From Flavobacterium pisciphilum (GTDB taxonomy: Bacteria > Bacteroidota > Bacteroidia > Flavobacteriales > Flavobacteriaceae), in NCBI RefSeq assembly GCF_020905345.1, contig NZ_JAJJMO010000001.1, positions 1,240,001 to 1,304,000 of the forward strand: a stretch of DNA of 64,000 nucleotides. The letters run 5' to 3'. The translations under genes and the position numbers were made by a program. How positions within the stretch are numbered: position 1 is the first letter of the stretch; the number at the start of each line of letters is the position of its first letter. Under the pieces are notes generated by a model, which was not told the origin of the DNA, did no database searches, and saw only the letters and a program-made list of their open reading frames with translations. Shown in pieces: positions 1-64,000 of the stretch.

Positions 1-2088
1 ATAGTAATAACAAAATATCAATATGCCGGTAACGGGCATATTTCTTTACTTGAAAACACTTTAGGAGCTGGTAAATATGAAGTTACATTCGACAATCCTG
101 TAACAAGTGAAATCATATATAATTCACAATTAAACAGTTCTATATATAACAATGATGATATAACAATCAGTATTGATTTAGATGGGAATCCCACATTTGA
201 AGGTGGTGGTACTCGAGTTTCAAAATTAGCAGTTAGTGATGGTTTAAATGAATATAGTACAGACTACAAATATGGATTAAATGAAGACGGTATAGGTTAT
301 GTAAGTTTTGTCCCATATGCTCAAAATATCACTAAAGAGCTACCTTATAGTTCGGAATTACCAGCTCCAAGGGTTATGCACGATTACGTATCAGTTGAAT
401 TTAAAAGCACAAATAATAAATCTAATGGTAAGATTCGTTATAAATTTAATGTAATGAAAGAAAAAACTCCAAATAAAATTAAATATGGAGATTTCTTTGA
501 GATTGAAAAGAATGAAACCTATTTCACCAATAATTCAGGTAAAAATGTAAATATAAGTTCAATAACCTTGAAAGATAATTTAGCTGCAATTGGCCAATTA
601 TTAGAAGTTTCTACTTATAATTCAGAAGGGCATCTTTTAAGTAAAATTTCCAATAATTATTTTTCCAAAAATGAAATTCCGAATAGCATTGGTATTTCAA
701 AAGAATCATATCAATCTTACAAAACAGTTGATTATCTATCTCCAAACATTAATGATAAATGGTTAATAAACACATCAACTAGAATAAAATATCCAAATAT
801 TATTAAATCATCTACAGAGCAAAGTAATGGATATACATATTCATCTCACTTTTTAGATTATGATGAAATTTCTGGCATTTCTAAAGAGCAAGTGATGAAA
901 TCAAGCGATGGCCAATCCTATAAAACAAAGATAATCCCAGCATTCCGTATTTACCCAGAAATGCAAACTTCAAGAAACATGTTATCTCAAGTTGCAGTTA
1001 ATTATGATTATATTTTTAGTAAAGCTGAAAATAAATGGAAAGAAACTGGAGTAGGTATAACCACTTGGAGTAATAATTGGAGCTACAAAAGCATAGATGG
1101 TACTTTAACTCCAGTAACATTTCCTGATGGAAGCTCTCCTACGTATTGGAGTGAAGTTGCTAGATATGCAAAAAAAATAATTTGGAGAAAACACAAATCA
1201 TATATTTGGAATGGTAGTAAAGATTCTAATGGTTTATTTCTCAATTATAATAGTGAAAATCATGATAATTTTAATTGGAATATTGGAGTTCTTAACATTT
1301 GGACTGGTTCAATAGGTGTTGGTTCACAACCAACCCAATGGAAACAAACTTCCGAAGTTACATTATATGATCATTTTTCTAAACCATTGGAGATAAAAGA
1401 TGTCAATGGGAATTATGCATCCAGAAAAATGGGTGATAATAACACAAAAGTAATAACCTCTGGTAATGCTAGTTATAGTGAAATGTTTTTTGCAGGAGCA
1501 GAAAATGCGCCTCTTTCAAATTTCCCTACTTATCTTGAATCAGAAGTCGCTATGATAAATGCATCTAGAAATACATTATTTTATCACACTGGAAAATATT
1601 CAGTTGCTACAACCTCAAATTCTCAATTTGGAATATCCATGAAAAATGGCGAGCATAGACCTGGTAAATATAAAGTATCTGTTTGGGTAGAAAAAACTAA
1701 TGCTGCCAAAGCTCGTATAAATAACAATGGTAGTATAATTGATTTCACAGAAACATACACTGCTGGTAATTGGATTTTAAAAACTGGTTACGTAAATGTA
1801 CCAGTAGGGGCTTATTCGGTATATGTCACTTCTGCAGATGGATCAACTGTGTATTTTGATGATTTAATGATACGCCCAGTAGCATCTTCTATCACTGGAT
1901 ATGTTTATAATGAATGGGATGAATTAACACATATAATTGCTAATAATGGTTTAGCCACACGATTTGAATACGACGCTGCAGGAAGGTTAATAAGAACTTA
2001 TTCTGAAATTATTGATGATCCAAAAAATGGAATTACGGGAGGTTTTAAATTAGTAAAATCAAACACTTACAATAATAAATTTTTTTGA
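1..2088 (+). CDS. YD-repeat/RHS-like secreted protein, 3' part (5' end outside window)
   Basis: The frame is open from the first base of the window, so about 695 C-terminal residues of a larger protein are visible and the start lies upstream. The methionine at 376 is internal, since coding sequence of the same character precedes it. Aromatic, Asn-rich beta-strand sequence fills most of it, with a carbohydrate-binding-like stretch (roughly 1500-1870: GKYKVSVWVEK, then VYFDDLMIRP). YD-type repeats follow near the C-terminus (YVYNEWDEL, TRFEYDAAGRLIRTYSE). It ends 58 bp before a full RHS protein on the same strand, the same arrangement as the pair at 15293/18720. I infer it is the partner subunit of the downstream RHS protein. 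The family is clear from the YD repeats; the exact function is not. Confidence 0.8.
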   Translation: MVITKYQYAGNGHISLLENTLGAGKYEVTFDNPVTSEIIYNSQLNSSIYNNDDITISIDLDGNPTFEGGGTRVSKLAVSDGLNEYSTDYKYGLNEDGIGYVSFVPYAQNITKELPYSSELPAPRVMHDYVSVEFKSTNNKSNGKIRYKFNVMKEKTPNKIKYGDFFEIEKNETYFTNNSGKNVNISSITLKDNLAAIGQLLEVSTYNSEGHLLSKISNNYFSKNEIPNSIGISKESYQSYKTVDYLSPNINDKWLINTSTRIKYPNIIKSSTEQSNGYTYSSHFLDYDEISGISKEQVMKSSDGQSYKTKIIPAFRIYPEMQTSRNMLSQVAVNYDYIFSKAENKWKETGVGITTWSNNWSYKSIDGTLTPVTFPDGSSPTYWSEVARYAKKIIWRKHKSYIWNGSKDSNGLFLNYNSENHDNFNWNIGVLNIWTGSIGVGSQPTQWKQTSEVTLYDHFSKPLEIKDVNGNYASRKMGDNNTKVITSGNASYSEMFFAGAENAPLSNFPTYLESEVAMINASRNTLFYHTGKYSVATTSNSQFGISMKNGEHRPGKYKVSVWVEKTNAAKARINNNGSIIDFTETYTAGNWILKTGYVNVPVGAYSVYVTSADGSTVYFDDLMIRPVASSITGYVYNEWDELTHIIANNGLATRFEYDAAGRLIRTYSEIIDDPKNGITGGFKLVKSNTYNNKFF

Positions 2089-2146
2089 TAACATCGTTAT
2101 TTGTTAGAAACAAAGATATTAGAGTTCATTAACCAAAACAAAACAA

Positions 2147-5100
2147 ATGAAAAAATATATATACTATATAATTTTATTTCCAATATTTATTTTTGCTAAT
2201 TCAGATATTAATAATACATCCAATTATATCAGTCATAATTTAGATGCATTTGGTAATTATCCAAATTATAGCATTACTATATCATCAACAGAATTATTTA
2301 CGGGTAGCGGAGGAGGAGGAGGTAAAATTTCAGTTGATAACAATGTATTAACAGTTTATTTTAGTGGCGGTTGGACACAACAGCCATTAAAAACTGGAGT
2401 AATAAAAGTTCTTACAATTTCTCCTAGTCTACCAGATATTGAATTAGGCCCAGTAACAACAAGTGCCACTAATTATCCAAATGCATATAATGCAAAAATA
2501 GAAAATAACAGCCTAATAATATATTCAACCGCAGATGTTTTAAGCAGTATAAGTACAAACATAACCACTAGCCCTTCCAACTATGCAGCTGGTGTAGACT
2601 ATACTGCTTCACTTCCAAATATTTTTAACTGCACAGATGAAGAAGGAAATAGTAATGGAACTATAACAATAAAAAAAGGTACTGTCACCCTAAACATGAA
2701 CGGTACATGGCCTAGCAAATGTAATATTAAAACTGGACAAATTCTATATTTAGATACTGGAGTTCCATTACGGAATACGGAATTAGGAATAATTAAACAA
2801 GGGTCGACTGATACTAATTATAGAGCTAGAATAGTTTCCAATTTTTTAATATTTTACAATATAGAAGCATCTCCTCCTCTTACAACTACTGCTTCTTTAA
2901 ATGTTATAAAAGACTTAAACGAAGGTTCTGAGCTTTTGATTCCAAATGACTATTCTAATAATTGGATTCATGCTGTCTCGTATGATATAAAAGGACAGGT
3001 CATTGGTCAATCCAGATCATACTTTGATGACCTTGGCAAATCAGATGTGACTCTGTCTAAGAATTATGTAACCAATCAAATTTGGGGTACAGAAACTACC
3101 TATGATGATTTTGCTAGACCAGATAGAACTTCATTTATCGCTCCTTCTCCACTCGATTCTTTTGAGAAAACAAATTTCTTAAAAAACAGTACGCAAATCG
3201 AATCCTATCCTTCGAGCCTATCATTGGGGGCAATAACATCTAGTAAAGATTATAAAGCTACACAATCTATTACAGCAAATGGAACTATTAGCCCTGGATT
3301 AACAGTAAGCTTAACATCACCAAGTATAGTATTAAGTAATGGTTTTATATTAACAGCAACTTCAGGGAGCAATTTTAAAGCAACAGCAGCCATCTTATCC
3401 GATGCTTCAACACATCCAAGTTTAGCCAATTACTACAGTGACAATAATACTGAGGAACTATATCAGGCAACAGCAACACACCCCTTTGCTCAGAATAACT
3501 ATGACCAACTTAATCCTGGAAATGTAATAAATGTGACTGGTGGTAATAAAATAAATGATGAATGGAAAACAGGTTATTCATTTACTGTACCAGCAGCTCA
3601 GGAAATGTATTATATTTTTGGTACTGATTATTTTAATAATGATAGAGATCCTGAAAGCTATACTACAGTGGCAAAATATCCTGAATATGACAATAAAGGA
3701 CTATCTGCTTATTTTATAAAAATTATTCCTTCAGAAAACCAAGTTTTACCTATAGAATCAATACCAGGTGGCAACCTAAACATAATGCTTCAGGTGGGTG
3801 GTAGACCATATACAATTAAAGCTAATTCACCACTCGAAAGAGGTAAATTGTATAAAATGTTAGTAGGTGGAAAAAGTGAAATTGTTCAAATACTTAATGA
3901 GATTAACTATAGGAAAGCCATTGAAAATAACAGTCCTGGTATAGATAACCCTATAAAAATAATATCAGGAAGCTGGGACACATATACTGAGGTTAACCAT
4001 TTAAATCAGATTAGTGATGTTTTAAATAATACCGACAACATTATTGTAGGACTGAAATGTTTAAAAACAATCAATATTGACCCTAATGGAATTGAAAACG
4101 TTTCATTTATAGATACTGATGGAAAATCATTGGCTTCTGCACGTTCTGGAGGAGCAATCCAATACAAAGTTGCTTCTTTAATTGGAGATCAAGGTTTCAT
4201 AGATGTACATTTACCAAAAGGATGTGAAGGAACACTATCATATTTTGGAGGTGCAGCATTATACAAAGTTTACGATTTAAAAATTGGAAGAGCATTATCC
4301 GATTCCGAAAAAAATAATCTTCAGGCGGGAATATACAGAATAGAATTAATTTCTAAAACACCTCAGTTATCATTAGCGTATATCAATAAAACTGATGGCT
4401 CAATTAATAATGTTTCACCAGATGCAAAAGGTGTAACTTATAATGTAAATTATTATGACTATGCTATTAATGTACATAACAAAACTGGTCAAGTAATAAA
4501 ATCTATACAACCTAATGGATACGTAGCAAATACAACAATAGTAGCATCTCCTTCTTATTTAAGTTCAACTAATTTTGCGACCACATATACCTATAACTCA
4601 TTAGGCCAATTAATACAAGTTACAAGTTCCGACGAAGGAACTAGTAAATTTGTCTATAGAAACGATGGACAAATACGTTATTCACAAAGTGCCCTTCAAA
4701 ACGATTCCAAAATATCATATACTGATTATGATAGCTATGGAAGACCAATAGAAAGTGGTGTAATCGCTAATAATTGGACAACTGCTATAATTAATCCTGA
4801 CGCAGCACTAATTTCAGGTACACGAACAGAGCAAACATTCACTGTATATGATGATGCCGAAAATAATCGTACATCAGTTAGCATCCCTAACAATTTAACC
4901 TTAAGTAACGTACTAAGCTCAGCAGGTATTGCTAACACTAATTACATACAAAACAATCTTTCAGGAAATGTTGCTATTACTTATACTAAACCAGAAGGCA
5001 CAATTTCTGCTATTAGTTGGTATAGTTATGATATTTACGGAAGAGCTGAATGGGTTGTACAATATAATGAAGGTATTGGTGCAAAAACAATACATTACGA

Positions 5101-7177
5101 ATATGATTATAAGGGCAATACAAAAAAAGTAATATTTCAAAAAGACAAATCTTCAGATTTTTTTATACACCAATATAGTTATAATGAAAATAGTGTTTTA
5201 ACAAAAGTTGAGACTTCAATAGATAATATTAATTTTATAACACATGCTGATTATTCTTATTATAAAACAGGTGAACTTAAAAGAGTAAACATAGCTCAAG
5301 GAACTCAAGGTTTAGATTATGTTTACACACTTGGAGGACAACTAAAAAGTATTAATCACCCAAGTCTAGAAGCTAGTAAAGATCCTGGAGGAGATAACAA
5401 TGATGTCTTTGGTATAACACTTGATTATTATAACGGTGATTATTTGCGTACAGGCAGAAATATAACTTCTTCTCCAACTGCGGGTGCTGATTATAATGGA
5501 AATATCAAAGCTACTCGTTGGACTAATAAAGGAGTCCCTGGAGATTTTTCAGGAAATACTGCCAACCAAAAAGGATATTTGTACAATTATGATCGTAACA
5601 ACTGGTTAACAACAGCTACTTTTGGTAATACAAATTCAAATACTGCAGCAATTGCTGCTACAAATAGTTTAGTTGAAGGAGGATTAACTTATGATCCAAA
5701 TGGAAATATAAAAACATTACAGCGTACCGATGAGACTGGCTCTTTAATTGACAATTTAACTTATAATTATGCAGGTAAAAATCAATTAAACAGTGTAAAT
5801 GATGCTGCAACAACAACTGATATAACTGACATTAAAAATCAAAATCCAGATAATTATCAATATGATGCCATAGGTCAATTGATACATAATGCTGAAGAAA
5901 ACCTATACTATTATTATAATACACAAGGATTAATTACTGAAGTCCGCAAAGGTATAAACCCTGTAATTAAAATATTTTACAATGAGCGTGGACAACGTGT
6001 TAAAAAAGAAAGTTATAATACTAGCACATTTTCATTACAAAACACTACTTATTATATCTTAGATTTATCTGGTAATGCTATAGCGATATACAGTTTATCA
6101 AATGGAGGTAATATAATTCAAACTGATTTACCTATCTTTGGCTTAAGTAGATTGGGAGTTTATAATAAAACAAATGCTACCAATAGTTATGAGATTACTG
6201 ATCATTTAGGAAATGTTAGGGCCGTGATTCAAAAAACTAGTGGTAATACTACAATACAATCGTACGCTGATTATTACCCTTTTGGGGAGCAACTACCAGG
6301 TAGGAATTCGTTAAGTAATTACAGGTATGCTTTTCAAGGACAAGAGCTAGATAAGGAAACGGGAATGGAAGCTTTTCAGTTGCGTCTTTGGGATGGGAGA
6401 TTGGGAAGATGGTTGAATCCTGATCCTAAAGGTATCGGTTATTCACCATATATTGGTATGGCAAACAATCCTATTAATACAATTGACCCTGACGGAGGAT
6501 GCCCATGTAGTCAATGTCCCGAAAATTGTAAAGGTAGCGGTGTTAATCCCATAACAGATGCAGACAATATGTATCCAAATACAAGCGGAATGCAACATTT
6601 GGAAGGTATGACAATAACATATGGAAGTTCAAAAAGCATGCAACAAACAAATCCATTTACTCCCTTTGATGATGCAAATAATCTTTTAACAATTGCTTTG
6701 AACGCTTCAGGAGCATTAATACCTTTAGATAAATATACCGAAGCTTTAAGTAATAGTAAATTTATATTTAATTATAATGGAGTAGACAAATTATGGAAGA
6801 TGGGTTATCATGGGGGAGGCAGTGGAAAAATAGCGAGTTCTTCAATTCAAACTGCAAAAATTGAGACTCAGGTTCTTGGCAGTGTAGGTAAAGGAATAAA
6901 ATTTACAGGGTATAGTTTATCTGCCTTAGGAGTTTTGAGTACTGAAAGACAATATCAGCTTGGTTATATAGACAATGATAGAAGAGCTTATGACCAGTCA
7001 CTAAATGTAATTAATTTTTATTTCCCAGAACTTGCTTTAGGTACCATACCAGGGAATTATCTAGGACAAAAATATCATACACAAATAATGAATCAGGTGA
7101 CTAATCCAAACGCTTACTTAAACAATACAGTGGGAAATATTTTAAATTTCTTTGGAGTGCCTACTAGTAAAGAATAA
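2147..7177 (+). CDS. RHS repeat-associated core domain protein with C-terminal toxin-like tip
   Basis: A 1676-residue protein with an N-terminal signal peptide (MKKYIYYIILFPIFIFA). Beta-rich sequence comes first, then many YD repeats (for example YNSLGQLIQV, YDSYGRPIES, YDIYGRAEW). The diagnostic RHS core is at about residues 1351-1452: DHLGNVRAV, YYPFGEQLPG, FQGQELDKETGMEAF, GRWLNPDPKG and the closing IDPDGG. RHS proteins fold into a hollow shell enclosing a C-terminal effector. Here about 225 residues follow the core, starting with a Cys cluster (CPCSQCPENC). I do not recognise a catalytic motif in that tip. The small membrane protein 17 bp downstream fits the role of immunity partner. RHS assignment is secure; toxin activity is inferred from architecture. 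Confidence 0.9.
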   Translation: MKKYIYYIILFPIFIFANSDINNTSNYISHNLDAFGNYPNYSITISSTELFTGSGGGGGKISVDNNVLTVYFSGGWTQQPLKTGVIKVLTISPSLPDIELGPVTTSATNYPNAYNAKIENNSLIIYSTADVLSSISTNITTSPSNYAAGVDYTASLPNIFNCTDEEGNSNGTITIKKGTVTLNMNGTWPSKCNIKTGQILYLDTGVPLRNTELGIIKQGSTDTNYRARIVSNFLIFYNIEASPPLTTTASLNVIKDLNEGSELLIPNDYSNNWIHAVSYDIKGQVIGQSRSYFDDLGKSDVTLSKNYVTNQIWGTETTYDDFARPDRTSFIAPSPLDSFEKTNFLKNSTQIESYPSSLSLGAITSSKDYKATQSITANGTISPGLTVSLTSPSIVLSNGFILTATSGSNFKATAAILSDASTHPSLANYYSDNNTEELYQATATHPFAQNNYDQLNPGNVINVTGGNKINDEWKTGYSFTVPAAQEMYYIFGTDYFNNDRDPESYTTVAKYPEYDNKGLSAYFIKIIPSENQVLPIESIPGGNLNIMLQVGGRPYTIKANSPLERGKLYKMLVGGKSEIVQILNEINYRKAIENNSPGIDNPIKIISGSWDTYTEVNHLNQISDVLNNTDNIIVGLKCLKTINIDPNGIENVSFIDTDGKSLASARSGGAIQYKVASLIGDQGFIDVHLPKGCEGTLSYFGGAALYKVYDLKIGRALSDSEKNNLQAGIYRIELISKTPQLSLAYINKTDGSINNVSPDAKGVTYNVNYYDYAINVHNKTGQVIKSIQPNGYVANTTIVASPSYLSSTNFATTYTYNSLGQLIQVTSSDEGTSKFVYRNDGQIRYSQSALQNDSKISYTDYDSYGRPIESGVIANNWTTAIINPDAALISGTRTEQTFTVYDDAENNRTSVSIPNNLTLSNVLSSAGIANTNYIQNNLSGNVAITYTKPEGTISAISWYSYDIYGRAEWVVQYNEGIGAKTIHYEYDYKGNTKKVIFQKDKSSDFFIHQYSYNENSVLTKVETSIDNINFITHADYSYYKTGELKRVNIAQGTQGLDYVYTLGGQLKSINHPSLEASKDPGGDNNDVFGITLDYYNGDYLRTGRNITSSPTAGADYNGNIKATRWTNKGVPGDFSGNTANQKGYLYNYDRNNWLTTATFGNTNSNTAAIAATNSLVEGGLTYDPNGNIKTLQRTDETGSLIDNLTYNYAGKNQLNSVNDAATTTDITDIKNQNPDNYQYDAIGQLIHNAEENLYYYYNTQGLITEVRKGINPVIKIFYNERGQRVKKESYNTSTFSLQNTTYYILDLSGNAIAIYSLSNGGNIIQTDLPIFGLSRLGVYNKTNATNSYEITDHLGNVRAVIQKTSGNTTIQSYADYYPFGEQLPGRNSLSNYRYAFQGQELDKETGMEAFQLRLWDGRLGRWLNPDPKGIGYSPYIGMANNPINTIDPDGGCPCSQCPENCKGSGVNPITDADNMYPNTSGMQHLEGMTITYGSSKSMQQTNPFTPFDDANNLLTIALNASGALIPLDKYTEALSNSKFIFNYNGVDKLWKMGYHGGGSGKIASSSIQTAKIETQVLGSVGKGIKFTGYSLSALGVLSTERQYQLGYIDNDRRAYDQSLNVINFYFPELALGTIPGNYLGQKYHTQIMNQVTNPNAYLNNTVGNILNFFGVPTSKE

Positions 7178-7194
7178 TTTTAAACTAACTGAAA

Positions 7195-7596
7195 ATGAAA
7201 TTTTTTGATTTAATACTTGTTAATTTTTATAAATTTTTTAAAATAATAGATTCAAACATGTTCTCTAATAATAATGATGTCAAATTACATGCTTTTGTAT
7301 TACTTAGCGCAATTCAAAGTATAAATATATTTAGTATCGTAGGAATATTATATTTTTTTACTTTTTCGAAAGTTCAACCTCAAGTATTGGTTTATATTGC
7401 TTTTATATTACCTCTTATTTTTAATTATATAATTTACTATAAAAAGAAAAGGTTTGAGAAAATTATTAGTTCTGAATTAATTAATAATAATATTATACAT
7501 TATCTTTTAGCTTTCGTTTATGTTGCTGTAACTATATTCTTAATGAATTTGGTTAGTAATTACATTAGAACTAACTATTTGAAAATCCCTCTCTAA
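7195..7596 (+). CDS. small membrane protein, candidate immunity protein for the RHS tip
   Basis: A 133-residue protein with three strongly hydrophobic segments (about residues 34-56, 65-82 and 105-123) and a basic loop (YYKKKRFEK). It starts 17 bp after the RHS stop codon on the same strand and is followed by a terminator, so it is probably co-transcribed with the RHS gene. No family recognised. Position directly behind an RHS effector is the usual place for an immunity gene, and a membrane immunity protein would suggest an effector acting at the membrane or periplasm. That is inference from position only. Confidence 0.6.
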   Translation: MKFFDLILVNFYKFFKIIDSNMFSNNNDVKLHAFVLLSAIQSINIFSIVGILYFFTFSKVQPQVLVYIAFILPLIFNYIIYYKKKRFEKIISSELINNNIIHYLLAFVYVAVTIFLMNLVSNYIRTNYLKIPL

Positions 7597-7660
7597 TCCG
7601 AACATTTGATGTCGTTAGGCTATTGTGAATCTCACATTTGTACCCACAACAAAACATATA

Positions 7661-7695
7661 AAACCACAACTATAAAAAGTTGTGGTTTCTTTTTA
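7661..7695 (+). terminator. intrinsic terminator after the first RHS operon
   Basis: Perfect 10-bp inverted repeat AAACCACAAC / GTTGTGGTTT separated by 8 nt and followed by a T-rich run (CTTTTTAA). It lies 65 bp after the membrane-protein gene and ends the RHS operon. Confidence 0.85.
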
Positions 7696-7699
7696 ATAT

Positions 7700-8459
7700 T
7701 AAACACTCTTTATAAAGCTTTCAGAGACATAGCACAACTCTAGATTTTGTTTATCTTGTATTTTCAATACGCTATCTAACATGGTATCATTAACACCAAA
7801 TTGAACCACAACCTCAATAGAGCCCCCGATAGCGCCGATTTATTTGCTTTAAAAGGTCCTAATAGAGTAAATATTGGGACAGAAATTATAATTTTAAGGT
7901 CCTTTTACAAAGCATGCGTATTATATTACTTTAGCTACTTCCATGAAAAACTCAGACTTACAAATCTTCATAAAAAGACTCCATTTTGAATCTTTTTGTA
8001 GGCCAATATCTTGTTGAACAACCAACCCATTCCCTACCTGAGTAAATATACCTGGTAAACCTTCAATTAGAATAACAACTGGATTGTGAAATATTATTGC
8101 TTCAGATGTATAACATGACATTTAACATTAAAAGTAGGACTTTGCTCTGTAGCTTTAATATTTTGTACTTTCATGAATGATATATTGTGTTTCATTCCTA
8201 CTAATGTAATATTACTTGTAAAAAACTTGGCTCGTTAAAACGTTCCATAACATAATGCTAAAAAAAAAGTATTATTTTTATCACTCAACTTCGATGAATG
8301 AAAAACGTAGATTTAATCTAGTTTTTTAACAAAATAACCACAATAAATCTTACAAATACTTATGTAAATTTTGTTAGATTTGTTAAAAAAATATTGGTGT
8401 CTTTTAATAAGTAAAAAGCATCAAATAAATAAAAAAGAAATTCTTATAAATTTAAAAAT
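7700..8459. other. gene-poor stretch with a possible RHS-cassette remnant
   Basis: No convincing gene in about 760 bp. Around 7815-7845 the text CGATAGCGCCGATTT resembles CGATAGCGCAGATTT at 26639-26653, which lies behind the third RHS immunity gene. This may be the eroded end of a lost toxin cassette. A 66-codon open frame on the minus strand (7921-8121) shows no recognisable family and no promoter. A TAGATTTG box at 8375-8382 could be the -7 element for the lipoprotein gene at 8460, but I see no matching upstream TTG. Confidence 0.4.
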
Positions 8460-9194
8460 ATGATAAAGAAATTGGTTGCACTGACATTAATATTATGCAC
8501 TGCATGTCAGTCAACGAAAATAAAAAATGAAACTTATAAAATGGCAATATCTTCCCCTGAATTAGGGAGTATAGGACAGGCAGAAGTAAAAAATGTTGTC
8601 GAAAATAATTTTTCAATAAGAACATTACCAAAAATAGAAAATAAAATAAGAGTTTCTATTGATATAGTGCCCTTTAACCGAAAACTACATAAAGCATATA
8701 CTGCGAAAGCTATATACAACCAAAACCAAACAAAAGTAACCTATGTTGATAGTTTACCAATAAAACCCGAGTTAGTAACTATCAAAATATTAGACATAAA
8801 CGGGTTGGTTAATGAATTAAATGCTAATTATAATGCAGATGTTTTTAGATTACTTAAAGATACTAAAAGTTCACAAATTATAACGAGTCTTGCAGTAAGT
8901 TTATCCAAAGATGAAATTACAAAAATTAGACAGGCTGATGCTTATTACTTGACTAATACTCAAGATAAAAAATATCTTATTGCATTATATAAACTAGGAA
9001 AAAAAACAGAAACTATAGATCTAAATCCAGAAATTATAGTTGGATATCAAGCTAGTAAGTTTTGTTGGACTTCTAATCAAAAGGGACAATGGTATATTGC
9101 AGATATTGTTTTAGACAATACAAATTGTCTTGGAAACACCAAAACTGTTATCCCAAAAGGAGACAAAAAAAACAAAAGTCTCTTTGATATGTAA
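8460..9194 (+). CDS. hypothetical lipoprotein
   Basis: A 244-residue protein with a signal sequence and lipobox (MIKKLVALTLILCTAC, Cys at residue 16), so probably a lipid-anchored envelope protein. The mature part has no family I recognise. It is Lys/Asn-rich, alternates predicted strands, and ends in a short polar tail (PKGDKKNKSLFDM). It stands alone between two intergenic gaps, upstream of another lipoprotein in the same direction. Function unknown; the lipoprotein call rests on the N-terminus. Confidence 0.7.
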   Translation: MIKKLVALTLILCTACQSTKIKNETYKMAISSPELGSIGQAEVKNVVENNFSIRTLPKIENKIRVSIDIVPFNRKLHKAYTAKAIYNQNQTKVTYVDSLPIKPELVTIKILDINGLVNELNANYNADVFRLLKDTKSSQIITSLAVSLSKDEITKIRQADAYYLTNTQDKKYLIALYKLGKKTETIDLNPEIIVGYQASKFCWTSNQKGQWYIADIVLDNTNCLGNTKTVIPKGDKKNKSLFDM

Positions 9195-9267
9195 TTTTAC
9201 TACATAATCTTCTCTTATAATTACTAATCTATCTCAGAATAGATAATTCAAATAAATTACATTAAAA

Positions 9268-10203
9268 ATGAATAAATCTTTATTATATAAAATTGCTTTA
9301 ACTTTTATTTTTTTATCAATAGTATCTTGCGAAGAAATACTATTTGTTGATGATATTTCGAAAAAAGAAATTAATTTAATAGCACCTGCAAATAACACTG
9401 TTTTATTTTCAACTGGCGTTTCATTATCTTGGGACAATGTAGAAAATGCAGAGAGATATCGCTTACAAATTGCAAAGCCAAATTTTACATCCCCAATTCA
9501 AATCGTTGTCGATACCCTGATTACTAAAAAAACTTTTACTCAACAACTAAATATAGGTAAATACGAATGGCGAGTAAAAGCAATAAACAGTGGTTATGAA
9601 ACTGAATATAAAACCCATGCTTTCGAAATTTTAAATAATGATGATTTTCAAAACAATACAGTTATTTTACTAACTCCAAGCAATAATTTAATTACAAAAG
9701 TTGCTATTCAAAAACTTGCTTGGCAAACAATAATAGGAGCAACAGAATATCAGCTTCAGATATTTGACAACAACGATGCTATTATTAAAGAAGAAAAAAC
9801 AAGCTTAATCAATTTTGACTATACGTTTCCTGAAGGAAGTTACAGTTGGAAAGTCAGGGCAAGCAATGGAACTAAAGAAACTTTATATACTACTAGATCA
9901 ATACTAATCGATACTAAAGCTCCCAATACCCCTGTACTATCAAGTCCAGCCGATAAAAGCACAACAATTACTACTGACATAAACTTTCAATATAATAGAG
10001 TTCCTATAGCTGGAAGTCCAGAAATAGATAGCATTTATGTATACACGGAAAGTGCATTGAGCAATCTTAAGTTTAAAGAACAGGTAAAGAATACATATAC
10101 CAAAACCCTTACCTCTGGATCTTACTATTGGTATGTGAAATCATATGACAAAGCAGGTAACACTAGTAACAAAAGTACCGTTTTTAGTTTTACAATAAAC
10201 TAA
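9268..10203 (+). CDS. lipoprotein with fibronectin-III-like repeats
   Basis: A 311-residue protein starting with a lipoprotein signal (IFLSIVSC, Cys near residue 21). Three repeats of about 95 residues follow, each with the FN3-like pattern LxxPxNN...LSWxxVxxAxxYxLQIA...Y.WRVKA (starts near residues 34, 128 and 217). Such repeats usually form beta sandwiches that bind or space surface proteins. The last repeat ends in YWYVKSYDKAGNTSNKS, a common FN3 closing pattern. The stop codon abuts the degraded gene tail at 10200-10452, so rearrangement has occurred directly at its 3' end. Likely a surface lipoprotein; ligand unknown. Confidence 0.7.
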   Translation: MNKSLLYKIALTFIFLSIVSCEEILFVDDISKKEINLIAPANNTVLFSTGVSLSWDNVENAERYRLQIAKPNFTSPIQIVVDTLITKKTFTQQLNIGKYEWRVKAINSGYETEYKTHAFEILNNDDFQNNTVILLTPSNNLITKVAIQKLAWQTIIGATEYQLQIFDNNDAIIKEEKTSLINFDYTFPEGSYSWKVRASNGTKETLYTTRSILIDTKAPNTPVLSSPADKSTTITTDINFQYNRVPIAGSPEIDSIYVYTESALSNLKFKEQVKNTYTKTLTSGSYYWYVKSYDKAGNTSNKSTVFSFTIN

Positions 10204-10452
10204 AAACATTACAAGAAGTCGAAGAATTCATTAATAAAAACAACCATTTTACCAGAAATACCATCTGCTAAAGAGATTGAAAAAAATGGGTTAATGCTTG
10301 CAGAAATGAATTTGAATTTACTGAAGAAAATTGAAGAAATGACTCTTTATATGATTGAACAATCAAAAGAAATTAAATCATTAAAAGAAGAAAATAAAAA
10401 TTTTCAATTATTGTCTGATAGAATTTATAAACTCGAAAACCCTTCAAAATAA
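10200..10452 (+). pseudogene. truncated, frameshifted copy of a tail-fibre-like C-terminus
   Basis: Conceptual translation gives [16 protein letters not shown], then after one extra T (near 10249) [20 protein letters not shown] and a coiled coil to TAA at 10452. This is the same module as the end of the intact gene just downstream (RSLKDVEDFIKQNSHLPEIP...). The 5' part is missing and the frame is broken, so it is a decayed duplicate. It suggests that tandem copies of the downstream gene once existed here. Confidence 0.75.
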
Positions 10453-10458
10453 AATAAT

Positions 10459-11481
10459 ATGAAAAATATTTTTTTAATTATACTCACAATAGTAACAACA
10501 AATAGTATCTTTTCACAAACTGACATAGACCAAAATGGCTTAAAATCAACTGTAATTTCAGGATTACAAGCAGATGCTGCTCAAGCAAGAAGATTTGAAA
10601 TAGCAACTGTAGGATATAATTCGCATCACTGGCAAGTAGGTGGAATTATTATAGTAGAACTATATGAAGCCTCTTATGGAACTGGATATGAAAAATATAT
10701 TATTGAAAACGGCTTTGGACAAGGTGTCAATTCTGGTTCTCCTGTACTTAAATTATTAGACTCGCACGGAGCATATCATTCTGGGAAAATTGTTTTAGGC
10801 ACACCAACAGACTTAACTTCCAGTCTCGGTGACTATATAAATAAACAATTACCAATATTATTTGATGTTAGAGATTATGCCAGTTATAAAATTAAAATTA
10901 CCTATTTACAAGACAAGGTAAATGAATTGAATAGCTATAATCAAATAAAAATTAATCAAAACCCTATAGGGAATACCATTCCCGATTTTGCAGTAAGCAC
11001 AGAATTAAATAATGACCTACATACAAATGGAACCTTAAAAGTTAGTGGGAACGGGAATCATTATATACAAAATGGTAATGTAGGTATAGGAACAACAACC
11101 CCTGATTCCAAACTTACTGTAGCTGGAAACATTCATGCTCAAGAAGTTAAAGTTACAACTACAGCAGGATCAGTTCCTGATTATGTTTTTACTAATGATT
11201 ATAAACTAAGATCACTAAAGGATGTTGAAGACTTTATTAAACAAAATAGTCATTTACCAGAAATCCCATCAGCAAAAGAAATCGAAAAAAATGGGCTTAT
11301 GCTTGCAGAAATGAACATGAACCTATTAAAGAAAATTGAAGAACTTACCCTCTACTCTATTGATCAAAATAAAAAAATAAATACTCAGGAAAAAGAAATT
11401 GAATCTTTAAAAGAATTAGTTTTGAGAGTTACTAAAATTGAAACCCAATTAGCTTCAAAAGTTAATAACAATGAAAAATAA
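10459..11481 (+). CDS. secreted tail-fibre-like surface protein
   Basis: A 340-residue protein with a signal peptide (MKNIFLIILTIVTTNSIFSQ). A beta-rich N-terminal region is followed by NGNVGIGTTTPDSKLTVAGN (about 206-225), a sequence typical of phage-tail-fibre-like and collar proteins in Bacteroidota. The C-terminal module is [34 protein letters not shown] and a coiled coil of heptads (about 275-335). The module is common at the end of secreted Flavobacterium proteins and probably trimerises. It overlaps the next gene by 11 bp, which couples it to the pilus-like operon. Role in that operon is unknown. Confidence 0.75.
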   Translation: MKNIFLIILTIVTTNSIFSQTDIDQNGLKSTVISGLQADAAQARRFEIATVGYNSHHWQVGGIIIVELYEASYGTGYEKYIIENGFGQGVNSGSPVLKLLDSHGAYHSGKIVLGTPTDLTSSLGDYINKQLPILFDVRDYASYKIKITYLQDKVNELNSYNQIKINQNPIGNTIPDFAVSTELNNDLHTNGTLKVSGNGNHYIQNGNVGIGTTTPDSKLTVAGNIHAQEVKVTTTAGSVPDYVFTNDYKLRSLKDVEDFIKQNSHLPEIPSAKEIEKNGLMLAEMNMNLLKKIEELTLYSIDQNKKINTQEKEIESLKELVLRVTKIETQLASKVNNNEK

Positions 11482-11956
11482 AAAGAACATTTACATCCTT
11501 TTACCAATTGTACTCTTAATATGGGGGATTGTTATATTTCAGTTTTTTTCTTTTACAACTTCAGATACTGTTGTAGATAAAAAATCATCTGATTATAACT
11601 TCAAACCGCTTAAAATAGCAGTAAGAGATACATTTGGTATAAATGTAAATTATCGTGATCCATTTTTAGGAAAAATGTATGCTTCAGGTTCAACAACTAA
11701 AGTAAAAAGTTCTAATTCAACAATAAAAAAACTACCTAAAAAAGAAGATGCTCTTATATGGCCAATTATAAAGTACAAAGGTTTAATCTCTGACACTAAA
11801 GATAAAACTAAAATATTTCTTTTAATTATTTCTGGGCAAAATCATTATATGAAAATTGGTGATACTGCCAATGAAGTTTTCCTTAAAAGCGGTGACAAAG
11901 AGTCTATATATGTTAGGTTCAAAGGAAATTTAAATATTATAATGATTGCTGAGTGA
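11471..11956 (+). CDS. single-pass membrane protein, possibly GspC/PilP-like
   Basis: A 161-residue protein with one N-terminal membrane helix (about 7-28) and a small extracytoplasmic domain. The sequence DPFLGKMY (about 63-70) and the later strand pattern WPIIKYKGLISD...IFLLIISGQNHYMKIGDTANEVFLKSGD recall the HR domain of GspC or the PilP lipoprotein, which link inner- and outer-membrane parts of secretion or pilus machines. Its neighbours (pseudopilins and a GspF/PilC protein) support that reading. It overlaps the next gene at GTGA. The similarity is by eye, so the family name is tentative. Confidence 0.6.
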   Translation: MKNKKNIYILLPIVLLIWGIVIFQFFSFTTSDTVVDKKSSDYNFKPLKIAVRDTFGINVNYRDPFLGKMYASGSTTKVKSSNSTIKKLPKKEDALIWPIIKYKGLISDTKDKTKIFLLIISGQNHYMKIGDTANEVFLKSGDKESIYVRFKGNLNIIMIAE

Positions 11957-13236
11957 TTTTAAAACTTAAACTTAAATCAGGTGCTCTACAATTTACTGTA
12001 TTTATTGCAGTATTAATCGCATTACTTATAAGCGGATTGTTGTTATATGCATATACTTTCATTTACATGAAAGAACAATCTAAAGGTGCAATCGAAAATA
12101 TTCAACTATCAAATATCGGAATCGATTATTTACTTGAACAATCAGAATTAACAACAGATACCATTCCTATTTCTTTAGTTAAAAAAGAAAACCAAACGAT
12201 AAAAGTTAACTTATCACAATGGGGATTGTTTGAGAAAGCCACATCAATAAGTCAATTCCGGAAAAAAAAATTCACAAAAGTAGCAATCATTGGTGCTGCA
12301 ATTAATGCAAAAGAATCTCCTACCTTATTCTTACAAGAAACACAAACTCCTCTAGCGGTCGTTGGTAATACAATACTTCGAGGAAATATATACTTACCCA
12401 AACAAGGGGTAAGATCTGGTTATATAGCAGGAAATAGCTATTATGGTTCACAATTTGTATATGGTGACATAAAGAATAGTACAACTCAATTGCCAACTTT
12501 AAAAAAAAGTTCTACAGCTGCAATCCTATTCTATTTAAATGAATATAAACCGACCAACGCAAATGACTATATTAATTTAAATAGTACTAGAAATAGTGCA
12601 AATTCGTTTAAAAAACATACAAAAAGCATATTTCAAAAAGGCCCTATTTTTCTTGATGCAATAAAACTTACAGGTAATATTATAATTAAATCAGATACTT
12701 TAATAAAGATAACTAAAACTGCGCTCCTTAAAGACATAATCCTAGTCGCTCCAATTATAGAAATTGAAGATGGTACCATAGGAAGTTTTCAGGCAATTGC
12801 TTCTCAAAGAATTTCAGTAGGAAAAGGGTGCGATTTAGGATATCCATCTGCTTTGGTTTTATATCAGGATACCAAGGTAAAAACAAACGAAACATCTACA
12901 AATAAACTCGATAATAAAATTTATATCGGTACTGAATCTATCATAAAAGGAAGTGTCGTTTATTATAAAACAGATCAAGAAACCAATTTCTTAACACAAA
13001 TTGTATTAGAAGAAAAAGCAAAAATTAAAGGGCAGTTATATTGCAATGGTAATTTTGAATTAAAAGGTAAAGTTTCAGGTTCTGTCTATACAAAACAGTT
13101 TGTAGCTAATCAATCAGGATCTGTTTATACAAATCATATTTATAACGGGACAATCGAGAATGAAAATATTCCAAACATTATCGGTGGAGTTTTATTTGAT
13201 CAAGAGCCTAAAACTATAATGAAATGGTTGTATTAA
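11953..13236 (+). CDS. membrane-anchored pilus-assembly-like protein
   Basis: A 427-residue protein starting at GTG within the GTGA overlap with the previous gene. An N-terminal membrane helix (about 13-35) is followed by a long extracytoplasmic region. Its C-terminal half has short repeated turns rich in Gly and beta strands (IYIGTESIIKGSVVYY, KAKIKGQLYCNGNFELKGKV), like the beta-helical or bactofilin-like folds of some pilus-associated proteins. Gene position is that of PilX-like minor components. I cannot name the family; a role in the pilus or secretion apparatus is inferred from its place between the GspC-like and pseudopilin genes. Confidence 0.55.
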   Translation: MILKLKLKSGALQFTVFIAVLIALLISGLLLYAYTFIYMKEQSKGAIENIQLSNIGIDYLLEQSELTTDTIPISLVKKENQTIKVNLSQWGLFEKATSISQFRKKKFTKVAIIGAAINAKESPTLFLQETQTPLAVVGNTILRGNIYLPKQGVRSGYIAGNSYYGSQFVYGDIKNSTTQLPTLKKSSTAAILFYLNEYKPTNANDYINLNSTRNSANSFKKHTKSIFQKGPIFLDAIKLTGNIIIKSDTLIKITKTALLKDIILVAPIIEIEDGTIGSFQAIASQRISVGKGCDLGYPSALVLYQDTKVKTNETSTNKLDNKIYIGTESIIKGSVVYYKTDQETNFLTQIVLEEKAKIKGQLYCNGNFELKGKVSGSVYTKQFVANQSGSVYTNHIYNGTIENENIPNIIGGVLFDQEPKTIMKWLY

Positions 13237-13562
13237 AAAAAATAAAATCAGCAACATTAATTGAAGCACTTGTTGCTACAGTTCTTATTGTAATCATATT
13301 TGTAATTGCAAGTTTGGTATTAAATAATTTAGTACTAAATACATTCTCTAAAAACACCCATCTTATAGAGACTCGGATGAATGAATTAGCATATGAAATT
13401 CAAAATAAAACAATAAAAATTCCTCATGAAGAAAATTATGGAAACTGGAATATTGAAGTTCATAAAGAAATAGTAGAATCAAAAGCAATGTTATTTATTA
13501 TTGCAACGAATGACAATACAAAGAAACAAATAACAAAACAACAGATTTATGACACCCAATAA
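13224..13562 (+). CDS. type IV pilin-like / pseudopilin minor subunit
   Basis: A 112-residue protein whose N-terminus is a class III signal: basic residues, then ATLIEALVATVLIVIIFVIA, with the conserved Glu at position +5 of the predicted mature hydrophobic helix. Prepilin peptidase would cleave before this helix. It overlaps the preceding gene by 13 bp and the next by 14 bp, so all are translated together. The short globular part fits a minor pseudopilin (GspI/PilV type). Confidence 0.7.
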   Translation: MVVLKKIKSATLIEALVATVLIVIIFVIASLVLNNLVLNTFSKNTHLIETRMNELAYEIQNKTIKIPHEENYGNWNIEVHKEIVESKAMLFIIATNDNTKKQITKQQIYDTQ

Positions 13563-14025
13563 AATAAAATCTTTTACACTCGCTGAGTTATTGATTGTCA
13601 TAATTATTACAGCAATTGTTGTGGGGATGGCTTTTAGTGTACTGCGTTTGGTTCAAAAACAAATTCATACCATTCAAACTAATTTTGATAAATCAAGCAA
13701 CCTAGCCTTATTTGAACAAAAATTGTGGCAGGATTTTAATGAACTAAATACTATTCAATATAACAAAGAAGAAAAATTGCTGTTAATGCAATCAGAAATG
13801 GATACTGTAATTTATTCTTTTAATGACACTTATAGTTTAAGAAACAAGGATACTATAAAATTAAAGTTAGTTCCTAATTTTCTTTTTTTAAATGGAAAAG
13901 AAACAGAATACGGAGATATAGATGCTATAAAAATTCAGGCCAACAATGAATTAGTAGATTATGAAATTTTTGTATCGAAAAAAAATGATGTAACCTTTTT
14001 TATAAATCAAGAAAATGGCATTTAA
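13549..14025 (+). CDS. prepilin-type N-terminal cleavage/methylation domain protein
   Basis: A 158-residue protein with a textbook prepilin signal: MTPNKIKS followed by FTLAELLIVIIITAIVVGMA, where F is the expected methylated residue and E the conserved +5 Glu. The rest (VQKQIHTIQTNFDKSSNLALFEQKLWQDF...) looks like a GspJ/PilW minor pseudopilin. It overlaps the genes on both sides, placing it firmly in the operon. Confidence 0.8.
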   Translation: MTPNKIKSFTLAELLIVIIITAIVVGMAFSVLRLVQKQIHTIQTNFDKSSNLALFEQKLWQDFNELNTIQYNKEEKLLLMQSEMDTVIYSFNDTYSLRNKDTIKLKLVPNFLFLNGKETEYGDIDAIKIQANNELVDYEIFVSKKNDVTFFINQENGI

Positions 14026-15151
14026 ATTAGAAAACACTCCAAATAAAGTTACTTCTACAAATAGAAAAGAAAATAGTATCGAAGATTTACTAAAAAAAGA
14101 AATCACCTTTTTTAGTTCTGGATTTAATAACAAAAAAAAACAGGCTTTTTATCAGGAATTAGCTGTCTTACTAAAAGCAGGCATTACTTTTAAAGAAGGG
14201 TTATCCTTAATCGTTGAATCTTTAAAGAAGCAAGCTGATAAAGATTTAATTCAAAAAGTATTAAATGATGTCATTAATGGAAAATCCTTTTCAGAAGCAT
14301 TGTTAGATTCAAAGGCGTTTACAGAATATGAGTATTATTCAATACAAATAGGAGAAGAAACTGGAACAACAGCTCAGGTTTGCCAAGAATTAGGGCTTTT
14401 TTATGAGCGGAAAAATGAACAAAAAAGGATTATCATAGCGGCACTTACCTACCCTTCGATAGTTTTATCAACAGCTGTGCTTGTTGTAGTATTCATGCTA
14501 AGTTATGTTGTACCAATGTTTGAAGGTATCTTTAAGCAAAACAACATGGAGCTTCCCGCTCTTACACAAATTATTGTGAAACTCTCCGCTTTTACTAAAA
14601 CCTTTGGGGTATATGGGCTACTGATAATTATAGCACTTATTTTTACTGGACGTATATTAAAAGATAATGCAAAGTATAAAAAAATCCTTCATTTTTCTTT
14701 AATAAAAATCCCGATTATTGGCACTTTTATAACCAAAATTTATCTTGCACAATTTACACAAGCTGTAGCACTATTAACTACAGCAAAAGTTCCGTTGCTA
14801 AACAGTATACAAATGGTCAAAAAAATGATACGCTTTGTACCATTGCAAGATGCACTTGAAAAAGTAGAAAATAATATCCTAAAAGGAAATAGTTTAAGCT
14901 CAAGCTTAAAAGAAAACACATTATTTGATAACAGAATCATTTCGCTTGTAAAAGTTGCTGAAGAAACCAATCAAACTGAATACGTGTTCAAGCAACTAAG
15001 CGAACAATACAATCAAGAAGTAGTACAGCAATCTAAAATTATGACTACTGTTTTAGAGCCATTTATTATACTTTTTGTTGGGGTTCTTGTTGCTGTTTTA
15101 TTAGTTGCTATGTATTTACCAATGTTCCAACTTAGTAGCGCTATAGGCTAA
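14015..15151 (+). CDS. type II secretion/type IV pilus inner-membrane platform protein (GspF/PilC family)
   Basis: A 378-residue polytopic protein with the two-repeat layout of the GspF family: FYQELAVLLKAGITFKEGL at about 45-63 and FTQAVALLTTAKVPLLNSI at about 247-265, each followed by the helical domain and membrane segments (near 145-168, 200-212 and 345-370). The family forms the inner-membrane base on which the assembly ATPase acts. No GspE ATPase, secretin or prepilin peptidase is in the window, so this cluster is only part of the machine and the rest must be elsewhere. It is the last gene of the 11471-15151 overlapping set. Family assignment is strong. Confidence 0.85.
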   Translation: MAFKLENTPNKVTSTNRKENSIEDLLKKEITFFSSGFNNKKKQAFYQELAVLLKAGITFKEGLSLIVESLKKQADKDLIQKVLNDVINGKSFSEALLDSKAFTEYEYYSIQIGEETGTTAQVCQELGLFYERKNEQKRIIIAALTYPSIVLSTAVLVVVFMLSYVVPMFEGIFKQNNMELPALTQIIVKLSAFTKTFGVYGLLIIIALIFTGRILKDNAKYKKILHFSLIKIPIIGTFITKIYLAQFTQAVALLTTAKVPLLNSIQMVKKMIRFVPLQDALEKVENNILKGNSLSSSLKENTLFDNRIISLVKVAEETNQTEYVFKQLSEQYNQEVVQQSKIMTTVLEPFIILFVGVLVAVLLVAMYLPMFQLSSAIG

Positions 15152-15292
15152 AACTTTTATTTTAAAATTTTACAAACAATAAAGAATAGTTTTGTTAATA
15201 TTTATTTAAAGAAAACACTAGAATTTAGCTTTTATTAATTATACTTGTATTTTCCTACGGAAATCAACAAATAATTATCAATAAATCTAAAT

Positions 15293-18200
15293 ATGCATAA
15301 AATTTCTACCCTAGGAATTCTTTTTACAATGTTATTTACTAACATTATATTTTCTCAAGTAGCAAAAGATATTCCTGACTATTTCCCAGTAAGCCCAAAT
15401 GCCGCATCATTTGCCAAACAAGGTCTTTTTCCTGTAGATTATTCAACGGGGAAAATAAATATTAGTATTCCGATTTATACCATAAAAACAAATGAACTAA
15501 CTGTACCAATAGATATAAGTTATAATAGTGCTGGAATACAATTAGACGAATTGGCTTCTTGGGTAGGATTAGGATGGAATTTAAATGCTGGAGGAGCTGT
15601 CATCAGAAATGTAAAAGGAATTCCTGATAATAGTGAACCTGTTCCAAATATTGCAAATTTGGCCTTTACTGAACCTAATTATAGAATTTTATACAATCAA
15701 TTTGACCCTTATAACTTTGGAACTGTAGATACAGCATACGATGAATTTATTGTCAATGCTCCAGGCTTATCTGGGACCTTTTACTTTGTTGACAATAAAG
15801 CTATTTTCAGAGATTTACAAAATACAGTAGTCAAAACGTCCTTAAACAATAATCAATTATTTTATGAAACACCTACATTAGAAATAATCAAAGGCGATGG
15901 AACTACTTATCGTTTTGGACAAGGTCTTGATGGTTATAACGCAACCGAAATTTCTCGTAATACTGCTGATACTTACAAACCTAGATATGTCTCTACATGG
16001 TATCTTACTGAAATCATCCCACCTAATAGTAATAATCCAAAAGACATCATATCCTTCAAATATAAAGCAGTCGACTATACAAGTGATTACAAAATTATTA
16101 TTGGGGAAACATTGGTTGAAAACTCTATAAGTAATAACAATCTACCCAAATTAAAATCTATTTACCCTGGCTTAACAAGTTCAACCAGACAGTTTTTGAC
16201 AGCTATCAACTTTAGTAATGGATCCGTTGAATTTTCTTCTTCCAAAAACAGACAAGATTTAGCCGATGATTATAAGCTCGATAAAATTAGTATTTATAAT
16301 ATAATTGGGACAATTAAAAAATTAATACAAGATTATAGTTTTGATTATGATTACTATATCAGGCATGGTGGTTCTATTACCTCTTCAGCCTATCCTAATC
16401 CAGGCGATCCTAATGATTATTATGCAAGCAGGAATGTCAATAGCAGAAATAAATCATTAAGACTAAATCAAATAAAAAATGAAATTCTTAATACCAAACA
16501 TTCTTTTGATTATGAAACGACACAATTACCAGAAAGAAGTACAACACAAAAAGATTATTGGGGCTATATTAATACAAACTCTGGAAACCTGTCACCTCAA
16601 ACAAGAATAAGACGTATGTCAGAATTCCCACTACAAGATGTTTCTTTTCTAGTAGGTAACGGAAACAGGACCGCAAACGAAAGCATGATGAAATCCGGTA
16701 TTTTACAAAAAATAACTTACCCAGAAGGTGGTTATTCCATTTTTGAATACGAAGCCAATAAATATACAGAAAATGTGAGCACTCCAACCAATGTGTACAG
16801 AAGCGCATCTGCTGTTGCTTACGGATATGGAAAGGGTTGTACAGTTCACTCTGCTAACACTACTTTTACTCCCGTAAACTATGTTTCAGGAAGTGGTAAA
16901 TTAACTATTTCTTTCATGTCTGCCACTGATGAAAATGGAGGTGCCACAAACGTAAATTATGATTCTGAATCTTTTGTAAGACCCTTACCCTTTACCATGG
17001 GAGGAAACTATATGCATCAAAGAGATTTTGGAAACTCTACACATACTTTATCGGCTTATGAATATAGAACAGGGAGTTTTGGTGCACAAGCCTGTCCAAT
17101 ATCTAGTATCACAGCTTCTTGGCTTGAAAATTCAGGAGAGACAACAACTCCAACAGTAAAGTTAATAGGTGGTTTACGTATAAAATCTATTAAAAATTAT
17201 GATGGAGTAAATACCAATCCAATAACTATAAAACAATATAAATACGAAGATGAAAATGTACTAATAAAAGAAGGAAACGGAAGTTATGTTAGAGGCGTTT
17301 TTGCTGAGGACAGAAAGTCAGATGTACTACCTATTTTCTCTACAACTGCTGTATTTGACAATAACACAGGTGGGACTCCAGCTATGACTTATGGAAAAGT
17401 TACTGAAATAGATATAAATACCATCGATGGAAAAAAGAATGGAAAAACTGAATATTTTTTTCAAAATATTCTTTCTGAAAGAATATTTGATATCAATGCG
17501 GGGAATTTACCAACAGTTTTTAAAAGCCCTTTTTTTTCAACATATCCGGTAAATGGTTTCACACCAATCAATATATATCTACCTTTGGGTTTTCTAACAA
17601 ATTTTGCCTTTTTTAAGAATGATCTTTGGAATCAAGGCTCTTTGTTAAAAACAAATATTTATAAAAATGGAACAACTCCTGATACATACAAAATAATTAA
17701 AAGTATAACTAATCAATACACCATATTAAAACAATCAGCATTACCTTATAATATTGTTTTTAATAATTTCCCTTCACAAGTTAATCCTGGAGATAATATT
17801 GGATCATTTAATTTACCTTATAATGAACGAGCAGACTTTCATTCAGGTCAATTTTATTATGCTGTAGGTCAAACTTCTCAAGGTAAAAAAGTAATAACCA
17901 GTACAACAGAAACTGATTATGATGCCAATGAAAACCCGATTACCCAAAAGACAACTACTTATGATTATCAGAATCCTACACATTATCAATTAACCAAAAC
18001 CGAAATTACTAATAGTAAAAATGAGATTTTAAGAACTCAATTGAGTTATCCTCAAGATTTAGTCATTAATGGTCAAACTACTGAAATGCAAAAATTAGTA
18101 GCTCAAAATAAAATTGATAAGCCTATTAAAACTGAGACTTTTATCAATGATATACAAACTTCTGAGTCTATTACCAAATACGAAGAAAGTACTGTAACAG

Positions 18201-18712
18201 GAAATTTATTATTACCTAAAGAAATACATACTACCAAAGGAACTACTGAAACTTTTCCGTTTAACGATGCCAATCGCAAAGTAAATTTCAACTTATACGA
18301 TACAGATGTGGTTAATGGTATAACCAAAGGAAATGGAAATGTATTGCAATATTCTATGGAAAACGGTATACCTATTTGTATCATTTGGGGCTATAATAAA
18401 ACCCAGCCCATTGCCAAAATAGAGAATATTAGTTATGCAAACATTCCAGCAGGTTTGATTACAACTGCTCAAGATGCTTCAAACACAGGAACAGAAACAG
18501 CTTTAATAGATGCTTTAAATGCCTTACGCATAGCATTACCTAATGCAATGGTTACAACCTATACCTATATCCCACTAGTTGGAGTAAGCACCATTACAGA
18601 TCCAAAAGGAGATACAATCACTTATAGCTATGACAACTTTGGAAGGTTACAGTTTGTAAAAGACAAAGACAAAAATATCCTTTCAGAAAACCAATACCAT
18701 TATAAACAATAA
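15293..18712 (+). CDS. large secreted RHS-partner protein with YD repeats
   Basis: A 1139-residue protein with a signal peptide (MHKISTLGILFTMLFTNIIFSQ). The N-terminal part SFAKQGLFPVDYSTGKINISIPIYTIKTNELTVPIDISYN resembles the SpvB/TcB-like opening found in RHS partners. WVGLGWNLNAGGAVIRNVKG follows. YD-type sequence appears at the C-terminus (YSYDNFGRLQFVKDKDKN), and the protein ends without a toxin tip. It precedes the DUF6443 RHS protein by 8 bp, so the two are co-transcribed and probably form one complex, mirroring 1-2088 with 2147-7177. Role as shell or export partner is inferred. Confidence 0.8.
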   Translation: MHKISTLGILFTMLFTNIIFSQVAKDIPDYFPVSPNAASFAKQGLFPVDYSTGKINISIPIYTIKTNELTVPIDISYNSAGIQLDELASWVGLGWNLNAGGAVIRNVKGIPDNSEPVPNIANLAFTEPNYRILYNQFDPYNFGTVDTAYDEFIVNAPGLSGTFYFVDNKAIFRDLQNTVVKTSLNNNQLFYETPTLEIIKGDGTTYRFGQGLDGYNATEISRNTADTYKPRYVSTWYLTEIIPPNSNNPKDIISFKYKAVDYTSDYKIIIGETLVENSISNNNLPKLKSIYPGLTSSTRQFLTAINFSNGSVEFSSSKNRQDLADDYKLDKISIYNIIGTIKKLIQDYSFDYDYYIRHGGSITSSAYPNPGDPNDYYASRNVNSRNKSLRLNQIKNEILNTKHSFDYETTQLPERSTTQKDYWGYINTNSGNLSPQTRIRRMSEFPLQDVSFLVGNGNRTANESMMKSGILQKITYPEGGYSIFEYEANKYTENVSTPTNVYRSASAVAYGYGKGCTVHSANTTFTPVNYVSGSGKLTISFMSATDENGGATNVNYDSESFVRPLPFTMGGNYMHQRDFGNSTHTLSAYEYRTGSFGAQACPISSITASWLENSGETTTPTVKLIGGLRIKSIKNYDGVNTNPITIKQYKYEDENVLIKEGNGSYVRGVFAEDRKSDVLPIFSTTAVFDNNTGGTPAMTYGKVTEIDINTIDGKKNGKTEYFFQNILSERIFDINAGNLPTVFKSPFFSTYPVNGFTPINIYLPLGFLTNFAFFKNDLWNQGSLLKTNIYKNGTTPDTYKIIKSITNQYTILKQSALPYNIVFNNFPSQVNPGDNIGSFNLPYNERADFHSGQFYYAVGQTSQGKKVITSTTETDYDANENPITQKTTTYDYQNPTHYQLTKTEITNSKNEILRTQLSYPQDLVINGQTTEMQKLVAQNKIDKPIKTETFINDIQTSESITKYEESTVTGNLLLPKEIHTTKGTTETFPFNDANRKVNFNLYDTDVVNGITKGNGNVLQYSMENGIPICIIWGYNKTQPIAKIENISYANIPAGLITTAQDASNTGTETALIDALNALRIALPNAMVTTYTYIPLVGVSTITDPKGDTITYSYDNFGRLQFVKDKDKNILSENQYHYKQ

Positions 18713-18719
18713 GCCAAAA

Positions 18720-21700
18720 ATGATTATGAAAAAAATTACAGCCCTACTTTTGGTTTTGTTTCCTATAATAATGATTGGACAAACTCAAAGTGAGAATTAC
18801 ATAAAATCAGTAACCTATAAAGTAGCTACCCAAACTGCTATTGCAGCTCCCACGATTAATCAGGCCAATCAAAATATTACTTATTTTGATGGCCTAGGAA
18901 GACCAATTCAACAAATTAACTATCAGGCATCCGCAACAGGAAAAGATATTGTAATCCCTACAGAATACGATGGTTTTGGAAGACAACTAAAAGAATACCT
19001 TCCTTTTGCTTCTGGACAAAATAATTCAAATTATATTGCTCCTTCAACTTTAATTCCTGATTTAGTACAGCAGTATAAAACCAAATATGGCGCAGTAAAT
19101 GCGAACCCTTATAGCGAAAAACAAGTAGAGGCTTCCCCTTTAAATCGAGTGCTACAACAAGCAGCTCCAGGAAACGATTGGGCATTGGCTAATAATCATA
19201 CCGTCAAAATGGATTATCAGGCCAATAGTGATACAGATCAAGTCTTGTTATTTATTGCTAACACTACTTGGAAAGAGTCTTTGGGCTTATATGATATAAG
19301 TTTGAGTAAAGCAAATGGAACAGGCTTTTATCCAGCCAATGAGCTTTATAAAACAATTACCTATGATGAGAACACAACCGCTTCATTAGTTGAAGCTAAT
19401 GGTTCTACTGTAGAATTTAAAAATAAAGAAGGGCAAGTAGTTTTAAAAAGAACTTATGATGCAGGATCAAAACACGATACCTATTATGTGTATGATCAAT
19501 ATGGTAATTTAACCTATGTAATTCCCCCTAAAGCCTCAGATCTTATAAATGTATCCAATAGTCCATATGATACTAGCTCTAAAGCTACTGTAGCCTCAGG
19601 AACTTCATTAGATTTAACAGCAACCAATTCAATTACATTGTTACCTGGATTTAATGCTGTAAAAGGAAGTACTTTTTCGGCAAGAATAGAGTCTGGAAGT
19701 CTAGCAATTTTAAATGATTTATGTTATCAATACAAATACGATTATCGCAATCGATTGGTTGAGAAAAAACTACCAAGCAAGCAATGGGAGTTTATAGTAT
19801 ATGATAAGTTAGACAGACCTGTAGCTACAGGTCCTTCAAATTCTCCTTTCACAGATTTAAGCACAACGGGTTGGTTAATTACCAAATACGATGCTTTTAG
19901 TCGTCCAGTTTATACAGGATGGATGACACAAACTGCAGCTACAGACACTGGTAGAAAAGCATTACAAGATGCTCAAAATAATGCAACAGTTTTATTCGAA
20001 ACCAAACAAGCAACAGGAACCATAGATGGTATTGCAGCTTATTATAGTAATATAGTTGCCCCTACTAGCTTCAAGCTTCTTACTGTAAACTATTATGATG
20101 ATTATACTTTTCCAAGTACACCTGCCATAACAATACCTACAAGCGTAGAAGGACAAAACACTTTAGCAGCTTCGCAGCTAAAAACAGTAAGTACCGCTTC
20201 ATGGACAAGAGTTGCTACCTTGAGTACCGCAACATTTGGGGAAACAACAGCTATTTTTTACGATGCCAAAGCAAGACCAATTCGTAATTATACTCAAAAT
20301 TATTTGGGAGGTTATGCCTATACTGATAGTAATTTAGATCCTTTTTCAGGACAGTTACAGTATACTATAACAAGACACAAAAGAGTTAATGGTAATCCGG
20401 AATTAAAAACAAAAGAAGCATTCACCTATTCAGCCCAAGACCGTTTGCTTACACATACCCATCAGATTAATGATGGAGCTATTGAACTTATTGCAGCCAA
20501 TACTTATGATGAATTAGGCCAGTTGGAATTTAAGAAGGTAGGAAACACCACCACAGCTCCAACTCAAAAAATAGATTTTACTTATAACATCAGAGGATGG
20601 TTAACAGGTATAAATAATATATCTTCACTTACTCAAGCTGGAGATCCTAAAGATTTATTTGCCTTTAAGCTAGATTACAATACAGTACCAACAGGAGTTC
20701 CTGGAGTATTACCTTTATACAATGGAAATATCTCGGAAACATCATGGAAGTCAAATTCAGATTCAGGTGCAACAACTCGTGGGTATGGCTATAAATATGA
20801 TAATCTAAACCGTCTTAAGACAGCCGTTTTCCAAAAAAATAATGCTGTGACTAATACCTATAATGAATCATTATCTTATGATAAAAATGGTAATATAATG
20901 GGGTTATCCCGTAATGGATCTTCAGATACTACTCCAACATTAATAGATGATTTGGTTTATAGTTATGGCAATGCAAATAAAACTAACCAACTTATCAAAG
21001 TGGCAGATAGCAGCAATAAAACCGTTGGTTTTGTTGATGGCTCTAATACAGGAGATGATTACAGTTACGATGCCAATGGAAATATGATTAGTGATGCCAA
21101 TAAAAACATTACAGCTATTACTTATAATCATTTGAACTTACCAACTCTTGTCACTTTTGGTTCTACTGGAAACATTGCCTATACTTATAATGCAACAGGA
21201 CAAAAAGTACTAAAAATTGTAACTAGTGGAACTAATAAAACGAGTACTGATTATGTAAATGGGTATCAATATGAAAATAACATACTTCAATTTTTCCCTC
21301 AATCGGAAGGCTATGTAAATAACAATTCGGGAACTTTTGAGTATATTTACCAGTATAAAGATCATTTAGGGAATGTACGCTTGAGTTATGATAAAAACCT
21401 AAGCATTGTTGATGAAAACAATTATTACCCGTTTGGATTAAAACAAATTGGATATAATAATAATATTAGTTCTTTAGGTAATGCAGTTGCTAAAAAGTAT
21501 AAGTTCCAAGGACAAGAGCGTCAAGATGAGCTGGGATTGAACTGGGACAGCTTTAAATATCGAAATTACGATATGGCTATCGGTAGATTTATGAATGTTG
21601 ACCCGCTAACAGAAAAATATATGGATTGGAGTCCATATGTATTTAGTGGAAATCGTGTTATTGACTCAAGAGAATTGGAAGGTTTAGAGCCCGTAGAAGC

Positions 21701-22412
21701 TGGTAAAATTAAAAATTCAAATATGTTGGTTATAACAGCTAACGGAAGAGCTGGTGGTATGTATGGTGACAAAATTAAAGGTAATAATACATTAGTTAGC
21801 AATTTACCAGATGGCTATAATAAGGGAGACGATGGTTTATCTTTACTAGGGCAACGTGGCTTTGGTGTAGGTAATGCAACAATTATTAATTATGCTGGTT
21901 CTGATAGTGGTATTACAGCTGGGCATATTGCAGAAACTATTGGAAATTACAGACAAAACAATCCAGATGGGATGGTTGCTTTAATAGGGCATAGTTTAGG
22001 AGGTAAGGATGTTTTAGATGCAGCAAATATTGTAAATAATAGTGATGGTATAAAAAATAAGTCTATTGACTTAGTAATAACAATGGAAGCTGCATCAGTT
22101 GATGGTAAAGGGTCTGCATATAGTACCTCATTAGGGAGCAATGTTGCAAATGTTATTAATTTCAATTCCTCAGATTCCTCGATGATTGGAGTTGGTGGTA
22201 GAACTTCAACTGGCTTATCTACAAATATATCATTAGGAGCTGGAACAAAGCATACCAATCTGGACAACACATTAACACCCTACTTAGCACCAATATTAAA
22301 TCATATGAGCAAAGGAGTAAATCCAGTTAATTTAGTAAATAATATAAACTTTGAAAAAGCTAAAGTTTTAAATAATGGAGATTTAAAGCCTGCAAGTGGA
22401 GGCTCTTATTAA
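18720..22412 (+). CDS. DUF6443/RHS core protein with a GHSLG hydrolase-like C-terminal tip
   Basis: A 1230-residue protein with a signal peptide (MKKITALLLVLFPIIMIGQ) and the DUF6443 opening ITYFDGLGRPIQQINYQAS. YD repeats follow, then the RHS core from about residue 880: [73 protein letters not shown]. The tip (about 990-1230) has GHSLGG with the predicted nucleophile Ser at residue 1092, preceded by MVALI. This is the nucleophile elbow of alpha/beta hydrolases and lipases. Later DLVITMEAASVDG and GAGTKHTNLDN could carry the acid and His. I infer a lipase- or esterase-type effector. The membrane protein 5 bp downstream is its likely immunity partner. Confidence 0.9.
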   Translation: MIMKKITALLLVLFPIIMIGQTQSENYIKSVTYKVATQTAIAAPTINQANQNITYFDGLGRPIQQINYQASATGKDIVIPTEYDGFGRQLKEYLPFASGQNNSNYIAPSTLIPDLVQQYKTKYGAVNANPYSEKQVEASPLNRVLQQAAPGNDWALANNHTVKMDYQANSDTDQVLLFIANTTWKESLGLYDISLSKANGTGFYPANELYKTITYDENTTASLVEANGSTVEFKNKEGQVVLKRTYDAGSKHDTYYVYDQYGNLTYVIPPKASDLINVSNSPYDTSSKATVASGTSLDLTATNSITLLPGFNAVKGSTFSARIESGSLAILNDLCYQYKYDYRNRLVEKKLPSKQWEFIVYDKLDRPVATGPSNSPFTDLSTTGWLITKYDAFSRPVYTGWMTQTAATDTGRKALQDAQNNATVLFETKQATGTIDGIAAYYSNIVAPTSFKLLTVNYYDDYTFPSTPAITIPTSVEGQNTLAASQLKTVSTASWTRVATLSTATFGETTAIFYDAKARPIRNYTQNYLGGYAYTDSNLDPFSGQLQYTITRHKRVNGNPELKTKEAFTYSAQDRLLTHTHQINDGAIELIAANTYDELGQLEFKKVGNTTTAPTQKIDFTYNIRGWLTGINNISSLTQAGDPKDLFAFKLDYNTVPTGVPGVLPLYNGNISETSWKSNSDSGATTRGYGYKYDNLNRLKTAVFQKNNAVTNTYNESLSYDKNGNIMGLSRNGSSDTTPTLIDDLVYSYGNANKTNQLIKVADSSNKTVGFVDGSNTGDDYSYDANGNMISDANKNITAITYNHLNLPTLVTFGSTGNIAYTYNATGQKVLKIVTSGTNKTSTDYVNGYQYENNILQFFPQSEGYVNNNSGTFEYIYQYKDHLGNVRLSYDKNLSIVDENNYYPFGLKQIGYNNNISSLGNAVAKKYKFQGQERQDELGLNWDSFKYRNYDMAIGRFMNVDPLTEKYMDWSPYVFSGNRVIDSRELEGLEPVEAGKIKNSNMLVITANGRAGGMYGDKIKGNNTLVSNLPDGYNKGDDGLSLLGQRGFGVGNATIINYAGSDSGITAGHIAETIGNYRQNNPDGMVALIGHSLGGKDVLDAANIVNNSDGIKNKSIDLVITMEAASVDGKGSAYSTSLGSNVANVINFNSSDSSMIGVGGRTSTGLSTNISLGAGTKHTNLDNTLTPYLAPILNHMSKGVNPVNLVNNINFEKAKVLNNGDLKPASGGSY

Positions 22413-22417
22413 ATAAT

Positions 22418-22840
22418 ATGTTTATGAAAAATTTAAATACCCTATTGAGTTTTGCAATTCTTGTTTTTTGTTTTTTATGTATTCAAATTAGTTATAATGG
22501 GACGCCTTCAGTATCAATTTTTGGTTGTTTGGTTGCCATTATATTTAATGCATTAGATAACGGATGGAATTTCGAGCTAACAAATTGGACGATGAATTTT
22601 AGCTTTTTAGTTGTTGAATTTATTTTTGTTATGTTTTTTTTATCTATTTCTGTATTAAAGAAAAATTATAAATTAATAACTTTTTCATTAGTTTTAATGA
22701 TAGTGTTGTGGTCATTCTGGGGAATTACTTATAATCCATATATTGAAATTAAACTATATTTATTGACTTCAATTCCATTTTTAATTGTATTTATTTTGCT
22801 TTTATTTTTAAATTTAAGAAAATTAATAAGTAAATATTAG
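22418..22840 (+). CDS. four-helix membrane protein, candidate immunity to the hydrolase-like tip
   Basis: A 140-residue protein made largely of four hydrophobic segments (about 7-22, 27-43, 65-88 and 98-133). It starts 5 bp after the RHS stop codon in the same direction. A membrane-located immunity protein fits an effector that attacks lipids. No family recognised; the role is inferred from position and predicted topology. Confidence 0.6.
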   Translation: MFMKNLNTLLSFAILVFCFLCIQISYNGTPSVSIFGCLVAIIFNALDNGWNFELTNWTMNFSFLVVEFIFVMFFLSISVLKKNYKLITFSLVLMIVLWSFWGITYNPYIEIKLYLLTSIPFLIVFILLLFLNLRKLISKY

Positions 22841-22881
22841 ATAATGTTGGTAATGTATCCCCTGCTGGCGCGAGCGTCCCG

Positions 22882-22904
22882 CTCGTGAAGACAAAGAGCA
22901 TCGA
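22882..22904 (+). repeat. toxin-cassette end repeat, copy 1
   Basis: Core GTGAAGACAAAGAGCATCGA matches the texts at 25003-25024 (GTGTCCACAAAGAGATCGA) and 26659-26682 (GTGACCGCAAAGAGAATCAA). Each copy lies shortly behind an immunity gene and just ahead of a hairpin. It may be a relic of an ancestral cassette 3' end and a place for recombination. A GC-rich hairpin (GCGAGCG/CGCTCGT, 22869-22886) sits immediately upstream. Confidence 0.55.
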
Positions 22905-22920
22905 CAAAGAATAGAAAAGA

Positions 22921-22952
22921 AAACCTCGTCAAATACTGGCGAGGTTTTTTTA
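22921..22952 (+). terminator. intrinsic terminator behind cassette 1
   Basis: AACCTCG and CGAGGTT form a 7-bp stem followed by seven T. It closes the second RHS operon. The hairpin and about 110 bp after it recur at 25034-25160, so terminator and cassette lead-in were duplicated as one unit. Confidence 0.8.
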
Positions 22953-23344
22953 TGCGCTAGATACTCCAAAACACACCAAATACGCTTTAATCCTGCGCTT
23001 GTTTTATTTGAAGATTTTTTAACTTTCATCTGAGTTTAAATCAAAACGTTCTAAAAAAATAAGCCCAATGTAAAAGCAAATCTATCAGAATTAGGAATGT
23101 ACGAAAAGTTGTCATTTTTTATTTCAATTGAGTATGTAATCTATATATTTTACTATTTTTACAAAGCAAGAAAATGTAAAAGGACCTTCTTAAAAAAAAG
23201 TAGTTAAGCTCGCGAGGAAAATATTGAGCAAATACGATTGTCTATATTTACAATGCAACAGGGCAAAAATTAGAGAAATCAGTAACTGATAACGGAGTTG
23301 TAACTCAAACCATATATTTAGGAGGGTTCAAATATAAAGCTAAT

Positions 23345-24385
23345 GTGTTGCAATATTTCCCAACAACAGAAGGTTATGTAAATAATACATTCACAAATGG
23401 CGGCAATAGCTATAATTATGTATTTAATTATACCGACCACTTAGGAATTATTCGCGTTAGCTACAAGAAAAATAGCCAAAACGTTCTTGAAATTCTTGAA
23501 GAGAATAATTATTACCCTTTCGGATTAAAACACGAGAGGTATAATACCGATAATAAACAACCAAATTATAAGTATAGATACAACGGAAAGGAGTTGCAGG
23601 ACGAGCTGGGGCTTAACTTTTATGATTATGGAGCGCGTAATTATGACCCTGCAATTGGTAGATGGATGAATATTGATCCGCTTACTGAGAAAATGAGAAG
23701 GCATTCTCCTTATAACTATGCTTTTAACAATCCAATTTACTTTATTGACCCTGATGGGATGGCACCTACTGATGTAATCTTTTTAATACGAAATAAGGAT
23801 GGTTCTACAAAAGAGCAACTACAATACAGAAATGGAAATTTTTATCATAATGGTGGAAAAGGTGCTAGATATAATCCCGGAAAAGAAAGTAATCCAACTC
23901 TTTATAAAGTTTTATCAGCTTTCAGGACAATAGAAAAATCAAATGATAATGAAATGAAGCAAAAACTTTCTACATTAGAAAATTCTAAACAGACACATTA
24001 TATACAAGAAGGCACACCAGGAAAGGATGTAAATAATGTTTCTGTGAAATTCCATGGTGAAAACAGTATGCAAAATTATACCGCAAGTGAAGACGTAAAG
24101 AATGGTAAAGGTGTAGATACTATGACTACTTTTAATTTCTCAGAAGAATCAAAGAAAGACTTTAAAAGTCAAGAAGGAGTCGCTAATTCAGATTTTACTA
24201 CTATTGCTCATGAAATGAGTCATCAATATGATTTCGATCAAGGAAAAAATGCAGATTCGGTAGGGAAAACAAATGAAAAATCACCAACTGAAAAACGAGC
24301 TGTTGATTTTGAAAATAGAGCTAGAGCATTAATGAATTTACCAAAAAGAACAACATATGGAGGCTTACCGTTTAATCTTAATTAG
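23345..24385 (+). CDS. orphan RHS C-terminal tip with HEMSH metallopeptidase-like effector
   Basis: RHS-type sequence begins upstream in the same frame near 23231 (IVYIYNATGQKLEKSVTDNG) without a good start codon; the first in-frame start is GTG at 23345. The visible 346 residues hold the RHS core end ([68 protein letters not shown]). A new tip of about 210 residues follows. It contains HEMSHQYDFDQG with HExxH at residues 289-293, a zinc-peptidase motif, preceded by TTIA. This is a displaced toxin tip that could be expressed after recombining into the full-length RHS gene at 18720. The gene overlapping its end is the likely immunity partner. Confidence 0.8.
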   Translation: MLQYFPTTEGYVNNTFTNGGNSYNYVFNYTDHLGIIRVSYKKNSQNVLEILEENNYYPFGLKHERYNTDNKQPNYKYRYNGKELQDELGLNFYDYGARNYDPAIGRWMNIDPLTEKMRRHSPYNYAFNNPIYFIDPDGMAPTDVIFLIRNKDGSTKEQLQYRNGNFYHNGGKGARYNPGKESNPTLYKVLSAFRTIEKSNDNEMKQKLSTLENSKQTHYIQEGTPGKDVNNVSVKFHGENSMQNYTASEDVKNGKGVDTMTTFNFSEESKKDFKSQEGVANSDFTTIAHEMSHQYDFDQGKNADSVGKTNEKSPTEKRAVDFENRARALMNLPKRTTYGGLPFNLN

Positions 24386-24914
24386 ACTTTTATTTGTATT
24401 AACAATATTTACTTCTTGTTCAAAAGAGCAGGAGATTAATTATTATAAAACATATTCGATAGAAAATAAGAAAAATAATCCTGTCGAAAGAAATTATTAT
24501 ATCTTATTTTGTAAAAATAGTAGTGGACAAATATGCTTAGTGGAATCATATGAAATTTTTTATGTTTATAAAAAAAATAATATTCTTGGGGAATATGATG
24601 TCTTTTTCAACAACATTTTAAATCAAAAGGTTTCAATGAAAGCAGATGCAACTGACCATGTCTGTTTTGAAATAGATAAGAAGATTGAGAATGATTATAA
24701 AAAATTAGACAGAAATGATTTTTTACTTAAATATGCATATGAAAGTGCAGATAAAAAGAGATATCTTATAAATAATAAATTAGTTGGAGATAATAATTTA
24801 TGTGTAGCCTATTTTCTTTTTAAAAGTGGTTTTGGAATTATCTTTGATGATTACTTAGGTTCTTATTATGTTAATAATTTAACTTTGGAAATGCAAGCAA
24901 GAAGTAAAGATTAA
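24357..24914 (+). CDS. lipoprotein, candidate immunity to the HEMSH tip
   Basis: A 185-residue protein starting with a hydrophobic segment and lipobox (LLFVLTIFTSC, Cys near residue 21), so probably anchored in the envelope on the periplasmic side. It overlaps the orphan RHS tip by 29 bp in another frame, which couples the two. The mature part is Lys/Asn/Tyr-rich with no known family. Periplasmic immunity would fit a secreted peptidase effector. Confidence 0.6.
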   Translation: MEAYRLILIRLLFVLTIFTSCSKEQEINYYKTYSIENKKNNPVERNYYILFCKNSSGQICLVESYEIFYVYKKNNILGEYDVFFNNILNQKVSMKADATDHVCFEIDKKIENDYKKLDRNDFLLKYAYESADKKRYLINNKLVGDNNLCVAYFLFKSGFGIIFDDYLGSYYVNNLTLEMQARSKD

Positions 24915-25002
24915 CTTAAAGACAATAGACCATAGGATTTAAATTTATACAATTAAAATTCGACCACTTGTATATTTAGACAGTGATTGTGCGTAAATTC
25001 TT

Positions 25003-25024
25003 TCTGTGTCCACAAAGAGATCGA
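25003..25024 (+). repeat. toxin-cassette end repeat, copy 2
   Basis: TCTGTGTCCACAAAGAGATC is the second member of the family described at 22882-22904. It lies about 90 bp after the second immunity gene and 10 bp before the terminator hairpin. Confidence 0.55.
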
Positions 25025-25033
25025 TTAAAAAAG

Positions 25034-25067
25034 GAAACCTCGTCAAATATTGGCGAGATTTTTTTAT
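25034..25067 (+). terminator. intrinsic terminator behind cassette 2
   Basis: AAACCTCG and CGAGATTT pair with one G-T, followed by a T run. Sequence and spacing to the next RHS tip match the copy at 22921, marking a duplicated lead-in. Confidence 0.7.
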
Positions 25068-25141
25068 GTGCTAGAATAATCCAAATCACACCAAATACTT
25101 TTTAATCCTGAGTTTTTTTTGGAATATTTTTTAATTTTTAT

Positions 25142-26089
25142 TTGAGTTTAAATGAAAACGTTCTTGAAATTCTTGAAGAGAATAATTATTACCCGTTTGG
25201 ATTAAAACAAATAGGATATAATAATGTAAGTTCTTTAGGTAATGCAGCTGCTAAAAAGTATAAGTATAATGGAAAAGAGTTGCAAGACGAGCTGGGGCTT
25301 AACATGTACGACTATGGAGCACGTAATTACGACCCTGCACTTGGTCGATGGATGAATATGGACCCGCTGGCAGAGCAAATGAGAAGACATAGCCCGTATA
25401 ATTATGCTTTTGATAATCCTGTGTATTTTATTGACCCTGATGATATGTGGCCAGATAATCCTTTTACAGGATTAATTGATAGAGCTAAATCTGCAGTGAG
25501 AAATTACGTTGCAAATAAAGTAAGTACCGTTGTTTCGAATGTTAGAAACATAATTTCTCAAAAAGCAAATAAAATTTTAAATTCAATTACACCAACAATA
25601 AATAATCCTTTTACCAAAACAAAATCTACAAGTAGTAGCAGTAGTGGAAGTGGTTATGACTTAAGAGTCAAAGACCCAGATAATGCCAACAAGGGAATTG
25701 TTGAAAAGCCACAGGGAGGCAGAGATGTAGAAAAAAAAGAAGTAGATGTTCTTATACAGCTTTCGACCTTTTTAACTCCTGGAGGCTTTCCTAGCGATGA
25801 TAGTGATAGTAAAGGAAAGGATAATACGACAAATGCATCTACTCCAACTGAAGCAAGTTCGAATTCAGCAGAAAATAGTGCAAATGAAGACAATGTAACT
25901 ATATCTTATCAAGAATATACGGCAACAGGAACAATTGGCATTAACACTTCCACAGTTCATAAAACTGAAAAGGATACAACTGTTAGTACAGCAAATGTGC
26001 AAAATATTCAAAATGGAAATGCAAAGAGAAAAGCATCCGCAGAACAACAAGCAAAAAAAGACAACATTAAAAGATTTGGACATGACTAA
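25142..26089 (+). CDS. orphan RHS C-terminal tip, third cassette, unknown effector
   Basis: The 315-codon frame begins at TTG and has no convincing own start, as expected for a silent displaced tip. It opens directly in the RHS core ([61 protein letters not shown]). The last motif reads DPDD where DPDG is usual. The following 200 residues start with [15 protein letters not shown] helices, then low-complexity Ser/Thr/Asn sequence, and end in [21 protein letters not shown]. No catalytic motif recognised. Over 30 bases around [13 protein letters not shown] are identical to the second cassette, giving ample homology for exchange. The next gene overlaps its stop by 8 bp. Confidence 0.75.
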
Positions 26090-26582
26090 AAATATTATCA
26101 AAATGATGATAGCTGTAACTTTATTAGTAGGCTGTAATAACAAAGAGAAAATCACTCAAGTTAATAACTCACAAATAGAGTTTCGCAATCAAACCATGTC
26201 CTATATTTTTGATTTTCCAGATACCGTTTCTGTTAATAAGCAATACAACGGAATGATAATCTACAAAAATATTTTAGACACTATCACTACTCATTTAGCT
26301 AACCCGAAAGATTCTTTGCGAGATAGGTATATTACTTATTCAATGACAATAGCAAAAAAAATATTAAACGATGAAAATTCGCTAAAATCGATAGTTAAAG
26401 ATACTTTTGGTGCAGTTGACAATAGAACAATCCCTCTTTTTAAATTAAAATTCCAACATCCAGGAATTTACTTTATTGACGGATTTATTACTGATAATGG
26501 TTATTTAAGGATACATAAAGGAGATAGTACACGCATTATCACAAATGAATTTAGAATATACCACAAAGTTGTAGCTAAATAG
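26082..26582 (+). CDS. lipoprotein, candidate immunity to the third RHS tip
   Basis: I start this at the ATG at 26082, not the longer open frame from 25935, because the product then begins with a clean lipoprotein signal: [18 protein letters not shown] (Cys at residue 18). The start codon lies inside the last codons of the RHS tip (stop at 26087-26089), a typical coupling overlap. The 166-residue product has no recognised family. Role inferred from position and from analogy with the lipoprotein at 24357. Confidence 0.65.
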
Positions 26583-26658
26583 AGTGTTAATATTCAAAGC
26601 TAGTATTAAGCACTCCCTATGGCTCGGATATGTCGACAACGATAGCGCAGATTTGTAA

Positions 26659-26682
26659 TCTGTGACCGCAAAGAGAATCAAA
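26659..26682 (+). repeat. toxin-cassette end repeat, copy 3
   Basis: TCTGTGACCGCAAAGAGAAT is the third member of the family at 22882 and 25003, again between an immunity gene and a hairpin. The preceding CGATAGCGCAGATTT also matches the remnant near 7830. Confidence 0.55.
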
Positions 26683-26687
26683 TAAAA

Positions 26688-26720
26688 CCATTCCATAACG
26701 GAGTGGCTTTGCTTTTATTT
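26688..26720 (+). terminator. probable terminator behind cassette 3
   Basis: CCATTCC-ATAAC-GGAGTGG forms a 7-bp stem with one G-T pair, followed by CTTTGCTTTTATTT. It is in the position of the terminators at 22921 and 25034 but has a different stem sequence. Confidence 0.6.
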
Positions 26721-26857
26721 ATAAATAAAAAATAATTTTATTAGTTGTACTACTATCCTATCATATTTTATTCGGTATATTTTTCAATATAAAAGCATAA
26801 AGAATTAATACCGGACAACTCCGATTTCATTTAGATACGTTTAAGTTAGCTAAGAAA

Positions 26858-26925
26858 ATACTCAAAACGCTCTTGAAATTACTGAAGCTAAATAATTATT
26901 ACCAATTACATTAAAACACAAAGGT
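26858..26925 (+). pseudogene. decayed fragment of a fourth RHS tip
   Basis: The text CAAAACGCTCTTGAAATTAC followed by TAATTATTACC and TTAAAACACAAAGG aligns with the RHS core of cassette 2 ([19 protein letters not shown]) but is interrupted by a stop codon and deletions. No toxin or immunity gene remains. It shows that the array once extended further right. Confidence 0.65.
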
Positions 26926-26962
26926 CAAACACTATTAAAAATCTACTCAATCCACCATAAAC

Positions 26963-26992
26963 AACAAAGCCTGAACATTGTCAGGCTTTGTT
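26963..26992. terminator. bidirectional terminator
   Basis: Perfect 12-bp stem AACAAAGCCTGA / TCAGGCTTTGTT around a 6-nt loop, with T-rich flanks on both strands. It lies 20 bp beyond the 3' end of the minus-strand META gene and would also stop any read-through from the RHS array. Confidence 0.85.
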
Positions 26993-27012
26993 ATTATATA
27001 TAGCTAAAATAT

Positions 27013-28041
27013 TTATTTTACTACTCCAAACATCATTATCAATTTATCACCAAGATAAAAATTCAAAGTTTGTTCAGCTACATCAAAACGTAACTCCTTA
27101 TCACTTAAAAGAGATAGCATTTTCTGTTCTGTTTTGGCAACGTTTTCATCAAGACATGCCATTCTAGTTGAACCTAAACCACTAAAAGAAATATGATCAT
27201 TCCCCTTAAGCGTGTATGTTCCAAAAAAGTTATTACATCCTGTATTACCACTCACTTTCTTTTCAGTTGGATCAAATTTAATAGAAGCTCTTCCATAATC
27301 CTGTCCTACGTTTTCTAACATAATTAGCTTCCAATTGTTTTTACCAATAAAGCTCCAAACATCATTCTGTGTAGGTATGCTAAATTCCATAACAACTTTA
27401 TTTTTTGAATTTTTAAACTGTACTTTATTGTTTTTCTTTACAATTTTAAATTTCTTATCTTTTATTGCATTAGTGAAATCTTGTTCTAATTTCATGCTTT
27501 CTTCATTACAAGCCATTAAAGTTCCATAAGGAGAACCGATTTTAATTTGATTTTTTGAAGAAAGCTTAGTGAATTTTGCACCAAAGTTATTACATCCACT
27601 TTTCCCACTAATCATTCCCGTATCTTCATTGATTGTCAAATACACATTTCCTGTACTTATCGCTTTACCATTTAAACGAGTTAATATCATTTTTGTATCA
27701 TAAATACCTTTTGCTTTAGTTACAGGTATTTTTGAAACAATGCTTTTCAATTTATACTCGTATGAAGATGCATCTGCAGGAATAATACCTTGTCTTTTAG
27801 TTCTGATTACTAAAATCTCGTATCTGTTTCCTTTTTCAAAATTAAAACCTTCAATATGATCGTAAAAAAGCTCCCAGTCATTCTTATTGTCAGACTTTAC
27901 CTCTAAGCATTCCATAGGTCCAACACCTTGGCAAGGCACTTTATTTTCTTTCACAAACATTTTCAAAGTTTCTTGTCCATAGCTTAATGATGACACTACA
28001 GTCATCATCATAAAAACAAACATGCATTTTAAATTTTTCAT
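27013..28041 (-). CDS. DUF4377 and tandem META-domain secreted protein
   Basis: A 342-residue protein with a signal peptide (MKNLKCMFVFMMMTVVSSLSYG). Residues about 25-110 match the DUF4377 pattern (KVPCQGVGPMECLEVK...WELFYDHIEGFNFEKGNRYEI). Two META (HslJ-like) domains follow, each with the signature SGxxGCNNFxxxF/Y and a later MAC: SGKSGCNNFGAKF...MACNEESM (about 144-190) and SGNTGCNNFFGTY...MACLDENV (about 258-305). META domains are small envelope folds often linked to stress or antibiotic tolerance, with no defined reaction. It is a single-gene unit ending at a strong terminator. Confidence 0.85.
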   Translation of the reverse strand: MKNLKCMFVFMMMTVVSSLSYGQETLKMFVKENKVPCQGVGPMECLEVKSDNKNDWELFYDHIEGFNFEKGNRYEILVIRTKRQGIIPADASSYEYKLKSIVSKIPVTKAKGIYDTKMILTRLNGKAISTGNVYLTINEDTGMISGKSGCNNFGAKFTKLSSKNQIKIGSPYGTLMACNEESMKLEQDFTNAIKDKKFKIVKKNNKVQFKNSKNKVVMEFSIPTQNDVWSFIGKNNWKLIMLENVGQDYGRASIKFDPTEKKVSGNTGCNNFFGTYTLKGNDHISFSGLGSTRMACLDENVAKTEQKMLSLLSDKELRFDVAEQTLNFYLGDKLIMMFGVVK

Positions 28042-28972
28042 TCTTTTAATTTTTGTAATACTCCATGAAGTATTTGATTATTCTTTCCATTTCGTTTGCA
28101 TTAATTGTGCCATTCTGAAAAAATTTTATTTTTTAAAGAGATTTTATGCTCTAAAAAAAGGCCTGTAATAGAAATAGAATCATCGAAATCTAAAATCAAC
28201 TATTGCCTTACAAAATAATTTTTCAAACAACATAAAGCATAACCTTTTCTATTACAAATAATTGCAATAACAATACTAAATTTACCACGAAAAAATCAAA
28301 TATGACTCGTCATAAAAATGTTATTTTATGATGTTGCGAAAAAATTATCAAAATAGCTGGAAATTATTACCTCCAAAAACTGCTATTACGCCTAAAAATT
28401 ATCAATTTTTAAGTTATCACCCCTAAACTAACAGACAAAAATTCGGTTCTTTAATGCGATTTTCACATAAGAAAGTATTCCACAATTTTAATTCCTCTCA
28501 TAGCTTCTCTCAGTAATCAATAAAAAGATCTTATTCTTTCCATAATCTAAATTACCAATTATACTTTCTTAAGATACCTAAACTTCCATCTTCTATATTT
28601 TCCACAATTTTGTACTGTAGTTTAAAACTAAACAAGTAAATTAATTTAAATAGCAAGACAATGAAAAATTACAGTAAAATAAGATAGCAAATGACTCTTA
28701 TATGCCTTTATCAATTAAACTATCTTTAGTTTTAATACTCTTTATACTTAATACCTATTTCCTCAAGAAGCAAAACCTATTTTAAACGTCTCAAATAAAC
28801 GAGCTATAACTAAAGAGGAAACAGCGAAACTAATATCATATCCCCTCTTCTTTTACATAAACTTGAACTGAGTAAAACAAATTATTTAAATCCCCCCCTT
28901 CTCATATAACAAAAACCTCCAATATGAAAAGCCCCTTTAATGAAGGTCACATTCTTTTATATTTTATGTAAC
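28042..28972. other. gene-free intergenic stretch
   Basis: About 930 very AT-rich bases with no credible gene. Short open frames occur (for example 28702-28785, a hydrophobic 27-residue peptide), but none has a recognisable family or good start context. It separates the divergently oriented META gene and Crp-type regulator, and may hold their promoters. Confidence 0.5.
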
Positions 28973-28985
28973 TTAGCTAAGCTAA
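28973..28985. promoter_or_regulatory. palindrome upstream of the Crp/Fnr-type gene
   Basis: TTAGCTAAGCTAA is a perfect 6+1+6 palindrome 45 bp upstream of the regulator start codon. It may be an operator, possibly autoregulatory. It differs in sequence from the palindrome at 29631. Confidence 0.4.
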
Positions 28986-29030
28986 AAATATCGAAAAAAT
29001 TGATTTAATAGCAATTTTAAATACTGCTAT

Positions 29031-29612
29031 ATGAAAGAACTTCTTAAAAAAAATATTGCAGCACACATTTCTCTTTCGGAAAATGAAATAGAAGACTTTT
29101 GCAATCTATTTAAACAAAAGTCAATCCCAAAAAAAAGCTTTCTACTTAGAGAAGGCGAAGTTTGTAAGTTTGAAGGTTTTGTTGTCAAAGGTCTTTTCCG
29201 AATCTACCATATTGACCAGGATGGTTTTGAACAAATACTTTATTTTGCTATTGAAAATTGGTGGATTACTGATATCGATAGTTTCACCAACGAAACACCA
29301 TCACAACTTTTTATAGAAGCTCTGGAAGATAGTGAAGTACTAATAATTTCTAAAAAAGAAAAAGAATTTGCTTATACAAATTTACCTAAAATAGAAAAAT
29401 TATTTAGGGTAATGACTCAGAAAACCCACGTTGCTCTTCAACGAAGAATGATAGACAACTTAAGCAAAACAGCAGAATCTCGTTATATCGAGTTTACAGA
29501 AAAACATCCAAATCTAATACAGCGTCTTTCTAATATTCAAATAGCTGCTTATTTAGGGATAACGAATGTATTTTTAAGTAATATCCGAAAGAAAATATCT
29601 TTAAGAAAATAA
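29031..29612 (+). CDS. Crp/Fnr-family transcriptional regulator
   Basis: A 193-residue protein with the cNMP-binding-domain pattern (FLLREGEVCKFEGFVVKGLFRIYHIDQDGFEQILYFAIENWWITDI, about 37-83) and a C-terminal HTH (LSNIQIAAYLGITNVFLSNIRKKIS, about 167-191). The Bacteroidota members usually lack clear cAMP-binding residues and respond to unknown signals. It stands just upstream of and parallel to the MBL-fold and SnoaL-like genes, with a 14-bp palindrome between, and may activate them. Confidence 0.85.
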   Translation: MKELLKKNIAAHISLSENEIEDFCNLFKQKSIPKKSFLLREGEVCKFEGFVVKGLFRIYHIDQDGFEQILYFAIENWWITDIDSFTNETPSQLFIEALEDSEVLIISKKEKEFAYTNLPKIEKLFRVMTQKTHVALQRRMIDNLSKTAESRYIEFTEKHPNLIQRLSNIQIAAYLGITNVFLSNIRKKISLRK

Positions 29613-29630
29613 TACTAAGGCGTTCATTTA

Positions 29631-29644
29631 TTAAACTAGTTTAA
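29631..29644. promoter_or_regulatory. palindromic candidate operator
   Basis: TTAAACTAGTTTAA is a perfect 14-bp palindrome between the Crp-type regulator and the MBL gene. A CATCTTTG box (29669-29676, close to TAnnTTTG) would place the transcription start near 29682, so the palindrome is centred about 44 bp upstream, a usual position for Crp-family activators. Confidence 0.45.
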
Positions 29645-29701
29645 TGTTTTAAGGTAACAGATCTCTGCATCTTTGCAGAATAAATCCAAATATCCAAAAA
29701 A

Positions 29702-30592
29702 ATGAGAAACAACATTTTAATACTATTAATTATACACTTAACTTTATTTACTATGGAAACACAAGCACAAAGTTTCAAAACAATCGAAACTAAAGATTTA
29801 AAACTTCAAGTATTCAACGCATCAGAAAATAGTTTTGGTGTAGCATCAGTAATCGTTTCAGGAAAAACAGATGCCATTTTAATTGACACACAATTTACTT
29901 TGGCTGAGGCCGAAAAGGTAGCTCAAGAAATAAAAGCAAGCGGTAAAAAACTAACTACTATTTTTATTTCTCACGGTGATCCTGATTTTTACTTTGGACT
30001 AGAAGTTTTTAAAAAATATTTCCCTGAAGTTACAGCTTATGCCTCTCCTGCAACTGTAGAACATATTAAGGCTACAGCTAAAAAGAAACTAGAAATCTGG
30101 GGAGAAAAATTAGGTAAAAACATTACATCAAATTTTATATTACCACAAGTTTTAGAAGGAAATAGCATTGAATTAGAAGGTCATAAATTAGAGATAATTG
30201 GCTTGGACGAATTCCCAAGTAAAACTTTTATTTGGATACCTTCTATCAAAACAGTTGTTGGCGGAATCAATGTTTTTGGAACTACTTTTAATTTATGGAT
30301 GGCAGATGCACAAACGCCAGAAGCACGCAAAAGCTGGATATCAGTTTTAGATAAAATTGCAGCTTTAAAACCTGAAATTGTTATTCCAGCTCACGCCAAC
30401 AGTAATAGCTCATTTGATATTACTGCTGTAACCCACACTAAAAATTATATTCAGTTTTACGAAGAAGCTTTGAAAACCAACAAAAATTCTGAATCTTTAA
30501 TTAAAGCTATAAAAACAAAATACCCAACACTTACTTTTGAAACTGCCTTGATGATAGGGGCAAAAGTAAATACAGGGGAAATGAAATGGTAA
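29702..30592 (+). CDS. secreted metallo-beta-lactamase-fold protein with altered metal site
   Basis: A 296-residue protein with a signal peptide (to about QAQ at 21-23). The MBL fold is visible: AILIDTQFTLAEAEKVAQEI (58-78), then ISHGDPDFYFGLEVF (89-103) where the metal motif HxHxDH stands, later GLDEFPSKTFIWIPSIKTVVGGINVFG and VIPAHANSNSS. In the metal motif the second and fourth ligand positions read Asp93 and Phe96 instead of His, so zinc binding is weakened or different. It overlaps the next gene by 7 bp. Likely a periplasmic hydrolase of unknown substrate. Confidence 0.8.
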   Translation: MRNNILILLIIHLTLFTMETQAQSFKTIETKDLKLQVFNASENSFGVASVIVSGKTDAILIDTQFTLAEAEKVAQEIKASGKKLTTIFISHGDPDFYFGLEVFKKYFPEVTAYASPATVEHIKATAKKKLEIWGEKLGKNITSNFILPQVLEGNSIELEGHKLEIIGLDEFPSKTFIWIPSIKTVVGGINVFGTTFNLWMADAQTPEARKSWISVLDKIAALKPEIVIPAHANSNSSFDITAVTHTKNYIQFYEEALKTNKNSESLIKAIKTKYPTLTFETALMIGAKVNTGEMKW

Positions 30593-31047
30593 AACAAATA
30601 ATTTTCAGCTTCGCACTACTTTTGGTTCTGTCAAGCTATTCATTAAATAAAGAAAAAATGACAAATCTTGAAATTATAAAAAGCACTTATGAAGGAAAAA
30701 CTTCAGAAGAAAATGGCAAAAATTTAGCCAACCATGTAATTGATGATATTTCGTGGACAGAAGCCAAAGGATTTCCATACGCAGGGACATACATTGGTTT
30801 AGACAACATAACCAAAAATGTTTTTAGTCGATTAGGAAGTGAATGGATTAATTATAAATTTACTCCTGAAGATTATGTTACAAGCGATGACAAAGTTGTA
30901 GCTTACGGTACATATAGTGGTACTTACAAAATTACAGGTAAATCATTTAAAGCCAGAGCAGCACACATTTGAAAATTGAAACACAACAAAATTATAAGCT
31001 TCGAGCAGTTTGTAGACAGCCAAGTTGTAAATGATGCAATGAAATAA
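30586..31047 (+). pseudogene. SnoaL-like protein gene with in-frame TGA
   Basis: The frame starting at 30586 reads through a signal-like N-terminus and a SnoaL/NTF2-like body (EIIKSTYEG...YAGTYIGLDNITKNVF...KVVAYGTYSGTYKITGKSFKARAAHI) to TGA at 30970-30972. The same frame then continues KLKHNKIISFEQFVDSQVVN to TAA at 31045-31047. Relatives read AHIW at this point, so TGG to TGA at a conserved Trp is the simplest explanation, giving 128 of 153 residues. The lost tail is the last strand and helix of the fold, so the product is probably inactive. Sequencing error is possible. Confidence 0.75.
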
Positions 31048-31087
31048 GAAACATCCGTTTATTAAAATTATAATATTTTTTCTAAAC

Positions 31088-31127
31088 AAAAAAAGCCTGT
31101 AAAATATTGTTTTACAGGCTTTTTTTC
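31088..31127. terminator. strong bidirectional terminator
   Basis: AGCCTGTAAAA / TTTTACAGGCT is a perfect 11-bp stem around TATTG, extended by A and T runs. It ends the MBL/SnoaL transcript and lies 3 bp from the putative ICE attachment site. Confidence 0.9.
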
Positions 31128-31129
31128 GT

Positions 31130-31220
31130 GAACGCAGAAGGATTCGAACCAAAGGTTCCGAACCCCTATCAATACTATACTTTCAGTAATTTCAAAAACC
31201 GTTTGCCACGATCTTGCCAC
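31130..31220 (-). other. probable ICE attachment site: tRNA 3'-end-like sequence plus GTGGCAA repeats
   Basis: Read on the minus strand, 31150-31130 is GGTTCGAATCCTTCTGCGTT plus C, the T-loop and acceptor pattern of a tRNA 3' end, but the rest of a tRNA is absent. Next to it GATTCGAACC-AAA-GGTTCCGAAC (31141-31163) is an imperfect inverted repeat like integrase core sites. Two copies of GTGGCAA at 31203-31209 and 31214-31220 are 11 bp apart, like arm-type sites. Chromosomal genes lie to the left and ICE-type genes to the right. No integrase is nearby, so it should be at the other end. Confidence 0.5.
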
Positions 31221-31329
31221 ATTTATTTTAGATGTTTTAAAAACAGCTTATTTTATTGATTTTAGAGAATTTGTAATTCTGCTGCAAACTTAATGATTTT
31301 CGACTAACTTCGTGTCTAAATTAAACTTT

Positions 31330-32112
31330 TTAATTAATGGATTCCGCCTGCTGGTCCGTTTCAACAGCAAGTTGAATTACATGCTGAACCAGGAAAGCAT
31401 CGACCAGAGAAAGGGCATAATCCTTATCGATAGGCAGCATGTCTAGTTGTAAAACCTCATCAATATAATTTTCCGAATTCCATAATTTCCTCACTAAGTC
31501 CGGATGATCTGGCTCAACTCGCTGCATTACTCTTTCGAAACCTAATTCTGCTGTTTCGAGAAATTCAATCCTGTCTGCTCCTGCCAACGGTAAAGCAGAA
31601 ATCTGTACATTATTTTTCTTTTTCATGGGTTTAGATATTATATTGTTGTCGGCTGTTTTGTCGCTTTTGCTTAAACGGTAGTCGTAACCATCTGTTTGAT
31701 GCCCTTCTACGTCCGTAAAAACAATTTGGAAAATTTCAAGTTTATCCTCATCATCGAACAAATAACCTTTCTCCCGCTCTTCACCCGAAAGATATATTTC
31801 CCATTCAACAACACTTATTTTGTGCATATTCTCGAATAGTAGCTTAGACAGTTTTAGTGCCGACGGAGAAGCCTTCAGCATTTCTGTCCATTTTGTAAAT
31901 CCCGCCAACTTCGCAATTTGGTGCTGAGCGTTCATTAAGGTAAAATTGTCTTCATCGATATCGAAATCGAGAGCTAATGCATCGACATCGAAATACTTTG
32001 GCGTATACTGATAAAGGTCGCGGCCATAAGTGGGATCGTAATAGGGCTTTTGTGTTTTAAAATCTTTATAAAGATTTTTTGCCTGGAGTTTGAAGTACTC
32101 AATAGTTTTCAT
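31330..32112 (-). CDS. hypothetical protein near the ICE end
   Basis: A 260-residue soluble acidic protein with no family I can name. The N-terminus MKTIEYFKLQAKNLYKDFKTQ is followed by HQIAKLAGFTKWTEMLKAS (about 65-83), a helical pattern seen at the start of some ankyrin-like or small Bacteroidota proteins. A charged middle (SGEEREKGYLFDDEDKLEIFQIVFTD) and a helical end complete it. It has its own promoter (32259-32289) with a leader of about 140 nt. It is the outermost gene of the putative ICE. Confidence 0.55.
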   Translation of the reverse strand: MKTIEYFKLQAKNLYKDFKTQKPYYDPTYGRDLYQYTPKYFDVDALALDFDIDEDNFTLMNAQHQIAKLAGFTKWTEMLKASPSALKLSKLLFENMHKISVVEWEIYLSGEEREKGYLFDDEDKLEIFQIVFTDVEGHQTDGYDYRLSKSDKTADNNIISKPMKKKNNVQISALPLAGADRIEFLETAELGFERVMQRVEPDHPDLVRKLWNSENYIDEVLQLDMLPIDKDYALSLVDAFLVQHVIQLAVETDQQAESIN

Positions 32113-32258
32113 AATACATTCCTTTTAGTACCAGCAATATTATCCTGAATTTGAGCGTTCGTAATCTTGTTTGGATAATAAGCAGGAAGGTTTGCACTAT
32201 TAAACTATTGGCTGATAAAATCTTTGCACGAACGGGCCAGCTTGCCAACAAGCATATA

Positions 32259-32289
32259 CAAATATAAATATATAATACTGAAATACAAA
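32259..32289 (-). promoter_or_regulatory. Bacteroidota-type promoter for the 31330-32112 gene
   Basis: On the minus strand TTTG (32289-32286), a 19-bp spacer and TATATTTG (32266-32259) match the -33 TTG / -7 TAnnTTTG consensus of the Bacteroidota primary sigma factor. The transcript would have a leader of about 140 nt before the ATG at 32112. Confidence 0.65.
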
Positions 32290-32425
32290 CACATAATCGA
32301 ATTTATTTTTTTTTAGATTTGCTAGCTGACAGGACAATAATTAAACCACGACAATAAAGTAATTCCTATATTTCAGACACTGTAGGTTATGGATTTAAAA
32401 TCGTCACTAAATTAAAAGGAAGTAC

Positions 32426-32455
32426 TTGTATATAAAAAGTAAACTTATATTTTTG
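32426..32455 (+). promoter_or_regulatory. Bacteroidota-type promoter for the histone H1-like gene
   Basis: TTG (32426-32428), a 19-bp spacer and TATTTTTG (32448-32455) match the consensus. Start of transcription would be near 32461, leaving about 20 nt of leader before the ATG at 32482. Confidence 0.75.
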
Positions 32456-32481
32456 CCTACTTAATTTAACAATAAAAAAAC

Positions 32482-32658
32482 ATGAAAGATTTAATAGCAA
32501 AAATTAGTGCAGAAATCGAAACTTTTAGGACAGAATCAGATTCGCTGATTGAAAAAGGCGTTAAGGCAGCTGGAGCTAGAGCTCGTAAATCAACATTAGA
32601 AATTGAAAAACTATTAAAAGAGTTTAGAAAAGTTTCTATTGAGGAATCTAAAAAATAA
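32482..32658 (+). CDS. histone H1-like DNA-binding protein
   Basis: A 58-residue protein, easily missed because it is short: MKDLIAKISAEIETFRTE..., then EKGVKAAGARARKSTLEIEK and LLKEFRKVSIEESKK. This layout matches the short histone-H1-like (Hc1-type) proteins found in Flavobacteriia, which have an acidic coiled N-terminal half and a basic middle and are thought to compact DNA. It has its own strong promoter and terminator, so it is a real single-gene unit. Whether it belongs to the ICE or the chromosome cannot be decided here. As an ICE gene it could act like the nucleoid proteins that mobile elements carry to mask their own DNA. Confidence 0.8.
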   Translation: MKDLIAKISAEIETFRTESDSLIEKGVKAAGARARKSTLEIEKLLKEFRKVSIEESKK

Positions 32659-32683
32659 ACTCATTCTTATTTTTACTTAACTG

Positions 32684-32712
32684 GCCTTTCAGATTTCTGA
32701 AGGGCTTTTTTA
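32684..32712 (+). terminator. intrinsic terminator after the H1-like gene
   Basis: GCCTTTCAG-ATTT-CTGAAGGGC is a 9-bp stem with one G-T pair, followed by TTTTTT. It is 26 bp after the stop codon. Confidence 0.85.
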
Positions 32713-32757
32713 ATTTCTAATTAAAAAATTTGACTGTAAATCTATAATACTTTTTCA

Positions 32758-33804
32758 TTAATCTTTCATATATGAGAAACCGTTATTGCTTGCAATCGTG
32801 ATTAAAGGCTGAATAGTTTCTTTATATCGCAAATAATCAAATCCACTATCTCCATCTAAATTAGGAAAGATGCTAAGATATTCCTCCAAATATTTATTCT
32901 TACAATTATAACTTTTTACTATTTCATAAGCAGTCTTTTGCAGAGTATAAAACTTATCAAAATACCTATCTAAAGACGGAAGTTTATCGCTTTTGAAGGA
33001 ATTAAAGTTTTTATCAATTGGAATAAGATTCCAAATTAAATCATGAGAAACAAACGCATGAGGTACAAAATGGTCCAAAGCATATTTTTTTTCATCAAAC
33101 AATAATCTGTTATTGGTAAACAAACAATCTATTGTCCCCAATTCATTAAATACCAATTTCCAATATTCATTTGTCTGTTTTATCAAAGAATTCCGTGCTA
33201 AAGATTTGCTTATTTTATTTGGAATATCCGGAACATTTGGATTTCTTTTTTGTAGAAAGAGTGACAAATTCCAAAAACAAAAATCCTTAAGTATTTTTGA
33301 ATTCATTTTTAAATAGCTAATCCAAATTGGATTTATCTCAATATGATCTTTTCCTAACCGGTAAATACATCCGTGATCGAAATTCTGAGAAAGGGAATAA
33401 ACTTCGTTACGATTTCCGGAAAACCAAGAAGAAATAAACCAGTGAGGTACATTTTTATCGAAGTGATTTAATATTTTAAGAGTTTCAATCTTCTGAGTGT
33501 TTTCCAAGACAGAATTTATTATGCTTCTATTTTCATTTATTTTAAGATTTTCAATTTTCAGAATAGCTTTAACCGCTTCCTGAATAAGATCTTGTTTACC
33601 AAAAGAAATATGGAAATAATTAACTGTGTACCAAGAATTACTTATCATTCTTGCGAATATCCTTTGCTTATCAATATGAATGCTCCCCTCTTCTATTAAT
33701 TCAAGAATAGCCAAAAACCAGTAGAACTTATAACTAGCAGAAGTATTTGCAAATACAGAAGATAATTTATTTATTGGCAAATATTGGGAATATGGTAAGC
33801 TCAT
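32758..33804 (-). CDS. HNH endonuclease domain protein
   Basis: A 348-residue protein. The HNH nuclease pattern is near the C-terminus: KKYALDHFVPHAFVSHD (about 239-255), LIWNLIPID (257-265) and NSFKSDKLP (268-276). Candidate residues are Asp244-His245, Asn259 and Asn268, with Asp273. The N-terminal 200 residues are helical with no family recognised and probably recognise the target. It is the last gene of the minus-strand cluster that begins at 39982, separated from the nuclease gene upstream by 127 bp. HNH proteins of this type occur in restriction and other defence islands. Nuclease role is inferred from the motif. Confidence 0.75.
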   Translation of the reverse strand: MSLPYSQYLPINKLSSVFANTSASYKFYWFLAILELIEEGSIHIDKQRIFARMISNSWYTVNYFHISFGKQDLIQEAVKAILKIENLKINENRSIINSVLENTQKIETLKILNHFDKNVPHWFISSWFSGNRNEVYSLSQNFDHGCIYRLGKDHIEINPIWISYLKMNSKILKDFCFWNLSLFLQKRNPNVPDIPNKISKSLARNSLIKQTNEYWKLVFNELGTIDCLFTNNRLLFDEKKYALDHFVPHAFVSHDLIWNLIPIDKNFNSFKSDKLPSLDRYFDKFYTLQKTAYEIVKSYNCKNKYLEEYLSIFPNLDGDSGFDYLRYKETIQPLITIASNNGFSYMKD

Positions 33805-33931
33805 AAAACCATTTAGATTTAGATTTAAAAATATTATTGAAATGAATACTTCGGAAATTGTAATTGAAGCGTAAATAAAACTGATGGGAAATCTTTTCCT
33901 ACGTATAATAGCTATAAAATAGTTTTTGAAT

Positions 33932-34723
33932 TTATTTCAATTTTTCAAGACGTTGCTGGGCTTTTGTTAAAATTTCTTCACTGAATAAAACTTTATATTT
34001 ATCTTTCTGAATTATACTTTCAATTGTAAGATCCAGCCTATTTATTTCAAACATTTTAAGTAGTCCAGAATGTAACTTCTCAGTACCCTCTTTTATTAGA
34101 CGATTTGCGGCACCAATAGCTCCGTAATCGTAAATCTGGTTCAGGATAATTGATTTGTTAATTTTTGCACCTGCTTTTAATGACAGATCAATTGATGAAA
34201 TTAATTCGTCATGCAACTGGTTTTCTAAAATTATGAATTCATTTTCTTTTGTATCAGCACAAAGAACATCATTTGCTAACAAAGCTCTTTTGTCGTATTG
34301 GATAACAATTTCTTTTAATTTATTGAAACGGATGAAAAACTGTTTTATTAGTTGCGTTTCTTCACTTTGTACAATAAATTCATGGTTATAATATTCAGCA
34401 GAATTGGTCCAGTTATAGGAACCAGCTATTAATTTAACATTGTCAAATATTGCATATTTGTCATGCAAAAATTTTCCACTTCTAGCTGATAAAACATAAA
34501 CTTTTCCACCTTTATTTATAAAGTTTTCGAAAGATAATCTCGTATTTTCATAGTGGTCACTTATTATAATTTCTACAGAACAGCCAGTATCTAATTTGTC
34601 ACTTAACTGGCCAAGCAGGTCTTTACTAGTAAACCAAGCAACTGACACAATAATTGATTCTCTTGCTGAATAAATATTTGATTCAATTTTTTTCTTAATA
34701 TCTTGAAATGATGCTGTTGTCAT
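33932..34723 (-). CDS. phospholipase D-family nuclease-like protein
   Basis: A 263-residue protein with one complete HKD motif: LHDKYAIFD (His87, Lys89, Asp94) followed by GSYNWTNSAE (101-110). The N-terminal half shows the usual PLD fold start (ARESIIVSVAWFTSKDLLGQL). A single HKD copy implies a dimer forming one active site, as in the nuclease Nuc and the restriction enzyme BfiI. The C-terminal 130 residues are helical. A 169-bp gap separates it from the gene upstream, so it may have its own promoter. In this setting a DNA- or RNA-cleaving effector is more likely than a lipid-acting enzyme. Confidence 0.8.
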   Translation of the reverse strand: MTTASFQDIKKKIESNIYSARESIIVSVAWFTSKDLLGQLSDKLDTGCSVEIIISDHYENTRLSFENFINKGGKVYVLSARSGKFLHDKYAIFDNVKLIAGSYNWTNSAEYYNHEFIVQSEETQLIKQFFIRFNKLKEIVIQYDKRALLANDVLCADTKENEFIILENQLHDELISSIDLSLKAGAKINKSIILNQIYDYGAIGAANRLIKEGTEKLHSGLLKMFEINRLDLTIESIIQKDKYKVLFSEEILTKAQQRLEKLK

Positions 34724-34892
34724 AAATTTTTCGTTAATTTTTCGATTTGGTTAGTCTTAACTTGTAAAAATATCAGGCGATAGAGCTTGCAGATTTTCAC
34801 TTCAAATTGAAAACTTTTAAAAGAGTTTAAAAAAAGCTTCTTTTGACGAATCTATAAATTCATAATAGACTTCCAAAAAAAGGCTTATCATA

Positions 34893-35864
34893 TTAAGAAT
34901 TTAAATTTAAGGATATGTCATAATACCAAGTACACCATGAATCATGACTAGTTACATCTTCAAATTTTTCAGGTACAGGATAAATTATTCTGATTTCCGG
35001 ATTATGTAGTGCAAATAAACATACTCCTAGCGCCATAGGTTTTGTACCAATTGGAGCAATATTTATAAAAAGATCTTGATATTCAGTCTTGTCCTTAATA
35101 CTGGTCAGTAAGTTGTAGGTATCAAAAGGATTTGTTGATCTGCTAAATACAAGTTTATTACCACCTTTATTTACAACTTTTTCATTAGAAATTAAGCTAA
35201 TATCTTTAAAATTTGGAGAGTAGCTAGGAAAACCATTTACCAAAATTGTTTTTTTTGGCGCAACACTTTCATCTAGTTCGGCCGATAAATCTCCATCAAA
35301 ACCGAGCATGATAATAAGTAAACTATCATTTTTATTGGCATCATTTCCACTAAAACTTGCTATTTCCTCGATACTTACTGGACCTACACTTGAATGATAT
35401 TCACTATATAGACCTTTATTAAATACGTAGTTTTTCGGCTCAGTGTAGAAAATCGTAACATTTTCAATTTCACAAACAGTCTTCAACCAATTTAAAAGTG
35501 TAAAAAAAAATGGTTTAGTGAAGAAAGAAATGTCTACAGCTATTTGAGAATCTTTTGGAATATCGATATCTAATAGCTTTAAGGCAGCGGAAGGATTTTT
35601 TAAAGAACAATTATAAATTTTTGTTTTATATGATAAATTTTTATAATTCTCAGAACCAATACTTTTACGCTTTTTTATTGAATCTTCCCTTTCGTTAAAA
35701 TTAAACAGAACTACGTTGTCGACTTCAATTTTATTTTGTTCTGCAACAAATATGGATTTATATGCTCTCAAATCTGTTCCAACAGCTAACAAAAAAAAAT
35801 CAAATTTCTCAATATCATTGTTCCAGTTTTCATTTAAAACATTCGATTTATAAATTATTTCCAT
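34893..35864 (-). CDS. CARF-like Rossmannoid protein of a predicted conflict system
   Basis: I start this at MEIIYKSN (35864), one base after the stop of the ATPase gene, rather than at the overlapping upstream Met at 35927. The 323-residue product alternates strands and helices. IPKDSQIAVDISFFTKPFFFTLLNWL (near 112-137) gives a D-x-S/T strand end, and NIAPIGTKPMALGVCLFAL (about 265-283) resembles the TGGTKxM loop of CARF-type Rossmann folds that bind cyclic oligonucleotides. I know no exact family. Tight coupling to the ATPase suggests both act in one complex, this one perhaps sensing a nucleotide ligand. That role is inference from fold pattern and context. Confidence 0.55.
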   Translation of the reverse strand: MEIIYKSNVLNENWNNDIEKFDFFLLAVGTDLRAYKSIFVAEQNKIEVDNVVLFNFNEREDSIKKRKSIGSENYKNLSYKTKIYNCSLKNPSAALKLLDIDIPKDSQIAVDISFFTKPFFFTLLNWLKTVCEIENVTIFYTEPKNYVFNKGLYSEYHSSVGPVSIEEIASFSGNDANKNDSLLIIMLGFDGDLSAELDESVAPKKTILVNGFPSYSPNFKDISLISNEKVVNKGGNKLVFSRSTNPFDTYNLLTSIKDKTEYQDLFINIAPIGTKPMALGVCLFALHNPEIRIIYPVPEKFEDVTSHDSWCTWYYDISLNLNS

Positions 35865-35865
35865 A

Positions 35866-37794
35866 TTAAAATCCAAGTTCTGTTTGAGAATTATTTTTTG
35901 TAATTGGTTTAACTCTAGTTTTTTCAAGCCTAAATTCGATTCCTTCCTTCTCCATTAATGCAGTTATTTCTGAAGAATTGTATTCCTCTGAAAAACCTCC
36001 TCTAGTCCTGTATGAAAACTGAAAAATTGGCGCAAATACTCTATTCAAAATAAATATATCATTTTTCTTTTTTCCTATGGATTGTTGTTGAGTTTTTTGC
36101 TTTCTTTGAATTATTGACCATCTTTGAGCAGCTTCGAAGGCATCTTTTGTTGATGTAGTAAGTAATGTTTTATCTACTGAAAACTGATTTGTTTCAGGAT
36201 AACGAATAAGAATGTCTCTATGGTATCTTTTAAAAGTATCACCGAGATTCAATGCAAAAAAGTATAATTTATTACCAAACTTTTCAATTCTGCGTATTTG
36301 TTGTAATTCAGTTTCAGCTAAATCTCGAGAGGCATTACTTTGTAAATGCTTCGGAATATTTCCACTTTCAATTAAAGTTTTCTTATTTTCAAATTCAGCA
36401 TACTGAAAACAACGACGACAAAGTTCAATAAAATGACCAACTATGCCAGATGATAAATAACTAAAAGTATTAAAAGAATAATAACTTTTATCTTTTTTAT
36501 AAATTGTTGCAATAATAAACATTAGTGAAAGTTTATATTTATCGACATAGTCCATTTTATATTTTGAAAGATTTGGGTCAGCAGCACCAATCAAATATGC
36601 TTTCATTGCGCTATTAATTTCCTTACTTGTTTTACCTCGCTTAAACCATAAGCAATTTAGTACCTGTAGTAATGGATTCTCAATACATGTTAGCAGTCTT
36701 TTATCATCTTTATTATCGATTGAATAGTGCGAAAATATTTTCTCATGTTTAATTCCAACAATTTCAATTGCCTCCAAAACTAAATCCTCTTTTTCACCTA
36801 AAAAATCTGCAATATCAATAAGATTGTTTTGTACAAAACATTCAATTTTTGATAATCTTTTGTTAGCAATATCCCTAAGATATTTTGAGTAACCTGACGA
36901 TTTAATCAAATATTCTTCAAATATTATATTCCTGTAATCTCTACCTTCTTTTATAAAATCATCAGTACTGATTGTATCATAGGTTCTAAAACCTTCAAGT
37001 CTCATCCCTAATCGAAATGTAATACCTGGCTTTACAAATTTTAAGAGTGTATTTATCAATCTTTGTTGCAATTCCAGAAAATTTTCGTATTCATCAATCA
37101 TTAGTACAAATTTAAAATCTTCCGGTACTTCGAGAATATTTTTTTTGAAAGCATCTGCTATACCAAAAATAAGATATTGAGAATTATATATAAATTCTGA
37201 TTCAAACTCTACATTTTTTAATGGAATTTGCGACCTAAACAAATTAATTTCAGTAATTTTAGAGTCTACAAATGAAATCATTGCAGACAAATCCACAAAA
37301 CTAGTATTACTTCCTGTTAAAAGCGCAGAGCAATCTTCAAAAAACTTTTTGGTAAATTTAATATCAATCTTTTTATCCATTTCGAGTGAATGAAAATAAG
37401 CGAGATACACTTTGGCAATGTACAGTTCAAAATAATGAGTAAAAATTACTAACCATTTTTCATCACTAACACCGAAACCTTCAAATGATCTTAAGATGGG
37501 TCCGTCAATTCTAATATAGAAACCTGCTCCATTTAATAATTTGTTAGTTGGGTCAGTGTGATCTCTGCTTAATAGTTTTTTTTGCACATCGTAGGAACAA
37601 TATCTTAAAAACATAGTTTTTCCAGTACCGCGTCCACCCATAAAGACGATTGGATTTGGATCTGAAAATACTTCTTTTTCAGTTAAACCAAATTCAACAA
37701 AACTAAATGGATTACTCCAATATTCTAATATCATATTATTATCCATGACATTAGCATTATATTCAGAAAAGGGATTTTTATATGTATTTTCCAA
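35866..37794 (-). CDS. ORC/CDC6-like AAA+ ATPase
   Basis: A 642-residue protein with Walker A GGRGTGKT (53-60) and Walker B FVLMIDEYENF (229-239), followed by a sensor-like strand ITFRLGMRLEGFRTY. The motif IDEYENF and overall layout match ATPases related to ORC1/CDC6 that are found beside phosphoribosyltransferase-like genes in predicted prokaryotic conflict systems. The C-terminal 300 residues are helical, ending in a basic tail. The gene overlaps the PRTase-like gene upstream by 17 bp. It probably uses ATP to assemble on DNA or to control the partner proteins. The ATPase call is firm; the ORC-like label is by resemblance. Confidence 0.75.
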   Translation of the reverse strand: MENTYKNPFSEYNANVMDNNMILEYWSNPFSFVEFGLTEKEVFSDPNPIVFMGGRGTGKTMFLRYCSYDVQKKLLSRDHTDPTNKLLNGAGFYIRIDGPILRSFEGFGVSDEKWLVIFTHYFELYIAKVYLAYFHSLEMDKKIDIKFTKKFFEDCSALLTGSNTSFVDLSAMISFVDSKITEINLFRSQIPLKNVEFESEFIYNSQYLIFGIADAFKKNILEVPEDFKFVLMIDEYENFLELQQRLINTLLKFVKPGITFRLGMRLEGFRTYDTISTDDFIKEGRDYRNIIFEEYLIKSSGYSKYLRDIANKRLSKIECFVQNNLIDIADFLGEKEDLVLEAIEIVGIKHEKIFSHYSIDNKDDKRLLTCIENPLLQVLNCLWFKRGKTSKEINSAMKAYLIGAADPNLSKYKMDYVDKYKLSLMFIIATIYKKDKSYYSFNTFSYLSSGIVGHFIELCRRCFQYAEFENKKTLIESGNIPKHLQSNASRDLAETELQQIRRIEKFGNKLYFFALNLGDTFKRYHRDILIRYPETNQFSVDKTLLTTSTKDAFEAAQRWSIIQRKQKTQQQSIGKKKNDIFILNRVFAPIFQFSYRTRGGFSEEYNSSEITALMEKEGIEFRLEKTRVKPITKNNSQTELGF

Positions 37795-38713
37795 TATTTA
37801 GCAATTTATTTTGATAATTTTTGTGATATCTTTTTCTAATAGGAATCCAATTGTTCTCCTCTGCCCAAAAAATAGGTAAAGTATTATCTGGCGTATTATA
37901 ATAAAAACCAAATAAAAACTGACCATCATTATGCCCAAGAGGATTAGCAGGTTTAACTATATTACCATAATGAGTAGCAAATTTTTTTGCATTTTCTAAG
38001 TGTTCGTTAAAGTATGAAAAAACCATAGAATCTTCTTCAAAACACTTGTGTCTTTTATCAAGAATTATACATGTTACAACCTCAATATTTTCACTTTGAA
38101 GATAATCAATTGCATCGTCTGTTGCAATAAAAGTTAATAAAAGTATTCGCTTATTTTTTAAGCTTGGATTATTTTGTTTTAGCTGTCTGATATATTTTGC
38201 CGCTTGACTTTTTTCACCAGTAGACAATGTCACGTCATCTACAAATATGATTGTATCAACTGTTTGATCTAAGTTGTCTAACCTGGAAATAAATTTTTTT
38301 AAAGGTATTTCGTTCTGTTGGCGAAATAAATATAATATATAGCTACTACTTTCTCCTGGTTGTCCAAGACTATAAAATCTACTTCTGCCCAGAATTTTTT
38401 TGTAATTTAGATCTATACTATTTGCAACATCTTGTTCAACAATCAATTTATGTATAAAATCGCTATATAACATTTTACACAAATGCTTTACTTCATTCTC
38501 ATTATAGAAAACAAAATTCGCTAATAGCCACAATGCAAGCTGATCTTCATAACTTTTTTTAAATACCTCTCCCTTAAAATTTGTTAACCACTCAGTTATA
38601 TGTGATTTGTCCAGTTTTTTTTCCCAAACGATTTCACTTGTTAAACGTATCTGATTAATTAAATCTGCTTCTGAGGGCAGGGGTAACTTTGGACTTCTTG
38701 TATTATTTGACAC
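37778..38713 (-). CDS. phosphoribosyltransferase-like protein (PRTase-CE type)
   Basis: A 311-residue protein. TIIFVDDVTLSTGEKSQ (154-170) matches the PRPP-binding loop of phosphoribosyltransferases (hhhVDDVxxTG), followed by a helix and the strand KRILLLTFIATDDAI. The N-terminal 130 residues are helical (EWLTNFKGEVF, ALWLLANFVFYNENEVKHL) and not part of the usual enzyme. Related PRTase domains occur beside ORC-like ATPases in conflict systems, where the substrate is unknown. It might release, add or sense a nucleotide. It overlaps the methyltransferase gene by 11 bp and the ATPase gene by 17 bp, so the three are translated together. Confidence 0.7.
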   Translation of the reverse strand: MSNNTRSPKLPLPSEADLINQIRLTSEIVWEKKLDKSHITEWLTNFKGEVFKKSYEDQLALWLLANFVFYNENEVKHLCKMLYSDFIHKLIVEQDVANSIDLNYKKILGRSRFYSLGQPGESSSYILYLFRQQNEIPLKKFISRLDNLDQTVDTIIFVDDVTLSTGEKSQAAKYIRQLKQNNPSLKNKRILLLTFIATDDAIDYLQSENIEVVTCIILDKRHKCFEEDSMVFSYFNEHLENAKKFATHYGNIVKPANPLGHNDGQFLFGFYYNTPDNTLPIFWAEENNWIPIRKRYHKNYQNKLLNIGKYI

Positions 38714-39620
38714 TACTAGTAGATTTTGAAGTTATAATTGTATCAAAACGACCTTTAGAGCCTTCAATATATTCATCATTAATTTCAACTGAAATCCACT
38801 CTCGATTTAAACTTTCAGCACATTCTCCCGTTGTATTACTACCTCCAAAAGGATCAAAAACTAAGTCATTTTCATCTGTTAAAAAACGTATAAAAAATTC
38901 AGGTAAGTCTAATGGCATTCTCGCAGGATGAGGTCCAATTCCTTTATCTTTACAATACCTTAAATATTTGGAATTTGAATCTGTATTTGATGAAATTAGC
39001 ACATTTGAAGGTATTGCTCCGCCATTATTCGTCAAAAATGATTTCTCATTAATAACATGTTCTGAAGGTCTCCTGCCAGAATTATATTTCTGTTCATTTA
39101 GTAACTTTTTCATTCGGTTGCTATATTCTACAAGAACATTTTTATTGTTAGCCTTTGGATAATCACCTTTACTTAACCACCAAATTGTTGTAAATGAATC
39201 CTTAACACGTATCCTCTTTTTATTTACCCATTGTATTGGACTAGGTAGCTTAGCTTTGTTATACCAAATAAATTGTTGGCACAGCTTGTAATTTCCTTTA
39301 TCTAAAAATGCTAAGAGAGATCTTAAGGGTAATGTTGACATTATTGGCCTTCCTTCTTCCCATGAATTTCCAATTTCAAGTACTATAGAACCATCATCCG
39401 TTAAATACTCGCTTAGTAATGAACTTATTTTCGATATCCACTCTATGTATTCTTCACCTTGTAAATTTCCATATTTTTTTTTTCTATTTAGTGGGAAAGG
39501 AGGAGAAAAAAAAATGAGATTAAATTTACCTTTATATGATTCAAAATCTTTAGACTGCAGAGCATCTTCAACATTTGCTTTGTAAAATATTCCCTTAGTA
39601 GTCCTATATGCTTCTTCCAT
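38703..39620 (-). CDS. DNA methyltransferase, N4-cytosine/N6-adenine type (beta-like order)
   Basis: A 305-residue protein with catalytic motif IV first (NLIFFSPPFPL, SPPF at 39-42) and the AdoMet-binding motif I near the C-terminus (LVFDPFGGSNTTGECAESLNREWISVEI, DPFGG from about 256). That order is the beta class. SPPF/SPPY is typical of N4-cytosine enzymes. A CAAATATA box at 39638-39645 (TATATTTG on the minus strand) lies about 20 bp upstream and is a plausible -7 element with a very short leader. As first structural gene of the cluster, the enzyme probably marks self DNA so that the downstream proteins or nucleases spare it. Confidence 0.85.
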   Translation of the reverse strand: MEEAYRTTKGIFYKANVEDALQSKDFESYKGKFNLIFFSPPFPLNRKKKYGNLQGEEYIEWISKISSLLSEYLTDDGSIVLEIGNSWEEGRPIMSTLPLRSLLAFLDKGNYKLCQQFIWYNKAKLPSPIQWVNKKRIRVKDSFTTIWWLSKGDYPKANNKNVLVEYSNRMKKLLNEQKYNSGRRPSEHVINEKSFLTNNGGAIPSNVLISSNTDSNSKYLRYCKDKGIGPHPARMPLDLPEFFIRFLTDENDLVFDPFGGSNTTGECAESLNREWISVEINDEYIEGSKGRFDTIITSKSTSSVK

Positions 39621-39754
39621 AATGTAACGTTATTCGGCAAATATATAGCAATATAACCTAATGTTAATTCATCGATGAAAAATTCTTACACATAAAGAAT
39701 AACATTTTTTTAAATAACTCTCTTATCAGTTCCGTTTAAAAAGTTGGTTAATTT

Positions 39755-39982
39755 TTATTCAAAATCTAGCAGGTCTTTTGGTTCCTTCCCTAATCCTTTA
39801 GCTAAATCAAGTAGTGTACTATACGCAAAATTTCGTTTTCCGTTTTCAATATCGCTTACAGTCGCTTTCACAAGTTTATCACTGTTTAATACTACATCAT
39901 CTTGACTGAGGTGTAAATCTGTCCGTAACTTCTTAAAATTGTCACCAAATTTTTTAAGTTTTTCTTCCCTTTGCTTTTCCAT
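39755..39982 (-). CDS. XRE-family regulator, controller-protein-like
   Basis: I start this at MEKQREEK (39982), giving 75 residues, because the longer frame to 40090 runs through the promoter-like region and the palindrome at 40028. It has a single HTH of the Cro/C1 type: FKKLRTDLHLSQDDVVLNSD...ATVSDIENGKRNFAYSTLLDLAKGL. Size and position ahead of a methyltransferase operon resemble restriction-modification controller (C) proteins, which delay nuclease expression after entry of the element. It is 134 bp upstream of the methyltransferase gene on the same strand. Confidence 0.8.
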   Translation of the reverse strand: MEKQREEKLKKFGDNFKKLRTDLHLSQDDVVLNSDKLVKATVSDIENGKRNFAYSTLLDLAKGLGKEPKDLLDFE

Positions 39983-40027
39983 ATTATGTTGCTTTAGACA
40001 AAAGGCGTGATAATTCACTAAAAAATT

Positions 40028-40045
40028 GTTATAAGAACTTATAAC
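40028..40045. promoter_or_regulatory. operator-like perfect palindrome
   Basis: GTTATAAGAACTTATAAC is an 18-bp perfect palindrome (8+2+8) 46 bp upstream of the XRE start codon. It has the form of a C-protein or Cro-like operator and probably autoregulates the gene. It also lies about 60 bp upstream of the plus-strand promoter at 40101. Confidence 0.6.
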
Positions 40046-40100
40046 AAATGAAAGTTTTTTGTTATATTTGTTTATTAATTGAATTAACATTCATTATTAT

Positions 40101-40130
40101 TTGCTTTAAGCATATAATTAAATAATTTTG
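40101..40130 (+). promoter_or_regulatory. Bacteroidota-type promoter ahead of the structured RNA
   Basis: TTG (40101-40103), a 19-bp spacer and TAATTTTG (40123-40130) match the consensus well. Transcription would start near 40137 and run through the nested hairpins toward the SusC gene. Confidence 0.7.
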
Positions 40131-40136
40131 CGATTC

Positions 40137-40460
40137 TTCATGTAAAAAATATTTGAAGCATTCGCTTTGAATCTCGTTTTCAAAAACTGGCGTTTTAATA
40201 ACCACGAGAGGATAAGTATGATGCTCACGTCTTATGGCGTGGGCTCACTTATTTGTGGTAGGGTGCCGCCAGTGCCTTGAAAACGATAAGCTGAGTTCCA
40301 TGCCTTTTTTTATTTACTTCAGGCACTACTCGGCTCCCATTCTCAGCAATGCTAATATTTTTAAGTTTCGTAAATCAGCAACAAATATGGAATTAGTTAG
40401 TTGAGAAACACACTGCCCAAACCTAGCTGCAATAAGGAAAAGCGGTGTGGCTTCTCAATC
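40137..40460 (+). ncRNA. structured RNA or long leader upstream of SusC
   Basis: Three independent stem systems fill this stretch. The first (40174-40286) has five nested helices: TCGTTTTCAA/TTGAAAACGA, CTGGCG/CGCCAG, ACCAC/GTGGT, ATAAGT/ACTTAT and GCTCACG/CGTGGGC. The second (40289-40335) pairs AGCTGAGT/ACTCGGCT and TGCCT/AGGCA. The third (40401-40458) pairs TTGAGAA/TTCTCAA and CACACTGC/GCGGTGTG. Several pairs are G-T, which favours an RNA rather than a DNA site. It does not match RNase P RNA, tmRNA, SRP RNA or 6S RNA as I know them. It could be a separate small RNA or the leader of the SusC/SusD operon. No protein-coding frame was seen. Confidence 0.6.
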
Positions 40461-40543
40461 AGTAACCTTTAAACTTAAATGCCAATGAAATAACCGCACT
40501 TTAAATTTTATTGAAACTTAAAATCAACTTCAATAATAAAAAA

Positions 40544-40585
40544 ATGGCCCTCTACCAAAGCGACTAAACTAGTATAGAGGACCAT
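40544..40585 (-). terminator. minus-strand terminator-like hairpin before SusC
   Basis: ATGGCCCTCTA / TAGAGGACCAT pair over 11 bp with one mismatch around a 20-nt loop. On the minus strand the stem is followed by seven T, while on the plus strand there is no T run. It would stop antisense transcription coming out of the SusC gene before it reaches the structured RNA. Confidence 0.55.
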
Positions 40586-40624
40586 AGCTAATCAAATCAT
40601 CGTTTAACTAACCAATCCAATATT

Positions 40625-43600
40625 ATGAATAATTTTTCATTTTATAAGGATGGGAAAGCTATTTATTGCCTTTTTTTTATCTGGCTATGTCTGTCTTTCT
40701 CATCTCTTTTCGCCAAATCTTCGGATCGGCATAACATTTCTTTTCCTCAACAGCATAAGGTTCAGGGGACTATAACAGACGGTACCAATCCTCTGCCTGG
40801 CGTAACAATTGCCGTTAAAAATAAAAAAAACAATGCCGTAATTTCAGATTACAGCGGTCAATTTACACTCTCTTCCTCTCCATTTGACACTCTGGTAGTA
40901 TCATATATAGGTTTTAAAACTTCTCTAATTCCCATTCAGGGACGTTCAGTTGTAAACATCATACTTTTAACTGATACAAAAACATTGCAGGAAGTAATTG
41001 TGAATGCGGGTTATTACTCTGTAAAAGACAAGGAACGAACCGGAAGCATTGCCAGAATTACATCCAAGGAAATAGGAACACAGCCTATTACAAATATTGT
41101 GGGAACCATGCAGGGTCGGATGGCCGGTGTAAATGTAGTTCAGGAAAGCGGTATTGCAGGCGGCGGTTTTCAAATTAATATCCGGGGACTTAATAGTCTT
41201 AGGACCAGTGCAAATTCACCATTTTACCTCATCGATGGCGTTCCATACTCCAGTGATCCTATCAGCGACCGACAGACTTCCACTTCAATTCCCGGTGACG
41301 GCAATCCTTTGGCCAGCATTAACCCGAATGATATTGAGAGCATTGAAGTGCTTAAAGATGCTGATGCAACTGCAATCTACGGTTCAAGAGGTGCGAACGG
41401 AGTAGTTTTGATAACCACAAAAAAAGGAAAAACAGGAAAAACCACTTTCAACATTGACACTAACCATTCATTTGGTAAAGTAACAAAAATGATGAAAATG
41501 ATGAACACTGACCAATATCTTAATATGCGCAGGGAAGCATTTGCTAATGACGGAATTACAACATACCCTGCTAATGCCTATGATGTGAACGGAACATGGG
41601 ATCAGAACCGCTACACCGATTGGCAAAAAGAGCTTATTGGCCGGACGGCTGAAACATTTTTCATCCAAGCTACCGCAAGCGGTGGCACTGAACAATCACG
41701 ATACCTCTTTAGCGGGAATTACAGAACCGAAAGCAGTGTTTATCCCAGCGATTTTTTATATAAAAAAGGCGGCGGCCGATTTAGTTTTAATCATAAGTCA
41801 GTAGACAATCGCTTCATTTTTAATTTTTCAGCAAGTTATATGATACAAGACAATGATCTTCCGTGGATAGATTTTGTAACCTTATCACGTCAGCTTGCAC
41901 CGAACGCTCCAAATTTATACGACCAATATGGAAACTTGAACTGGGAAAACAATACTTGGGAGAATCCCCTAGCAAATCTAGAAAGCAAAAGTTTAGCAAA
42001 CACAACGGATTTGATCGCGAATTCTGTCATTTCTTACAGAATAATTGACAACCTTTTAATTAAGTCCAATTTTGGATTTACAGACTTAAAAAATATTGAC
42101 AGTCGCTCACTTCCTTCCACAATGTATAATCCATCATTTAATCTTACCAGTCAGCAATCATCAATTTATCAAAATCAGTTTAATAGAAACTCCTGGATTG
42201 TTGAACCGCAGCTAAACTGGAATAAAACTTTTGGACGCTCTTCATTAGACATTCTTGCAGGTGCAACATATCAAAATCAAAAAAGCGAGAAATTAGCATT
42301 TCTCTCCAGCGGATTTTCAAGTAACAGTCTGCTTTATAACAGTTCATCAGCATCTCAGACCGTTATTCTGAATAACGATGAAATCATCTATAAATATCAA
42401 GCCTTTTTTGGGCGTTTAAACTACACCTATGACAGCAAATATATAATTAATCTGACTGCCAGAAGGGACGGTTCAAGCCGATTTGGTCCTGGTAAACAGT
42501 TTTCAACTTTTGGAGCAGCAGGGCTTGCCTGGATATTTACAAATGAAGAATTTGCAAAAAATAAACTTAATTTTTTAAGTTTTGGAAAATTGCGCACAAG
42601 CTATGGAACAACTGGAAGTGACCAGATTGGAGACTATCAATTTCTAGACACCTACGCAAGTTCCAACTTAAATTACGGAGGCGTCATTGGCCTGCTTCCT
42701 GCCCGTTTATACAACCCTGATTTTAGCTGGGAAACAAATAAGAAGTGGGAAGGTTCCTTGGAACTGGGTTTTCTACGCGACAGAATTTTTCTAACAACCT
42801 CCTACTATAAAAACCGGTCTTCTAACCAACTGGTTGGCTTACCTCTTCCAGGAACTACCGGATTTGCATCAATTCAGCAGAACCTTAATGCAGAAGTGGA
42901 AAATTACGGACTCGAAGTAACCTTACGTATAAATCCCTTTAAGACCAAAAATTTCACATGGACGACTGACTTCAATATAACTAAAGCAGGTAATAAACTT
43001 CTCTCATTTCCCGGTTTAGAAAACTCAAATTATAGAAGTCAATTTGTCGTGGGCCAGCCAACTACAATTCGAAAATTATTTAACTTCAAATCCGTTGATC
43101 CCCAAACAGGTCTTTATCAATTTGAAGATGTAAACGGTGATGGAATCATTTCCTATGAATATGATCGCGAAACAGTTAGAGATTTCAATCCTGAATTTTA
43201 CGGAGGATTGAACAATCAACTTACTTTTAAAGGACTGCAGCTGGACTTTCTTTTTCAATTTGTGAAACAAGAGAACTTTAATTTTGCTAATACCCAGCGC
43301 TCGGCAGGACATTTCGCCAATAAACCAACTGAATACGTTGACAGCTGGAGCCAGCCCGGGGATCTAGCGCCCTATCAGAGATATGCAACAAACACAAATC
43401 AATCAGCCTCACAGCGTAGTGAATTCTTCAGTTTAAGTACGGGGGCTGTAAGTGATGCATCATTTATAAGGCTTAAAAACGTCTCGCTATCCTACAATTT
43501 CCCTAAAGAGTTAACACCTAATATGGGCTGCCGTCTATCATTTCAGGCACAAAATCTTTTTACAATAACTTCTTATAAGGGAGCAGATCCTGAATTTACA

Positions 43601-43660
43601 CTAGGGGGTACTTTACCGCCTCTGCGGATTTATTCTCTTGGAGTGCAGTTTACATTTTAA
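40625..43660 (+). CDS. SusC/RagA-family TonB-linked outer membrane protein
   Basis: A 1011-residue protein with a signal sequence, a carboxypeptidase-D-like domain (VQGTITDGTNPLPGVTIAVK...VVSYIGFKT, about 47-100), the plug (LQEVIVNAGYYSVKDKERTGSIARITSKEI, GRMAGVNVVQESG, INIRGLNSLRTSANSPFYLIDGVPY, ANGVVLITTKKG) and a beta barrel ending in Phe (YSLGVQFTF). SusC proteins import peptides or glycans captured by their SusD lid, powered by TonB. SusD and an S9 peptidase follow directly, so the substrate is probably a peptide. No sugar-degrading enzymes are nearby. Confidence 0.93.
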   Translation: MNNFSFYKDGKAIYCLFFIWLCLSFSSLFAKSSDRHNISFPQQHKVQGTITDGTNPLPGVTIAVKNKKNNAVISDYSGQFTLSSSPFDTLVVSYIGFKTSLIPIQGRSVVNIILLTDTKTLQEVIVNAGYYSVKDKERTGSIARITSKEIGTQPITNIVGTMQGRMAGVNVVQESGIAGGGFQINIRGLNSLRTSANSPFYLIDGVPYSSDPISDRQTSTSIPGDGNPLASINPNDIESIEVLKDADATAIYGSRGANGVVLITTKKGKTGKTTFNIDTNHSFGKVTKMMKMMNTDQYLNMRREAFANDGITTYPANAYDVNGTWDQNRYTDWQKELIGRTAETFFIQATASGGTEQSRYLFSGNYRTESSVYPSDFLYKKGGGRFSFNHKSVDNRFIFNFSASYMIQDNDLPWIDFVTLSRQLAPNAPNLYDQYGNLNWENNTWENPLANLESKSLANTTDLIANSVISYRIIDNLLIKSNFGFTDLKNIDSRSLPSTMYNPSFNLTSQQSSIYQNQFNRNSWIVEPQLNWNKTFGRSSLDILAGATYQNQKSEKLAFLSSGFSSNSLLYNSSSASQTVILNNDEIIYKYQAFFGRLNYTYDSKYIINLTARRDGSSRFGPGKQFSTFGAAGLAWIFTNEEFAKNKLNFLSFGKLRTSYGTTGSDQIGDYQFLDTYASSNLNYGGVIGLLPARLYNPDFSWETNKKWEGSLELGFLRDRIFLTTSYYKNRSSNQLVGLPLPGTTGFASIQQNLNAEVENYGLEVTLRINPFKTKNFTWTTDFNITKAGNKLLSFPGLENSNYRSQFVVGQPTTIRKLFNFKSVDPQTGLYQFEDVNGDGIISYEYDRETVRDFNPEFYGGLNNQLTFKGLQLDFLFQFVKQENFNFANTQRSAGHFANKPTEYVDSWSQPGDLAPYQRYATNTNQSASQRSEFFSLSTGAVSDASFIRLKNVSLSYNFPKELTPNMGCRLSFQAQNLFTITSYKGADPEFTLGGTLPPLRIYSLGVQFTF

Positions 43661-43678
43661 TATCAAAAGCAGTTACTT

Positions 43679-45073
43679 ATGAAAAAATATTTTTTTAAGA
43701 AAGTTTACTATATAAAGCTAATAATTTGTGGATTATTAATCATTAGTTATAGTTGTGACAATTTTGTCGAAATAGAACAGCCTAATTCACAATTGATCAC
43801 TGAGTCCGTCTATAGGGATGTTGCCACGGCAAATGCTGCTATGACTGATATTTATGCGCAGATGCGAGAACAGGGTTTAATTACTGGAAAAATTAATGGC
43901 ATTTCCTGTCTTTTGGGAACTTATGCAGACGAGCTCATTTCATTTGAAGATGGAATTTATACAACAGCACCTTTTTATTCCAATACATTATCCTCATCAA
44001 TGACATACATTTCAAATATATGGAACAGGACATACAGCCAGATATATGCAGTAAATGCAGTATTAGAAGGAGTTGAAAATTCAACTGCACTATCACAAGA
44101 TGTAAAAAAACAATTAAAGGGAGAAGCTTTATTTCTCCGCGGCTTTCTACACTTCCATCTTGTTAATCTATATGGTGATGTGCCTTACATTACTACAACA
44201 GACTATAATAAAAATAAAAATGCAGTGAGAATAAACAGCACCGAAGTAAATCAAAAAGTAATTAACGACTTGAAAGATGCAGCGAGTTTGCTTGGAAAAA
44301 CATACAGCCAATCGGACAGAATCCGTCCAAATCGTTCAGCAGTTCAGTCAGTGCTGGCAAGAGTATATTTGTATAACAATAATTACGAAGACGCTCAAAC
44401 AATGGCGTCGGCTGTTTTAAATGAAAAATCGTTGTATAGTATTGGAACTAATCTCAATACTGTATTTTTAAAAGACAGCCCGGCCACAATATGGCAGTTA
44501 TCAGCCGGCCCAAATGGTGCCAATACCTATCAGGGTGCTACCTTTATTTTTCAGGCGGGTCCGCCTTCCAGGGTTTCACTTACTGAAAGTTTAATTACTC
44601 AGTTTGAAACAAATGATTTAAGAAAAACTTCATGGATAAAAACCGTTACAAATGGAAACAACAAATGGTACCATCCTTTTAAATACAAACAAAACAACAA
44701 TACATCTGTCACTCTGGAAAATTCTGTAGTACTGAGACTTGAAGAACAATACTTAATTCGGGCTGAAGCCAGAGCCATGCAAGGAGAACTGAACGGCGCA
44801 GTTGAAGATTTAAATGTAATCCGCAATCGTGCCGGATTATCAGGAACTACCGCAGTTTCTCATAATGATATAATGAAAGCTATAGAACATGAAAGAAGAG
44901 TTGAACTATTCAGCGAATTCGGGCATCGTTTTTTTGACCTAAAAAGATGGAATAAGTTAGAGAATGTTTTAGGTACAAAAACCGGATGGAACACAACAGA
45001 TTCACTTTGGCCACTTCCCTTGTCCGAAATGAACTCAAATCCATTTTTAACTCCTCAAAATCCTGGATATTAA
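43679..45073 (+). CDS. SusD/RagB-family nutrient-binding lipoprotein
   Basis: A 464-residue protein with a lipoprotein signal (LIICGLLIISYSC, Cys near residue 26). TPR-like SusD sequence follows: LKGEALFLRGFLHFHLVNLYGDVPYITT (about 143-170) and, at the end, YLIRAEARAMQGELNGAVEDLNVIRNRAGL plus IEHERRVELFSEFGHRFFDLKRW, all typical of RagB/SusD. It caps the SusC barrel on the cell surface. It starts 18 bp after SusC and ends 1 bp before the S9 peptidase. Confidence 0.92.
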   Translation: MKKYFFKKVYYIKLIICGLLIISYSCDNFVEIEQPNSQLITESVYRDVATANAAMTDIYAQMREQGLITGKINGISCLLGTYADELISFEDGIYTTAPFYSNTLSSSMTYISNIWNRTYSQIYAVNAVLEGVENSTALSQDVKKQLKGEALFLRGFLHFHLVNLYGDVPYITTTDYNKNKNAVRINSTEVNQKVINDLKDAASLLGKTYSQSDRIRPNRSAVQSVLARVYLYNNNYEDAQTMASAVLNEKSLYSIGTNLNTVFLKDSPATIWQLSAGPNGANTYQGATFIFQAGPPSRVSLTESLITQFETNDLRKTSWIKTVTNGNNKWYHPFKYKQNNNTSVTLENSVVLRLEEQYLIRAEARAMQGELNGAVEDLNVIRNRAGLSGTTAVSHNDIMKAIEHERRVELFSEFGHRFFDLKRWNKLENVLGTKTGWNTTDSLWPLPLSEMNSNPFLTPQNPGY

Positions 45074-45074
45074 T

Positions 45075-47702
45075 ATGAGTCTATTTTTCAATACAAAAAA
45101 GATTTTCTGCTGCATTTACAATTTTAGAGTTTTAAATCTTATTTTATTACTATTCGCTTATACCTTAAGCGGTCAGGTAAAATTAAAAAAGAATATAACA
45201 GTTTCTGATTACAGTAAGTGGGGCACTTTGATGAATCAATCACTTTCAAAAAAAGGAGATTGGGCTTCTTACTGCATGAAGTATGACGACGTCCCAGACA
45301 CACTTTTCGTGAAAAGCGTCGAAAATAAAATCAGCTTTCAATTCCCTAATGCAAATGAAGGTATGTTTATTAATGAAAAGCTTTTCATTTTTTTAGACAA
45401 AGCAAGATCACTGCATTTACTTGATTTAGAAAAAGGAACACTTATACAACTAGATAGTATCCAGAAATATTCTATCTCAGCAGATAATCGATATCTAATA
45501 ACATTAGAACAAAACAAAAAGGAAGACTTGTTGTCGGTAAGAAATTTTGAAGGCAAAATTCTAGAGATGATTGTAGGGGTTAAGGAATACAAAATGAATA
45601 ATTTTGGTAATGCTTTGGTTGGCTTTATTGATAACCAAGAGATTAAAAGTGTTTTGTTAATTAAACTTGGCGCAGTGATTTCAAAATTTAAAATTTTGGA
45701 AGGAAGCCAGGAAATTTATTCCAATTTGACTTGGAGCGAAAGCAGCGGCTCTTTTGCATTTTTGGCTCAAAACAGTAAACAAAACCAAAACAAGTTATTT
45801 CATTATTTGGTTAAGCAAAATAAACTTTCAGAATTTATTCCTCAGAGTACAGAGGACTTCCCTGAGGGATTTCAAGTAAGCGCAATACCTAATACTTTAA
45901 CCATCTCCCCAGACAACAGCCGTTTGATATTCAATATTTATAAAACGCTCAAATCTGAAATTCTCGATCCGGTCCAAATTTGGAACACGAATGATGCAGT
46001 TGTCTACTCAGAGAAAATGCATTCAGGAGAATTAGACAATACGCTTATTACAGTTTCATGGCAGCCTCAAAACGCAAGATTTCTAAAAATAACAGACAAG
46101 GACAGACCTTACTGTACTCTGAACAGTTCAAAAGATTTTGCCTTGGTCTTTGGCTTTAACAAGGGCAAACCACAATATGGTGAAAATCGAAAAGTAGACT
46201 ACTATGTTGCAGATCTTCGAAAAGGTAGTCAGCATCTGCTTCTCGAAGATCATCTAATGGGCCTGCACAACACCAGTATGTCGCCCAAAGGCACATACAT
46301 TGCTTACTTAATGAATAATGAATGGTGGGTCTATGATTTTAAGACAAAAGTTAAAATAAAACTTGCCAATACAGACAACCGAAATTTTGAAAACATAGAA
46401 TATGCTCAGGAAAAAAAATCATATGGCATAGGTGGCTGGAGCTCCGATGAGAAATATATACTGCTGTATGACCGTTTTGATATTTGGAAAGCATCTATAG
46501 ACGGAAAAAAAACTTCAAAAATAACCAGAGGTAGCGAAAAAAAAATAAAATTCAGAACAGTACCTGATGACAAGAAAGTTTTTTTTCCTAATTCAGGGAA
46601 TATTGCCCAGGAAGTAGACTTAGACAAACCAATTACACTATCCGCTACAGGTGAAAATCAAACTGGTTTTTTTCTACTTTCTCCCAGAGGAGAGCTCAAA
46701 GAAATTAGCTATGGTAAATCTTTACATTCCAAAATATCAAAATCCATTAATGCTGATAAATTTATATACATAACTCAGTCCTATGACTCTCCTCCTAGTC
46801 TCGTTTATCTAAACTCTAACACACAGGAAAAAAAACTGGTCTTCCAAAGTAATATGCATCATTTTAATTATAATTGGGGCAGACAGGAATTCATAAAGTA
46901 CACAAATTCAGCAAATGAGGAGTTGAATGGAACTTTGTATTATCCTTTTAATTATGACGCTACAAGTAAATATCCAATGCTTGTATTCGTATATGAAGAA
47001 CTCAGCTATAGGAATCTATATTATACCAATCCTTCTCGATATAATTTGACAGGATTTAATCTCTCGTCCCTCACAGCAGCAGGCTATTTTGTTTTAATGC
47101 CTGACATTAAATATAAAATCGGTGACACTGGTTTCTCCGCTGTCGATTGTGTACTGGCTGCGACTAAAAAAGTAATAGAATCAGGAATAATAGACAAAGA
47201 AAGGATAGCATTGATGGGACAATCCTTCGGTGGTTATGAGACTAATTTTATCGTTACTCAAACTAATCTCTTTAAGACAGCTATTTCAGGAGTGTCAATT
47301 TTTGATTTGGAAAGGATGTATTTATCAATAAGTGAAAGTGCAGGAAAACCTGAATTATGGAGATTTGAATCACAGCAGTGGAGAATGGGTACTTCCTTAT
47401 TTGAAGGAAGAGAAAATTATGAACGAAATTCTCCGTCAACTTATGTGGAAAGTATAAATACTCCAATGTTAATTTGGTCTGGAGCTGAAGACAGGCAGGT
47501 TAATCCTGATCAAAGTGTTGCATTATATCTTGCGTTAAGAAGATTGGAGAAAAAAGGCATTTTACTTATGTATCCAACAGAATCACACTCTTTAATGCTA
47601 AAAAAAAGCCAGATTGATTTATATAATCGTCTTAATGATTGGCTGGCTTTTTATTTAAAAAACGAGCCTCCACCAGATTGGATTAAAAAAGGATTACAAT
47701 AA
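45075..47702 (+). CDS. secreted S9 prolyl-oligopeptidase-family peptidase
   Basis: An 875-residue protein with an N-terminal signal (LILLLFAYTLSG), a long beta-propeller-like region (about 30-600) and a C-terminal alpha/beta hydrolase domain. The catalytic triad is visible: Ser717 in GQSFGGYE, Asp806 in GAEDRQVNPDQ and His838 in ESHSL. S9 enzymes cut short peptides, often after Pro, or remove N-terminal dipeptides. With SusC/SusD in the same operon it probably trims a peptide in the periplasm or outside the cell. The convergent operon encodes a small secreted Cys-containing protein, which is an attractive but unproven substrate. Confidence 0.9.
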   Translation: MSLFFNTKKIFCCIYNFRVLNLILLLFAYTLSGQVKLKKNITVSDYSKWGTLMNQSLSKKGDWASYCMKYDDVPDTLFVKSVENKISFQFPNANEGMFINEKLFIFLDKARSLHLLDLEKGTLIQLDSIQKYSISADNRYLITLEQNKKEDLLSVRNFEGKILEMIVGVKEYKMNNFGNALVGFIDNQEIKSVLLIKLGAVISKFKILEGSQEIYSNLTWSESSGSFAFLAQNSKQNQNKLFHYLVKQNKLSEFIPQSTEDFPEGFQVSAIPNTLTISPDNSRLIFNIYKTLKSEILDPVQIWNTNDAVVYSEKMHSGELDNTLITVSWQPQNARFLKITDKDRPYCTLNSSKDFALVFGFNKGKPQYGENRKVDYYVADLRKGSQHLLLEDHLMGLHNTSMSPKGTYIAYLMNNEWWVYDFKTKVKIKLANTDNRNFENIEYAQEKKSYGIGGWSSDEKYILLYDRFDIWKASIDGKKTSKITRGSEKKIKFRTVPDDKKVFFPNSGNIAQEVDLDKPITLSATGENQTGFFLLSPRGELKEISYGKSLHSKISKSINADKFIYITQSYDSPPSLVYLNSNTQEKKLVFQSNMHHFNYNWGRQEFIKYTNSANEELNGTLYYPFNYDATSKYPMLVFVYEELSYRNLYYTNPSRYNLTGFNLSSLTAAGYFVLMPDIKYKIGDTGFSAVDCVLAATKKVIESGIIDKERIALMGQSFGGYETNFIVTQTNLFKTAISGVSIFDLERMYLSISESAGKPELWRFESQQWRMGTSLFEGRENYERNSPSTYVESINTPMLIWSGAEDRQVNPDQSVALYLALRRLEKKGILLMYPTESHSLMLKKSQIDLYNRLNDWLAFYLKNEPPPDWIKKGLQ

Positions 47703-47769
47703 AAAAAGCAGACAATAACTAATTATTGTCTGCTTGATTCTCAGCCTTAATCAATGATATTAAGGCTGA
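47701..47769 (-). terminator. tandem hairpins between convergent operons
   Basis: TCAGCCTTAAT / ATTAAGGCTGA (47741-47769, 11 bp) overlaps the DUF6520 stop codon. A second perfect 12-bp hairpin AGCAGACAATAA / TTATTGTCTGCT (47707-47734) is followed on the minus strand by seven T. The second is a good intrinsic terminator for the minus-strand operon and may also slow the plus-strand S9 transcript. Confidence 0.8.
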
Positions 47770-48026
47770 TGCGTAAGCAATTCAGTACAATCGGAAGCAG
47801 GTGTTGGTTTTCCATACATTTGATTATTGGATGCATCAACACAAAAAGCTTCGCTTATATTATTACACTCACGTACAGGCTCACAGTTAGAAGGTGCGAT
47901 TCTTTTCCACCCCTGAACATCTGTAGTCTTGATAGCACTCACTGAGTTGCTGGTGCTCACTGCTCCTGCAGAAGCCAGTACAAAAGCAGCCACTGGCAGA
48001 AGTAATTTAATTGATAAAACTTTCAT
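47760..48026 (-). CDS. DUF6520-family small secreted protein
   Basis: An 88-residue protein with a signal peptide (MKVLSIKLLLPVAAFVLASAGA) and a mature part of about 60 residues with four Cys (SNCEPVRECNNISEAFCVD...SDCTEL). This matches the DUF6520 family, found in Bacteroidota next to MauE-like genes. Four Cys in an exported peptide suggest two disulfide bonds, and the MauE-like protein directly upstream may help form them. Function unknown. It could be a peptide signal, a toxin or a bait for the SusC/SusD/S9 system it faces. Confidence 0.75.
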   Translation of the reverse strand: MKVLSIKLLLPVAAFVLASAGAVSTSNSVSAIKTTDVQGWKRIAPSNCEPVRECNNISEAFCVDASNNQMYGKPTPASDCTELLTHQP

Positions 48027-48117
48027 GATTTCTAAAATTTAATATGAAATAAAATTGATCTACTCTATTCTACAGGTTTTCGATCTCACCCCTGTTGCCG
48101 GCCCGACATATAACATT

Positions 48118-49593
48118 TTAAAATTTGATTTTATTTTTAAGCAGGTCACTGAACTTGTATGAAACCATTTTACTTCCTGTAATAATATAGATATGTGAAT
48201 CTGTGGCTATCATATCATCTATTTTTTCTCCATCCACCTTGTAGATATAAAAACTCATTACATAAGATTTATTGAGTATATCATAAACATCAATTACATT
48301 GGCATTTTGCCACATTTTTTTTCCCTCAAATCGCCCTGGTAGCATAGAATTAACAAATAGTAAATTACGATGAAGCGTGCTAAGGCGGTTGACCAATAAT
48401 GGAGGGTTTGAAAATGTACGTTGGTTTTTAGATTTTATATATTCAATTTTCAGTGAAGCTTTACTAGTGGTGTCAATTGTGTTACCTCTGTGCAATAGTT
48501 TAAGTTTGTCATCAGTCACTATATATTCATTTCTATAATAATATAGATATACAAATTTCCCTGTCTCCTTACTGTACTGCAAAATACCATCTGTATCAAA
48601 GAGACCATCAGACTGCTTTTGGAGCAACTCATATGAAGGCTGTAACTTAGAACTCGATATATCCAATAGCGAAAGTAAATTTTCCCTTTTATTGTTCAGA
48701 TTCCGAATTATAAATGTGGAAGAATCTATAATGGAAGCTTTTGTAAATCCGGGTATCTTTGCTGTCTGCAATTCAGCTTTTAACTTATCAAGTCTTCCTC
48801 TAAAAATGCACGGAACTTTACCATCATATACAAAAAAGTAAGGCGGCATCACTTTTAGCTTTATATTCAGAAATCTAAAAAGAGTATCTGAAATTTGAAA
48901 ATGATAAGTCCGTATTTTACCAAAATCTGTACGAACTTCGGTTATTATTGCTGGCGCCGTAGAGTTTCCCAGATATACTTGATCTCCGTTCTGGCCTGCA
49001 AAATAATAATTCTTGGCTTTTAGATTATGAGCCGCTTCACGAGTAGCAGGAAATGGAGGAAATATTCGGGTAAAATTATTCTGTTTATGTGCTAACTCAT
49101 CTGATCGTATATAAAGTCCAACCATTAGAATAATACAAGAAACAATAGAGACTGTAATTCTTTTATAGAAACCTAATGCGTCTGTTTCCAAGCAATGTAA
49201 TGCGATGAAGGCAAGAACGGAGAAAAAAATATTGAAATAAAAATGCTGGTCCCAGTTCATTTTTTCCAAAATTCCTCCACAGGAACAAGGGATATAGGAA
49301 CTGTAATTTAAGATTAAATAAATATAAATTGAGAACATAAACATTAGTCCAAACCCCGCATATAAACCTGCTTTTCTGAATTTAGGCACTGCTAAAAGAA
49401 CAGCTATAAGTGTTTCTGCCGTAGGTACAAGAAATGCCAGATAAACTGCAAATGAACTAATTAAAGGAGATTGCCCTAATTGAACTTGAAAGTTTTCAAA
49501 ATCCAACAGCTTGCTGACAGCCGCATATACAAAAAGAAGTATATAAAGGATACAGATAACTTCTACTGCATATTTTTTAAATCCCGGTTTCAT
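48118..49593 (-). CDS. MauE/DoxX-like redox-associated membrane protein with C-terminal domain
   Basis: I choose the Met at 49593 (MKPGFKKYAVEV) over the one at 49629, because membrane helix 1 follows at once. Four membrane segments fill about residues 5-140. The MauE-type motif YIPCSCGGILEKMNWDQHFYFN carries Cys in a C-x-C pair. MauE is needed for disulfide formation in methylamine dehydrogenase, and related proteins supply periplasmic thiol redox. About 350 extracytoplasmic residues follow, with a beta-rich pattern like a propeller or sensor domain. It lies between the PAS-AraC regulator and the DUF6520 gene on the same strand, probably one operon. Confidence 0.75.
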   Translation of the reverse strand: MKPGFKKYAVEVICILYILLFVYAAVSKLLDFENFQVQLGQSPLISSFAVYLAFLVPTAETLIAVLLAVPKFRKAGLYAGFGLMFMFSIYIYLILNYSSYIPCSCGGILEKMNWDQHFYFNIFFSVLAFIALHCLETDALGFYKRITVSIVSCIILMVGLYIRSDELAHKQNNFTRIFPPFPATREAAHNLKAKNYYFAGQNGDQVYLGNSTAPAIITEVRTDFGKIRTYHFQISDTLFRFLNIKLKVMPPYFFVYDGKVPCIFRGRLDKLKAELQTAKIPGFTKASIIDSSTFIIRNLNNKRENLLSLLDISSSKLQPSYELLQKQSDGLFDTDGILQYSKETGKFVYLYYYRNEYIVTDDKLKLLHRGNTIDTTSKASLKIEYIKSKNQRTFSNPPLLVNRLSTLHRNLLFVNSMLPGRFEGKKMWQNANVIDVYDILNKSYVMSFYIYKVDGEKIDDMIATDSHIYIITGSKMVSYKFSDLLKNKIKF

Positions 49594-49695
49594 ATTCAGT
49601 CTCATAACAAGTCGATTTGAATTCAACAATGTAAAATTCTGAATTACATATCAATAACACTTATATTATCGGGAGCGAGTATTACTCAGAAAGGA

Positions 49696-50631
49696 TTAAT
49701 CTTTTTCGCTTAAAAAAAGATCACCTGTTTTGTTTCGGCCTATTTCTTTTGGGGAGAGCCCAAATTGTTTTTTAAATGATTTGGAAAAGTTAGGATAACT
49801 ATTAAAACCGCTCATAAACGAAATGTTTTTCAAAGGAATATCAGTTTGCTCAATCATTAGGTAAGCCCGTTTAAGCCGCTGTTCGGTATAAAACTTGTAG
49901 ACGCTTGTATGGAAAAAATACCGGAATCCGTCTTTGAGTTTAAAATCATTTGTCCCAAAAAGCCTGGCAATTTCTTTTATTGAAGGCAAAGGCTCCGCCA
50001 AATTCGCTAGTACATAATCGTAAACTCGCTGCATCAGGCGCGCATCGGCTTTTCTAAAATTATGCTGCTTTTGCTCTTTTGTTTCGTATGATTCCGGAAC
50101 AGCGTCATCAAGCTGGAGAAAGGGAGCTATGAAGCTAAGTACTGTAAACTTACCTTCAGACAATCTTGACACCGAGCATTCGGCACTTACGATCAGCTTT
50201 TTATATGTTATGAAATTTAGCGTAATGATTTCACCTGATAGAAGAAGATCCTCTAGCGCTTTTTTCTCTAAATCAGACATTTCTGTGAAGTCGTCTAGCA
50301 AAAATTCCTGTATTGGCCTGCTGAGCATCTCTATCGAATCATAGCCCAAAATTTTCAAAGCCCCTTGATTCACATCCTTTATAGAATGATTTTCATCTAA
50401 GATAAAAGTTGCAGGTGTCACCATCCTGTGAGTAATATATGGATTGACAAAACCTGAATGAAAAGCTGACTCCTTAAGTTCTTCCGCTACCATGTTGACA
50501 AGGACGACCAGGGTTTCAATTTCGTCGTCATAACTGCTCAAAGGGATTTGGTTATTGAAATTGCCCCTTGCCATTTCAAATAACATCTTGTGCATCGATA
50601 CCATCCGATGGCGGTTGTGAGGGCTTTTCAT
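49696..50631 (-). CDS. PAS-domain AraC-family transcriptional regulator
   Basis: A 311-residue protein. After a HAMP-like start (MHKMLFEMARGNFNNQIPLSSYDDEIETLVVLVNMVAEEL, about 12-51) comes a PAS domain (FILDENHSIKDVNQGALKILGYDSIEML...IQEFLLDDF, about 76-115) and then a C-terminal AraC DNA-binding domain with two HTH units (ANLAEPLPSIKEIARLFGTNDFKLKDGFRYFF...IPLKNISFMSGFNSYPNFSKSFKKQFGLSP). PAS domains sense small ligands or redox state. The gene lies 42 bp after the STAS-like gene. The phased repeats at 51118-51197 are its likely binding sites. Confidence 0.85.
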   Translation of the reverse strand: MKSPHNRHRMVSMHKMLFEMARGNFNNQIPLSSYDDEIETLVVLVNMVAEELKESAFHSGFVNPYITHRMVTPATFILDENHSIKDVNQGALKILGYDSIEMLSRPIQEFLLDDFTEMSDLEKKALEDLLLSGEIITLNFITYKKLIVSAECSVSRLSEGKFTVLSFIAPFLQLDDAVPESYETKEQKQHNFRKADARLMQRVYDYVLANLAEPLPSIKEIARLFGTNDFKLKDGFRYFFHTSVYKFYTEQRLKRAYLMIEQTDIPLKNISFMSGFNSYPNFSKSFKKQFGLSPKEIGRNKTGDLFLSEKD

Positions 50632-50673
50632 TTGTGCTGAATTTTATATATTTCTATCTACCTGTTTACAGCT

Positions 50674-51090
50674 CTAAACGAAGTCCGTTAGATAGTCCAA
50701 CGCCTCCTGCTCGACGGTAAAAATTCGCGTAGGCACGGACGGCTTGCTGATTTCCAGATAAAAAGTACTCATAGTCATGGAAACATTTTCACTCCCAATT
50801 AGAGCCACTGCTTTTGCAAGCAGTGATCCAGATTTTGCGAGATAGTCTCGGGCTGCTTTGTCAATTGAGGCAATTCCCCTGGTATCGCAAAATACAGGAA
50901 GATGCCTTTCATTTTGAAATGCAATCCTGTCTGCAACCACGCGCATAGCGACTTGCAAATCTATTGCAGTATTAGGTTTATACTCGAAAAAGAGGATTCC
51001 CTTTTCAATCCAAAACCTTGCATTTTGATTCTCAAAAGATTCATGTGAGGCAATCATGACCTGTTTGTTTTTAAACTTGAAATTTAACAA
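50674..51090 (-). CDS. STAS/SpoIIAA-like protein (DUF7793 type)
   Basis: A 138-residue soluble protein: FWIEKGILFFEYKPNTAIDLQVAMRVVADRIAFQ (about 26-59), LPVFCDTRGIASIDKAARDYLAKSGSLLAKAVALI and a C-terminal helix. The strand-helix alternation and size fit a STAS/SpoIIAA-like fold that lacks the phosphorylated Ser of anti-anti-sigma factors. Such proteins accompany PAS-AraC regulators and oxoamine-synthase fusions in Bacteroidota mobile elements. First gene of the minus-strand operon, directly at the repeat array. Biochemical role unknown. Confidence 0.65.
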   Translation of the reverse strand: MLNFKFKNKQVMIASHESFENQNARFWIEKGILFFEYKPNTAIDLQVAMRVVADRIAFQNERHLPVFCDTRGIASIDKAARDYLAKSGSLLAKAVALIGSENVSMTMSTFYLEISKPSVPTRIFTVEQEALDYLTDFV

Positions 51091-51117
51091 AATTATAAAG
51101 ATTTAGAAACATTGTCA

Positions 51118-51197
51118 TTGTCAAATATGGATTATTTCTTGCAAAACACTGTAATTTGTTGTCAAATCGGGAATTACCCTTGCCAAATTGGGAATAA
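51118..51197. promoter_or_regulatory. four phased repeats in a divergent control region
   Basis: TTGTCAAATATGGATTAT (51118), a weaker TTGCAAAACACTGTAATT (51139), TTGTCAAATCGGGAATTA (51159) and TTGCCAAATTGGGAATAA (51180) follow each other at 21, 20 and 21 bp, two helical turns apart. They lie between the STAS/AraC operon and the oxoamine-synthase gene. Direct repeats of this size and phase are how AraC-family dimers bind, so they are probably the operator array of the PAS-AraC protein. Confidence 0.65.
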
Positions 51198-51302
51198 AAT
51201 ATCTGCAAGTAAAAGCGCTTTCGATTTTTATAATGAATTTTAGGTGTCTAATTTTCAGACAATTACAAAAACACAGATCTAAACCTAAAAATTTAATAAG
51301 AG

Positions 51303-53738
51303 ATGGCAAAAATCAAACACAATAATTTTATCGATACAGTAGACACTGTTTTTACTAGTGCAAAGGATCAAGGAATGCTACACCTATACACGGAAGGTGA
51401 ATATTTAAATGGCCGGACCATAAAAATTAACGGAAACGACATGCTCCATTTTGGCACTACGGGATATTTAGGACTCGAACAGGATGAAAGGTTAAAAGAG
51501 GCTGCAATAAATGCTATAAGAAATTACGGGACGCAGTTCCCTCTTTCTAAAACTTATCTTTCGCATCCCCTATATGCTGAATTAGAAAGCAAGATTGAGC
51601 AGATGTACGATATACCAACAATTATCACTAAGAACAGTACCCTTGGACATATGGCCATCATTCCCACCCTTATAAGAGATGAAGATGCCGTAATTTTAGA
51701 CCATCAGGCGCATTGGAGTGTTCAAAATGCCTGTCAGGTTCTAAAGCTTAGGGGAATACCTGTCGAGATGGTACGGCATAACAATCTGGAAATGCTTGAA
51801 GACAAAATTCGAATGTTCAGCGGTAAATCGGGCAAAATCTGGTACATGGCGGACGGTGTTTATTCCATGTACGGAGATTATGCACCAGTACAGGATCTTT
51901 TGAACCTTGCTCGAAAACATACGCAGCTTCACCTCTATTTTGATGATGTACACGGAATGAGCTGGAAAGGACAAAATGGTACTGGTTTTATCTTCGACTC
52001 TATTGGAACACTGGAAGAAAACGTTGTCGTTGTCAGCACGCTGAGCAAGACTTTTGGTGCCAGCGGAGCCACATTTTTCTGCAGTGATCGTAAATTGCGG
52101 GAAAAGATTAAAACTTTTGGTGGTCCCCTTACTTTTTCAGCTCAGCTTGAACCTGCATCAGTTGCCGCTGCAATTGCATCCTGTGACATACATCTTTCTG
52201 CAGAAATCTATGAGCATCAGGCTCAACTTGCCAAAAAAACAACACATTTCAGCACGCTGCTTTCAAAAAGCAGTTTGCCGCTTGTTTCTGAAAACGACTC
52301 CCCTGTTTTTTTTATTGGTATGGGGACACCCGCCACTGCTTATAATTTTACAAAGCGCCTTTTCTCAGAAGGATTTTATCTCAACCTAGGCATTTATCCG
52401 GCAGTACCTATAAAAAATACCGGAATCCGTATCACGATATCTGCACATAATCAAATTAAGGATATAACCGAACTTGCCCGTGCGATGGATCATCACTTCC
52501 AAAAAGCAGTGGAAGAAACAGGAAGCAGTAATGAAAAAATACGGCAAGCATTTAGAATGGATATCAGTACAAAACTCACATCTAAAATACAGCACTCAGA
52601 ACTGCTCCATATTGAAAAGCAAACCACAATTAAGAACATCAACAAACAAGAGTGGAACAATTATTTGGGTACTCATAATATTTTTGATTGGGAGGGAATG
52701 CTGTATCTCGAGCAAACGTTCTCGGACAGCCAGGATCAGACCAATAAATGTGATTTCTTCTATTATATAATCCGTGACCAGAACAGGCAAGTGATTTTAA
52801 TGACATTCTGTACATTCGGAATCTGGAAAGATGATATGCTGTCCACTGAATCAGTATCTAGACACCTTGAAGAAATTCGGAAAACCGATGCTATGCACAT
52901 GACTTCTAAAATACTAAGTATAGGGTCGTTATTTACCGAGGGGCAGCACTGCTATATTAACGAGAGTCATACGCTGGCAGGGCAATCACTGCGATTGCTA
53001 CTGAGTAAGCTGGAAGAATCATACAATTCGCTAGGGGCCGATATGCTCATTCTGCGTGATTTTGAGCCCGGATTCCACTGGGATGAAATGATAAGAAACC
53101 AAGGGTACTTCAGAATTGATATGCCCGAATCATGTGTTATTGAAAATGAAAACTGGCCAGCAATTGACAAGTATGGTTCCCTGCTTTCAACCCGTTCCCG
53201 CCAGCATTTCAATAGGGAAATATTAAAGTATGAAAAATTCTACGATGTAGAAATAAAAGATTGCCTAAATAAGGAAGACCTAGACAAAGCATACGAGCTA
53301 TACTGCAACGTAAAGGACCGCAACCTGGCCATAAATACCTTTACCTATAACAGGCAAGTATTTGAAAACATGAACAGCTGTCCAAACTGGGAGTTCATAA
53401 TTCTGACCCTCAAAGATGCCCCTGAAAAGAATTTGGTTGGGATAATGTTCTGCTATAAAAATTCCGAAAATGTATATGTGCCTGAACTTATCGGCATGGA
53501 CTACATTGCGGGAGAAGGCTTCAACTTGTACAGACAGCTTTTATACCAAACGATCAAAAGAGCACGAGAGCTTCAAATTCCGCGAATCGATTTTGGCATA
53601 TCGGCAACCTTTGAGAAGAAAAAACTTGGAGCTTCTGTAAAACCTAAAGTGGCTTACGTGCAGGCCAGGGATAACTACGCTATGGAACTTATGCAGACAC
53701 TGCAGAATGAAACCAACATCCCGCGCTTATCCAGCTAA
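51303..53738 (+). CDS. alpha-oxoamine synthase/aminotransferase fused to a GNAT acyltransferase-like domain
   Basis: An 811-residue fusion. Residues about 35-400 are a PLP-dependent alpha-oxoamine synthase: MLHFGTTGYLGLEQDERLKEAA, FPLSKTYLSHPLYAELE, TLGHMAIIP, HLYFDDVHGMSWKG, with PLP-binding Lys249 in VSTLSKTFGASG and TGIRITISAHN near the end. The family joins an acyl-CoA to an amino acid with loss of CO2 (BioF, Kbl, serine palmitoyltransferase, CqsA). Residues about 520-800 look like a GNAT/BioF2 acyltransferase (LIGMDYIAGEGFNLYRQLLYQTIKRARELQIPRIDFG). The fusion could make an acylated amino-ketone. Substrate and product are unknown. It is divergent from the PAS-AraC/STAS operon and shares its control region. 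RteC follows 90 bp downstream. Confidence 0.85.
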   Translation: MAKIKHNNFIDTVDTVFTSAKDQGMLHLYTEGEYLNGRTIKINGNDMLHFGTTGYLGLEQDERLKEAAINAIRNYGTQFPLSKTYLSHPLYAELESKIEQMYDIPTIITKNSTLGHMAIIPTLIRDEDAVILDHQAHWSVQNACQVLKLRGIPVEMVRHNNLEMLEDKIRMFSGKSGKIWYMADGVYSMYGDYAPVQDLLNLARKHTQLHLYFDDVHGMSWKGQNGTGFIFDSIGTLEENVVVVSTLSKTFGASGATFFCSDRKLREKIKTFGGPLTFSAQLEPASVAAAIASCDIHLSAEIYEHQAQLAKKTTHFSTLLSKSSLPLVSENDSPVFFIGMGTPATAYNFTKRLFSEGFYLNLGIYPAVPIKNTGIRITISAHNQIKDITELARAMDHHFQKAVEETGSSNEKIRQAFRMDISTKLTSKIQHSELLHIEKQTTIKNINKQEWNNYLGTHNIFDWEGMLYLEQTFSDSQDQTNKCDFFYYIIRDQNRQVILMTFCTFGIWKDDMLSTESVSRHLEEIRKTDAMHMTSKILSIGSLFTEGQHCYINESHTLAGQSLRLLLSKLEESYNSLGADMLILRDFEPGFHWDEMIRNQGYFRIDMPESCVIENENWPAIDKYGSLLSTRSRQHFNREILKYEKFYDVEIKDCLNKEDLDKAYELYCNVKDRNLAINTFTYNRQVFENMNSCPNWEFIILTLKDAPEKNLVGIMFCYKNSENVYVPELIGMDYIAGEGFNLYRQLLYQTIKRARELQIPRIDFGISATFEKKKLGASVKPKVAYVQARDNYAMELMQTLQNETNIPRLSS

Positions 53739-53828
53739 ATTATAATTCCAACGAAAAGTGACGTCATAAATTTCCGGGCAGCAATGCCCCAGCTTTTTCT
53801 TGTTCAAATAAATCTAAATTCTGTTGCC

Positions 53829-54680
53829 ATGATAAGATCTACATGTGAGAACGCACTTCAGGTTATTCGAAAAGCAGAACAGCAATTCAGCTTAGATCCT
53901 GAACATATAATAGAAAAATCCTACCATATGATTACCGTACTTCGAAACTTGCTTAGTACGGTAAAAAAAAATGTTTTAGAAAATGGATTCTCTGATGAAA
54001 GTGAAGAGATTAATTTTTTTAAAAGTATTAAACCCCAAATACTGGGAAAACTGATATTCTACAATAAAGTTTTCCGCATTGAAGCATCCTGTCCGGTTGT
54101 AAGCGGCAAAATGCATCACAAATACTTTTCCAATGAACTTAATTTGCTAAAACAAGAATATAAAGACCACTTCTATACCACTGACTTCTATCGCTACTAT
54201 CGCTCAGGAAGAACCGAATGGGACCACCATTTTTTTTGTCTGGGAAAAATAGACCTTCATGAAGGAGTTAATAGTTTTGTGTTTGAAATTGACACTCAAT
54301 TTTCTACCTATTACGATTATAAGGTAGCGCGAATAATTGCCAACGAACTTCTTTACAGCTATCTGATCTCCAAAATTGAACCTGACACGCAGCAAACTAA
54401 TATTTTTTCAGATGGAAACACAGCTAACAGAGATTTTTTCTGGACAGATTCAAAGAATGCACTGATCGAATTAATCTATGCACTTCATGCATCAGGCAGC
54501 ATTTCTCACGGAAAAGCGGGAATTCGTAAAATCAGTATGGTCTTTCAGTTGCTGTTCAGGATACAGCTTGGTGATGTCCATCATGCCTTCCACAGGATGA
54601 AAGACAGGACTGACAGCAAAAGTATATTTCTGGATCAGCTGAAATCATCGCTTAAACAGCACATGGAAAAAGAGCTGTAG
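53829..54680 (+). CDS. rteC: RteC-domain protein
   Basis: I choose the Met at 53829 (MIRSTCENALQVI) because RteC proteins begin about 15 residues before this helical pattern; a longer start at 53784 exists. The 283-residue product shows the RteC layout: long N-terminal helices, FYNKVFRIEASCP (about 75-88), TDFYRYYRSGRTEWDHHFFCLG and FEIDTQFSTYYDYKVARIIANELL. RteC activates excision of the CTnDOT-type elements of Bacteroides. It marks this region as the regulatory part of a CTnDOT-like ICE. Confidence 0.8.
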   Translation: MIRSTCENALQVIRKAEQQFSLDPEHIIEKSYHMITVLRNLLSTVKKNVLENGFSDESEEINFFKSIKPQILGKLIFYNKVFRIEASCPVVSGKMHHKYFSNELNLLKQEYKDHFYTTDFYRYYRSGRTEWDHHFFCLGKIDLHEGVNSFVFEIDTQFSTYYDYKVARIIANELLYSYLISKIEPDTQQTNIFSDGNTANRDFFWTDSKNALIELIYALHASGSISHGKAGIRKISMVFQLLFRIQLGDVHHAFHRMKDRTDSKSIFLDQLKSSLKQHMEKEL

Positions 54681-54907
54681 CGGATTTTGAAACTTGCAAT
54701 TCTCCACCAATGTGATGCAATTGGCATTGAGTGGCCAATAATATATAATCGCTTCTGCATGTTCATCTGTCCCAACAAATCAGTATAGTTGTATAATTAT
54801 TGTAACCGTTAAAATTTTCATAAAACCACATTTTACATTGGCTGACATTGGCACTGTAAAAATTTTACCCGTAGCAATTTTGCATCACTAATGCAAAACA
54901 CACGGCC

Positions 54908-55213
54908 ATGAATATAGACAGAATGGAATTCATTTCCTGGATGGAACGGATCATAGAACGATTCGATCTTATGAGCGCACATATTATTGAACTAGAAAAA
55001 AAGCGTGGAAGTGTTGACGGCGAAGAGCTATTGGACAATCAGGATATATTGCAAATGCTGAAAATAAGTTCCAGGTCACTTCAGCGGTATCGATCTTCGG
55101 GCAGGCTCCCCTATTATACTATCAGTGGAAAAATCTATTATAAATTATCTGATGTACACCAGTTCATCCGAGAGAGTTTTAATGTCCGAATGCCGAAAAC
55201 ATACGACAGGTAG
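54908..55213 (+). CDS. excisionase-like helix-turn-helix protein
   Basis: A 101-residue protein: a coiled N-terminal helix (MERIIERFDLMSAHIIELEKKR), then a winged HTH of the MerR/excisionase type (LLDNQDILQMLKISSRSLQRYRSSGRLPYYTISGKIYYKLSDVHQFIRESF). Such proteins occur just before DUF3945 and topoisomerase genes in Bacteroidota ICEs and control excision or mobilisation. It probably leads the plus-strand operon to 58792. Confidence 0.8.
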   Translation: MNIDRMEFISWMERIIERFDLMSAHIIELEKKRGSVDGEELLDNQDILQMLKISSRSLQRYRSSGRLPYYTISGKIYYKLSDVHQFIRESFNVRMPKTYDR

Positions 55214-55297
55214 TGAAAAATAATGCCAAAAGATTCCAGCTTTTAGTCAACACTTTTTCACACTTTAATTTCGCAAATGAATTTAAAATTTAAAATT

Positions 55298-56722
55298 ATG
55301 AACGAACAAATTAAAGAGATGCTTAACACGCAGGAAGAATTATCGGATATATTGCTGGTATTCGATAAAGAGAAAAAGAAAATCCTGGCCGTAAAAGGCA
55401 TTGATCAAAATGGCAATCTGGAAACCGTTGACCCTACCCGGAAAAATGAGAATCAGTTTATGCGGGTAGATAAGCAGGGTGATTTGTTTTCGAATTTCTT
55501 TTCCAATTTTTTCAGCCAGCTGAAGAACCCAACTAATTTTTCGTTTTTCAAAATTCCAGCACTGCTGGCTGTTGATACTTCAAAAGATATGCAGAAACAC
55601 TTAGATCATCCCACACCTGAAGGTGAACAATTAATGAAACAGCATGAATTAAAAAATGAATATAAACAAGAAAATAAAAACAATATGGAAACAACACAAA
55701 CAAACCCGGAAACAAGCGAATACAAATACAAACCGGAACAGATTGATTGGGAAACATTAAACAACCTCGGTTTAAGCAAAGAGAAACTTGAAAAACTAAA
55801 TTTGCTTGATCCTTTACTAAAAGGATACAAAACAAATGAACTTGTGCCCGTAAGCCTTAACCTCGGTACTGCCATAACCAGAATGGATGCACGCCTATCC
55901 CTAAAACAAAACGACGAAGGACAGGTTGTTTTAGCCATTCACGGCATCCGAAAATCACCCAATTTGAATTATCCTTTTTTCGGTCACGAGTTCAGCAAGG
56001 AAGATAAAGACAATCTTCTGCAAACAGGGAATATGGGACGAATAGTAAATCTCACCAATCCGAAAAACAATGAAACCATGCCCTCCATTATTAGCATAGA
56101 CAGACTGACTAATGAGGTTGTGGCACTTCGTACGGATTTCATTAAAATCCCTGATGAAATTAAAGGAGTAAAGCTTAGCGAAGAACAAAAGCAAACATTA
56201 ATGGAAGGGAAACCCCTTCCAGTAGAAGGTATGGTCTCCAATAAAGGAAAAACGTTTGATGCATCGGTTCAGTTCAATGCCGATAAACGCTTTGTAGAAT
56301 TTCTCTTTGACAGAAATACCCCTAACAACCAGCAGAACCAAACTCAGGGAGCACCAAAAAACTTTAGGGACAAAGAACTCGATAATGAACAATATCAAAA
56401 GCTCAAAGAGGGTCAAACGGTTTATATCAGCGGTCTTATGGATAAAAAAGGCAAGGAATACAATGGATATATCACGTACAACAAGGAAACCAATAAAACA
56501 GAATTTTCATTCCAAAATCCAGATAAAATCAAAGAACAGATAAAACCATCGGAAGCTCATAAAACACAAACCGCCGTCAATTCCGAAGGAAAAACGAACG
56601 AAGCTACCAAGAATATAAAGGAGCCTTTAAAATCAGGACAGACAAATCCCAATGACAAAAAACAACAGGAACAACACGAAGAATCCGACTCACCTGCTAA
56701 ATTAAAAGGGCGAAAAATGTAA
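55298..56722 (+). CDS. DUF3945-domain protein
   Basis: Started at MNEQIKEML (55298), the usual N-terminus of the family. It has an N-terminal ligand-like region (LLVFDKEKKKILAVKGID), a charged linker, then DUF3945 repeats: WETLNNLGLSKEKLEKLNLLDPLLKGYKTN (about 137-168), ITRMDARLSLKQNDEGQV, and two copies of KGVKLSEEQKQTLMEGKPLPVEGMVSNKGKTF / DNEQYQKLKEGQTVYISGLMDKKGKEYNGYI. A Lys/Glu/Gln-rich tail ends it. DUF3945 proteins accompany topoisomerase III in mobile elements. Function unknown, presumably DNA processing or transfer. Confidence 0.8.
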   Translation: MNEQIKEMLNTQEELSDILLVFDKEKKKILAVKGIDQNGNLETVDPTRKNENQFMRVDKQGDLFSNFFSNFFSQLKNPTNFSFFKIPALLAVDTSKDMQKHLDHPTPEGEQLMKQHELKNEYKQENKNNMETTQTNPETSEYKYKPEQIDWETLNNLGLSKEKLEKLNLLDPLLKGYKTNELVPVSLNLGTAITRMDARLSLKQNDEGQVVLAIHGIRKSPNLNYPFFGHEFSKEDKDNLLQTGNMGRIVNLTNPKNNETMPSIISIDRLTNEVVALRTDFIKIPDEIKGVKLSEEQKQTLMEGKPLPVEGMVSNKGKTFDASVQFNADKRFVEFLFDRNTPNNQQNQTQGAPKNFRDKELDNEQYQKLKEGQTVYISGLMDKKGKEYNGYITYNKETNKTEFSFQNPDKIKEQIKPSEAHKTQTAVNSEGKTNEATKNIKEPLKSGQTNPNDKKQQEQHEESDSPAKLKGRKM

Positions 56723-56728
56723 TCCAGT

Positions 56729-58792
56729 ATGATAACAATTATTGCAGAAAAGCCCAGTGTAGCAAAGGAAATAGCCGTACTGCTAGGAGCCACCGAAAAA
56801 AAAGATGGCTACCTGAGCGGTAACGGCTATTTTGTTACATGGGCATTCGGACATTTAGTCGGGCTGGGTATGCCGGCAGATTACGGAATTTCAGGATTTA
56901 AGAAATCCGCACTCCCCATAATGCCAAACCCTTTTTTGTTGACGATCCGTAAAATAAAAAATGACAATGGCTATGCTGTTGATCCAGGAGCGGAAAAGCA
57001 GTTAAGAATAATAGAAGATGTTATTGGCATGAGTGAAAAGATTATTGCCGCAACTGATGCCGGACGTGAGGGTGAATTAATATTCCGAAACATCTACGAG
57101 TTCCTCAAATGCAGTAAGCCATTTGAGCGATTATGGATTAGCTCACTTACTGAAAAAGCTATTAAGCGGGGATTTGAAAATCTTAAACCGGGCAGTGATT
57201 TTGACAGGCTTTATAAATGTGCACAAATTAGAAGCCAGGCCGATTGGCTATTAGGTATTAATGCTTCGCAGGCATTAAGTATTGCCGCAGGTGATGGAAC
57301 TTATTCACTTGGAAGGGTACAGACTCCCGTCCTGGGTTTAGTCTGCAGGCGTTATTTTGAAAATAAAAACTTCTTAATAAAACAATACTGGCAGTTAGAA
57401 GTATTACATTCCAAAGAATTCACTGATTTTAAAAGCCTGTCACAAAACAAATGGGAAGATAAAAAAGCGGCAGACAACGTGTTAAAATTAATCGCACGGA
57501 GTGGCAATACCGCCTTTGTCACAGCTGCAGAAACCAAAAACATGGCTGAACAGCCACCATTACTTTTTGATCTGACTGGACTTCAAAAAGAAGCCAACTC
57601 AAAACTGAATCTTTCTGCAGAGGAAACACTAAGTATTGCACAAAGCCTCTATGAAAAGAAATTTATTACCTACCCACGCACCGGAAGCAAATTCCTTCCT
57701 GAAGATACGTGGGCAGAAATCCCTAGACTGATCAGGGTTTTGCAGGACTGCGATGTATTCAGGCAGGCAGTGTCCAAAGTTAAATGGGGCCAATTCAACA
57801 AACGCATAGTGAATGACCTGCGTGTAACCGATCATCATGGCCTGCTGACTACCGAGAAAATACCTTCTGCCCTGCCAGCAAAGGAAAACGCAGTTTATAA
57901 TATGATTGCTTTTAGACTTCTGGAAGCAATTTCGCAGCCATGCATCAGGGAAGTGACCCATATTGCATTACAGGTTTTACATTATGATTTCAGCTTGAGA
58001 GGAAGCAAAATAATAGAATCAGGATGGCGTGCAATCAAGCGCAGTTTTTATGATAATGACCCGCAGCAGGAAATTCCCGGATTGAAAATCGGTGATGAAC
58101 TTAAAATTAGAAGTGCGAATGTTGTCGAAAAGCAAACGCACCCTCCAGTTCTCTATACTGAGGCGGGACTTTTAACTGCAATGGAAACTGCTGGTAAGGA
58201 AGTCGACAACAAGGAACAATACAGTGCCTTACAAAATATAGGCATCGGTACGGCCGCAACAAGATCTGGCATTATAGAGACACTCTTTTCTCGTAATTAC
58301 ATACAAAGGGAAGGAAAATCACTGGTACCTACTTCGAAAGGACTAAAAGTGTATGAACTGGTAAAAGGCAAGAAAATTGCCAATGTAGGTATGACTGTAG
58401 AGTGGGAAGCTGCCTTAGAGAAAATTGAAAATAACCAGGATGATGCAACGGCTTTTCAAAATGATATCGAAATTTACACAGCATTCATCACTTCTGAATT
58501 ACTGCAAACTTCTATTGCTGAGAGCAACATCCCTCAACTTGTATGTCCAAAGTGCAAAATCCAGCCACTTATTATTAGTGATAAAATTGTCAAATGCAAA
58601 GATGAAGTATGCAACTGGATACAGTTCAGGAATATTTGTGGGGTCCATTTAAGTTTATATGAAATTGACAATCTTGTCACAAAAGGCAAAACATCTTTAA
58701 TAAAGGACATGAAAAGCAAAGCCGGAAAAAAATTCAATGCTTATATCGCATTAAACAAACAAGCCGGAAGTTTTTTTGATTTTAGTAAATAA
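56729..58792 (+). CDS. topB: DNA topoisomerase III (type IA)
   Basis: A 687-residue protein with an N-terminal Toprim domain (MITIIAEKPSVAKEIAVLLG; ATDAGREGELIFRNIYEF with the acidic DxD-type residues), the core and the catalytic Tyr315 in KFITYPRTGSKFLPED. A C-terminal zinc-binding region with Cys pairs follows (CPKCKIQPLIISDKIVKCKDEVC). The enzyme unlinks single-stranded DNA through a transient Tyr-DNA bond. ICE copies help process or resolve transfer intermediates. It starts 6 bp after the DUF3945 gene. Confidence 0.93.
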   Translation: MITIIAEKPSVAKEIAVLLGATEKKDGYLSGNGYFVTWAFGHLVGLGMPADYGISGFKKSALPIMPNPFLLTIRKIKNDNGYAVDPGAEKQLRIIEDVIGMSEKIIAATDAGREGELIFRNIYEFLKCSKPFERLWISSLTEKAIKRGFENLKPGSDFDRLYKCAQIRSQADWLLGINASQALSIAAGDGTYSLGRVQTPVLGLVCRRYFENKNFLIKQYWQLEVLHSKEFTDFKSLSQNKWEDKKAADNVLKLIARSGNTAFVTAAETKNMAEQPPLLFDLTGLQKEANSKLNLSAEETLSIAQSLYEKKFITYPRTGSKFLPEDTWAEIPRLIRVLQDCDVFRQAVSKVKWGQFNKRIVNDLRVTDHHGLLTTEKIPSALPAKENAVYNMIAFRLLEAISQPCIREVTHIALQVLHYDFSLRGSKIIESGWRAIKRSFYDNDPQQEIPGLKIGDELKIRSANVVEKQTHPPVLYTEAGLLTAMETAGKEVDNKEQYSALQNIGIGTAATRSGIIETLFSRNYIQREGKSLVPTSKGLKVYELVKGKKIANVGMTVEWEAALEKIENNQDDATAFQNDIEIYTAFITSELLQTSIAESNIPQLVCPKCKIQPLIISDKIVKCKDEVCNWIQFRNICGVHLSLYEIDNLVTKGKTSLIKDMKSKAGKKFNAYIALNKQAGSFFDFSK

Positions 58793-58834
58793 AAAGATTT
58801 ATAATGATTTTCAATTATAAAAGTATATACGAGG

Positions 58835-58868
58835 AATGACCGTCAAATTATTGATGGTCATTTTTTTT
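58835..58868. terminator. terminator between topB and the coupling-protein gene
   Basis: AATGACCGTCAA / TTGATGGTCATT is a 12-bp stem with one G-T pair followed by a run of eight T on the plus strand. It overlaps the end of the convergent coupling-protein gene. Confidence 0.8.
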
Positions 58869-60867
58869 GATCCTTTTGAACTAAATGCTGTAATTGGGGG
58901 TCGTTTTTAATACGTTCCAGTTCCATTTCTATAACCATAATTATATCTCGTTTTATCTGTTTATAATTGGCATCAATTTCTTTTTTCATCTTGTCTGTCC
59001 CACTTTCATCAATAAAGGATAAGATCTGCGGTATCTTTTGATAGACCTTGGTTTCAGCGGTAATCTTGGCATTATCTACAACAATTTCGGCATGGAAAAT
59101 TTTCTGCTCGATTCGCTGGTCAAAATTGTCCGACACAGCTCCAACAAAAAACCCTTGGGTTAATGTAGAAATTTTGGAAGCCGGTATAAGGCTGTCTAAC
59201 TGGGTAGATATTGAGGTCGACGTATCATTTCGATTGATGCTCATGCTTTGTCTTTTCTGTAATACTTTACCGAAACGTTCCGAAAGGCTCTTCGCTGTTT
59301 CACCTACCACCTGACCGCTGAAAATGTTTCCCACCGTATTTTGGATAACCTTGCTTTCCTTGTCCCCGTAGTCGCGGTTCAATTGTGAAAAATCCTGAAA
59401 TCCTAGACACACTGCTACTTTATTGCTACGGGCAGTAGCAATTAGATTATCCAGTCCGCGAAAATAAATGGTAGGCAGTTCGTCTATAATTACCGAACTT
59501 TTTAACTGTCCTTTCTTATTAATGAGCTTTACAATACGAGAATTGTAGAGACCCAGCGCAGCTGAGTAAATGTTCTGACGGTCGGGATTATTACCCACAC
59601 ATAGGATCTTTGGTTCTTTAGGGTTGTTGATGTCCAATGAAAAATCATCTCCGGTCATAACCCAATAAAGACTTGGTGAAATCATACGGGACAATGGTAT
59701 TTTAGCCGATGCAATCTGTCCCTGCAGCTGGTCCTGTGCACCTCCCTGCCAGGCGTCCATAAATGGCGATAAATAGTTCTCCAGCTCCGAATAGGACGTA
59801 AGGATGGTAAACACGTCCGCATATCTTTTGTTAAGTAACTCAATGGCATGAGGAAACGTACAATGCTTTCCATTTTCATAGATTTTAAGAAACCATATAA
59901 TGGCGGCCAAAAGTATAATCGGGCTTTCCACAAAAAAATCACCCTGTTTCTGTATCCAGCTCCTGTTCAGGTTCAGCATTATGGTATATGCCGCCTCGTA
60001 GGCATCCGAAATATCGGTCATGAAATCAGGATTAAGGGGATTGCAGCGATGGCTTTTTCTTGGATCATCGAAGTTAATTACATAGAATTTCGGTTTGACT
60101 TTGTACTTGTTATGATGCTTTAATAAATGATTATAGGCAATTGTGGAAAGATCGTCAAACTTGAAGTCATAAATATACATTGAAAAGCCTTTTTCAATCT
60201 GCTGCTTGATATAATTGTTAATTATTGCATATGATTTACCAGATCCCGGCGTACCCAGGACAATTGTTGCCCTAAATGGATTTACGATATTAATCCAGCC
60301 GTCATTCCATTTGTTTTTATAATAAAATCTGATAGGAAGATTGACCGAAAATTCATTTTGCATGAGTCGGGTCTCCTGCTGAAAACTCTCGTTCTCGTTA
60401 TTGAAAACATCATCCATTAAATTCGTTTTTAAAAGACGACTGCTCCAGACTCCGGCCAGCATTAAAGCTACGTAGCCCAATCCCATGGTCAGGATATAAA
60501 AGAAAGGTGCTATTTCCTTTGGCAGCCTTAATAACGAGGTATTAAAAAAGAAAAAGACAAAGCCAATGCTAAAAGCACTAAAGATCTTCAGCCATGTAAT
60601 TTTCTCATTCTTTACTCCCTTTGTTCCCAGACAGCTTAAAGCCAATAATAATACGGCAAAAATTTTCGTATAAAGTGTATGAGTAAACAAAACTGTCTTA
60701 CGGTCGAAACTGCCTAAAATATTATTAATGGTTTCCAATGCCCAACCTCTTTCAAGAAAAAAGCCGTAACAGTACCAGTATAAATGCATCAGTACTATCA
60801 GTATACTTACTGCTCTCATAAACGCCATTATCTTGGCAAGCCCTCTTAAATCGTCTTCTCCCTGCAT
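58858..60867 (-). CDS. type IV secretion coupling protein (TraG/VirD4 family, MobC-type)
   Basis: A 669-residue protein with four N-terminal hydrophobic segments (about 17-40, 60-80, 94-110 and 120-142), Walker A GTPGSGKS (205-212) and Walker B SSVIIDELPTIYF. A TraM-recognition-type C-terminal part follows (SNKVAVCLGFQDFSQLNRDYGDKESKVIQNTVGNIFSGQV). It couples the relaxase-DNA complex to the secretion channel during conjugation. In this element it is followed, in the transcription direction, only by the convergent topB. Confidence 0.9.
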   Translation of the reverse strand: MQGEDDLRGLAKIMAFMRAVSILIVLMHLYWYCYGFFLERGWALETINNILGSFDRKTVLFTHTLYTKIFAVLLLALSCLGTKGVKNEKITWLKIFSAFSIGFVFFFFNTSLLRLPKEIAPFFYILTMGLGYVALMLAGVWSSRLLKTNLMDDVFNNENESFQQETRLMQNEFSVNLPIRFYYKNKWNDGWINIVNPFRATIVLGTPGSGKSYAIINNYIKQQIEKGFSMYIYDFKFDDLSTIAYNHLLKHHNKYKVKPKFYVINFDDPRKSHRCNPLNPDFMTDISDAYEAAYTIMLNLNRSWIQKQGDFFVESPIILLAAIIWFLKIYENGKHCTFPHAIELLNKRYADVFTILTSYSELENYLSPFMDAWQGGAQDQLQGQIASAKIPLSRMISPSLYWVMTGDDFSLDINNPKEPKILCVGNNPDRQNIYSAALGLYNSRIVKLINKKGQLKSSVIIDELPTIYFRGLDNLIATARSNKVAVCLGFQDFSQLNRDYGDKESKVIQNTVGNIFSGQVVGETAKSLSERFGKVLQKRQSMSINRNDTSTSISTQLDSLIPASKISTLTQGFFVGAVSDNFDQRIEQKIFHAEIVVDNAKITAETKVYQKIPQILSFIDESGTDKMKKEIDANYKQIKRDIIMVIEMELERIKNDPQLQHLVQKDQKK

Positions 60868-61046
60868 TTTATAAAGAATTAGTTATTAAAAAGTGAATTT
60901 AAAAAGTGTAATAATAAAAAAAGAGAAAAATGCTGCCAATGTCTGCCAGAGGCATTATTTTTCTGAGCTTACTTAATAAATTTCTTTTATTTGCATAAAT
61001 GCATAACAATGAGTAATTTGTCTTGCTAATTCTAAAATATTATTCG

Positions 61047-62426
61047 ATGATTCCAAGGATGCCTTTATCTCAATTTCCGGAAATTTCATATCACGACCCG
61101 GAAATTGAAAGTGCCTACAAGTGGTTTAGAAGCTATGTCAAGGAATCAGACTGGAATGACCGAAAAATAAAAATCGAAAATTACCTAGGCGGCATCGTCA
61201 AGACTTCCGAACCTTTTTCCCAATCAATAGACAAGGGAACCCTGTTGGTCATTCAAAAAGACCAGATTGGCTGGTATCTGTATCTGGTTCATACTTATCT
61301 ATACGAGCGTCATAAATATGAATTTTACCAGGGAGCGAGGGTGCTGCCAATATTCAAACGTTTGGGAAGCGACCTGCAATTTCTCAAAGGCATAGAAGGT
61401 ATCAACAAAAAAATGAGGGAACTTCTAAACAAAAGAACCGCAGAGGCTGATTCATTTTTATTTGAAATGTTAACCGCCCTATTGTGGATAAGAAACGGAT
61501 GGGAAGTTAAGATAATTGAAGAAGGAAAATCAGGCAAAACCCCCGATTTTTTGGTATTGAAAGGAGAAGAGCAATGGGAGGTCGAATGCAAAAGGCAAAA
61601 GAAGAGCTCCGACTACACGTATAAGGAAACAGCAAAAAGGCAGATCCTTGTTTCGCACATCAGTACAATACTGCTTCACCATAATATACTGCTCGACATT
61701 ACATTTCACGTTGAGCTGGTTTCACTTCGCGATACATATCTACTTGATATTCTTAAAGACCTCATTGACAAGAAAACAAAGTCAGGCAGGCTGATTTCGA
61801 ACAAGGAAGTCGAAATAAATTTATCTTATATTGATATACCTGCCATTCAAAACCATTTAAAAATGCATTTTGTAAAAAGCCATTCTCCCCAGCATCTCGA
61901 GCTCATATCCGGAAAGCCTGTCGATCATTCGGCCTTTACGTCAGGTTTTATCGGAAAAATGTTTTTTGTTGGCGATGACAATGCGAACAATCTTTATATA
62001 AGAGAAATGACAAATGCTTTCGGAGTCCATTCATACTGCGACTCAAGTGACGCGCTGTCTGCAAAAGCAAGAGATGTTCGCAGCCATATCTATGATGCAA
62101 TTGGACAGTTCAGCTCAGATACCGATGCCATTATCCATATCGGAATGGAAACCTTCGATGGTCCGGAAGTTGAAAGGAAAAGATTTGAAAAGATGAAAAA
62201 TACAATGGAAAAGATTCAACCGGGGCAAAATAGGCTCTGCTGGATTTATTATCATTTTTTCCAGTCATACAGCAGGTCCTATCAGGAATGGTTTTTTGAT
62301 GAAACCGTGAGCCCGGCAACCTCATTTACTAATCCTGTTCCGCCAATTAAAAAAACATTTTTGGTCATTAATGAGGATGAAATTACAATAACGGATGCTT
62401 CGCATTGGGAAATTGACCTGCCTTGA
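61047..62426 (+). CDS. PD-(D/E)XK nuclease-like protein inserted between mobilisation genes
   Basis: A 459-residue protein started at MIPRMPLSQF (61047); a longer frame begins at 61023. A restriction-endonuclease fold core is visible: EADSFLFEMLTALLWIRNGWEVKIIEEGKSGKTPDFLVLKGEEQWEVECKRQK, with Asp167 and Glu180-x-Lys182 forming the PD-(D/E)xK signature (TPDF and VECK). The C-terminal 250 residues are unknown. It lies on the plus strand in the gap between the minus-strand coupling protein and relaxase, which are usually adjacent, so it is an insertion of cargo. Defence nuclease is the simplest guess; a role in transfer is possible. Confidence 0.7.
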   Translation: MIPRMPLSQFPEISYHDPEIESAYKWFRSYVKESDWNDRKIKIENYLGGIVKTSEPFSQSIDKGTLLVIQKDQIGWYLYLVHTYLYERHKYEFYQGARVLPIFKRLGSDLQFLKGIEGINKKMRELLNKRTAEADSFLFEMLTALLWIRNGWEVKIIEEGKSGKTPDFLVLKGEEQWEVECKRQKKSSDYTYKETAKRQILVSHISTILLHHNILLDITFHVELVSLRDTYLLDILKDLIDKKTKSGRLISNKEVEINLSYIDIPAIQNHLKMHFVKSHSPQHLELISGKPVDHSAFTSGFIGKMFFVGDDNANNLYIREMTNAFGVHSYCDSSDALSAKARDVRSHIYDAIGQFSSDTDAIIHIGMETFDGPEVERKRFEKMKNTMEKIQPGQNRLCWIYYHFFQSYSRSYQEWFFDETVSPATSFTNPVPPIKKTFLVINEDEITITDASHWEIDLP

Positions 62427-62452
62427 TCTGCCATCTTTTTTTCATTTCAGTA

Positions 62453-63748
62453 CTATTTTGCCTGTCTTCTTTTTTTCTTCAGCTGGCTGACAAACTTTAG
62501 TTCTTCCCAGTCAAATTCATGTGCTTCAGGCAGCAGTCCCCCCAGCGCATCAACAATCCCATTATCACGCGGATTAATATAATTGGGATGCAAATCCAGA
62601 AAGCCGAACAATTCATGCGGACTGTCAATAGCAGTAGATTGCAAGGTGTTTTGCTGTTTTGCTGACAAATCCTGATCGCTATCTTCGTTTTTCCGGCGCA
62701 TCTCGGCATTTCTCCAATACTCATTAAAGGTATTCGCCGAAAATAACGGACCCAGTCCCGAACCGTTCCAGACCGCTTTGGAATTATGGTCAATAAAAGT
62801 CATGCCGTAAATACGTCCTTTATCATTGCTTCTAACCACAACGTTGATACCCTGTCCAGCAAGGTATATTTTAAAATCCTTTTCACTGGGTGTTGATTGT
62901 ACCGCCTTATTGATCGTTGCTTTAAGGTTCGCTTTTCCTGCACCGCCCTTTAAAGACTTTTTGGATTTCGCAAAATGCAGGTAAAGTCCTGCCAGCCCCG
63001 CATTTTTACCAAATAGCGAAGCTTTCAACGGATATCCCGCCTTATCCCCGTTTTCTGTAAGAGCAATATAGACCAACCCATTACGCTTTGTTCCATGAAG
63101 CTCTCCTTGCACTTTGACTGTCGTAATATTGAACAATGACAGCAGGGCATTGTATTCGCCCAAAGTCTGAAACTTGTAATACTTGGAAAGGTGCCTTACA
63201 ACTGAAGCGATTTGGTTTTTTATATCCCCTTTCAGATGGTCTACAGGATAAAAAAAAATAGGGGTCTGGCGAAGTTCCTTCTCCGTTGCAGGTATCAGTT
63301 CAAAGTTCTTTTCCATTTCCCTACATAGGTTCATGGATCGTCTTTTTTCAAACTTGTCAGATATTTTCCTGCCGTCTTCATCGACGCAAACCGATACGAT
63401 ATGGATATGGGTACGCTCCATATCTGTGTGTTTGAAAACTACAAATGGCTGCCGCCCGTAACCCATTTTTTCCATATATTCTGCTGCCATTTCCCTGAAT
63501 CTGTTATCGTCTACGATATCCTTTGGATCTGGATTGAGTGAAATGTGGATTACAGGTTTTTCCGTATTTCGGTTTGATGCCAGCAAAGTCTGAAACGATC
63601 TGGCCAGTTGGGCCGCGGAATACTGACCGTTTACTGTCTCAATTATTTTACTTGTAAAGACAACAGACGCTTCATCTTTTTGGACTTTGAGCAGGTTATA
63701 TTCCAGCGTACCATACAAATTGCTTCCTCTTCCTATTTTCGCTATCAT
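62453..63748 (-). CDS. MobB-type relaxase (mobilisation nuclease)
   Basis: Started at MIAKIGRGSNLYGTLEYNLLK (63748) because this is the usual N-terminus, with the candidate catalytic Tyr in motif I; a longer start at 63790 exists. Motif III is KHTDMERTHIHIVSVCVDEDGR, with the metal-binding His residues (HIH). The PF03432-type nuclease nicks oriT and carries the strand to the recipient through the coupling protein. The C-terminal part is basic and Gln/Lys-rich. The companion MobA and oriT should lie just beyond, to the right. Confidence 0.88.
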   Translation of the reverse strand: MIAKIGRGSNLYGTLEYNLLKVQKDEASVVFTSKIIETVNGQYSAAQLARSFQTLLASNRNTEKPVIHISLNPDPKDIVDDNRFREMAAEYMEKMGYGRQPFVVFKHTDMERTHIHIVSVCVDEDGRKISDKFEKRRSMNLCREMEKNFELIPATEKELRQTPIFFYPVDHLKGDIKNQIASVVRHLSKYYKFQTLGEYNALLSLFNITTVKVQGELHGTKRNGLVYIALTENGDKAGYPLKASLFGKNAGLAGLYLHFAKSKKSLKGGAGKANLKATINKAVQSTPSEKDFKIYLAGQGINVVVRSNDKGRIYGMTFIDHNSKAVWNGSGLGPLFSANTFNEYWRNAEMRRKNEDSDQDLSAKQQNTLQSTAIDSPHELFGFLDLHPNYINPRDNGIVDALGGLLPEAHEFDWEELKFVSQLKKKRRQAK

Positions 63749-63813
63749 TCCATTTCTATTTATAAAGAACCGCTGATGCCGATCCAGCATTTTTAACTGA
63801 ACAATTCAAATAG

Positions 63814-63843
63814 TGAGATCCCGGCACTTCCGGCGTTATCTCA
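63814..63843. repeat. inverted repeat upstream of the relaxase gene
   Basis: TGAGAT and ATCTCA, 18 bp apart, enclose two GGC/CCGG elements (CCGGCACTTCCGG). Short inverted repeats beside relaxase genes often belong to oriT, but no nick-site consensus is recognisable. Confidence 0.3.
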
Positions 63844-63862
63844 AATGTAAGCCCAAGGAGTT

Positions 63863-64000
63863 TCAAGTTTTAACAGTGGTCGCCAATGGCTTCAGTTGTC
63901 TGCGTCTTATACTGAAAAGCATCACTTCATCATAACTATAAACCAGAAAGCCCCAGCGCATACCGTGGATAATCTCCAGCATATTTGCTAATAAAAAACG
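63863..64000 (-). CDS. possible 3' end of the next gene (partial)
   Basis: The minus-strand frame is open from the window edge to TGA at 63863-63865 and encodes 45 residues including LLANMLEIIHGMRWGFLVYSY and a basic end. Position is that of a MobA-like gene upstream of mobB, but I recognise no family and the stretch is short. Confidence 0.25.
   Translation of the reverse strand, partial: RFLLANMLEIIHGMRWGFLVYSYDEVMLFSIRRRQLKPLATTVKT

Follow-up and report, generated by a model that had tools for sequence, protein, structure and literature searches.

Type II restriction-modification systems of the PvuII kind resemble the locus described here in three respects, namely an M.PvuII-like methyltransferase (MTase), an HTH protein similar to control (C) proteins, and the tying of an MTase class to a partner module. 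They differ from it in that the present unit has no conserved endonuclease, the partners of its MTase being a phosphoribosyltransferase (PRTase), an AAA+ ATPase and a tandem CARF protein. BREX likewise pairs a DNA methyltransferase with an adjoining ATPase of the ORC/Cdc6 clade, BrxC, as described in the available part of PMC12839542. However, the seven clustered genes of the window, which is the whole stretch of 64,000 nucleotides that was analysed, give no matches to PglZ, BrxA or BrxB in Pfam and PADLOC (for the methyltransferase, among the best 25 of 52 PADLOC matches). To our knowledge, neither the PRTase nor the tandem CARF protein is a BREX part.

PRTase proteins act as toxins or effectors in the defence units ShosTA, through the ShosT toxin, and the type III-A1 retrons, according to the available portions of PMC11878078, PMC9122126 and PMC12548924, and one retron lineage is described, in partial text, in which the PRTase is replaced by other genes. 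In contrast, the present locus has no DprA antitoxin and no reverse transcriptase, with no Pfam match to a DprA-like antitoxin among the window's seven genes, and the PRTase is accompanied by an ATPase, a CARF protein and an MTase. The ancillary effectors of type III CRISPR systems, Can1, Card1 and Can2, share the CARF fold, whereas the CARF protein here carries no nuclease domain and the genome contains no Csm1-type Cas10. Similarly, the sensor fold of type III CRISPR and CBASS signalling is present, but Pfam reveals no oligonucleotide cyclase among the seven genes; one SMODS protein is encoded elsewhere in the genome.

The closest entries are the Pfam families ORC-CDC6-like, PRTase-CE and HD-CE (PF24389-PF24391) and the PADLOC model CARF6, of which the proteins are clear members, although these are family entries only; the consecutive accessions suggest that the three Pfam families were defined together. 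A literature search found no text describing the unit with its methyltransferase, and an earlier description is possible. The available part of PMC7159879 makes no mention of these families, and in the accessible part of PMC13092281 the sole mention of PRTase is a legend abbreviation relating to a validated system.

The four genes between 34893 and 39620, encoding the MTase (MT), the PRTase (PRT), the ATPase (ORC) and the CARF protein (CARF), form a conserved unit. The reading put forward here, for which we consider the case evenly balanced, is that of a methylation-gated abortive-infection system in which MT would supply the self mark, ORC and CARF would perform detection, and PRT would be an effector acting on nucleotide metabolism.

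Organization and recurrence of the unit

A first-pass annotation of this DNA had claimed seven minus-strand genes, with overlaps of 11 bp between the MTase and PRTase genes and 17 bp between the PRTase and ATPase genes, and a gap of 1 bp between the ATPase and CARF genes. All seven open reading frames and both overlaps were recovered in an ORF check of the window, every quoted motif is found in the proteins, and the 1-bp gap holds when CARF starts at the ATG at 35864, a start that also fits the database protein P0241 (323 aa, 100% identity over 94% of the longer CARF form). Regarding the extent of the cluster, the edge at 32758 stands, while 39982 proved to be an inner ATG of the HTH frame, which runs from 39755 to 40090. 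The Pfam matches of all seven proteins exceed the respective curated cut-offs. SusC/SusD genes also lie in the window, and its phylum was taken on their account to be Bacteroidota.

The comparison comprised 67 related loci, 58 of them from one pattern-limited genome scan with an alignment of the ATPase (A1) and nine added from G164, G558, four plasmid records picked from overlapping lists of 155 and 4 records, one of two phage matches and both of two viral matches; a genome scan with a single PRTase sequence as the query gave no matches. In all 61 loci having the three genes, PRTase, ORC and CARF follow one another in this order on a single strand with gaps of at most 20 bp, and in one locus (L002) PRT and ORC are fused into one protein. 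No further same-strand ORF of at least 80 aa lies within 60 bp in 31 of 43 blocks. The proposal that the four genes recur as a unit was thus borne out, with one gene order kept across phyla, beyond chance.

Both bacteria and archaea carry the gene set, which is located on chromosomes, on plasmids and on contigs predicted to be viral. Relatives of the core are present in 155 plasmid records and two IMG/VR contigs. Of 395 genomes examined in the phylum, only 2 carry the core, the genome studied here being one of them. This distribution, patchy and extending to plasmids and predicted viral contigs, is of the defence type and speaks in favour of the first-pass interpretation.

Methyltransferase, HTH protein and downstream nucleases

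MT (38703..39620, minus strand) is a beta-class methyltransferase with SPPF and DPFGG motifs, matched by N6_N4_Mtase (1.6e-38) in Pfam and MTase_II (8.4e-96) in PADLOC, and its nearest solved relative is M.PvuII, an N4-cytosine methyltransferase (PDB 1boo, 1.8e-81, residues 3-293). An adjacent DNA methyltransferase is present in 61 of the 67 loci (52/58 scanned and 9/9 added), which supports its role as the constant partner of the core; the MTase genes of L023 and L024, situated two genes downstream and beyond the distance limit of the scan, were counted by hand. Four of the six loci without it (L005, L011, L019 and L034) end at a contig edge at most 160 bp from the core. Another, L036, consists of PRT, ORC and CARF with an HNH gene, and the class models match no DNA methyltransferase there within a search covering 2.5 kb before its contig start and the flank after the core. 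The MTases belong to different classes, including the PvuII-like class of the window, gamma N6 (N6A), C5 and a PF01555-type group, with catalytic-motif patterns in 17/18, 35/36, 5/6 and 3/3 of the matched proteins, respectively. The class follows the ORC tree, changing 4 times on it compared with 22 on average after shuffling; this quick tree has 66 rows, omitting L019 and L037 and including the window sequence. CAGCTG, the M.PvuII site, shows no avoidance in the window that would be a sign of restriction, with 15 occurrences found and 7.3 expected.

The HTH protein (39755..40090, minus strand; Pfam HTH_3 2.2e-6; PADLOC Control_protein 1.1e-10) resembles the C proteins of restriction-modification systems. 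Similar HTH ORFs occur in only 2 of 58 core loci, and the protein is likely a local regulator outside the conserved unit; operator-like repeats sought before its gene yielded only generic inverted repeats.

Downstream of CARF on the same strand are a PLD-family nuclease-like protein with an HKD motif (33932..34723, minus strand; PLDc_2 2.6e-19) and an HNH nuclease-like protein (32758..33804, minus strand; HNH_4 3.2e-8). Their position directly beyond the core speaks for the first-pass interpretation, in which the ATPase with the PRTase either detects foreign DNA or makes a signal, the CARF protein senses it, and the two nucleases cut; an HNH relative upstream of PRT in L036 points the same way. 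However, searches with the single window proteins, covering the 58 loci together with L101-L105, L111 and L112, found PLD in 0/58 and HNH in 1/58 core loci (L036), and both occur without the core, HNH in five genomes and PLD in G805 and G806. Furthermore, a small sequence present in multiple copies in the genus lies on both sides of the pair, one copy, with a short ORF inside it, beyond HNH (32441..32658, plus strand) and a degenerate one between CARF and PLD (34781..34858, plus strand; 78% identity to 32441-32658 over 79 columns). The first-pass interpretation as a whole is consequently very doubtful: its folds, constant MTase, unit and distribution stand, and its executing nucleases are rejected, core relatives being nearly always without them. 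PLD and HNH are likely accessory add-ons acquired separately.

An ordinary type II restriction-modification system, composed of the C protein, the PvuII-like MTase and an HNH or PLD endonuclease and carrying PRT, ORC and CARF as passenger genes, would explain the HTH protein and the resemblance of MT to M.PvuII. Since the core recurs in loci that have neither HNH nor PLD, this reading is contradicted: across phyla the MTase gene stays with PRT, ORC and CARF, whereas the nucleases do not, and we give it scarcely any credence. DISARM was also considered and rejected, the PLD gene alone resembling DrmC, weakly (1.7e-11), with no DrmA or DrmB among the PADLOC matches listed.

The PRTase position and its nucleotide-metabolism neighbours

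PRT (37778..38713, minus strand; Pfam PRTase-CE 2.3e-51) is predicted to adopt a type I phosphoribosyltransferase fold with an intact acidic DD pair and PRPP loop, which supports the fold proposed earlier; a PDB sequence search returned weak uracil PRTase rows. Asp159 and Asp160 are invariant across 52 aligned sequences, and a loose DD pattern occurs in PRT of 61 of 62 loci, the exception (L005) being cut.

The remaining five loci have no PRTase. One is cut (L019), three (L046, L055 and L058) have a TIR domain fused ahead of ORC (TIR_2 5.7e-12, 5.8e-12 and 5.5e-16), and one, L104, has an HD-CE protein in the PRTase position (1.3e-25). Because a TIR or HD-CE domain takes this position in four loci, PRT is likely an interchangeable effector, and not the detector that had been suggested. 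On the quick tree, however, the TIR loci form a single clade and the HD-CE locus sits on a long branch, giving only two effector changes, which counts against this reading. L058 contains TIR-ORC alone, with CARF and the methyltransferase absent from the 9 kb downstream and the contig starting 162 bp upstream, and its match is interrupted by a stop codon. A viral scan with the TIR-ORC alignment gave no matches, and a TIR-ORC search of 300 genomes from the phylum to which L055's genome belongs found only that genome and G558, which is of the PRTase type.

Additionally, in 8 of the 67 loci thyX lies at most two genes from the block, a position that points to the nucleotide pools as the target. 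A neighbour-family set was compiled from 114 neighbours, most of them the ORF immediately to either side of the block and some the second one out, in 93 families; since thyX of L007, L032 and L040 was placed in it deliberately (otherwise thyX has five members and the next family four), the fair figure is 8/232 for ORFs up to two positions from the block and 1/448 for those further out, a count made after the pattern was noticed. A dUTPase_2 gene adjoins PRT in L103 and L118, and as these are sister loci, the two cases may represent one event. No restriction-type nuclease is found among the neighbour families listed (the best 25 of 93).

These neighbours bear on a BREX-like reading, in which exclusion proceeds without killing: the MTase would find sites, ORC would load on unmodified DNA, and the PRTase would act on DNA or replication and not on free nucleotides. 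The MTase-ATPase pairing of BREX is in its favour, as is the PRTase protein ComFC, which cooperates with a helicase during DNA uptake according to the available part of PMC5512222. Nucleotide chemistry is a better fit to TIR or HD-CE standing in for the PRTase and to the thyX and dUTPase neighbours, and with the missing PglZ, BrxA and BrxB matches, we regard BREX-like exclusion as improbable.

ATPase, CARF protein and the proposed switch

ORC (35866..37794, minus strand), the proposed switch, is assigned to the ORC-CDC6-like family PF24389 (2e-85), so the ORC/CDC6-like fold is supported by Pfam, while PADLOC and NCBIfam models gave no match and a PDB sequence search returned nothing at E ≤0.1. 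Its Walker A motif is GGRGTGKT and its Walker B motif IDEYENF, with Gly53, Gly54, Arg55, Gly58, Lys59, Asp234 and Glu235 invariant in 36 sequences. Walker A is present in 66 of the 67 proteins, the exception (L019) being cut, and a loose Walker B pattern in only 52.

CARF, a tandem CARF protein (34893..35864 from the ATG or 34893-35927 from a TTG, minus strand; CARF_Card1 5.7e-7), yielded only rows resembling chance in a PDB sequence search, and its CARF fold is supported by structure prediction. The best structural match, covering both domains, is Can1 (6sce), which the title of that entry describes as a nuclease activated by cyclic oligoadenylate; the predicted model of CARF contains no effector or nuclease domain.

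This match favours a signalling reading, in which the PRTase, TIR or HD-CE protein makes or edits a nucleotide messenger that CARF reads, switching the ORC complex, with arrest or DNA exclusion brought about by ORC or outside partners. The nearest PADLOC models for the PRTase bear the name PRTase_III-A, and TIR domains are also described as signal-generating enzymes in the accessible part of PMC9503650; since TIR domains can make signals too, the TIR exchange is no proof that PRT kills. Nevertheless, CARF has no effector domain in its model, none of the listed neighbour families is a recurrent effector next to it, and a signal without an acting reader is hard to place, which makes such signalling rather unlikely.

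The abortive-infection reading is based on the unit and its order, the MTase classes, the effector swaps, the published PRTase effectors, thyX, the lack of a listed nuclease, and mobility. MT would mark the cell's own DNA and probably provide site recognition too, and unmethylated sites in invader DNA would trigger ATP-dependent assembly of ORC, which would detect the unmarked DNA together with the tandem CARF protein, a nucleotide ligand of CARF permitting or stopping activation. Once activated, PRT could drain PRPP or pyrimidine (deoxy)nucleotides through phosphoribosyl transfer or its reverse, which would stop phage replication along with the cell, PLD and HNH being add-on nucleases with no executor role. 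Such a system would resemble restriction-modification, with the place of the nuclease taken by a switch formed of ATPase and CARF and by an effector directed at nucleotides. More tentatively, and with less confidence than the general reading, the loci may represent a restriction-modification class with an immune switch in place of the nuclease, in which the MTase defines self, ORC with CARF as its governor is the reader, a plug-in PRTase, TIR or HD protein empties the pools, and ThyX or dUTPase shields thymidylate.

If this is correct, the role of DNA methylation as a mark of self would extend from nucleases to a suicide switch whose effectors can be exchanged, present in bacteria and archaea, on conjugative plasmids and on contigs predicted to be viral, and CARF sensors would gain a role beyond CRISPR and CBASS. 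The PRTase-CE, HD-CE and ORC-CDC6-like families, whose members are labelled hypothetical in the plasmid records examined, would also be given a testable function.

Gene layout and recurrence of the core

The seven minus-strand genes and the motifs that the first-pass annotation had described were all confirmed by ORF calls and by domain and profile matches. Four of them form a tightly packed core, consisting of a PvuII-like DNA methyltransferase (38703-39620), a PRTase-CE protein (37778-38713), an ORC/CDC6-like AAA+ ATPase (35866-37794) and a tandem CARF protein (34893-35864). In the window, the methyltransferase and PRTase genes overlap by 11 bp and the PRTase and ATPase genes by 17 bp, and the ATPase and CARF genes are 1 bp apart if the latter starts at ATG 35864, a start that agrees with database protein P0241. 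A PLD-family nuclease-like gene (33932-34723) lies 169 bp past the core, followed 127 bp further by an HNH nuclease-like gene (32758-33804). The genome, in which the window occupies C1:1240001-1304000, measures 5.46 Mb and contains one ORC-CDC6-like match. Inverted repeats at 40026-40075, upstream of the inner start (39982) of the HTH gene (39755-40090), represent a possible operator.

A profile scan of genome contigs with the ATPase alignment yielded 58 loci, which by record titles derive from Bacteroidota, Planctomycetes, Nitrospira, Pseudomonadota, Firmicutes, Spirochaetes, archaea, and others. Of these, 54 have the PRTase, 56 have CARF, and 52 have a DNA methyltransferase adjoining the core; the six loci lacking the last are four with a contig end within 160 bp (L005, L011, L019, L034), L036, whose contig begins 2.5 kb ahead of the PRTase gene, and L058. 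Nine added loci (genomes G164 and G558, four plasmids, two IMG/VR contigs, and one phage-labelled contig), all with CARF and a methyltransferase, bring the total to 67. The PRTase-ATPase-CARF order and strand are kept in all 61 loci possessing the three genes, with gaps of at most 20 bp, and in L002 the PRTase and ATPase are fused into one protein. The core recurs as a unit across phyla.

Within the window's phylum, the ATPase profile matches 2 of 395 genomes, its own counted, and PRTase-CE exceeds the cut-off in 21 of the 395. ORC matches occur in 155 plasmid records, of which 129 are from Klebsiella and 137 are predicted conjugative. The four plasmid regions read all carry a methyltransferase, the ATPase and CARF, with the PRTase in three and an HD-CE protein in one, and apart from the methyltransferase these proteins bear the annotation "hypothetical protein". 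Among 5,426 E. coli genomes, 4 contain the Klebsiella block, plasmid-borne in each.

In a Spirochaetia contig (L036:6663-11095), DUF4007, known from a BREX-related system, and a 1178-aa AAA protein follow the PRTase-ATPase-CARF genes. An accessory pair adjoins the block at L023:8626-11181, L024:11858-14423, L041:13044-15605, and L042:13046-15606, one member being an ATPase that matches ORC-CDC6-like in part and, in L024, has a zinc ribbon; the other member gave no match in a Pfam search in L024.

Proposed effector slot, methyltransferase partner, and likely target

The PRTase is missing in 5 of the 67 loci. L019 is cut; in L046, L055, and L058 the ATPase carries an N-terminal TIR fusion, at the spot where L002 has the PRTase, with E72, a putative catalytic residue, kept in all three; and the Agrobacterium plasmid locus L104 has an HD-CE protein instead. 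Judged from these sequences, the effector slot appears exchangeable among PRTase, TIR, and HD-CE, with the TIR loci forming one clade with one damaged member (L058) and HD-CE represented by one locus. Nucleotides are the substrates of TIR and PRTase domains, and often of HD domains; the PRTase is therefore taken as the effector. Published PRTase effectors include ShosT, described as a toxin (PMC11878078), a DprA-PRTase pair, protective against T7 and lambda (PMC9122126), and that of type III-A1 retrons, which is replaced in one lineage (PMC12548924).

The methyltransferase partner, METHYLTRANSFERASE, is constant across loci, yet of several kinds, being PvuII-like in 16 loci, gamma N6 in 37, C5 in 5, and of a further PF01555-type group in 3. 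Mapped on a quick tree of the ATPase, the methyltransferase class needs 4 changes vs a shuffled mean of 22.0, a value as low being reached in 0 of 200 shuffles, and the methyltransferase and ATPase therefore evolve as a pair that is rarely re-matched. Its position is variable, ahead of the PRTase, past CARF, or on the opposite strand. HhH-GPD glycosylase genes adjoin C5 loci L012, L035, and L040, as well as L011, whose upstream side is cut, and vsr lies near C5 locus L104; such neighbours would be expected for an active methyltransferase.

We call the unit one of the restriction-modification or abortive-infection kind, probably a methylation-gated system with the PRTase as the predicted nucleotide-attacking effector. 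Every step, from detection of unmarked DNA through to nucleotide loss, is one that we infer, and CARF might keep the complex inactive or active via a nucleotide ligand. Counting against this explanation are the single TIR clade with its damaged member, the lone HD-CE locus and the post hoc nature of the thyX test described below; in addition, the Walker B pattern was found in only 52 of the 67 ATPases, and CAGCTG is not avoided in the window. A search of the window's genome for Csm1-type Cas10 found none; one SMODS (CD-NTase) match (G000:C1:4846745-4847230), far from the window, is a possible CBASS component. The parts are known families, and three consecutive Pfam numbers suggest that the entry authors saw them together; the set together with its methyltransferase was not found described in the literature searched, which missed likely sources.

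A clue to the target comes from a post hoc neighbour test covering all ORFs of at least 90 aa in the 67 loci. Of the 232 ORFs at most two places away from the block, 8 are thyX genes, vs 1 among the 448 more distant ORFs (Fisher p 0.001), the single far one being the other half of a split L040 gene. Thy1 was confirmed by Pfam in the thyX genes tested, the 8 loci are distributed over all four methyltransferase groups, and dUTPase_2 genes lie directly ahead of the PRTase in sister loci L103 and L118. Pyrimidine deoxynucleotides would thus be the likely target, or at least in need of protection.

Neighbouring PLD and HNH nucleases

The first-pass annotation had assigned the acting role to the PLD and HNH proteins, which was not supported. 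Single-sequence searches of the 58 core loci found PLD relatives in none and an HNH relative in one (L036), and both also occur without the core. HNH stands without it in at least 5 of 61 genomes of the genus; a search of 150 genomes found PLD in 2 others, and the 18 kb stretches read around those two genes contain no PRTase, ATPase, or CARF. Of 43 blocks with at least 600 bp on both sides, 31 have no further same-strand ORF of at least 80 aa within 60 bp, and the other 12 have various neighbours. The two nucleases are extras to the unit.

A small multi-copy sequence (32441-32658; degenerate copy 34781-34858) flanks the PLD-HNH pair on both sides and may mark a recombination seam. It is a repeated sequence of the genus, and by eye only its short ORF resembles a histone-H1-like protein. 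HNH relatives without the core stand beside differing partners in L096, L097, L098, L099, and L100, which by eye include a DndC/PAPS-reductase-like protein (L098) and a UvrD-like helicase (L099); this would suit a shared plug-in nuclease. At L135 (G806:C1:834000-852000), a PLD relative and a pair that is Gabija-like by eye lie upstream of a SusC-SusD-peptidase trio resembling, also by eye, the window trio at 40625-47702, and this spot may therefore be a defence hotspot.

A candidate structured RNA upstream of SusC

Lying upstream of the SusC gene (40625-43660), the stretch 40127-40310 (+) is likely a new structured RNA, judging from 13 copies (this one, a second in the same genome, and a single copy from each of 11 further genomes in the genus). 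Its 55 pairs are 96% kept across the copies, in a structure derived from those same sequences, and slid controls drop to 31-39% paired. Changes on both sides occur in 13 pairs, a number reached by 0 of 500 shuffles. The stretch has no Rfam match at E of 1 or less, ends with a T run, and is mostly 75-90% identical between species, vs about 64-70% for long SusC matches.
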